Under the pieces are notes generated by a model. That model was not told the DNA's origin, searched no databases, and saw nothing but the letters and a program-made list of their open reading frames with translations. A stretch of 33,486 nt of DNA from Sedimentisphaerales bacterium (GTDB lineage Bacteria; Planctomycetota; Phycisphaerae; Sedimentisphaerales; UBA12454), in NCBI GenBank assembly GCA_016930635.1, contig JAFGGI010000002.1, forward strand, positions 1 to 33,486, written 5' to 3'. Below are positions 1 to 33,486 of the stretch, piece by piece. How positions within the stretch are numbered: the stretch's first letter is position 1; every line of letters starts with the position of its first letter. The translations under genes were made by a program, and so were the position numbers.

Positions 1-14
1 CTCTATATATAGGG

Positions 15-140
15 AAAAACTTGCGCGCTTTTTTAAAAAAAGTGCAAAAGAAAATTTTGTCCGGAATTCTAAGTGCTTGCGTGAAAGGGAAAAAAATTTT
101 TTCATTTTTTTCAAGCGCGCAAGTTTTTTCTTGCGCGCTT
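15..140. repeat. CTTGCGCGCTT inverted repeats
   Basis: A 16-bp arm at 15-30 is perfectly complementary to 113-128. The second arm is also half of a tight hairpin: 113-123 pairs with 130-140 (11 bp) around a six-T loop. The same 11-mer thus appears at 20-30, 113-123 (inverted) and 130-140. Either a long stem or the short hairpin could form. The T-rich loop does not make it a classical terminator. Confidence 0.7.
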
Positions 141-160
141 TCGACTAATAATGGATGTTT

Positions 161-298
161 AGCCCCCACTTTTAGTGGGGGTCGGTTAGCCCCACGACGT
201 GTCGTGGGGTTGCTTTTATATGGTTGATCGATTAGCCCCGTCATCCCCGCATGACGGGGTTTAAAATTCGGTTAGCCCTGCCAACACTTTGGCAGGGT
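161..298. repeat. Four tandem hairpins with common TTAGCC lead-in
   Basis: Four perfect GC-rich stems follow each other: 163-170/174-181 (8 bp), 190-198/201-209 (9 bp), 236-244/251-259 (9 bp) and 276-284/289-297 (9 bp). The stem sequences differ, but each is preceded by TTAGCC. The fourth stem (CCCTGCCAA/TTGGCAGGG) recurs in inverted orientation at 15717-15738. This looks like a family of small REP-like palindromes. Function is unknown. Confidence 0.75.
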
Positions 299-346
299 CG
301 CTTAATCCCCGGACCTGCAACGATTTTCTTACTGACACTGGGCGGG

Positions 347-679
347 CTATTCTTTAAGGGCCGCAAGAACAACCGCTTTTAAATGAGGCAGATTATTCTT
401 ACAGGTTGACCAGACTATCTCCGTATTTACACCGAAGTATTCGTGGATGAGATAATTTCTCATTGCGATGATTTTTTGCCACTGGATGTCACTGTGAGTT
501 TCGCAAAAAGACCGGCTCAAATGATTTGCCGCCTCACCGATTATCTCAAGCTCCCGAACAACAGCAGCTATCATCATATCCTTTGAGATAAAAGTATCAT
601 AGGCAGTATCACCGATATATGATTCTATTCTTCCGGCTGCATCAAGAATATGCTGCAGATAGACTTTGTCATCCCTCAT
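347..679 (-). CDS. hepT: HepT-like toxin (HEPN ribonuclease) of an MntA/HepT pair
   Basis: This 110-residue protein belongs by motif to the HepT/DUF86 HEPN family, whose members are RNases or targets paired with a minimal nucleotidyltransferase. The diagnostic RX4HXY motif is visible as RNYLIHEY, residues 74-81, with R74, H79 and Y81. I chose the ATG at 679, which has a GAGG about 11 bases upstream. A TTG at 700 would add seven residues but lengthen the overlap with mntA. The gene overlaps the 3' end of mntA by 11 bp, so the two are translationally coupled. In characterised pairs the partner NTase adds AMP to the tyrosine of this motif to neutralise HepT; that role here is inferred from family and order. 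Confidence 0.88.
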   Translation of the reverse strand: MRDDKVYLQHILDAAGRIESYIGDTAYDTFISKDMMIAAVVRELEIIGEAANHLSRSFCETHSDIQWQKIIAMRNYLIHEYFGVNTEIVWSTCKNNLPHLKAVVLAALKE

Positions 680-974
680 AAATATATTCCGCCTCTGCAA
701 GAACCTTATCTCTGAAGTACTTGCTGATTGCCTGCGGTGTGAGCAGGTCTATGCGAATTCCCACATTGGACTGAAGTGCCTGCTGTATATCAAACAACTC
801 AAAGAAACCTATCCCTGATTCGGGTATAAGCTCTATAAGCACGTCAAGATCGCTGTTTTCGCCGGCATTTCCCCGGACATAAGAGCCGAAAATGGCCAAC
901 GACTTTATAGTCTCACGGTGCGGACAGGTTTTTAATGCTTTGGCAAGTTTCTCTTTTATTTCTACTTTCGACAT
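669..974 (-). CDS. mntA: MntA-like minimal nucleotidyltransferase antitoxin
   Basis: This 101-residue protein has the minimal nucleotidyltransferase signature GSX10DXD: G30-S31, ten residues, then D42-L-D44. The family is the MNT partner of HepT toxins and is known in characterised systems to AMPylate the HEPN toxin. It starts with ATG at 974, has almost no Shine-Dalgarno, and sits only about 8 bases after a strong -10 box, so its message may be leaderless. It is followed, with an 11-bp overlap, by hepT, forming a two-gene toxin-antitoxin operon. There is no mobile element beside it except the repeat-rich DNA on both sides. Confidence 0.88.
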   Translation of the reverse strand: MSKVEIKEKLAKALKTCPHRETIKSLAIFGSYVRGNAGENSDLDVLIELIPESGIGFFELFDIQQALQSNVGIRIDLLTPQAISKYFRDKVLAEAEYIYEG

Positions 975-982
975 ACCTGATT

Positions 983-1010
983 ATTATAATTTTTAAATTG
1001 TGTTCGTCAA
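983..1010 (-). promoter_or_regulatory. Promoter of mntA-hepT
   Basis: On the minus strand TTGACG (1010-1005) is followed after 16 bp by a perfect TATAAT (988-983). The -10 box ends 8 bases before the ATG of mntA, which places the expected transcription start at or within a base or two of the start codon. Confidence 0.7.
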
Positions 1011-1085
1011 TTATAACATTTTCTCGATAATTCCCGCTATTTTTACCGCTTGCAATATACCCTCTTGGCGCTAAAATAGAGACTA

Positions 1086-1194
1086 TTGCCACAAAGGCAC
1101 AAAGACACAAAGAAAATATAATATAGTTAAGAAATTAGTGCCTTGGTGTCTTGGTGGCTCAAACTTAGTGTTTTGGTGTCTTAGTGGCTAAAAA
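1086..1194. repeat. 8-bp-periodic repeats before the methyltransferase
   Basis: CACAAAG-type octamers repeat three times at about 1090-1114. After an AT-rich spacer, GTGNCTTG-type octamers occur in two blocks at about 1138-1158 and 1167-1188. The second kind is roughly the reverse complement of the first, so the whole is an imperfect inverted repeat. The last unit supplies the GTG start and first codons of the methyltransferase gene. Confidence 0.65.
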
Positions 1195-2212
1195 TTACGA
1201 AAATCAGATTATCACGGGTGATTGTATAGAGATACTCAATCAGGCCAAAGAGCCTTTCGCAGATCTGATCTTTGCCGACCCGCCTTTCAATATCGGCTAC
1301 AAATACGACAAATATAAAGACACCCAGAAAAAGGAAAACTATATCGACTGGACAAGAGGGTGGATGAGTGCGTGCTGCAAAGTTCTCCATCCTGCCGGGT
1401 CTTTCTATATTGCCATCGGCGATGACTATGCCGCCTATGTCAAAACGATTGCGGAAGACCAACTCGGTTTGACTTGTCGAAACTGGATCATCTGGCACTA
1501 TACCTTTGGCCAGCAGACTAAAAACAAATTTGCCCGCTCTCATACGCATATTCTTTATTTCGTAAAGGACAAAAAGAACTTCACATTCAACGATTTTGCC
1601 ATCAGAACGCCATCTGACAGGCAGCTTATCTATAAAGACAAAAGGGCTAATGCCGCTGGAAAGATGCCTGACGATGTCTGGGACAGCTTTTCACGCGTCT
1701 GCGGCACGTTTAAGGAAAGACAGTCCTGGCATCCGTGCCAGATGCCCGAACTACTGCTTGCCCGAATTATCACGGCAAGTTCAAACCCATCCGATTGTGT
1801 GCTGGACCCTTTTATAGGTTCAGGCACCACCGCTGTTGTCGCGCTCAAATACGGCAGGAAATATTGCGGAATTGACATGTCCGCCGATTACGTGGAAAAT
1901 ACTATCACAAGAATCGAACAGGTAAAAAATCAGATCGCTGATTCCCAAAAGGGCTATTTCAATATATTAGAGCTCGAAGAAATCAAGAGACTTTTTGTAG
2001 AGACGAACCTGAGTATCACTCGGCTCATCGAAGATGAAAAGCTGCTGGAAATTTTTACGCGTCTGTTCACAGCGCGTATGAATCCCGCACCTTCTAAGTA
2101 TTCAAAAAAGAATGAAAAAAGAAGGTGCGGGATGAATAACGGCAGAAAATATGATACCGAACAGATAGCATTGGTGATAAAGGACCTTACCGGTTGGGAC
2201 AAAAGAAGCTGA
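1184..2212 (+). CDS. Beta-class DNA methyltransferase (N4-C or N6-A)
   Basis: This 342-residue protein transfers a methyl group from S-adenosylmethionine to the amino group of adenine or cytosine in DNA. The catalytic motif IV is DPPF at residues 32-35, and the SAM-binding motif I (DPFIGSGTT) begins at 208, so the order IV before I marks the beta class, with the target-recognition part between. About 100 residues follow motif I. The start is GTG at 1184; an in-frame stop lies at 1166, and no better start exists. No restriction endonuclease is adjacent, so it may be an orphan methylase. Its end overlaps lnt by 19 bp. The target sequence cannot be read from the protein by eye. Confidence 0.87.
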   Translation: MAKNYENQIITGDCIEILNQAKEPFADLIFADPPFNIGYKYDKYKDTQKKENYIDWTRGWMSACCKVLHPAGSFYIAIGDDYAAYVKTIAEDQLGLTCRNWIIWHYTFGQQTKNKFARSHTHILYFVKDKKNFTFNDFAIRTPSDRQLIYKDKRANAAGKMPDDVWDSFSRVCGTFKERQSWHPCQMPELLLARIITASSNPSDCVLDPFIGSGTTAVVALKYGRKYCGIDMSADYVENTITRIEQVKNQIADSQKGYFNILELEEIKRLFVETNLSITRLIEDEKLLEIFTRLFTARMNPAPSKYSKKNEKRRCGMNNGRKYDTEQIALVIKDLTGWDKRS

Positions 2213-3918
2213 AAATCTTATTTCTCGTTTCCTGCTTTCTTACAAGCGCGATACTTCTGACGGTCATCCAGTCGCCGTTTGATATGGGCTTGCTGGCGTG
2301 GATTGCGATGGTGCCTTTTGTCCTCGGCTCACTTTTTACCGAACCTGTTGAGCATGTGCCGGTCTTTAGTATAACTGAAAGACCTCCTAAAGAAAAGATA
2401 TGGTCTATCCTTATCGCTGCATATGTCATTTCACTTTTGTACTGGCTCGCCAATCTCTACTGGCTGACATTAACAACCATCCCCGGCTGGATAGTCTTCT
2501 GTCTTTATATGGCGCTTTACTGGCCTCTGCTCGCAGCGGCTCTGCGGCATAGTATAAGAATGAAAATCCCACTGTGGCTTTCACTGCCGGTGCTTATTGT
2601 CTGTGCAGAGTCTCTGCAGGGCTGGATATTTAACGGTTTCAATTGGCGTTATCTCGGCCACAGCCAGTACAGGAACATCAAAATAATTCAGATTGCAGAT
2701 ATATTCGGCACCGGCGGATTGACTTTTCTTATAGCAATGGTCAACGGAATGATCGCTGAAGCGATTATCGATATAAAGAAGAAACGGTTTTTAACCCCTC
2801 TGAATAATATAGGGATTTTTCTTACAGCCCTTGCGCTCAGTTCGGCATTCTTTTACGGCCAGTTCAGAATTGAACAGACCACGGATTTCACCGAGCCCGG
2901 CCCGAGAATAGGTGTAGTCCAGTCGAATATTCCGGTAAAAGCCGGCGAAGAAACCAACCCTTTTGAAAATACCTTTATCGATATGTTAGCCGACAGCAGA
3001 GACTGCTTCCTGTCTGTCAGTCCGCATCTGATTATCTGGCCCGAAACCATGGTCGAAGCCGTGCTCGATGACAGTTACCTCAAGCTTATGCCTCAGACTG
3101 ATGTGGCAAATATATTTCACAATGCCCTGACCCGTCACACAGACCAGGGCCCTTATCTTCTTGTCGGTGCTTTCTCCGGCAAGGCAGTAATAGATGAAGA
3201 CAAAGTAAAAATGGCTACCAGTTACAACGCTGCTTTTTTATATGAGCCTAACAGCATTCGTCCGCGTCAGATTTATAACAAAATGCACCTTGTGCCCTTC
3301 GGCGAATATATTCCTTTCAGGAATGAACTGTCGTTTTTGGGCGATTTTCTTTTGGCGCTTACTCCTTATGATTACTACTACGCAATGGATGCCGGGAATA
3401 AATATACTGTTTTTGACATGAACGCCCTTGACGGGACGTATAAATTCGGGGTGATGATCTGTTATGAGGATACGGTCGCTCGAATTGCAAGAAAAATGAC
3501 ATTTCATCCCGACAGGGGCAAACAAATTGACTGGCTTGTGAATATAAGTAATGACGGCTGGTTTGTAAGACAAAAAAACGGGAAAGTCGAAGCAAGCACA
3601 GAACTTGCTCAGCACATGGCGATATGTGTATTTAGAGCGGTCGAAAATCGTGTGCCGATTTTTAGAAGTGTAAATACCGGCATAAGCTGTTATATTGATT
3701 CCCTCGGCCGAATACATGACGATTATATTGTCGGCACCATCGAAGAAAAAACGCTCGAAAGGGCAGGACAAAAAGGCTGGTTTGCTGATCAGGTCATTAT
3801 TGACAAAAGGGTTACCGTCTTTGGCCGAATTGGCCGAAAACTGGATTTCATCTGTGCGTTATCTTTGATTTTTGCCGCTTTTATGTCGATATATAGAGTA
3901 GTAATGAGTAATGAGTAA
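2194..3918 (+). CDS. lnt: Apolipoprotein N-acyltransferase
   Basis: Lnt adds the third acyl chain to the N-terminal cysteine of lipoproteins at the periplasmic face of the inner membrane. The 574-residue protein has an N-terminal block of several membrane helices (to about residue 230), a nitrilase-fold domain, and a final helix near 550-570. The catalytic triad is visible: Glu284 in WPET, Lys363 in YNKMHLVPFGEY, and Cys423 in MICYED, plus SNDGWF. The TTG at 2194 has AAAGGAC upstream and overlaps the methyltransferase gene by 19 bp. The last codons and stop fall inside a 7-bp repeat (about 3901-3930). Presence of Lnt implies a Gram-negative-type envelope and fits the lipobox protein at 30164. 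Confidence 0.95.
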   Translation: MGQKKLKILFLVSCFLTSAILLTVIQSPFDMGLLAWIAMVPFVLGSLFTEPVEHVPVFSITERPPKEKIWSILIAAYVISLLYWLANLYWLTLTTIPGWIVFCLYMALYWPLLAAALRHSIRMKIPLWLSLPVLIVCAESLQGWIFNGFNWRYLGHSQYRNIKIIQIADIFGTGGLTFLIAMVNGMIAEAIIDIKKKRFLTPLNNIGIFLTALALSSAFFYGQFRIEQTTDFTEPGPRIGVVQSNIPVKAGEETNPFENTFIDMLADSRDCFLSVSPHLIIWPETMVEAVLDDSYLKLMPQTDVANIFHNALTRHTDQGPYLLVGAFSGKAVIDEDKVKMATSYNAAFLYEPNSIRPRQIYNKMHLVPFGEYIPFRNELSFLGDFLLALTPYDYYYAMDAGNKYTVFDMNALDGTYKFGVMICYEDTVARIARKMTFHPDRGKQIDWLVNISNDGWFVRQKNGKVEASTELAQHMAICVFRAVENRVPIFRSVNTGISCYIDSLGRIHDDYIVGTIEEKTLERAGQKGWFADQVIIDKRVTVFGRIGRKLDFICALSLIFAAFMSIYRVVMSNE

Positions 3919-3932
3919 TTAGTAATTAGTGG
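3898..3932. repeat. AGTAATG/T heptamer repeat
   Basis: Four to five head-to-tail copies of AGTAATG or AGTAATT span the lnt stop codon and the gap before the HEAT-repeat gene. The repeat encodes the final Met-Ser-Asn-Glu of Lnt and its stop. It is one of several 7-bp-periodic tracts in the window. Confidence 0.75.
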
Positions 3933-3937
3933 TTGTG

Positions 3938-4927
3938 ATGAAAACTTTTATAGATACACATAACAGGTTCAAAGTTTTTTACATCTTTTTTGTTGTAATT
4001 ATTTTGACAGCAGCAAATTTCTGCCAGGCTTCACAGATAATAGACGATCTTGTGCCCCAGGCTCAGAGAGCTGTTTTAGAGGGCCTGGAAAGCTCGGATG
4101 CAAGGCTCAGGGCTAATGCTATCGAAGTGGTTTCAACAACACAGAAAATGGTCTTTTTGCCCAAAATAGCAACTTTTTTGGATGATCCTGTCATGCCGGT
4201 CAGGTTTGCAGCTGCTGTTGCACTGGGCGATACCAAGTATAAAAAGGCGGAAAAACAGCTTGCTGAACTTTTAAACGACACTGATTTGAACGTGAGGATA
4301 GCAGCGGCTTATGGGCTTTGCAAAATGGGTCGAATGCGGTATCTGTCCGTCATAGAAAAGGCTGCAAAAGTTGAAGACCAGACAGTTGTGGCAAATGCAG
4401 CCTGGCTCCTCGGAAAGCTCAAAAGTGAAAAATCATTGGCCCTTCTTTATAGTTTGAAAGACAATAAAGACTCGAGCGATAAAGTTGCGTTTAATTCTGT
4501 AGAGGCCATAGCAAGGATCGGGGATGAAAAAATATATCCAAGAATATGGACTATGCTTATAAGTGCTTATGCAGAAGATAGATACATGGGTATCAACGCC
4601 ATGGCGGCTTTTGGCGGATCTAAGGGGGCTAATGCTATTTTATCCGTGCTTGATGATAGTGTTCTCGAGATCAGACTTGCTGCCGCCCAGCAGCTTGGTA
4701 CTTTAGGGGATTTTAGCGGGCGAATTATTGTCCTTGAGTATCTATCCGGGGCCAGTCGGCAGGAAAAATTTGTAGAAGAAAGATGTAACATCCTTGCTGC
4801 ACTGGCGATAGGGCAAATAGGCACAGAAAAACTCATCGAATATTTACCTAAATTACTCAAAAATAACTCTTTAGCTGTACGCCTGGCCGCCGCCCAAAGC
4901 GTATTTATTCTTGCCGGGGCCAGCTAA
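3938..4927 (+). CDS. Exported HEAT-repeat protein
   Basis: A 329-residue protein with an N-terminal hydrophobic signal (about residues 14-27, followed by CQAS) and then tandem HEAT/PBS-lyase-type helical repeats filling the rest. The repeats are recognisable by recurring VRxAAAxALG-like segments, for example near VMPVRFAAAVALGD and LNVRIAAAYGL. Such alpha-solenoids are binding scaffolds; no catalytic motif is visible. I chose ATG at 3938 rather than the GTG nine bases upstream. It follows lnt by 19 bp and ends before a promoter for the next cluster. Its cargo or partner is unknown. Confidence 0.85.
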   Translation: MKTFIDTHNRFKVFYIFFVVIILTAANFCQASQIIDDLVPQAQRAVLEGLESSDARLRANAIEVVSTTQKMVFLPKIATFLDDPVMPVRFAAAVALGDTKYKKAEKQLAELLNDTDLNVRIAAAYGLCKMGRMRYLSVIEKAAKVEDQTVVANAAWLLGKLKSEKSLALLYSLKDNKDSSDKVAFNSVEAIARIGDEKIYPRIWTMLISAYAEDRYMGINAMAAFGGSKGANAILSVLDDSVLEIRLAAAQQLGTLGDFSGRIIVLEYLSGASRQEKFVEERCNILAALAIGQIGTEKLIEYLPKLLKNNSLAVRLAAAQSVFILAGAS

Positions 4928-4953
4928 ACTATCGCGCTAAATACAAAAATAGC

Positions 4954-4982
4954 TTGACCTTAGTGCCTTTAAAGCGTAAAAT
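4954..4982 (+). promoter_or_regulatory. Promoter for the mre cluster
   Basis: TTGACC (4954-4959), a 17-bp spacer and TAAAAT (4977-4982) make a good sigma-70-like promoter. It implies a leader of about 90 bases before the TTG start at 5081, and argues against an upstream start at 4988 for the next gene. Confidence 0.65.
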
Positions 4983-5080
4983 CTATATTGTATATAAATG
5001 CTGATATTGTATTCAGTTTTAGCTTAATCGTCGAAAGGCGGTTTGACTCTTTTAACTATCAGGAGCGAAAGGAGCCTGTT

Positions 5081-5908
5081 TTGAGTACTCTTACAAAGAT
5101 TTTAATCGTGTTATTGTCATTATTCTCTATTTTTCTATGTGGTACAGTTGTAACTTATGTTGGTTCGGCCAAGAATTACAGAAGTGCTTATGAAGAATCC
5201 AAAAAGGAGCTGACAGCTTTAAAGCTGAAAGTTGCCGGCTATGAAGAGCAGATCGAAGCAAAAAAGCGTGAGATGGAAGGGCTTGTCAGCAAGCTGGATG
5301 CACAGGTAGCATCGCTCAAAGCTGAAAAAAGTCAGATTGAGATGGACCTTAAAGAAGCCCAACGCTCTAAAGCTGCACTCGATGAAAAAGTTCAGTCTCT
5401 GGCGACGGCGGCACTTGGTTTTGAAGAAACTGTCGGTGGTATGGAAGAATCACTTAAGACCACAAGGCAGGAGCTTGACAAGGCAAGAGCCGAGGGTATC
5501 AAGCTTACCAAGAATCTTAATGAGCTGACAGCAAGTCTCGAAGAGAAGATCGCACAGCTCGAAGCTGTTGATGCTGAAAAAAGAAGATTGCTTGAGCAGC
5601 ATAGTCCTGCCGGAGTTTCTTATTCACCTGTAACACCTTTACCCGATAATTCAGCGGTAAGAGTTATTGAAGCTCCTGTGGACATAGCACTGCAGGGGAT
5701 GATTACCGCAGTTGAGGGTTCTCTTGTAACTCTTTCGGTCGGCGATGCCGATGGTGTTACAAAAGGCATGGTATTTCATGTGATCAGGAACGACAGTTTC
5801 GTCTGTGATATAAGGATAACCGAAGTTGACACAGAGGCATGTGCAGGTATGACTCAGCTTGTCCAGACTCAGCCAAGAGTTGGTGACATTGTCTCAACAA
5901 CATGGTAG
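5081..5908 (+). CDS. Membrane-anchored coiled-coil protein with MreC-like shape
   Basis: This 275-residue protein has a single membrane helix at about residues 6-27, a long coiled coil (about 40-175, rich in E, K, A, L with heptad spacing), a short proline-containing linker, and a compact C-terminal beta-type domain (about 200-275) with VGDADGVTKGMVFHV and RVGDIVSTT. The start is TTG at 5081, six bases after AAAGGAG; the upstream open frame lacks a ribosome site. Its layout (helix, coiled coil, beta domain containing an xxDGVxxGM segment) resembles MreC, which lies two genes downstream and has NDGLRKGQYV. I do not recognise a named family. Function is inferred only as an envelope or elongation-complex partner. 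Confidence 0.8.
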   Translation: MSTLTKILIVLLSLFSIFLCGTVVTYVGSAKNYRSAYEESKKELTALKLKVAGYEEQIEAKKREMEGLVSKLDAQVASLKAEKSQIEMDLKEAQRSKAALDEKVQSLATAALGFEETVGGMEESLKTTRQELDKARAEGIKLTKNLNELTASLEEKIAQLEAVDAEKRRLLEQHSPAGVSYSPVTPLPDNSAVRVIEAPVDIALQGMITAVEGSLVTLSVGDADGVTKGMVFHVIRNDSFVCDIRITEVDTEACAGMTQLVQTQPRVGDIVSTTW

Positions 5909-5958
5909 AATCCGGAATCTGTAATATATTTTATTGTATTTAATAGTCGAGAATTGAA

Positions 5959-6123
5959 ATGAATAATGGACAAACAGCCGGTAAAGTGAAAGCCGCGAGT
6001 AATGTATATACAGCTTTATTAGCTCTGGTATGCGGCGCCGTGGGCTTTACAGCCGGTTTTGTTGCATTGCGGTGTATGTCAGATTACGGAACACTTTTTA
6101 AGATTGTCGAAGTATTGCGTTAA
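5959..6123 (+). CDS. Small membrane protein, 54 residues, before mreB
   Basis: An ATG at 5959 opens a 54-codon frame ending in TAA at 6121. The product has a polar N-terminus, one hydrophobic helix (about residues 17-37, TALLALVCGAVGFTAGFVAL) and a short C-terminal tail. It fits neatly between the coiled-coil gene and mreB, with 50 bp before and 72 bp after. The ribosome site is weak (GAG about 6 bases upstream). I do not recognise a family. Position suggests a small partner of the elongation machinery, but that is only inference. Confidence 0.6.
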   Translation: MNNGQTAGKVKAASNVYTALLALVCGAVGFTAGFVALRCMSDYGTLFKIVEVLR

Positions 6124-6195
6124 TCTATATAAAGGAACAGGGCTGAAGAAAATCGGAATTTACTGAAGTCGCTGTATTTTTTGAAAGGATTTAGT

Positions 6196-7248
6196 GTGTT
6201 TCTGGATGCGATATGGGGTTGGTTCAGCATGGACATGGGCATCGATCTGGGAACGTGCAATACGCTTGTTTGCGTCCGCAATGAAGGTATAGTGCTTAAC
6301 GAGCCCAGTGTTGTCGCAGTTCGAAAAGGTACGAATGTAGTTCTCAACAACGGCGAGGCAGTGGGTCTTGTTGCCAGGGAGATGCTCGGCAAAACGCCGG
6401 GGAGCATATCAGCAATTCGTCCTCTTAAAGATGGTGTGATCAGCGATTTTGAAATTACCGAGGCGATGCTCAGTTATTTCATCAACAAGGTCCACGGCAG
6501 AGGCGGTTTCAAACCTCGTGTAGTCATTGCGGTTCCCAGCGGCATAACCGCAGTTGAAAGACGTGCGGTTGTTGACAGCGCCGAAAGGGCGGGAGCAAGG
6601 AAGGTTTATCTCGTTGATGAGCCGATGGCTGCCGGTATCGGGGCGGGTTTACCGATTACTGAGCCGACGGCATCGATGATAGTCGATATCGGCGGCGGCA
6701 CTACTGAAGTAGCTATAATGAGCCTGGCTGATATAAGTACCTGTGAGTCTATCCGTGTCGGCGGCGACGATATGGACGAGGCAATAATTAATCATCTTAA
6801 ACGCACATATAATCTGCTTATCGGTGAGCCTCGTGCTGAGCAGGTAAAGATCCAGCTCGGTTCTGCTTCACCGCTTGAGCAGGAACTGACAATGGAAATA
6901 GCCGGCAGGGATACCATATCAGGACTGCCGAGAAAGATTGTTATTACCAGCGAGGAAATCCGAGAAGCTCTCAAAGAACCTATAAGCAGTATTATAGAAG
7001 CAGCTACCAAGACCCTTGAAAAGGCAGAACCCGAACTTGCAGCGGATCTCATTGACAATGGAATGTATCTGTGCGGAGGCGGGGCACTGCTTCGAGGGAT
7101 GGATACGATTTTCTCGAATGCGACCGGACTGACCGCGAAAAGAGTTGAAGAACCTCTGACATGTGTCGCAAGGGGAACGAGTGTATATCTCGAGAACCTT
7201 GAACTATGGAAAGACACAATGGATCATAACGGTTTCGGATGGGAATAG
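6196..7248 (+). CDS. mreB: Rod-shape actin homologue MreB
   Basis: MreB polymerises along the inner membrane and positions side-wall peptidoglycan synthesis. The 350-residue product has all actin-fold signatures: phosphate-1 MGIDLGTCNTLV near the N-terminus, phosphate-2 IVDIGGGTTEVA, and the adenosine motif MYLCGGGALLRG. An amphipathic N-terminus (FLDAIWGWF) should bind the membrane. I chose GTG at 6196, which has AAAGGA six bases upstream; a TTG at 6181 would place that site inside the gene. It is followed by mreC, mreD and PBP2 in the usual order. Length is normal for the family. Confidence 0.97.
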   Translation: MFLDAIWGWFSMDMGIDLGTCNTLVCVRNEGIVLNEPSVVAVRKGTNVVLNNGEAVGLVAREMLGKTPGSISAIRPLKDGVISDFEITEAMLSYFINKVHGRGGFKPRVVIAVPSGITAVERRAVVDSAERAGARKVYLVDEPMAAGIGAGLPITEPTASMIVDIGGGTTEVAIMSLADISTCESIRVGGDDMDEAIINHLKRTYNLLIGEPRAEQVKIQLGSASPLEQELTMEIAGRDTISGLPRKIVITSEEIREALKEPISSIIEAATKTLEKAEPELAADLIDNGMYLCGGGALLRGMDTIFSNATGLTAKRVEEPLTCVARGTSVYLENLELWKDTMDHNGFGWE

Positions 7249-7253
7249 GGACT

Positions 7254-7312
7254 CAAGTCGGCAGATTTGAGGATTTAAAATTAAAAGTTTAGGATTGGAA
7301 ATTTTGATATCC
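7254..7312. repeat. Degenerate 7-bp-periodic AT-rich tract
   Basis: Between mreB and mreC the sequence reads as loosely repeated heptamers of the GGATTTA/AAGTTTA/GGATTGG type. It belongs with similar tracts at 8749-8925, 15788-15815, 21251-21343 and 21440-21495. Confidence 0.5.
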
Positions 7313-7352
7313 GCCTTCTATCGGTCATCCTTAATGGATTACGGAGGACAGG

Positions 7353-8186
7353 GTGGAGAATGGTTATTCTCATAGGCTGATGGCACAGGCGAAATTCAAA
7401 CCGTCGAAGCTCACACTTTTTATTAGTCTTCTTTTAACAGGTTTTATTTTTCTGCTTATTCCTCAGAATATTACCAGTAAGATTAATTTTGCTTTTATTG
7501 ACATCTTCGGATTTTTTCTGAATATCGGCACATCGGCTGCTTATTATCAGGCCCCTGAAAATCACTCACCTTTTTTTGTGCCCAGGCATGAGCATAACAG
7601 GCTTCAGGTTGCTTACAGGAATCTCCAGGCACAGTATCTCGAGCAGAAACAGCAGATCGAAGAGCTTGGCAGGGTCAGGATGAGCGAGCCTGACCCGACT
7701 ACAGGACTTATGCTGGCAAAGATAGTTAATCGCAGAAAAAATGAGTTCATTATTAATCGCGGCAGCAATGACGGTCTGAGAAAGGGGCAATATGTACTCG
7801 GCGATAATGCTGTGATAGGCTGTATAGAGCAGGTTTCAGCAGATATATCGAGTGTAAAACTTATCAGCAGCCCGGCATGCAGGCTGCATGTTAAGATATC
7901 GGCGCCGGATGTTCAGACTTATTTCAACGGCACGATGCAGGGCGATGATAAAGACGGGGCAAAGATAATGAATGTGCCTAAAAAGTATCAAATAAAGGTG
8001 GGCCATCTTGTTTATGCCGCTCCAAAGGCGGGCTTTCTTCAAAGTCCGCGAATAATTGGTGAAATATCACGATGCGTGACAGACCGGAGCAATCCGGTTG
8101 TATGGGATATCAGTGTTAAGCCTTATTATGAATTTGAGAACATAACAAATGTAGCGGTAATTATTATGAAAGCCGAGCCCGATTGA
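7353..8186 (+). CDS. mreC: Rod-shape-determining protein MreC
   Basis: MreC is the bitopic periplasmic member of the elongasome and activates PBP2. The 277-residue protein has a membrane helix at about residues 20-37, a coiled-coil segment (about 78-105, LQVAYRNLQAQYLEQKQQIEEL) and the double beta-barrel domain with INRGSNDGLRKGQYV and VIGCIEQVS. The GTG at 7353 follows GGAGGA by four bases; an ATG at 7380 is a weaker alternative. The stop overlaps the mreD start as TGATG. Confidence 0.94.
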   Translation: MENGYSHRLMAQAKFKPSKLTLFISLLLTGFIFLLIPQNITSKINFAFIDIFGFFLNIGTSAAYYQAPENHSPFFVPRHEHNRLQVAYRNLQAQYLEQKQQIEELGRVRMSEPDPTTGLMLAKIVNRRKNEFIINRGSNDGLRKGQYVLGDNAVIGCIEQVSADISSVKLISSPACRLHVKISAPDVQTYFNGTMQGDDKDGAKIMNVPKKYQIKVGHLVYAAPKAGFLQSPRIIGEISRCVTDRSNPVVWDISVKPYYEFENITNVAVIIMKAEPD

Positions 8187-8707
8187 TGAAATGGTGGAGA
8201 TTTACATTTTTGGTGATACTCGTTGCGGTCCTGCAGACAAGTGCCGTGATGAATCTGCTTAGCCTGACGGATATGCGGATCAAGCCTGATATCCTTTTGA
8301 TACTGCTTGTCTATTTTGCTATAAGCTGCGACAGTTACAATGCGGTGATAACATCCTTTGCGCTCGGTTTTGCAGCGGATATTGCAGGAATGGTTCTCGG
8401 GCCTCATATTATAAGTTATGGAATTATCGGTATGGCTATAGCACATATCAGGAATGTAGTACTTTTAAAGGATACATGGCAGCAGGCGTTGACTATCCTG
8501 ATAACTGGAATTGTGATACAGGTAATCGCTTTGATACTTACTTATTTCAAGGCTTCGGATTTTGCCAGGACAGGGGCCTTTGAGATCTTTGCGGTTGCGA
8601 CATATTCAGCGATACTGTGGTTCCTGATAAAATGGCTTATCAGTACGGCGGGAAAATGGATGGGTATTGGTGTTCATCGATTCGGGACAAGAACAGACGG
8701 ACGATAG
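8186..8707 (+). CDS. mreD: Rod-shape-determining protein MreD
   Basis: A 173-residue, very hydrophobic protein with about five membrane helices, consistent with MreD, the integral-membrane partner of MreC. Sequence identity in this family is low, so the call rests on size, topology, the internal RIKPDILLILLVYFAI segment typical of MreD, and its place between mreC and PBP2. The ATG at 8186 shares one base with the mreC stop (TGATG), giving coupled translation. Confidence 0.9.
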   Translation: MKWWRFTFLVILVAVLQTSAVMNLLSLTDMRIKPDILLILLVYFAISCDSYNAVITSFALGFAADIAGMVLGPHIISYGIIGMAIAHIRNVVLLKDTWQQALTILITGIVIQVIALILTYFKASDFARTGAFEIFAVATYSAILWFLIKWLISTAGKWMGIGVHRFGTRTDGR

Positions 8708-8748
8708 CTATAGTTTTTTAAGTGACAAAATAAATAGATGCGGTAAGA

Positions 8749-8925
8749 AATCCGAATTTCTAATATCGAAATCCTAAACAATATCAAAGGACCAAAATTT
8801 GAATGTTCAAAACGGCGTACATTCAGCTTGATGGCAGTTTTAGTTATTAGAACATTTGGATTTGAGATTTGTTTAGAAATTAGGAATTAGAGTTTAGAAA
8901 TTTTTAATTGTATCTCTAAATTGTT
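8749..8925. repeat. Imperfect inverted heptamer repeat, mreD-PBP2 gap
   Basis: The 235-bp gap holds no gene. Its left half (about 8749-8815) consists of heptamers of the AATCCGA/ATTTCTA/AATCCTA type and its right half (about 8850-8905) of TTTAGAA/ATTAGGA/ATTAGAG. The two halves are roughly reverse-complementary, so an imperfect stem of some 50-60 bases could form around the GC-richer middle. Confidence 0.6.
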
Positions 8926-8942
8926 TTTTTAAGTTTATATTA

Positions 8943-11006
8943 ATGCACAACAAACGATTAAGGATATTTGCGTTATTCTGCGTTCTTTTTGCAGCTATAT
9001 GCCTGGGCAGACTCGGTTATATTCAGCTCAATCCGAATTCAGCCTGGCAAAGTCAGCTTGAGAGAATCAGCTCAGGGGCGAGCGAAAGGTTGCCATCACT
9101 AAGAGGTAAAATTCTAGACAGGAACGGCAAAATCCTGGCCGGCGACGAAGCAAAATTTTCCCTGTGCATAGATTACAAATTAGCCCGGCTGGCAGATGAA
9201 AGATTCTGGAAGGTACAGCTGCTGCAAAGCCTGCACAGGTCGAATACGAAAGATGCGGGTGAAAAAATCCGCGCAAAATATGCCCGGGACTTCGATGCAC
9301 TGAATCAGATTATTCATAAATGTGCACAATTTAAAAATCTGACCTTCGAGCAGGTAAAGACGCAAATCAATGAACAGATAAATGAACCGATATGGCGGCT
9401 TAGGCATTATCTTGCCTGGAAAAGAAGATGTCCCGACAAAAAATTCGAAGATGCAGTGCCTGATGCGAATGAAAGGCTTATCCTTGCGGCTAAAATCGAT
9501 GTGGCAGAGATGCATCAGGGCCAGGAGATATTTAAATTTGAAAATGACGATGAGGTTCTTGCCGCCCAGCTTAAGTTTCTGGATACTGACGGCGTGCAGA
9601 TACAGCCCAGCGCTCAAAGATATTATCCGTATGGAAGTTCTGCATCGCAGCTTATAGGCTGGGTTCGGCCTGCAGACATAGAAGATAATCCGGAATTTCT
9701 AACTGACCAGCTTGAGAGATATATGCACGGCGATGTGACCGGTTTTAGCGGTATTGAATATGTATGTGAGCCTTTTTTGCGGGGCAGGAGGGGCGAGATT
9801 TTATATGATATCGACAAAAAGATCGTCAGTGATATTGAAACGGTTTACGGCAGTGATGTAAAACTGACGATCGATATCGACCTGCAGAAAAAAATAGAAG
9901 AGCTTCTTAAAAATAAAAATCGCAATCCCAACTTTGACAGTCCTGCAGCGGTAGTGGTTATCGATATAAATTCTACAGATATACTTGCAATGGTCTCTTT
10001 GCCGGGTTTTGATCTGAACCAGGCCCGCTGGGAATATTCCAGGCTGGTCTCTGATGCGAACAAGCCGTTAATTAATCGCGTTATCAATCAAAATTACCCC
10101 CCGGGCTCAACGATAAAACCTATAATACTCGCAGCGGGCCTGATAGATAATCAGATCAAAGCTGATGACATTATTTCCTGTCCTTCGCACGAGACTACCA
10201 GAGGCTGGCCGAACTGCTGGATATATAAAAGTTATGGTTACGGCCATGACGAACAATGGGCAGATGAAGGCGGGAACAGGGCGAGAAATGCGATAAGGGG
10301 AAGCTGTAATATTTATTTTTCTCACCTGGCGACGATGATCGTGCCGTGGAAACTTCAAAAATACCTGTATGATTTTGGCTATGGCCGAAAGACGCTCGAG
10401 GTTACGGATGTAAATATTGTGGATTCTTTCAGAGACCATCCTGTGCGGAATTTCAGGCAGTCTGCAGGCATTATTTCCAGCAGTTCAGCTAACACAGACG
10501 ATATTTCTTTGGAACAGATGCCGGGCATTGACCCTGCCGAGAGGAGATTTTTCGGATTGGGCCAGGGCAATTTCCGCGCAACTGTTTTGCAGGTGGCCAA
10601 TGCCCATGCAACACTTGCAAGGGGAGGTATTTACAAAAAGGCACGAGTATTAATTTCCCAGCCGATGGACAAAGGAAATAAAACCGGTCTAAAGCCGGAG
10701 AATGTTTCGATAATTTATGAAGGAATGCACGCAGTTGTTAGTGAGCCGGGCGGTACCGCGCAGAGGCAATTTGCGGGGAGCGGTTTTGAAGAAAAGGGTA
10801 TAATGGTTTACGGCAAGACCGGTTCGACTGAGAATCCCGACCACGCGTGGTTTGCAGGTTTTGCGAAAGATAGCGGGGGCAAATCCATTGCTTTTGCGGT
10901 ACTCATCGAAGGCGGCCAGCACGGCTCAAGTGATGCTGCCCCGATAGGGCGAGATGTGATCAGTCTTTGCGTCGAGGCGGGTTATCTTGATCAGATTTCC
11001 AGGTAG
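8943..11006 (+). CDS. mrdA: Class B penicillin-binding protein 2 (elongation transpeptidase)
   Basis: PBP2 cross-links peptidoglycan during side-wall growth. The 687-residue protein has an N-terminal membrane helix (about 7-25), a dimerisation/pedestal domain beginning at RGKILDRNGKILA, and a transpeptidase domain with the serine motif STIK (Ser389, Lys392), SCN (454-456) and KTGS (from Lys625). The pedestal carries a long helical, charged stretch at about 85-200 that makes the protein somewhat longer than many PBP2s. There is no clear ribosome site before ATG 8943. It closes the mre cluster; no rodA follows. Its last 16 bp overlap the 3' end of ftsI on the other strand. Confidence 0.95.
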   Translation: MHNKRLRIFALFCVLFAAICLGRLGYIQLNPNSAWQSQLERISSGASERLPSLRGKILDRNGKILAGDEAKFSLCIDYKLARLADERFWKVQLLQSLHRSNTKDAGEKIRAKYARDFDALNQIIHKCAQFKNLTFEQVKTQINEQINEPIWRLRHYLAWKRRCPDKKFEDAVPDANERLILAAKIDVAEMHQGQEIFKFENDDEVLAAQLKFLDTDGVQIQPSAQRYYPYGSSASQLIGWVRPADIEDNPEFLTDQLERYMHGDVTGFSGIEYVCEPFLRGRRGEILYDIDKKIVSDIETVYGSDVKLTIDIDLQKKIEELLKNKNRNPNFDSPAAVVVIDINSTDILAMVSLPGFDLNQARWEYSRLVSDANKPLINRVINQNYPPGSTIKPIILAAGLIDNQIKADDIISCPSHETTRGWPNCWIYKSYGYGHDEQWADEGGNRARNAIRGSCNIYFSHLATMIVPWKLQKYLYDFGYGRKTLEVTDVNIVDSFRDHPVRNFRQSAGIISSSSANTDDISLEQMPGIDPAERRFFGLGQGNFRATVLQVANAHATLARGGIYKKARVLISQPMDKGNKTGLKPENVSIIYEGMHAVVSEPGGTAQRQFAGSGFEEKGIMVYGKTGSTENPDHAWFAGFAKDSGGKSIAFAVLIEGGQHGSSDAAPIGRDVISLCVEAGYLDQISR

Positions 11007-12685
11007 TTTAGTGTGTTTTTCAGTATCTCGGCGGCGACGGGGGCCGCGACAGACCCGCCGGTGTAGCCTTTGGAGAGTTTCTTATTTGGTTTTCTGATAG
11101 AGACCAGCACAACAACCGCAGGCCTTTGCGCCGGGGCGCCGCCGATGAATGAGGCGACATAATTTTCCTCGTCATAACCGCCTGAGGTTCTGTCTGCGAT
11201 ATTAGCGGTGCCGGTCTTGCCCCAGACTTCCCATTTGTCAAGGGCGGCCTTTTTTCCAGTGCCGTCTGTTACAACTTCTCTCATTGCCTGTCTTATTATC
11301 CATCGTGCAGTATTTTTGCTGACGACGAAGCCGCCGGTGGGCATGGGTTCTGTTATTTTAAGTTTTTTGCCGGTATCAGAAACGATTGCTTTTACAAGGT
11401 GCGGGTTTACTACTCTGCCGTCGTTAGCGAGAATACAGAAGGCACGAGCCATTTGAATTGCAGTTACCAGAACCTCGTGACCGAACGGTACTCTCGCGAC
11501 GCTGTAGCCTGTCCATTTATCAGGCTTGCGTATGAAGCCGTATTCTTCGCCGGGCAGGTCTATGCCTGTTTTTTGTCCGAATCCAAATAGAGTTACACCT
11601 TCATAAAGTTTTTGCGTCCCCATCTTTTGCCCGATCTTTGCCATACCTATATTACTGGAATGCGCGATAATCTCGCTTATCTTCAGGTTGCCAAAACCCT
11701 GGCGGTATTCACCTATTGAGCCGAAGCCTTTTCCTCGGTAATGGCCGTCCTCACAAAAGATAGTTTCATTTGGGTCGATTGAATTTGTCTCAACTGCCCA
11801 GGCAGCAACTATCGGCTTGAAAATACTCCCGGGCTCATAGGGGTCGCTTAATAAATGGTTGCCCAGACTGTTTGCATCTGCACCGCTCAAATCGGCCGGG
11901 TTAAAGTCCGGCAGTGAAACCATTGAAAGAACCGCTCCGGTGCAGGGGTCGAGAACCGTTGCGACAGCAGATTCTGCTTCGTATTCCTGAAATTGTTTCA
12001 GAAGGGCTTTGTGAGTGAACTGTTGTATCGTTGCATCAAGAGTTAAAATTATATCTGCACCGTCCTGCGCGAAAGATTGGCACTGTTCCAGCCGGACAGG
12101 TCTTCTTGCGGCATCTGAAAAAAAAGAACTTTGCCCGACAGAGCCGGCCAATGTCTTGTTGTACTGCTGTTCTATGCCCGCAAGGCCGTGCTCATCAGTA
12201 CCGATGAAGCCTACAACTTGCGCTGCGGCGTTGGAGAGCGGATATATTCTTTTCCATCTGCTTTCTATCCCGATACCTCTTATCCTGCGTATCTGGTTTC
12301 TCTGTTCGTCAGTAAGTTTTGCATCGGTAACTATGGGGGCATAACCGGGATTGCGGGCAGTAAGAATTAATTTAGAAATTTCAACAGGGTCCATATCTAT
12401 GATAGCGGCGAGACTTTCAGTAGTCTTTTTTAAGTCGTTTATTATTCTTGCTTCGGCAAAAACAGTATCGACTTTGTAACTTGCCGCCAGTGTCCTGCCG
12501 CGGCAGTCGAGTATCGAACCTCTTCGGGGCCTTTCGAAAAAGCTGGACTTTTGAGATTTTACCGAGGCCTCGTGATAATAGTCGGCTTTATAGTATTGAA
12601 GATAAAAACAGCGAACACCAATTCCAAGCAAAGCTGCTGCGATTATTAAAAGCAATAGTAAAGCGGTTTTGTTTCTCATATTCAT
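10991..12685 (-). CDS. ftsI: Class B penicillin-binding protein 3 (septal transpeptidase)
   Basis: FtsI cross-links septal peptidoglycan in the divisome. The 564-residue protein has an N-terminal membrane helix (about 8-28), the pedestal motif RRGSILDCRGRTLA, and a transpeptidase domain with SIFK (Ser287, Lys290), SSN (343-345) and KTGT (from Lys490). ATG at 12685 shares one base with the stop of the upstream FtsL-like gene (TGATG). Assignment to FtsI rather than another class B PBP rests on its place in the mraZ-rsmH-ftsL cluster. The cluster ends here: murE, murF, mraY and ftsW do not follow. Confidence 0.94.
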   Translation of the reverse strand: MNMRNKTALLLLLIIAAALLGIGVRCFYLQYYKADYYHEASVKSQKSSFFERPRRGSILDCRGRTLAASYKVDTVFAEARIINDLKKTTESLAAIIDMDPVEISKLILTARNPGYAPIVTDAKLTDEQRNQIRRIRGIGIESRWKRIYPLSNAAAQVVGFIGTDEHGLAGIEQQYNKTLAGSVGQSSFFSDAARRPVRLEQCQSFAQDGADIILTLDATIQQFTHKALLKQFQEYEAESAVATVLDPCTGAVLSMVSLPDFNPADLSGADANSLGNHLLSDPYEPGSIFKPIVAAWAVETNSIDPNETIFCEDGHYRGKGFGSIGEYRQGFGNLKISEIIAHSSNIGMAKIGQKMGTQKLYEGVTLFGFGQKTGIDLPGEEYGFIRKPDKWTGYSVARVPFGHEVLVTAIQMARAFCILANDGRVVNPHLVKAIVSDTGKKLKITEPMPTGGFVVSKNTARWIIRQAMREVVTDGTGKKAALDKWEVWGKTGTANIADRTSGGYDEENYVASFIGGAPAQRPAVVVLVSIRKPNKKLSKGYTGGSVAAPVAAEILKNTLNYLEI

Positions 12686-12924
12686 CAGTCAGTTTTGTCC
12701 TGTGTTTCATCCTTTTGGTTGATTGCCCGGCTGATAGAGGCAGGATTGATAAGCAGATCGAGCTGCATCTGCTGCTGCCAGAGCTGCTGTTTGAGCCTTG
12801 CCTGTTTTGCCTGGCAGGTACGGAATTTATAGAAGGCGGAATTTTGGGCCCTGCGTAAATAGATAGTTGATAAAAGAACAAAAGAAAGGACGAGAACTAC
12901 GAAGATGTAACGGAAGGTAGTCAA
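12685..12924 (-). CDS. ftsL: FtsL-like division protein
   Basis: A 79-residue bitopic protein with one membrane helix (about residues 5-23) and a short coiled coil (QAKQARLKQQLWQQQMQL). FtsL is poorly conserved in sequence, so the call rests on size, topology and exact position between rsmH and ftsI. The start is TTG at 12924, five bases after the LysM gene stop; no ATG is available and no good ribosome site is seen, so coupled translation is likely. FtsL works with FtsB/DivIC to activate FtsW-FtsI. Confidence 0.75.
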   Translation of the reverse strand: MTTFRYIFVVLVLSFVLLSTIYLRRAQNSAFYKFRTCQAKQARLKQQLWQQQMQLDLLINPASISRAINQKDETQDKTD

Positions 12925-12929
12925 GACTA

Positions 12930-13733
12930 TTAACGTTTCGGCAGTTTTAACTTCATACCGACGGCAAGAGCGTCAGGGTCTTTGAGTATCGATTTATTTA
13001 ACTTAATGATTTCGTGATATCTTTCGCCGGCGCCGAGATGTTCTTCGGCTATCCGCCAGAGGCTGTCGGAATCTTTTACGATGTAGAGCCTGAAATTGCC
13101 CTGCGGCTCTTCGGTTTTTACTGCCGCCGTGGTTTTCTTATCAAGCGGGGGGATGAGCAGTTTCTGCCCGACATACAGCTCATCTATCGATTTGAGCTTG
13201 TCTTTATTGGCGTTGTAAATCTTTTCGATAGAGGAAAGCTTGTTGCCTGCCTCCTCGCCGTAGAAATTCTTTGCTATTTTTGCCAGACTGTCGCCCGGCA
13301 GGACAGTATAAATTTGGGTTAATTGCTGTTTGATAACAGGCTCTGCTTTTACTTCTGCAGCTTTTTCCTTTATCTGTGGTGTTTCGATAATAACAGGTTC
13401 CGGTTTGACAGCTTCTACAGCTTCTTTGGCGGCGGGCAGGATGGTTTGATAGCGTTTTTCAGTGAACTCCTGCTGAGGTGTTTGCCTGGTCTCTATTTTT
13501 GGAGTCTGGGTTATTACAGTAATAACAGGTTTGTGGCGAAGATTGGTAGCTATATTTTTGCTGGTAGAGGTATCGGCAGGGCGTTGCTGCTGGTAATGGT
13601 GCACATAACTGACGGTATCAGGGGCCTTTTCAGCTTTTTTATTCAGAAAGTCTGGAAGGCCGTTGATTACGAATGTGATAGCCACTATGAAAATAAGGGC
13701 TAAAAGCAGTCCAATCTTTGCGTCTGTTGTCAT
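12930..13733 (-). CDS. Membrane-anchored protein with two LysM domains
   Basis: The 267-residue protein has an N-terminal membrane helix (about 7-24), a proline- and lysine-rich linker to about residue 140, and two LysM domains: about 141-194 (YTVLPGDSLAKIAKNFYG ... VGQKLLIP) and about 216-266 (YIVKDSDSLWRIAEEHLG ... VGMKLKLP). LysM binds N-acetylglucosamine-containing chains such as peptidoglycan. ATG at 13733 has CGGAG eight bases upstream and lies 22 bp after rsmH. A LysM gene inside the ftsL/ftsI cluster suggests a peptidoglycan-binding helper at the division site, which is an inference. Confidence 0.88.
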   Translation of the reverse strand: MTTDAKIGLLLALIFIVAITFVINGLPDFLNKKAEKAPDTVSYVHHYQQQRPADTSTSKNIATNLRHKPVITVITQTPKIETRQTPQQEFTEKRYQTILPAAKEAVEAVKPEPVIIETPQIKEKAAEVKAEPVIKQQLTQIYTVLPGDSLAKIAKNFYGEEAGNKLSSIEKIYNANKDKLKSIDELYVGQKLLIPPLDKKTTAAVKTEEPQGNFRLYIVKDSDSLWRIAEEHLGAGERYHEIIKLNKSILKDPDALAVGMKLKLPKR

Positions 13734-13755
13734 TTGCGAAACTCCGTTTTCGTTT

Positions 13756-14658
13756 CTAAACTTTAACAGCCATTCTTAATTTTGCGCTTCGACAGCGAGG
13801 ATTTTCTTTCTGCTCATCACGCGAAGCTGTAATCGGTTTTTTTGTTACAATTTCATAAACGCCGGCAGCTTTGTTTTCTCTGAAATTTGTCTTTACGATC
13901 CTGTCTTCCAGGCTGTGAAAACTGATGACCGCGATTTTACCTCCTGTTTTTAACAGGTTCGGCGCATCAGAGAGCAGCTTTTCGAGATTCTCAAGCTCCG
14001 AATTAACCGCGATTCGCAATGCCTGGAAGGTTTTGGTGGCTGGGTGTATTTTGCTTCTTCGCGAATTCGGATCACATCTGAGCGCCTGGCATATGATATT
14101 GACAAGTTCTGCGGTCGAGTCGATACTTTTCTTCTGCCTGTACTGGACAATGGAACGGGCAATCTTCCTTGATGCCCGTTCCTGTCCTAATCCGTATATC
14201 AGGTCTGCTAATCCTTTCTCATCCCTGCGGTTGACGATATCGGCGGCGGTGGACTCTAATCTATCGTCCAGCCGCATATCGAGTTTACTGTTCTGACTGA
14301 AGCTGAGGCCTTTGTTTTCATCGGCAAGCTGGGCGGAACAGACCCCTAAATCTGCGAAGATCAAATCAGCCTTTTCGATTCCATTTTGTCTGGCAACCTC
14401 AGCGAGGTTTGCAAAATTCGACCGAACAAGCAATACTTTGCATGACGCGGCAGCCAATTTTTCTCTGGCAATTGCCAGGCAGTTGGTATCGACATCCAGT
14501 CCGAGAAGGACTCCGTTCCTTGTAAGGGACTGTGCAAAGATACTGCTGTGCCCGCCGGCGCCCACCGTGGCATCGACGACTACAGCATCGGCTTTGAGGT
14601 CAATTCGCCCGGCAAATTCAGCAAGTACAGGCAAATGTTGTGCCGGCATATTATTCAC
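13756..14658 (-). CDS. rsmH: 16S rRNA (cytosine-1402-N4) methyltransferase RsmH
   Basis: RsmH (MraW) methylates C1402 of 16S rRNA using SAM. The 300-residue product has the family start HLPVL, SAM motif VVDATVGAGGHSSIFAQ, DLGVCSAQL, and the C-terminal FHSLEDRIVKTNFR with a final KNPRCRSAKLR-like tail (ENPRCRSAKLR). A GTG at 14658 or an ATG nine bases later (14649) could be the start; neither has a strong ribosome site. It occupies its standard dcw place after mraZ, with one extra small gene in between. Confidence 0.96.
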   Translation of the reverse strand: MNNMPAQHLPVLAEFAGRIDLKADAVVVDATVGAGGHSSIFAQSLTRNGVLLGLDVDTNCLAIAREKLAAASCKVLLVRSNFANLAEVARQNGIEKADLIFADLGVCSAQLADENKGLSFSQNSKLDMRLDDRLESTAADIVNRRDEKGLADLIYGLGQERASRKIARSIVQYRQKKSIDSTAELVNIICQALRCDPNSRRSKIHPATKTFQALRIAVNSELENLEKLLSDAPNLLKTGGKIAVISFHSLEDRIVKTNFRENKAAGVYEIVTKKPITASRDEQKENPRCRSAKLRMAVKV

Positions 14659-14700
14659 TTTTAAATATCCGTTATAATAGCGGTTCCAAATTCATTACAG

Positions 14701-14910
14701 TTAACTGACAGCAAGCTTCATTTCCTGTTCAGAAAGAGCCTGAACGTGCGGCGAAAACTCGATATCCATGAACATACGGTGCATTTTACGGACGTTGGCA
14801 AGTCTGTCTGTAAGGATGCTTATCGAAGTGAAGGTCTGTTCATCGGTGCTCCTATCGCCTGTCAGGCTGTCAACCACAATTTGGCAGTGGTCCACATCAG
14901 TTGCATACAT
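14701..14910 (-). CDS. Small protein of unknown function in the dcw cluster
   Basis: A 69-residue, mostly polar protein without membrane segment or signal peptide. Reasons to believe it: ATG at 14910 is preceded by a strong AAGGAG seven bases upstream, it fits in the gap between mraZ (38 bp) and rsmH (42 bp) on the same strand, and no larger frame competes. I do not recognise a family. It begins MYATDVDHCQ and ends EQEMKLAVS; the middle is probably helical. Confidence 0.75.
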   Translation of the reverse strand: MYATDVDHCQIVVDSLTGDRSTDEQTFTSISILTDRLANVRKMHRMFMDIEFSPHVQALSEQEMKLAVS

Positions 14911-14948
14911 AAGCCTTCTCCTTAAAGCGTTACGAAAAAAAGTAATTT

Positions 14949-15422
14949 TTACAGTTCTTTACTTTGTTTTTGCAAAACAGCCTGTCTTGCCTGCATTGTC
15001 TGCTGCTGGAACTGGCGAAAATGTTCGGCAAAGTATTTGTCCCAGTCTGCCGCGTTCCATATCTCAATATGGTCGCGGATGCCGATAAGCGTCAGGTTGT
15101 TCTGCAGATTTGCCCTTTTTCTGATTTTTTCGGTTATTAATACCCTTCCCTGCTTATCCATTTCGACCTTGTTGCTCATCGCAAAACTCATACGCTCGAA
15201 AACCACCGACTCATCAGGTCCTGCCGTCGGCTGTGGGGTGGTGAGGGTAAGCTGCTGGAAATATTTCTCAGGATAAAGACACAATATCCCATTGGGCCCC
15301 AGCGTCAGATAGAAACGATTGCCGTGTTTGTCACAGTCTATCTGGCTGCGGAGCTTATTTGAGATGAAAACCCTTCCTTTTTCATCAAGAGTGCCTTCGT
15401 ATTCGCCTGTTAGCAAAAGCAT
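14949..15422 (-). CDS. mraZ: Transcriptional regulator MraZ
   Basis: MraZ is an AbrB-fold DNA-binding protein that represses its own division cluster. The 157-residue protein carries two copies of the fold, each with a recognisable DxKGRV motif: LDEKGRVFISNKLR near the N-terminus and MDKQGRVLITEKIR in the second half. I chose ATG at 15422, giving the typical MLLLTGEYEGTLDEKGRV start. The longer frame from GTG 15467 would run through the likely operator. It leads the leftward cluster. Confidence 0.95.
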   Translation of the reverse strand: MLLLTGEYEGTLDEKGRVFISNKLRSQIDCDKHGNRFYLTLGPNGILCLYPEKYFQQLTLTTPQPTAGPDESVVFERMSFAMSNKVEMDKQGRVLITEKIRKRANLQNNLTLIGIRDHIEIWNAADWDKYFAEHFRQFQQQTMQARQAVLQKQSKEL

Positions 15423-15450
15423 GGCTACTTTCCCACTTGTTAAATTATCT

Positions 15451-15498
15451 GTACCAATTTTTACCACCTCGCCCCACTTTGGTCAAGAATGAAACCCA
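15451..15498 (-). promoter_or_regulatory. Candidate mraZ promoter with MraZ-box repeats
   Basis: On the minus strand TTGACC (15486-15481), a 17-bp spacer and TAAAAA (15463-15458) form a plausible promoter. Inside it are three TGGNN units, TGGGG (15476-15472), TGGTA (15466-15462) and TGGTA (15456-15452), starting exactly 10 bp apart. The known E. coli operator is three TGGGN repeats separated by 5 bp, the same spacing. A further TGGGT lies at 15498-15494. Overlap with the -10 box fits autorepression. Confidence 0.65.
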
Positions 15499-15831
15499 AA
15501 AATTTTAAAAAATTGTGAAAATTTTATTATAGGACCTTATTTTTCCTCAGTTTATAACAGGCCACTGTTTATAGCGCACAAGGGCTTTATGGGGGATTAG
15601 CCGGGCTTAAAAGAGGATAACGCAGCTCTGGTATTTTGTTGTGAGGGTCAAAAAAATACTATAGTGTACTAACGGCCGGGCTGTTATTTTGGCACACAGG
15701 CTGATGGGCTAATCAACCCTGCCAAGGTATTGGCAGGGCTAACCAAGATTGCTTCGTCGTTTCACTCCTCGCAATGACAGAATTGACAAAAATTAAGCAT
15801 TAAGAATTAAAAATCCTCTCGTCTCTTTCCA
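15499..15831. other. Repeat-rich gap, no gene
   Basis: I see no gene between the mraZ promoter and the structured element beside the GLUG-protein gene. The gap contains a CCCTGCCAA hairpin, an ATTGCTTCG...CGCAATGAC repeat, and a short ATTAAG-type heptamer tract (about 15788-15815). Confidence 0.6.
15717..15778. repeat. CCCTGCCAA hairpin plus ATTGCTTCG/CGCAATGAC repeat
   Basis: CCCTGCCAA (15717-15725) pairs with TTGGCAGGG (15730-15738), the same stem as at 276-297, but here GGCTAACC follows it, the reverse complement of the lead-in seen there. Directly after comes AAGATTGCTTCG ... CGCAATGAC, which recurs at 18493-18520 after GGCTAATC. This is therefore a composite dispersed repeat. Confidence 0.7.
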
Positions 15832-15958
15832 TTTGAGTGAGGAGTTTAGGGATGGATGCAAGGATCCGACCGCCCGCCAGCCGCAGGTGTATTGAAATAC
15901 ATCGAGGACTTGGCGAGGCGGGAGGAAACGCCGCAGACGCCCTAAAAAACCACTCAAA
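15832..15958. repeat. Nested-stem element abutting the GLUG-protein gene
   Basis: Outer arms TTTGAGTG (15832-15839) and CACTCAAA (15951-15958) pair, then TTTAGGG (15845-15851) with CCCTAAA (15940-15946), then CCCGCC (15873-15878) with GGCGGG (15917-15922), and a terminal TGTATT/AATACA hairpin (15888-15901). The right end touches the stop codon of the minus-strand GLUG gene. It could be a structured 3' RNA element or a small MITE-like insertion with terminal inverted repeats. Confidence 0.55.
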
Positions 15959-18382
15959 TTAATATATTCCTCTTTGAAGCCAGTAATCCATCAATATCGC
16001 AAGGTCGTTTATATCAACATCGCCGTCAAAATCCAGGTCCGCCCAGTCGCAGTAATAATTATATATCGAACAATCCTCGCGCAGCCAAAACTGTGCAAAT
16101 ACTGAAAAATCTCTAAAATCATTTCTGCCATCCGTATAGATATCCGCAGGCGATATCTGCCAGGTCAGAATTGGATACTCATCTATCTGTATAAACCAGT
16201 CCGCATCATTGCCATCCGTATATGAAAAATCCCAGCCGGCATCTGTGTATGTACTCATCTGTTGCATCTGTACTGTAGGCAAGCCTGTCCCGGCAGCGCT
16301 ACTCGCCTGACCCGAAGTTTCTATGTCCCAAAAAGAATTGGTAGCAGAACCGCTGTAACCAATTAATCCCCCCTCATTATCGCCCCGTTCGATAACTGCT
16401 CCAGTGGAATAACAATTAACAACCACAGAACCTCTACCGGCAAGGCCACCAGAATAACGTCCTCCATCTACATAAGTATGTGAGTAACTGTTAAAAACTA
16501 TCCCTCCAATACCTACTAATCCTCCTACCGTATTATCATAAAGGAATTTACCATCAACACTACCGGTGGAATAGCAATAATTAATAGTTCCAGAGTTCCC
16601 ACCAACTAAACCACCCACATGTGAGTATGTACTATTAGCGGAGGCATTTGCAAACGCATAACTTTTTTCTATTAGTCCACTATTAGAACCGGCAATTCCA
16701 CCAACAGCTCGTCCATGAGTTGATATACTTGAGCTGCAATGGGTAATAGTCCCTCCCTCATTACAAGCTACAATTCCTCCTACAGCACTATCGCCTTCAA
16801 CCAGACCTCCTTCAACATGACAATTATGTATTTCCCCGTCTTTAAGAAGGCCAGCTAAACCTCCGACATGTAGTCCAGCAAAGGAAAGAACAGGTTCTAC
16901 AAGCCACAATGACTTAATCTGAGTATAATCTCCCTTTAAACATCCAAAAAGACCTGCATACCGTTCACTTGAAGGTCCATGGTAAATATTCATTATTTTA
17001 TGGTAGTTGCCATCGAATACTCCCGTAAACTCCAGTAATCCAACACCTATTATATTGTAATTAGCTTTATAATAAGTTGTCGGAAAGTTAATATCAGCCA
17101 TGAGTTTAAAATGCTTATCCCAATCACATACAAATAACCCAATTGTATTAAAATCTTCAGGTGAGTTTACAAGATAAGGTTCGTTAGGGCTTCCATCCCC
17201 TGACATATAATCTGATAACTGTTCATCTATTGGCTGGCCGGGAAGATTTTGCCATGCAAGCCTTGGATAATCATTTCCATCGTTTATTGTCCAGACATTA
17301 TAACAACCCCATCCAATATAAGTACTTTTTGATTTCATTTCCTCGGTAGTCTTCCCTGCCCCCGAATCGTAATACGACCAAATACCACTACTGTTAATAT
17401 CCCAGTAAGAATTGACAACATCGCCATGATTACTTCCAACAAGCCCTCCAGTTGAAATTGCACCTGAAACTGCACCTGTCGAATAACAGTAAATGATTAT
17501 ATTCTCATTGAAACCAACTAACCCACCTACCACTTGATACCCGGTTACAGCCCCAGTTGAGTAACAATTCAAAATCTTAGCTCCGGGGTAGGCATTCTCC
17601 CCAATTAAACCACCTACAGAACGTTGACCAGACACAGAAACATTTGCATAACAACTTTCAATTAAGCCATTAGGTAAAGTAACAAGAGTTGAACTAATAA
17701 GTCCGCCAACTACCCCCCAATCCGTTGCTGAAGCGTATCCTTCAGCTGCGCAGTTCTTAATAGTTACATCATCACCTATCGTACCAATCAATCCCCCTAC
17801 ACCTTCAGCACTTTCAATATCAACTGTTGCACGACAATTGGAAACAGTACCACCAGAATAAACACTGCCTGCCAGTCCGCCAACAAAATTGCCGCCTCGG
17901 ATATGGACGTTATACACACTGCATTCATTAATAGTCGCCCCATACGCCAGAACACGAACAAGAGCACCGATATTACTATTTGCATCCGATTCACTTTTAA
18001 TATAGACATCTGACAGGGTTACATTTCTAATTTCAGTATTAACTCCGCCAACACAACCGAATAATCCGGCTTGAACACTTGACACAGAGCAATTAAAATC
18101 AGAAATGGTGTGACCATTACCATCAAAGATTCCTTCAAAGGGACTCTCCCAGTCAGTACCTATCATATCAAAAGCAGAACCGTTGAAATTTATATCATTT
18201 ACCATTATAAAACTTGCGCCCCAATCTGATGGTGTCGAGCTAAGTTCATTAATGTCTGCAACATTTGCGATTCTATATGGATCATTTGGCTCACCCGTCC
18301 CGCCGGAATAGGCAAAAGCAGATGAAAATAAACATAAAATAATACCACCGATTACCGACAATTTGCGGTATGAATTATCCAT
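15959..18382 (-). CDS. Secreted GLUG-repeat protein with dockerin-like tail
   Basis: The 807-residue product has a signal peptide (cleavage after about residue 24, AFA before YSGG) and two related halves. Each half opens with SGxGxPNxPY and a DINF segment (near residues 26 and 392), continues with GLUG-type repeats (VGGLAG/VGGLIG/GLFG followed by NC, CYS or SYA), and ends with a SYWDI or SFWDI segment. The C-terminus has two Ca-binding-like repeats, TDGRNDFRDFSVFAQFWL and DLDFDGDVDINDLAILMDYW, like a degenerate type I dockerin. The GLUG repeats probably form a beta-helix for surface binding. ATG at 18382 follows GGAGGAAG; a GTG three bases earlier is possible. No catalytic motif is seen. Confidence 0.88.
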   Translation of the reverse strand: MDNSYRKLSVIGGIILCLFSSAFAYSGGTGEPNDPYRIANVADINELSSTPSDWGASFIMVNDINFNGSAFDMIGTDWESPFEGIFDGNGHTISDFNCSVSSVQAGLFGCVGGVNTEIRNVTLSDVYIKSESDANSNIGALVRVLAYGATINECSVYNVHIRGGNFVGGLAGSVYSGGTVSNCRATVDIESAEGVGGLIGTIGDDVTIKNCAAEGYASATDWGVVGGLISSTLVTLPNGLIESCYANVSVSGQRSVGGLIGENAYPGAKILNCYSTGAVTGYQVVGGLVGFNENIIIYCYSTGAVSGAISTGGLVGSNHGDVVNSYWDINSSGIWSYYDSGAGKTTEEMKSKSTYIGWGCYNVWTINDGNDYPRLAWQNLPGQPIDEQLSDYMSGDGSPNEPYLVNSPEDFNTIGLFVCDWDKHFKLMADINFPTTYYKANYNIIGVGLLEFTGVFDGNYHKIMNIYHGPSSERYAGLFGCLKGDYTQIKSLWLVEPVLSFAGLHVGGLAGLLKDGEIHNCHVEGGLVEGDSAVGGIVACNEGGTITHCSSSISTHGRAVGGIAGSNSGLIEKSYAFANASANSTYSHVGGLVGGNSGTINYCYSTGSVDGKFLYDNTVGGLVGIGGIVFNSYSHTYVDGGRYSGGLAGRGSVVVNCYSTGAVIERGDNEGGLIGYSGSATNSFWDIETSGQASSAAGTGLPTVQMQQMSTYTDAGWDFSYTDGNDADWFIQIDEYPILTWQISPADIYTDGRNDFRDFSVFAQFWLREDCSIYNYYCDWADLDFDGDVDINDLAILMDYWLQRGIY

Positions 18383-18385
18383 CAC

Positions 18386-18622
18386 AACTTCCTCCGTCCT
18401 TCATTTTTCCCCTGTATAATTACTCCACTAAACGCCCCCCGGCATCCGTCCTTCGTCAAGACTGCGGAGGACAAGCAGGTCCGGGGGCTAATCAAGATTG
18501 CTTCGCTTTGCTCGCAATGACGTATAGCGATAATATATCACAATTTCGGTCGAAAAACAAGGGTAAAGGGGGTGTGCAGTTATCGCGGGAATTGAGGCTT
18601 AAAGGGGGGATTTGGCAAAAAA
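18386..18622. other. Repeat-containing gap upstream of the GLUG gene
   Basis: No gene is seen. CCCCCGG (18436-18442) pairs with CCGGGGG (18481-18487), enclosing a second stem (GTCCTTCG with CGGAGGAC, one G-T pair). Directly after lies the GGCTAATCAAGATTGCTTCG ... CGCAATGAC repeat shared with 15737-15778. Confidence 0.55.
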
Positions 18623-18693
18623 AGCGGGCGATGAGAATCGAACTCACATGACCAGCTTGGAAGGCTGGGGCTTTACCATTAAGCTACGCCCGC
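18623..18693 (-). tRNA. tRNA-Gly(TCC)
   Basis: The minus strand folds as a complete cloverleaf: acceptor GCGGGCG/CGCCCGC, D-arm GCTT...AAGC, anticodon stem CCAGC/GCTGG around loop CTTCCAA (anticodon TCC), and T-arm TGAG-TTCGATT-CTCA. The 3' CCA is not encoded; a run of seven T follows on the transcribed strand and may help termination. Confidence 0.95.
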
Positions 18694-18797
18694 CCTTGGT
18701 ATCAGGCATTGGTAAGATTTTAGCCTGATAATGGCGATTGTCAAATATAATCGGTTTTCAATAGCCGGGGCGAAATTATTGGCTAATTTCGTCAGGA

Positions 18798-18827
18798 TTG
18801 TTAAAATACCGCTTTTGAGTCTACTAT
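18798..18827 (+). promoter_or_regulatory. Possible promoter of proA-proB
   Basis: TTGTTA (18798-18803), an 18-bp spacer and TACTAT (18822-18827) lie 24 bp before the proA start. The match is moderate. Confidence 0.4.
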
Positions 18828-18851
18828 TTATCGTAAAAATGGGATTTAGAT

Positions 18852-20150
18852 ATGGATTTAACTACAATTGCAAAATCAGCCAAAAAGGCCGGCATATTAC
18901 TCTCAGCTGCGGGGACCGACAGGAAGAATAATGCTCTTAAAGCTGTCGCTGAGGCTCTGAGGCAAAACAGTGCAGAGATAATAGCGGCTAATAAGCAGGA
19001 TATCGAAAAGGCCAAAGCTGAGAATCTGGCACCGGCCTTACTCAGCAGGCTCAAATTCGACGAGGATAAAATCGAGGGTGTCTGCCGTGGTATTGAAAAC
19101 CTTATCAACCTTGAAGACCCTGTCGGCAAAACGCTTTATGCGGTCCAGCTGGACAAGGGCCTTGACCTTTATAAGACGAGCTGTCCTATAGGCCTGATTG
19201 GTATTATTTTTGAGTCCCGGCCTGACGCTTTAGTGCAGATATCAACACTCTGTCTCAAGAGCGGCAATGCCGTTCTGCTCAAGGGCGGCACTGAGGCAGC
19301 CAATACGAATCAGATACTTGCCGGGATTATCTATGAGGCAAGTGTAGGGGCATCTTTGCCTGAGAATTGGATCCAGCTTCTGCAAACCCGCGAAGATGTC
19401 CAGGCGATGCTGGGCCTGGATAAATTTATTGACCTTTTGATACCGAGAGGCTCGAACGAATTTGTTCGCTATATTATGGAAAATACGAATATACCGGTGC
19501 TCGGCCATGCCGACGGTATCTGTCATGTCTATGTTGACGACCAGGCTGATATAAATATGGCGGTAAAAATAACTGTCGATTCCAAGACTCAATATGTAGC
19601 TGTGTGCAATGCCGCTGAGACGCTTTTAGTTCATAAAGGCATTGCTGCCAAGTTTCTGCCTGAAGTCAAAACAGCGCTTGAGGAAAAAAATGTTGAGCTT
19701 CGCGGCTGCGAAGAGACGAGAAAGATAATAGATATAAAACCTGCCGACGAGGCGGACTGGTCAACTGAATATCTTGCTGAAATTTTATCGATAAAGGTTA
19801 TCGAATCCGTAGATGAAGCTATCGAGCACATAAATACCTACGGTTCACATCATACTGATACGATAGTTACACAGAGCCAGACGATCGCCGCTGAGTTTAT
19901 GCAGCTTGTTGATTCTGCGAATGTATTCTTAAATGCGAGTACGCGTTTCAGCGACGGTTTCCGTTACGGTCTCGGCGCAGAGGTCGGCATAAGCACCAAT
20001 AAGATACATGCCCGCGGCCCTGTCGGGCTCGAAGGGCTTGTTATTTACAAATGGAAGTTGCTGGGCAGCGGACAGATCGTTGCAGATTATTCCGGTGCGG
20101 ATGGGAAAAAGTTCACACACAAAAAGTTAAAGAAAGAATTCCACCTGTAA
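18852..20150 (+). CDS. proA: Glutamate-5-semialdehyde dehydrogenase (gamma-glutamyl phosphate reductase)
   Basis: ProA reduces gamma-glutamyl phosphate to glutamate semialdehyde with NADPH, the second step of proline synthesis. The 432-residue protein has aldehyde-dehydrogenase-fold signatures: PIGLIGIIFESRPDAL, the LLKGGTEAANTN segment, and the catalytic Cys252 in YVAVCNAAETLLVH, with the C-terminal GLGAEVGISTNKIHARGPVGLEGL. ATG at 18852. The stop overlaps the proB start as TAATG. The order proA then proB is the reverse of the E. coli proBA operon. Confidence 0.97.
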   Translation: MDLTTIAKSAKKAGILLSAAGTDRKNNALKAVAEALRQNSAEIIAANKQDIEKAKAENLAPALLSRLKFDEDKIEGVCRGIENLINLEDPVGKTLYAVQLDKGLDLYKTSCPIGLIGIIFESRPDALVQISTLCLKSGNAVLLKGGTEAANTNQILAGIIYEASVGASLPENWIQLLQTREDVQAMLGLDKFIDLLIPRGSNEFVRYIMENTNIPVLGHADGICHVYVDDQADINMAVKITVDSKTQYVAVCNAAETLLVHKGIAAKFLPEVKTALEEKNVELRGCEETRKIIDIKPADEADWSTEYLAEILSIKVIESVDEAIEHINTYGSHHTDTIVTQSQTIAAEFMQLVDSANVFLNASTRFSDGFRYGLGAEVGISTNKIHARGPVGLEGLVIYKWKLLGSGQIVADYSGADGKKFTHKKLKKEFHL

Positions 20151-21250
20151 TGCGGAACTTTGATAATTCAAAGCGAATAGCGATAAAGATCGGTACAAAC
20201 ACACTCAGCAGGGCCGGGGCCGTTGATGCTGCTTATATCCGTTCTGTCGCAAGACAGGTCGCACAGCTTATAAAGGCCGGCAGGGAAGTTGTGCTTATAA
20301 CCTCCGGTGCTATCGGGATGGGGGCAGGAAAACTTGGCGTAACGGGAACGGTTAGAGGGATAAAAGTACGCCAGGCCTATGCTGCTATCGGCCAGCCGTT
20401 ATTAATGACCGAATACAGGAAATCTTTTGATAAGTTAGGTCTTACCTGCGCACAAGTACTTTTGACAGCGGAAGTGCTCAATCATCGTCAGACCTATTTG
20501 AACCTTAAAAATGCGATAGAGACTCTTTTAAAGCTCGGCGTTGTACCTGTCCTGAATGAAAATGACTGTGTCGCGACCGATGAGATCGGCTCAGCCTTTG
20601 GCGATAATGATAAACTAAGCGCACTTGTTGCCAGTAAGCTCGATGCGGATTTGCTGATAATGTTAAGCGACATTGATGCGCTTTATGACAGAAATCCGCG
20701 AAAATATGATGATGCAAAACCTATAAAAGCGGTTTATGAAATTACCGATGAGATTATCAAAAGTGCCGGTTCCCGCGGCAGCAAATTCGCCACTGGCGGG
20801 ATGAAGTCGAAAATCGCCGCAGCGCAAATTGCCGCAAATGCAGGCTGTAGAATAGTCCTTGCCGACGGCAGGGTCAAAGATGTCATTACGAAAATTGTCG
20901 CGGGCGATGAAATAGGCACGGTCTTTATGCCGAAAAGGAAATTAAGCAACCGCCTGCGATGGCTGCTTAACAGCGCATCTGCAGGAACGATTACAATAGA
21001 TGACGGCGCTGCTGCTGCGGTGAGAAAGAAAAAGTCCCTGCTGCCTAAGGGGATTAAATCTGTCAGCGGCGATTTTAAAAGCGGCGATGTAGTAATGCTC
21101 AATAATATCGCAAAGGCAGTGACGAATTTCGGCAGCGGTGAATTGAAATTGATTATCGGTAAACACAGCAGCGAAATAAAAGATGTTCTCGGCAGCGGCA
21201 AAAAAGATGTCGTTGCAACACCTGAAAATATCGTTTTCCTTGATTATTAA
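20150..21250 (+). CDS. proB: Glutamate 5-kinase
   Basis: ProB phosphorylates glutamate to gamma-glutamyl phosphate, the first and usually feedback-regulated step of proline synthesis. The 366-residue product has an amino-acid-kinase domain (KIGTNTLS, LITSGAIGMGAGKLG, NENDCVATDEIGSAFGDNDKLSALVA, LSDIDALYDRNP, GTGG-like ATGGMKSKI) and a C-terminal PUA domain from about residue 270 (AGTITIDDGAAAAV ... KSGDVVMLNN). I chose ATG at 20150, overlapping the proA stop by one base; a longer frame from 20051 would lie inside proA. Coupled translation is likely. Confidence 0.96.
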   Translation: MRNFDNSKRIAIKIGTNTLSRAGAVDAAYIRSVARQVAQLIKAGREVVLITSGAIGMGAGKLGVTGTVRGIKVRQAYAAIGQPLLMTEYRKSFDKLGLTCAQVLLTAEVLNHRQTYLNLKNAIETLLKLGVVPVLNENDCVATDEIGSAFGDNDKLSALVASKLDADLLIMLSDIDALYDRNPRKYDDAKPIKAVYEITDEIIKSAGSRGSKFATGGMKSKIAAAQIAANAGCRIVLADGRVKDVITKIVAGDEIGTVFMPKRKLSNRLRWLLNSASAGTITIDDGAAAAVRKKKSLLPKGIKSVSGDFKSGDVVMLNNIAKAVTNFGSGELKLIIGKHSSEIKDVLGSGKKDVVATPENIVFLDY

Positions 21251-21343
21251 ACTGGTATTTGGTATTTGGTATTTAGTATTTAGTGTCGCCGCAGACGGCC
21301 TCGAACAACCAAATACCAACGACTAAATACCAAATACTACTAC
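21251..21343. repeat. Heptamer-repeat hairpin between proB and tRNA-Leu
   Basis: GGTATTT/AGTATTT heptamers on the left (about 21254-21286) face the reverse-complementary ACTAAATACC-type heptamers on the right (about 21306-21338). The two arms can pair over about 17-20 bases around a loop that holds a small GCC...GGC stem. It lies between the operon end and a tRNA and could act as a 3' structure, but no T-run follows. Confidence 0.65.
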
Positions 21344-21429
21344 GCCGAAGTGGCGGAACTGGCAGACGCGCGGGATTCAAAATCCCGTCGAGCTCAAACT
21401 CGGTGTGGGTTCGATTCCCACCTTCGGCA
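21344..21429 (+). tRNA. tRNA-Leu(CAA)
   Basis: An 86-base class II tRNA: acceptor GCCGAAG/CTTCGGC, D-arm, anticodon stem CGGGA/TCCCG around TTCAAAA (anticodon CAA), a long variable arm (CGAGC...CTCGG region) and T-arm GTGGG-TTCGATT-CCCAC, discriminator A. CCA is not encoded. A heptamer-type AT-rich tract (about 21440-21495) follows. Confidence 0.96.
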
Positions 21430-21439
21430 TTCGAACAAT

Positions 21440-21495
21440 AGCTTAAAACTTAAAGTTTAGAGCTAAAAACCAAAGGTTAAAATTTAAAATTATCA
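21440..21495. repeat. Degenerate 7-bp-periodic AT-rich tract after tRNA-Leu
   Basis: CTTAAAA, CTTAAAG, TTTAGAG, CTAAAAA, CCAAAGG, TTAAAAT, TTAAAAT follow each other without gaps, a clear seven-base period. It lies between the tRNA and the next gene. Confidence 0.6.
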
Positions 21496-21512
21496 CACAC
21501 AAAGACCATAAT

Positions 21513-22358
21513 ATGCCTAAAAATAAAATATTGGTATTCTTATTCATAGTTGTCTTTTTGCTTATATTTTCTGCTCAAGCTGATACTGCCAAACCACATC
21601 GTATTCGCTTGAGCGAGGATATCACTATTACCCAAATAGACAAGGGAGCGTATTTGGTAATACACCGGGCTCCTTATCCCTGTAATTCACTGTTAGTAAA
21701 ACTTTCGGATAAGGATTTCCTCTGGTGTGATACGCCTTGTGAACCGGCCGCAACCAAAACGGTGTATGAATGGATATGTAAAAATTTTGGCGAGCCAAAT
21801 CTTATTGAGATCAATACCGGCTTCCATGAGGACAATCTTGGGGGCAATGAATTTCTTCTCGAAAAATCCATTCCTGTCTATGGCTCTGATGCTACAGCAA
21901 AAATCATCAACGAAAGGGGCCTGCAGGAAAAGGAAAGGATTCTTGAGTTTTATAAAAAAGGCGGTGATACCAGGCGATATGAACTTTATAAAAAAATGAC
22001 CTTTCAGCCGCCGAGCCGTCTTTTTGAAATTGCAAAGGGGCTTACGCTTGATATAGCAGGAGAAAAGATCGAAGTTTATTTCCCCGGCCCGAGTCATACA
22101 TCCGACAATGTTGTGGTCTACTTTCATAGTCGGAAAATCCTTTTTGGCGGCTGTATGATTAAAGCTCTGGCGGCTAAAAATGCCGGTTACACAGAGGATG
22201 CGGATATGCAGCAATGGCCCGATTCTGTAGAGAAAGTATTGCAAAAATATGGCAGTGCCGAAATTGTTGTGCCGGGACACGGCGACTATGGCGACATCAG
22301 TCTGGTCAAATATACTATCGAACTTCTTCGCAGGGTAAACAGCGAAAAGACGGAATAG
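21513..22358 (+). CDS. Exported metallo-beta-lactamase-fold protein, subclass B1-like, altered zinc site
   Basis: The 281-residue protein has a signal peptide (about 1-23, AQA before DTAKPH) and an MBL fold closest in motif to B1 enzymes. The usual HxHxD zinc motif reads GFHED, with Gly103, His105 and Asp107, so the first histidine ligand is missing. The remaining ligands are present: His195 in GPSHTSDNVVVYF, Cys214 in ILFGGCMIK, and His256 in VPGHGD. Zn2 ligands (Asp, Cys, His) are thus intact while the Zn1 site lacks one. Whether it hydrolyses beta-lactams is unknown; it might use another substrate. The gene ends 1 bp from the convergent smc stop. ATG at 21513 has only a weak ribosome site. 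Confidence 0.85.
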   Translation: MPKNKILVFLFIVVFLLIFSAQADTAKPHRIRLSEDITITQIDKGAYLVIHRAPYPCNSLLVKLSDKDFLWCDTPCEPAATKTVYEWICKNFGEPNLIEINTGFHEDNLGGNEFLLEKSIPVYGSDATAKIINERGLQEKERILEFYKKGGDTRRYELYKKMTFQPPSRLFEIAKGLTLDIAGEKIEVYFPGPSHTSDNVVVYFHSRKILFGGCMIKALAAKNAGYTEDADMQQWPDSVEKVLQKYGSAEIVVPGHGDYGDISLVKYTIELLRRVNSEKTE

Positions 22359-22359
22359 G

Positions 22360-25300
22360 TTATGCTACCGCAACGGTTTGGTCTTCCTGTGGTTCGTAAG
22401 AATCGAAAGTTACGCTTATCTTCTTGCTGACGCCTTTTTGCTGCATTGTGATGCCGAACAGCATGTCCGCGATGCTCATTGTCCTCTTGGCGTGCGTGAT
22501 TATGACGAACTGTGAATTTTTCCTGAATTCCTGCAGTATCATATTAAATCGCTCATTATTTGCCTCATCCAGTGCGGCGTCAACCTCGTCGAGGAAACAG
22601 AAAGGTGACGGTTTAGTTTTGAATATCGCAAACAGAAGCGCGATAGCTGTCATTGTTTTTTCTCCGCCGCTGAGCAGGCTTATACTCCTTGTCTCTTTAC
22701 CGGGCGGGCGGGCAATTATTTCTATGCCGCTTTCGAGGATGTCTTCAGGCTGTTCAAGAATGACATCCGCTCTGCCGCCGCCGAACAGCTTTCTGAATAC
22801 CTCCTGGAAATTGCCTCTTATCTGTTCGAAAGTTATAGCGAATTTATCCATCGAATCTTTATTCAGCCGATTTATAAGCTGATTCAGTTGAGCCTTGCTG
22901 TTGTTTAGGTCCTCTACCTGGCTGGTAAGGAATTCATTTCTCTTTTCGAGTTCTTCCTGCTGCTCGATGGCATCGACATTTACGTTGCCGAGCCTTTCTA
23001 TCTTGCCGCGCAGGTCTGCTATTTCTTCTCTTACCGCTTCCCAGTCGGTTTCGGCTTCAGCACTATAGCTTTCGTATTCGCTGACCAGGTCCATCTGCAG
23101 TTCTTCTTCTACTCTGCCGATAAGGTCTGTCAGTTTTACCTCGAGCTGGCCGAGTTCGACTTTCACCTCGCCGATCTGCTCATCAAGCTGGCCTTGTTTG
23201 CTTCTTGCCAGTTTCAAACTCTCTTCGAGTTCGTTGCGCTGCTGGAGCATTTGTGAGACTTCTTCATGGAGAGATACACTCTGATTTCTTGTTGCTTCCT
23301 TCTGTGATAACAGCTCTGTTATTTCCTGCTCGATAGATTTTATTTCATTTTGACTTTGCCCTGATTGTTCATTGCAGGAGGTGATATTATTTTCTGCCGA
23401 GACGAGAGCAGCTTTGCCGTTCTGGATCTGGTTTTCCAGGCTGGTTATCTGCTGCGCAATGGCCTTTTTCTGTTCCTGCGCCTGACCCGATGTAACTTTT
23501 AGTTCTGTAAGCTCACTTGTACTTTCCTCGAGACATTCTTTCTGTTCAGCGAGTTTCTTTTCAAGCTGTTCGATACGCTCTGTTCGCTGGTTATTAACCG
23601 CTTCGAGTTCGGCTAACTGCTGTTTTGAGGTATATTCATTTTGTACAGTCTCTGATATTTGTTTTTCAAGCTGTTCTATCTCGCCGATAAGTAAGGGCTG
23701 TTCATCTGTCAGGCGTTTGATATTCTGTTCGACCGCGTTAAGGTCGGATGCGATATTCGTCTTTTCCGTGTTGGCTTCATATACGCTTGTTCTGAAGTCC
23801 TTGCACAGCTTTTCGAGATGTTCGTTTTTCTTTATATCATCGCTGAGTTTCTCTTCAAGCTGTTTTATCTGTGCCGATACCTCCTGGTTTTGGTCTGCCA
23901 GCTGAGTGAGTCTGCTCTTTCGTGAAATAAGCCCGGCTGATTTTCCTATCGGTCCTGTGCAGATGCTGCCGTCGCTGTTTAGTATTGCCCCGGCCGGTGT
24001 AACAAAGCTATAGCCTTGTGAGCAGAAATGCCCTAATCCCAGGGCCTTTTCAATAGTCTCTACTATGACAGTTTTGCCGAGCAGGTTCCAGGCCAGCGGT
24101 GCGTATTTAGGGTCGAAGCTTACAAACTCTACCGCTCTGCCTAAAACTCCATCAATCTGTGCAAAGTCCTGGCTGTCCGAGAAAGGCTCGGCCCTGTCTG
24201 TACAGATGAATTTAACCCTGCCGGTGGACCGGTTTAGAAGCTCCGTATCGTTTATCAGTGATAAAGTGTCACTGGCGATCACGGCATCTGTCCTGCCTTC
24301 AATGGCAGCTTCAATGGCACAGGCGTATTTTGGTTCTGCCCGAATAACATCAGCAACGATACCTTCGATAAAATCCTTACCCTGGGCCGATGCGAGATTG
24401 AGTATTTCCTTAACAGCCTTGTCGATTCCCTCCTGTTTGTTTTCCATATCGGCTAAGACTTGTGTTTCGCTTTCTATTGCACTTCGGCGTTCTCTTGCCT
24501 TTGCGATATTGTCGTTTATCTGTGCTACATCTTCGTTGATATCCTTTATCTGCTGACGCTTATCATCGAGGCTGGACTGAAGTTCAGCAACGACCTTGTT
24601 GATGTCATCGAGCCTGGCCTGGTTCTGTGCCCTTGTGCCGAGCAGTTGTTCGAGTTGTTCTTTGCTCTGCGAGGCCTTGTCGTTTAGCCGGTCTTTTTGG
24701 CCGCTGAGATTATTGCGATAGACGTTAATGCTTTGAATCTCGTTATGAAGCTGAGCTGTGTGTCTTACAATATCGATAATACCTGACTTTTCATCTTCAA
24801 GTTCACTTTCTATCTCGGCACAAGCCATATTAACGCCATGAATGTACTGGCCGACCTTTTCAAGCTGTTGTGATTTCCGGCTGATTAGCTTTTCAATTGT
24901 CTCAGCATCGGCTTTACATTGCTCGAGCTGGTTTTCGAATTCGGCAAGCTGGGCGGTTAATCTTTCTTTCTGCTGTTTTTCAGTATTGCCGCGTTCTGTA
25001 AGTTCTTCAATTCTTGTATGCAGAAATTCTATTCTCTGCTGCTGCTGCTCGATTTTACTTGTTACCGATACAAGGGCGTTATCACATTGATTGATCTGGT
25101 TTTCTTTTTCGATGATTTCTGTTGCCAGACTGCTTAATTTCGCATCTTTCTGTGATACCTCGGCAGCGACAGAGGCAAACCTCGTCTGAAGGTCGTTTAG
25201 ATTATTATTTTTCCGGTCTGTATCTGTTTTTATCTGGTGATACTGCGCAAGTGAAAAGCTGACGCGCAGTTCTTTGAGCCTTTGATTATACTGAAGATAA

Positions 25301-25938
25301 TTCCGGGCCTTTCCTGCCTGGAGCTTTATACTGCGGAGCTGCTTTTGTACTTCGCCGATGATATCAGCAAGGCGGAGCAGGTTTTGTTCCGTTCTTTCAA
25401 GTTTACGCAGTGCCTCTTTTTTCTGGGCTTTGTATTTGCTTATTCCTGCGGCCTCTTCGAAGATTGCCCGGCGGTCAATTTTTGATGCAGTAAGAAGCTG
25501 GGCGATCTGTCCCTGTTCGATAATTGAATATGCCCTTACCCCGATACCGGTATCCATAAACAGTTCACGGACATCTTTGAGCCTGCAGGCCTTGTTATTG
25601 ATAAGATATTCGCTGTCTCCGCTGCGGTACAGTCGTCGGCTGACAACAAGGTCGTCCTGCTCTAATCCGAGCGATGATGCCTGTGAAAAATGCAGGTTTA
25701 CCTGTGCCATACCCATTGGTTTTCGGGTTGCCGAGCCGCTGAATATCACATCAGCCATCATTCCCGAACGAAGGCTCTTTGTGCTCTGTTCGCCGAGCAC
25801 CCATTTGAGGGCATCGACCACGTTGCTTTTGCCGCAGCCGTTCGGGCCGACGATGGCTGTTACCTGCTGGTTAAAGCTGAAATCAGTTTTGTCTGCAAAA
25901 CTCTTGAATCCGTCCAGAACAATTTTTTCGAGTCTCAA
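22360..25938 (-). CDS. smc: Chromosome partition ATPase SMC
   Basis: SMC condenses and segregates the chromosome with ScpA/ScpB. The 1192-residue product has Walker A GPNGCGKS at 31-38, two very long coiled-coil arms, a hinge at about 500-660, the ABC signature LLSGGEKTM (from 1088) and Walker B FCFLDE (Asp1117, Glu1118) with the D-loop. The start is TTG at 25938, giving MRLEKIVLDGFKSF as in typical SMCs and following GGAG by nine bases; the longer frame from 25983 adds 15 atypical residues. Full length is normal. ScpA and ScpB are not in the window. It converges with the MBL gene. Confidence 0.96.
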   Translation of the reverse strand: MRLEKIVLDGFKSFADKTDFSFNQQVTAIVGPNGCGKSNVVDALKWVLGEQSTKSLRSGMMADVIFSGSATRKPMGMAQVNLHFSQASSLGLEQDDLVVSRRLYRSGDSEYLINNKACRLKDVRELFMDTGIGVRAYSIIEQGQIAQLLTASKIDRRAIFEEAAGISKYKAQKKEALRKLERTEQNLLRLADIIGEVQKQLRSIKLQAGKARNYLQYNQRLKELRVSFSLAQYHQIKTDTDRKNNNLNDLQTRFASVAAEVSQKDAKLSSLATEIIEKENQINQCDNALVSVTSKIEQQQQRIEFLHTRIEELTERGNTEKQQKERLTAQLAEFENQLEQCKADAETIEKLISRKSQQLEKVGQYIHGVNMACAEIESELEDEKSGIIDIVRHTAQLHNEIQSINVYRNNLSGQKDRLNDKASQSKEQLEQLLGTRAQNQARLDDINKVVAELQSSLDDKRQQIKDINEDVAQINDNIAKARERRSAIESETQVLADMENKQEGIDKAVKEILNLASAQGKDFIEGIVADVIRAEPKYACAIEAAIEGRTDAVIASDTLSLINDTELLNRSTGRVKFICTDRAEPFSDSQDFAQIDGVLGRAVEFVSFDPKYAPLAWNLLGKTVIVETIEKALGLGHFCSQGYSFVTPAGAILNSDGSICTGPIGKSAGLISRKSRLTQLADQNQEVSAQIKQLEEKLSDDIKKNEHLEKLCKDFRTSVYEANTEKTNIASDLNAVEQNIKRLTDEQPLLIGEIEQLEKQISETVQNEYTSKQQLAELEAVNNQRTERIEQLEKKLAEQKECLEESTSELTELKVTSGQAQEQKKAIAQQITSLENQIQNGKAALVSAENNITSCNEQSGQSQNEIKSIEQEITELLSQKEATRNQSVSLHEEVSQMLQQRNELEESLKLARSKQGQLDEQIGEVKVELGQLEVKLTDLIGRVEEELQMDLVSEYESYSAEAETDWEAVREEIADLRGKIERLGNVNVDAIEQQEELEKRNEFLTSQVEDLNNSKAQLNQLINRLNKDSMDKFAITFEQIRGNFQEVFRKLFGGGRADVILEQPEDILESGIEIIARPPGKETRSISLLSGGEKTMTAIALLFAIFKTKPSPFCFLDEVDAALDEANNERFNMILQEFRKNSQFVIITHAKRTMSIADMLFGITMQQKGVSKKISVTFDSYEPQEDQTVAVA

Positions 25939-26122
25939 TGGTAAATTCTCCGCCTGATATCCAATAATCAGATAAAAACGCAATAATAATCAAAGAAACG
26001 CTATATATTACATTATCGGTCTTGTGTTTGCTACTTCTTTGATAATTAAATGGGATATTTTAGACAAAATAGCGAAGGCTAATCAGGACTAAAGATATCT
26101 TTTAATGTTCTGTGCTATATCC

Positions 26123-26151
26123 TTGAATTTTTGATAAAACTATACTATAAT
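26123..26151 (+). promoter_or_regulatory. Promoter of the 1314-residue secreted protein
   Basis: TTGAAT (26123-26128), 17 bp, then a perfect TATAAT (26146-26151). The start codon at 26210 would leave a leader of about 50 bases carrying a strong GAGGAGGA ribosome site (26196-26203). Confidence 0.7.
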
Positions 26152-26209
26152 CAGTTGTCCTGTTTTTGGAGATAACTAAAGTTATGGAAAATTTTGAGGA
26201 GGACAGAAG

Positions 26210-29200
26210 ATGTTTAAAAGACATATCTGCGCTGTTTCAATTCTATTTGTTGTAATTTTTGTCAATAGTACTTTTGCTGCGGATCCTAATGTCATAGCTG
26301 AGTTTACCGATCTTGACACCGATAAGGTGCAGAAAATAGTTGGCGGTTATGACGTTAATGAGATGCGTGCGCAACAATTTGATGTTGCTACAGATGCCGC
26401 GATCAATGAGATCGCGCTTTGCATGTATCATTTGCCGGGGACTGTATCAGGTTCTGTAGTAGTTAAGCTTTGTCCCAATGAAAGTACGATAGTATTTGGA
26501 GGATATTCATATCCTAATCTTCCTAACGCGTTGGCACAGAAAACAGTACCTGTTAGTTCGCTTTCTGAGAACAAAAGCTGGGTCTCATTCGAGTTTGCCA
26601 GTCCTGTAAATGTTTCAGCGGGCAAATACTGGATAGTATGGTCCCTTACCTCAGGAGCAAGCGGGGAAGTGTGCAGTTCTATTAAGCTGGGCAATCATGT
26701 AAACGGGATCGATGATACCAGATTATGCACCGGGAGCAGCGAGTGGTGGGCATGGTCGATGACTGGAGCGATGCTTAATCATGATATGAATTTCAGGGTC
26801 CTTGGCGGCCGGGTTCAGGAAACCACATCAACCAGAGTTAGTGCTCCGGCCACAGGGGTTACGTCAACTCGTTACGAAGTAACCGTTGACGTTAATGATT
26901 CAAGTAATGAGCCTCTTATAGGATGGGCGCCTATAACTCTCGAGGCCCCTGACGGCGGAACATTTGATAACAGCAGTCTTACATTAGAATATGGTGACGC
27001 CAATACGGTCTGGAAATCACCGTCAACATCGGGATGGTATGAGATCAAGGCTCAATTCGATGCTTATACTCCCGACGGCAGCGGTGTAGATTATGGCGAC
27101 AGCAATGACAGTGTAATGATATATATATCGCCTCAAAACCGTTGGACATCTACCAGGCAAACTGTGGACAATACCTATATCAGGACAAGAGAGACGATAG
27201 ATGTTAATGTGATAGTAATTGACAGTTGTAATGTAGCAGTTGGGGACGGCGAAGTAACTTTTTGTACCTTGCCCAAGTCGGGAAGCTTTTCGCCTAATCC
27301 TGTCAGTGTGGATAGTCTCGGCCGGGCTGAGACAACATGGTTGGCAGGTGATGGTGTGGGCGATTTTAATATAGTGGCAAGTTATTCCTGTGCTCCTGGT
27401 GCCTCAATTATTTATGGAGGCAGTGACGACTCGGATGTTGTGTCTGTGGACTATATGGATGTAAATACAACCACAACCATAGAAGTGTCGCCTGGTTATC
27501 CTTATGTTGGATTCGAGCCTTACGTGATTATTAAAGTTAGGGACCAATGGGGAAATCTGGTGCCCGGCGGGTCGGTACAATTACCGACAACGATTCCAGC
27601 ATATGGAACGTTCAGGGCCACGAATATAAATCTAATGGGAGGAATGTGCTATACCAAATGGGGAATTCCTTCAAGTCTGCCGATATCAAATCCTGTAACG
27701 GTAAGTGCGATTTACCAGGATGGGTATACTGCCGGCGGGAAAAGATATAAAACCAGTCTTGGCAATACGACGGCAAAGATAATAAAGGACTCAGACAGCG
27801 GCGGCAGCGGCGAACTATCCTGGATGATCGAATGGATTACCAGCTATCCCTGGCCGGAGGACGATTTGAAGAATACAGATGACGATGCAAAAGGTTTTAA
27901 AGATACTCTACAGGGCTATACCGGAAGGGAGTTTTCCAACAGCAATGCATGGGAAGACCATATGAAGGGAAATATCTTCGGCCAGGAAGAAGATTTTATG
28001 GACGTGCATGATGTTACGTATTTTTCAGGTCATGGCGGAAAGGATATTCTGGAGTTTGCCACGTGGCACGATAACTTATATCTTAATCACGATGACTCTT
28101 ATGACGACTGGGGTGATAAAGATGCAGAATGGGCAATGTTCGCAGCGTGTCATACTATGTCACATGCGAGTTACTGGGCAAGCACTATGGACGGACTGCA
28201 CCTTATATGCGGTTTCATAACAGAAATGGGCGACAGCGCAAAACACGGCAGGATATTCGGTAATTTCCTGAGAAAACAGAATGTCTGGGACAGTCCGCAC
28301 AGAATTTCTCAGTCATGGTTTCTGGCGAGCAATCAAAGCCAGTCAGCCGAGAAAAAAATGCGGGTTGTCGGCGAAAATGAGGCGATGTTCGCTGATTATA
28401 TCTGGTCGCATGGATATGTATCAGATGACCCTTCGCCTAATAACAGCCATCATACCGTAACTTATGATGTTAATAAGCCGACCTGGCCGACTGCTAATGC
28501 CGGCTCATATACAACCAATGCGATTGTTGGTGTGCCCTTTCAGCTTAACGGTTCCGGTACAACAGGGCTCAGTTTTGGCAGCGAGGTATTCTTTGTATGG
28601 GATATGGATACCAGCGTAGATACTGACCCTAATGACTGGGACAATGCGTATGGTAATGGAAATGATGACGACGGTGATGCATGGGGAGTCCGTCCGCAAT
28701 GGGTGTTTACAACTGCAAAAAATTATACTATCCGACTTATGGTAATTGATGATGACTGGCATGTAAATTCATCTACTGCCAGTGTTACCGTTGTTGATCC
28801 GCCTATGGGTATGATCAATGATATGGAAAAGAAAAGCACCTCAAGCGGCGGTGTTGTAATAATTGATGCTTATGATGCTAATAATTTGCCGACAGAATGG
28901 TGGATGCAGACTTATAGTATGTCTGATGACAGTAACAACTTCGAAGAGATGATAAATGTTGGCGACTCTGTCCAGATGGATTCTTCCATATTCGGTACCG
29001 ATGAGCTCGGCAATTATACCACCTTTGACGGTGATAATGAGCTGATAGTAAATGCACACAGCGGCGGTGTAATGTATATCAATAAGGCCAAGGCCTTTAT
29101 TGAGCCTAATACATTACCGATGACAATGCCGCCGAACCCGGTTGGTATTGCCAGTGATTTTCTCAGCGGCCACGGCGTTAATCCTATGAATTCAGTCCTT

Positions 29201-30154
29201 TCCAGAGCTATTAATATCTGCGCCGAAGATGCAAATGATGACAGCCGAAAAGTTACCAGCAGGACACCGTTTCAGACGCTCGTTGAATACCAGCGGCAAT
29301 TGGAGTCGATGGGCAGCTATTATCCTGTTGTCGGGCCGGGCGGCAAGATGAGTGTCCTGGTAGATTCAGATGAGTCGGTTGTAATGTATATGAAAAGCTG
29401 CAGAGAGCTTGATATGGCCGGCGAAGTAGAACTGTCATACAGGCCGGACCAGGCTGTTATTGATTTTCATAGTCTGGGCACAGAGGCATTGCTGCCGGAT
29501 TATAGACTGCCCGCCGGCTGTGAGAGAATAAGAATTGATGATGTCAGTATTGGGTATTACGAGAGCGATTTTGTTACTTATCAGGCATCCGTATTGCCGG
29601 TGTATATTTTCGATGTTACCTGTGAAACCGATAAAGGCGCTTTAAGGAGTCAATTGTATATGTCGGCTATCAGGGCTCCGATGGATATAGATATTCAATC
29701 GCCTTTGCCTGATACGCAGGTGAATTACGGCGATCCTGTTACCTTTGCCGGTACGGTATTGTCAGGCGGCAGTGCTCCTTACACTTACCGATGGGAATCT
29801 GATGTTAAGGGCCTGCTGTCAACTGATTACGAATTTACTACATCTTCGCTGCTTGTGAATTATCAAAGCAGTGATGGTATTTGTGAAAACCTGCCTCATA
29901 CTATTTCATTTACGGTAACGGATGATTACGGATTTGAGACTACTGAATATGTAAAGATAACGGTAGAGGGACTATGCTCCGATTTTGACCGCGACGGCGA
30001 TGTAGATTTTGAAGACTTTGCGGAGTTCGCTCTTTCATGGTTAGTAGGGCCGGGGCAGGCAGGGTACAATGAAAAAACAGACTTCGATAAGAACAATGTG
30101 ACCAATGCCTCCGATTTGTACATTTTCACCGACGAATGGCTGTCAGGTCAGTAA
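26210..30154 (+). CDS. Large secreted protein with caspase-like (DUF6345-like) core and dockerin-like tail
   Basis: The 1314-residue product has a signal peptide (cut after about Ala23, STFA before ADPN), an N-terminal beta domain with a jelly-roll look (to about 200), several Ig-like/Big domains (about 205-530), a central segment at about 545-740, a PKD-like domain (about 755-860), a long beta-rich part, another Ig/PKD-like domain near 1160-1250, and two dockerin-like repeats (DFDRDGDVDFEDFAEF... and DFDKNNVTNASDLYIF...). The central segment contains YFSGHGG (His608) and AACHT (Cys647) with D-x-W-GDKDAEW between, a layout like the DUF6345 family and clan CD cysteine peptidases. Protease activity is inferred from this dyad. 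GAGGAGGA six bases upstream fixes ATG 26210. Confidence 0.82.
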   Translation: MFKRHICAVSILFVVIFVNSTFAADPNVIAEFTDLDTDKVQKIVGGYDVNEMRAQQFDVATDAAINEIALCMYHLPGTVSGSVVVKLCPNESTIVFGGYSYPNLPNALAQKTVPVSSLSENKSWVSFEFASPVNVSAGKYWIVWSLTSGASGEVCSSIKLGNHVNGIDDTRLCTGSSEWWAWSMTGAMLNHDMNFRVLGGRVQETTSTRVSAPATGVTSTRYEVTVDVNDSSNEPLIGWAPITLEAPDGGTFDNSSLTLEYGDANTVWKSPSTSGWYEIKAQFDAYTPDGSGVDYGDSNDSVMIYISPQNRWTSTRQTVDNTYIRTRETIDVNVIVIDSCNVAVGDGEVTFCTLPKSGSFSPNPVSVDSLGRAETTWLAGDGVGDFNIVASYSCAPGASIIYGGSDDSDVVSVDYMDVNTTTTIEVSPGYPYVGFEPYVIIKVRDQWGNLVPGGSVQLPTTIPAYGTFRATNINLMGGMCYTKWGIPSSLPISNPVTVSAIYQDGYTAGGKRYKTSLGNTTAKIIKDSDSGGSGELSWMIEWITSYPWPEDDLKNTDDDAKGFKDTLQGYTGREFSNSNAWEDHMKGNIFGQEEDFMDVHDVTYFSGHGGKDILEFATWHDNLYLNHDDSYDDWGDKDAEWAMFAACHTMSHASYWASTMDGLHLICGFITEMGDSAKHGRIFGNFLRKQNVWDSPHRISQSWFLASNQSQSAEKKMRVVGENEAMFADYIWSHGYVSDDPSPNNSHHTVTYDVNKPTWPTANAGSYTTNAIVGVPFQLNGSGTTGLSFGSEVFFVWDMDTSVDTDPNDWDNAYGNGNDDDGDAWGVRPQWVFTTAKNYTIRLMVIDDDWHVNSSTASVTVVDPPMGMINDMEKKSTSSGGVVIIDAYDANNLPTEWWMQTYSMSDDSNNFEEMINVGDSVQMDSSIFGTDELGNYTTFDGDNELIVNAHSGGVMYINKAKAFIEPNTLPMTMPPNPVGIASDFLSGHGVNPMNSVLSRAINICAEDANDDSRKVTSRTPFQTLVEYQRQLESMGSYYPVVGPGGKMSVLVDSDESVVMYMKSCRELDMAGEVELSYRPDQAVIDFHSLGTEALLPDYRLPAGCERIRIDDVSIGYYESDFVTYQASVLPVYIFDVTCETDKGALRSQLYMSAIRAPMDIDIQSPLPDTQVNYGDPVTFAGTVLSGGSAPYTYRWESDVKGLLSTDYEFTTSSLLVNYQSSDGICENLPHTISFTVTDDYGFETTEYVKITVEGLCSDFDRDGDVDFEDFAEFALSWLVGPGQAGYNEKTDFDKNNVTNASDLYIFTDEWLSGQ

Positions 30155-30163
30155 AAATTTGAC

Positions 30164-31783
30164 TTATTGAGCCTGGGGTGATAAAGGGCCGGGGACAAAG
30201 TCGGCTTTTACTGCGCCTTTGTCACACATTTTTTTGACCAGTTCAGCTATTTGAGAATAAGGTATGCCCAGGCCTGCCCGCTTTTTTTCGTCTTTCGGAG
30301 CGGGGTCATCGCCCAGAGTTCTGATCAAATCGGTCAGTCTGAAACTGGTTTTCAACGGACCTACCAGTTCCCCGGTTATCGGGTGTTTGCACATTGCCGA
30401 GATACGTTTTTCGTCCGGCAGGGCGTTGATTATGATATGGCCGTTGTCTGATTCGATAAAGATATCTTCCTGGCAGATTATCGGCGCACCAAATAATACA
30501 ATTCTTGGCTCATCCTTTCTTGAGACGAATATGGCTTTAGGAGAGATATGAATTATCTGGTCTATATAGAAATCCTGTGCTACGGCAGTTCTTATAATTG
30601 ACGGGTCGTTGTACCTTTGCAAATATTCATAGGCGGCATATCTTACGTCAAAATCATCGTCACGTACGATCCTGTTCATCAGTGCGATTATATCCTGTTT
30701 TTTTCCTCTGCTCGCAAGGGTTTTAATGGCATCTATTCGCACTATAGAAGTTGTGTCCTGGGCAAATTCTCTCAGTGATTTTAATGCTCTGAGGTCGCCG
30801 ATGTTAAAAAGGCATTTTGCGGCATAAAATCTTGTCATAATATCAGAACTTTCAAGCAGAGGCAGAAGTTTGATGATTACCGGTTTACCGATAGCTTCGA
30901 GGCCGGTCTCATATTTTTCTTTTGCCGGATCGTTTTTCAGTTTTTCGATGAGTTCATTTATCTGCCTTTCCTCGGAAACAGCGCTTGAGGTTATGTAAAG
31001 CGACCTTATCAGCTCGATAAACCTTTCTTTTCTGTCCTTAAATTCGTGTGGGAGGGACAGGTAAAGGATACCTTCTGAAACAGCATTGGTGGTATCCCTG
31101 CCGAAACGCTCGTTTATTCGGTTACGTATGATTGCGGCAAGGCGATAGTTCGGTTTGAAAAGTGCGAGCGTAAGCTGATGATTTTCAATGACTTTACCTC
31201 CGCCCAGAATAAGTCCTTTGCGAAGGTCGGGGTTATCCTGGCTGATAGTATCAATGTAAACAGCGCCGGCGGCAACGGCGAGAATCTTGGAAGTACCGGC
31301 AATTATCTGGCTCTGTGTGGTGAACTTTAAATCAGTAGTATAAAGCCTGCCTCCTTTGAGAGAAGTTGTTTGTGTATTTGGCAGAGCTGTAACGGTAATG
31401 TCAAAAGATTCGTCGGCTGCTGCACCAGGCGGTATCGAACCTTCGACGAGAACAATAGCGGTATCTCTGCTGTTTATCATCATATCCGGATTTACCGATA
31501 CTCTCTTGCCGAGTTGAGCTATAATATATTGCCTCAGATAATCTCTGACCATAGGCGGGCATTCGGAAGAGCCGGTATTGTTGAGGCCTACAACAATGCC
31601 TATACCTTTGACAGGAATAGGACTAAAGGCCACCAGGTCGGCAAGCTGGCCGATAGTATTATCAATCTGAGCAGGCGAGTCAGATTCGAGGGATTTGTCG
31701 GTATTTTTCTGCTGTTCATCACAGCCGACGACGAAGAGCATTAAAACCGCCACTGTTAAAATTTCATAAATCCGTGTTTTCAT
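30164..31783 (-). CDS. Lipoprotein with FlgI (P-ring)-like domain fused to HEAT repeats
   Basis: The 539-residue protein has a lipoprotein signal (lipobox VVGC, Cys21). Residues about 42-250 match the flagellar P-ring protein FlgI: VKGIGIVVGLNNTGSS (58-73), an IPPGAAADESFDITVTAL segment, and SLKGGRLYTTDLK (141-153). A helical solenoid of HEAT repeats follows (about 285-400), then a C-terminal domain (about 405-530). FlgI normally forms the ring around the flagellar rod, but no flagellar gene is present and FlgI is not usually a lipoprotein. It may build an envelope ring in another system; this is inference. It converges with the large secreted protein gene 9 bp away. ATG 31783 has AAGGTGA upstream. 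Confidence 0.85.
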   Translation of the reverse strand: MKTRIYEILTVAVLMLFVVGCDEQQKNTDKSLESDSPAQIDNTIGQLADLVAFSPIPVKGIGIVVGLNNTGSSECPPMVRDYLRQYIIAQLGKRVSVNPDMMINSRDTAIVLVEGSIPPGAAADESFDITVTALPNTQTTSLKGGRLYTTDLKFTTQSQIIAGTSKILAVAAGAVYIDTISQDNPDLRKGLILGGGKVIENHQLTLALFKPNYRLAAIIRNRINERFGRDTTNAVSEGILYLSLPHEFKDRKERFIELIRSLYITSSAVSEERQINELIEKLKNDPAKEKYETGLEAIGKPVIIKLLPLLESSDIMTRFYAAKCLFNIGDLRALKSLREFAQDTTSIVRIDAIKTLASRGKKQDIIALMNRIVRDDDFDVRYAAYEYLQRYNDPSIIRTAVAQDFYIDQIIHISPKAIFVSRKDEPRIVLFGAPIICQEDIFIESDNGHIIINALPDEKRISAMCKHPITGELVGPLKTSFRLTDLIRTLGDDPAPKDEKKRAGLGIPYSQIAELVKKMCDKGAVKADFVPGPLSPQAQ

Positions 31784-31823
31784 GTTCGGTCACCTTAAAT
31801 TATACAGATACTGCCGGAAGAAG

Positions 31824-31852
31824 ATGATATTATCTAAAAGCAGGACAGTCAA
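31824..31852 (-). promoter_or_regulatory. Promoter of the FlgI-HEAT lipoprotein
   Basis: On the minus strand TTGACT (31852-31847), 17 bp, and TATCAT (31829-31824) lie 40 bp before the start codon. A second TATAAT nearer the gene lacks a matching -35. Confidence 0.55.
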
Positions 31853-31916
31853 GAAATTATATAATTGCCGACATACGATAATTGATGCGTAAGGATCAGA
31901 TTGTGCTGGTGTGAAT

Positions 31917-32879
31917 TTAGAGGAAATTTTTGATAATTCCAGCCGAATGTATAGCTACCACCATTAAATAGTCCAAATCGCTGAGGCTATAGTGTTTATG
32001 TACCATGGCATTATCTACATATAACACACCGAAACAGCCTTTTGTGGTTTTGATGCTCGCTATCATGGCAGAGCGTATCCTCTCTTTTGCTTCGATTTCT
32101 GCTGAGACTTGTGGAAGGACCAGCGACTGGCCTCTTTGGAAAGTCTGTGTAATTCTCTCATTCAGCATTATGTCATTTAGTTCCACAGGTTGTCCATCGC
32201 GTCTTTTGCCGAACTGGAAGGTTATTGGTCCGGTTTTTTGGCTTCTCAGGCCGCACCATACCCGAAAAGCAGTAAACTGCTGGATAGATGTATCGATTAT
32301 AGTTTTCACCAGTTCGTCAAGGTCTTTGGCCTTGCCGAAGGACTCAACAGCCTGGGCAAAATCTGTTAGTCTTCTTGCGGCTAATCTCATTGCTGGGGCA
32401 TGCTCACGGTCCGGCTTTCTTACAACTACTTCGTCACGAGGTGTTGACAGAGTTGCTGCTTCTGCTACTCCTACTCCTGAGGTTTCGTCTTCTTCTTCGT
32501 CTTCTTCTTCCTCAAGTGCAGGCTGATCTAAAGGAACCGTTTCTGCGCCGGCAGCATCAAACTTGTCATCTATCTCGTCTTCGCCAAGCAACTCGATCTC
32601 TATAGTAAAATCAGCTATCTGTACTACATCGCCGCTTTTGATCTTGGCTTTATGTATGGCCTCACAGTTCAGATATGTCTTATTGGCTGAATCCAGATCT
32701 TCAATGGTCCACTTGCCGCTCTTGAGGTCTATCATCGCGTGCTGACGGGATATAGCCATATCGGGCAGAACGACATCAACATCCGGCTTTCTGCCGATAT
32801 AAATAGGGGTAGTATCGAGTGTAAGCTCATTTACAGCTTTGTAGTTACGTTTCACCGTCAGATGTATCGATTTTGGCAT
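31917..32879 (-). CDS. FHA-GAF signalling protein
   Basis: The 320-residue cytosolic protein has an N-terminal FHA domain (about 22-98), which binds phosphothreonine peptides: IGRKPDVDVVLPD with Gly29-Arg30, SRQH (44-47), and DLDSANKTYLN in place of the usual DLGSTNGTYVN. A very acidic linker (about 120-133) leads to a helical stretch and a GAF domain (about 180-318) ending in GVLYVDNAMVHKHYSLSDLDYLMVVA. FHA-GAF architectures are usual in signalling modules tied to Ser/Thr kinases or guanylate/adenylate cyclases; no output domain is present here. ATG at 32879. The ligand of the GAF domain is unknown. Confidence 0.9.
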   Translation of the reverse strand: MPKSIHLTVKRNYKAVNELTLDTTPIYIGRKPDVDVVLPDMAISRQHAMIDLKSGKWTIEDLDSANKTYLNCEAIHKAKIKSGDVVQIADFTIEIELLGEDEIDDKFDAAGAETVPLDQPALEEEEDEEEDETSGVGVAEAATLSTPRDEVVVRKPDREHAPAMRLAARRLTDFAQAVESFGKAKDLDELVKTIIDTSIQQFTAFRVWCGLRSQKTGPITFQFGKRRDGQPVELNDIMLNERITQTFQRGQSLVLPQVSAEIEAKERIRSAMIASIKTTKGCFGVLYVDNAMVHKHYSLSDLDYLMVVAIHSAGIIKNFL

Positions 32880-32922
32880 AGTCAGGCCCTTTGCTAAAAT
32901 AACAAAAACATCCTATACCATC

Positions 32923-32951
32923 ACAATACCATAATTCAGACCGAAATGCAA
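32923..32951 (-). promoter_or_regulatory. Possible promoter of the FHA-GAF gene
   Basis: On the minus strand TTGCAT (32951-32946), 17 bp, TATTGT (32928-32923), about 44 bp before the start codon. Match is moderate. Confidence 0.35.
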
Positions 32952-32969
32952 CCGTTTTAATGGCGATAT

Positions 32970-33486
32970 TTAGCTAAAAATAGAGGGTTTGTCCTGATGA
33001 AGACCTGATAAGGCGACAAATCTGACAGCCATTATCTGAGCAAACAGGGATACAAATTGCACTACGATGTTAAGCAGAGGCCTGATCAGGTGTTGGCAGG
33101 ATATCTGTTCTGAGCATCTTGTCGGGCCTGGAAAGAATAACGGCAGGAATATCCAGATAAGAGAAACTGCTAATAACGGCCTGGCCTTTAGTAATTTGAT
33201 TTGCCGTATAAGGCTAAAACTTTTAAAAAGTTCGCAATCCAGAACAATTATTATTGCCGGGGCCAATACAATTGGTTTGATAAATAATAATCGTGCAACA
33301 ACTGGAGCTGCTCTATGAAGATATATCACCTGGTTTATATCTGTAAATAATTTAGAGATATGACCGGTAAGATACGATGCAAATATAAGGAGGGCTGCAT
33401 ATAAAATATAAAATCTTAAAAGTCTTGAGAAAAAATGTTTACCTGCTTTTGTAAGGTTTGAAATTGATTGGCGTTTTTTCTGCTCA
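32970..33486 (-). CDS. Multi-pass membrane protein, 5' end beyond the window
   Basis: A minus-strand frame ends with TAA at 32972-32970 and stays open to the right edge, giving at least 171 residues with the N-terminus missing. The visible part has about four hydrophobic segments (around FYILYAALLIFASYL, LLFIKPIVLAPAIIIVL, LLAVSLIWIFLPLFF and NIVVQFVSLFAQIMAV) between basic loops. An internal GTG at 33329 could be mistaken for the start, but the coding-like sequence with a membrane helix continues upstream of it. I do not recognise the family. A plus-strand frame at 33067-33318 overlaps it and looks like its shadow. Confidence 0.55.
   Translation of the reverse strand, partial: EQKKRQSISNLTKAGKHFFSRLLRFYILYAALLIFASYLTGHISKLFTDINQVIYLHRAAPVVARLLFIKPIVLAPAIIIVLDCELFKSFSLIRQIKLLKARPLLAVSLIWIFLPLFFPGPTRCSEQISCQHLIRPLLNIVVQFVSLFAQIMAVRFVALSGLHQDKPSIFS

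Follow-up and report, generated by a model that had tools for sequence, protein, structure and literature searches.

The flagellar P-ring is a 26-mer ring around the rod, and a gene for a protein resembling its subunit, FlgI, that lies away from flagellar genes raises the question of what such a protein does there. One such gene, for a protein of 539 residues that also contains HEAT repeats, is found in the window, by which we mean the whole stretch of 33,486 nucleotides of Sedimentisphaerales DNA analysed here. A sequence-only reading had suggested that the P-ring fold has been reused in this lineage for another envelope ring or for a secretion channel. We refer to the protein as FlgI-HEAT.

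Domain structure and predicted export of FlgI-HEAT

The gene and the parts of its product are as follows.

30164..31783, (-) strand: FlgI-HEAT gene, 539 residues (open reading frame; FlgI and HEAT_2 matches; AlphaFold model with pLDDT 90.6)
31721..31783, (-) strand: signal peptide and lipobox, residues 1–21 (VVG-C21; from sequence)
30986..31660, (-) strand: FlgI N-terminal part, residues 42–266, corresponding to the IRU and OR domains (model alignment; profile E 7e-34)
30602..30985, (-) strand: inserted HEAT solenoid, residues ~267–394 (HEAT_2; HEAT structures matched; no FlgI match)
30185..30601, (-) strand: FlgI C-terminal part, residues ~395–533, corresponding to the IRL domain (profile E 8e-6; structure ranks)

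Comparison with Pfam revealed a match to FlgI (PF02119) at residues 45–268, with E = 1.4e-23 and a score of 83.8 bits, where the cut-off is 25.3 bits, and a match to HEAT_2 with E = 1.1e-18 and 67.7 bits, the best stretch of which spans residues 305–388. Among solved structures, the Salmonella P-ring is matched by the protein itself at 4e-8 (phmmer) and, in the PDB, by a 24-member FlgI-HEAT family profile at 8.8e-27. An AlphaFold2 model computed from 56 sequences has a pLDDT of 90.6 and a pTM of 0.85. In this model, residues 42–266 align to residues 20–246 of the FlgI chain with Z = 16.3 and an rmsd of 8.4 over 206 residues. The FlgI-like segments and HEAT solenoid of the sequence-only reading, which had singled out residues 40–260 for comparison with FlgI structures, are thereby borne out in sequence and structure.

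The same reading had described an extra C-terminal domain; this is instead homologous to the C-terminal third of FlgI. Aligned as a region alone with a profile of flagellar FlgI (20 proteins of the same phylum), the last domain matches the FlgI C-terminus with E = 8e-6, the value for a reversed control being 0.2. The HEAT stretch (~267–394) gives no match to FlgI in the profile alignment. A separate model of residues 394–539 has a pLDDT of 91.3, and FlgI chains, covered from residue 247 to 365, rank 1, 5 and 8 of 992 in the comparison of this model with known structures. The structural match is modest (Z of 5.3–5.9 over 76–86 residues) and was not listed by Foldseek alone, so that the assignment depends on the combination of sequence, collinearity and structure. 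Since the N-terminal part ends at FlgI residue 246 and the C-terminal part begins at residue 247, the HEAT solenoid is inserted within a complete FlgI. The architecture is FlgI-N, HEAT insertion, FlgI-C, with the insertion near FlgI residue 246/247. This point is near the boundary of the OR and IRL domains as defined in PMC8298488, where the OR domain runs to mature residue 230; the conversion to mature numbering assumes a signal peptide of 19 residues. The solenoid is the same as that of HEAT_2 proteins (PF13646) and the designed alphaRep proteins, but in FlgI-HEAT it is an insertion inside another fold. We conclude from these computations, in which profile and fold match along the length of FlgI, that FlgI-HEAT is a real, unusual member of the PF02119 superfamily.

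At its N-terminus, the protein has the signal peptide ending in a lipobox cysteine that defines bacterial lipoproteins (VVGC, Cys21), as the sequence-only reading had recognised. Most homologues carry a lipobox-like motif, but in several close relatives the signal peptide has no canonical lipobox. Because of this N-terminal signal, usually with a lipobox, FlgI-HEAT is predicted to be exported and usually lipid-anchored.

Distribution and separation from flagellar FlgI

Profile searches covered the phylum Planctomycetota. The long FlgI-HEAT form is present in 8/8 genomes of the window's own order, its own included, and in all 14 of the other genomes drawn from the same class. Across the class, FlgI-HEAT was found in 137 of 140 genomes, and in 117 of the 118 good ones, making it as widespread as SMC. 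In a survey of 294 genomes of the phylum, with the long form taken as E below 1e-80, it also occurs in families f31, f72, f81 and f52, and contig-end fragments in f38 fit it too. In f49, where most genomes are 99–100% complete, an ordinary FlgI of ~380 residues is the only form. Long-frame FlgI matches in other families (L164–L169) were rejected as ordinary FlgI because the flagellar profile scores them far higher. Wherever titles carry a name, the named relatives are Planctomycetota, many of them labelled Phycisphaerae, Phycisphaerales or Sedimentisphaerales. FlgI-HEAT most likely belongs to the core envelope proteins of its clade.

In a tree of the FlgI part, FlgI-HEAT and flagellar FlgI are fully apart, with support of 100/99. 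The two proteins (FlgI: PDB 7bgl, 8z5n) share export and one fold over the whole length, with N- and C-terminal parts in order; FlgI-HEAT differs in its HEAT insertion, in usually being a lipoprotein, in its separate clade and in its genomic setting. No flagellar gene was found among the window genes examined, in keeping with the sequence-only reading, and none of the FlgI-HEAT genes studied here was seen in a flagellar cluster. FlgH, FlhA and a second FlgI are all missing from the window genome; as that genome keeps only FlgI-HEAT, this protein is not a flagellar part. No FlgH match was found in three other genomes, G127, G220 and G055 (the last 84% complete), in which FlgI-HEAT is the sole FlgI shown. 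Many flagellated carriers own a second, ordinary FlgI, situated ~100 bp from FlgH wherever the two were compared. FlgI-HEAT is therefore neither linked to flagellar genes nor confined to genomes with a flagellum.

The position of Lys95, a residue facing the rod in Salmonella (PMC8298488), has no lysine in any of the 24 phylum-wide FlgI-HEAT rows, whereas it is lysine in 11 of 20 flagellar copies. This is only suggestive as a sign against a rod-ring role, and the other rod-facing lysine, Lys63, is variable in both sets and little informative. Overall, FlgI-HEAT is best explained as an ancient paralogue of the P-ring protein with no part in the flagellum. The reuse of the P-ring fold outside the flagellum is thus supported, given the separate clade, the retention without FlgH and the lack of a flagellar cluster; an envelope ring or secretion channel, as then worded, is not. 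A FlgI match alone is no proof of a flagellum in a planctomycete.

Linkage to the SMC gene

The sequence-only reading had asked whether the genomes of homologues lack flagella and which genes co-occur; some genomes without flagellar genes keep FlgI-HEAT, and the co-occurring neighbour is the gene for SMC. Two genes of the window are needed here.

22360..25983, (-) strand: SMC gene, 1207 residues, sole SMC gene of this genome and conserved neighbour downstream of FlgI-HEAT (SMC_N and SMC_hinge)
26210..30154, (+) strand: gene for a 1314-residue protein between FlgI-HEAT and SMC, outside the conserved unit (DUF6345)

SMC is the next same-strand gene downstream of FlgI-HEAT in 31 of 36 anchored loci from several lineages; in the window and in L044, one opposite-strand gene lies between them. 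Within ~9 kb, FlgI-HEAT and SMC are each present in 36 loci, and any other gene family in at most 5 of 39. The loci of named relatives were gathered by profile search with order-level alignment. Of these 70 named loci, 64 have room for the neighbour, and the start of SMC lies no more than 300 bp from FlgI-HEAT in 56 of them. The median distance between the two genes is 51 bp, and none of 55 gaps contains a terminator-like hairpin. The pair is also present in f38 genomes. Class-wide, the two genes are close together in 79 of 136 genomes. No adjacency was found in f96, f97, f105 and f107, nor in two of the three genomes of the window's own family, f1; some of the split cases scored as 'other contig' may be assembly breaks. 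We conclude that the head-to-tail linkage is ancestral and long retained, and not obligatory. Its loss in whole families and in the window's own means that co-transcription of FlgI-HEAT and SMC is not required.

Where SMC has moved away, no other partner recurs, and alternative partners were rejected on that ground; the FHA-GAF gene upstream was likewise rejected, having no homologue in the named loci. The 1314-residue DUF6345 protein also has no homologue there. SMC is single-copy in 30/30 genomes, and ScpA is present in all 30 at a locus apart from the pair. As in SMC–ScpAB systems, the linked gene is the genome's only SMC with ScpA elsewhere, but the linked partner here is a predicted exported envelope protein. 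We know of no exported envelope protein described as an SMC partner. As an exported protein, FlgI-HEAT would share no compartment with the cytoplasmic SMC, so that a functional link between the two could only be indirect.

Proposed role and alternatives

FlgI-HEAT is most likely an exported, usually lipid-anchored envelope scaffold that was ancestrally co-expressed with SMC. As to its function, we tentatively favour the view that this non-flagellar FlgI paralogue works as a periplasmic scaffold and would be expressed with SMC for a shared cell-cycle step. Such a scaffold would be wall-associated and perhaps a P-ring-like oligomer, fixed in the envelope through its FlgI core and offering the HEAT solenoid as a docking surface. 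Expression with SMC would reflect the action of both in chromosome segregation or division, and contact with SMC would be made indirectly, via a membrane partner. The structural biology of FlgI (PMC8298488), the SMC linkage and the reported absence of FtsZ from the phylum (PMC12283558) are what point to possible wall binding, to a possible ring and to a possible part in segregation or division.

A serious rival, which we regard as quite possible if rather doubtful, is that FlgI-HEAT is an envelope structural protein whose smc linkage is purely regulatory, through a shared promoter or growth-rate control, the two having no process in common. The linkage has been lost repeatedly while the FlgI-HEAT gene stays, and export rules out a direct role with SMC, both as this explanation would have it; however, adjacency has outlived all other local gene order in several lineages, beyond expectation if it were easily dispensable.

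It is unlikely, though worth stating, that the scaffold serves segregation or division in FtsZ-less planctomycetes as a repurposed P-ring subunit that marks or builds the division or budding site, coupled to SMC via a membrane partner. FtsZ is absent from Planctomycetota, and how these bacteria divide is poorly understood (PMC12283558). This open question gives a near-universal exported protein beside the sole SMC its interest as a concrete candidate, and the SMC linkage makes FlgI-HEAT worth experiment. A keyword search found no literature on a P-ring protein with HEAT repeats in planctomycetes, and the main text of a paper on essential genes of P. limnophila (PMC10632474) mentions neither FlgI nor SMC.

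It is improbable that FlgI-HEAT builds a periplasmic ring for some secretion or pilus machine not yet recognised. In favour are the similarity of the OR domain of FlgI to secretin N3 domains and a published comparison of the LP ring with a secretion pore (PMC8298488); against it, no gene for secretion, a pilus or an outer-membrane channel is found repeatedly near FlgI-HEAT in the loci examined. The secretion channel of the sequence-only reading is accordingly not upheld, SMC being the only conserved neighbour. A role as an accessory of the flagellar basal body, which FlgI homology and the flagellar genes of many carriers might suggest, is very improbable given the separate clade and the lack of a surrounding flagellar cluster, and is already contradicted by genomes that retain FlgI-HEAT where FlgH, FlhA and flagellar FlgI are missing. 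Least credible is that FlgI-HEAT acts in the cytoplasm as a HEAT subunit of the SMC complex, like the eukaryotic HAWK proteins: HEAT repeats and smc linkage recall these, but the resemblance is weak because HEAT solenoids are common, the signal peptide, usually with a lipobox, predicts a location outside the cytoplasm, and ScpA is encoded elsewhere in 30/30 genomes.

Several further observations were made. Tubulin-like matches in 34 genomes of the phylum numbered two, both weak. They are divergent tubulin/FtsZ-family proteins, one in the genome of the window and one in G157, with none in the 32 other genomes (Pfam Tubulin E = 3.8e-12 and 7.8e-9 for the pair, with a weak TubZ-like C-terminal match).

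G000:C14:16530-17057 (L173:4207-5571), + strand: tubulin/FtsZ-family protein (Pfam Tubulin)
L174:3841-5184, - strand: tubulin/FtsZ-family protein (Pfam Tubulin)

Within the window, the 1314-residue protein (26210-30154) has PKD- and Big_1-like stretches beside its DUF6345 domain; in L070 and L073, other genes also lie between FlgI-HEAT and SMC. The FHA-GAF protein (31917-32879) adjoins FlgI-HEAT upstream on the same strand, and a protein of 808 residues (15959-18385) has five GLUG-motif matches, with E = 9.4e-27.
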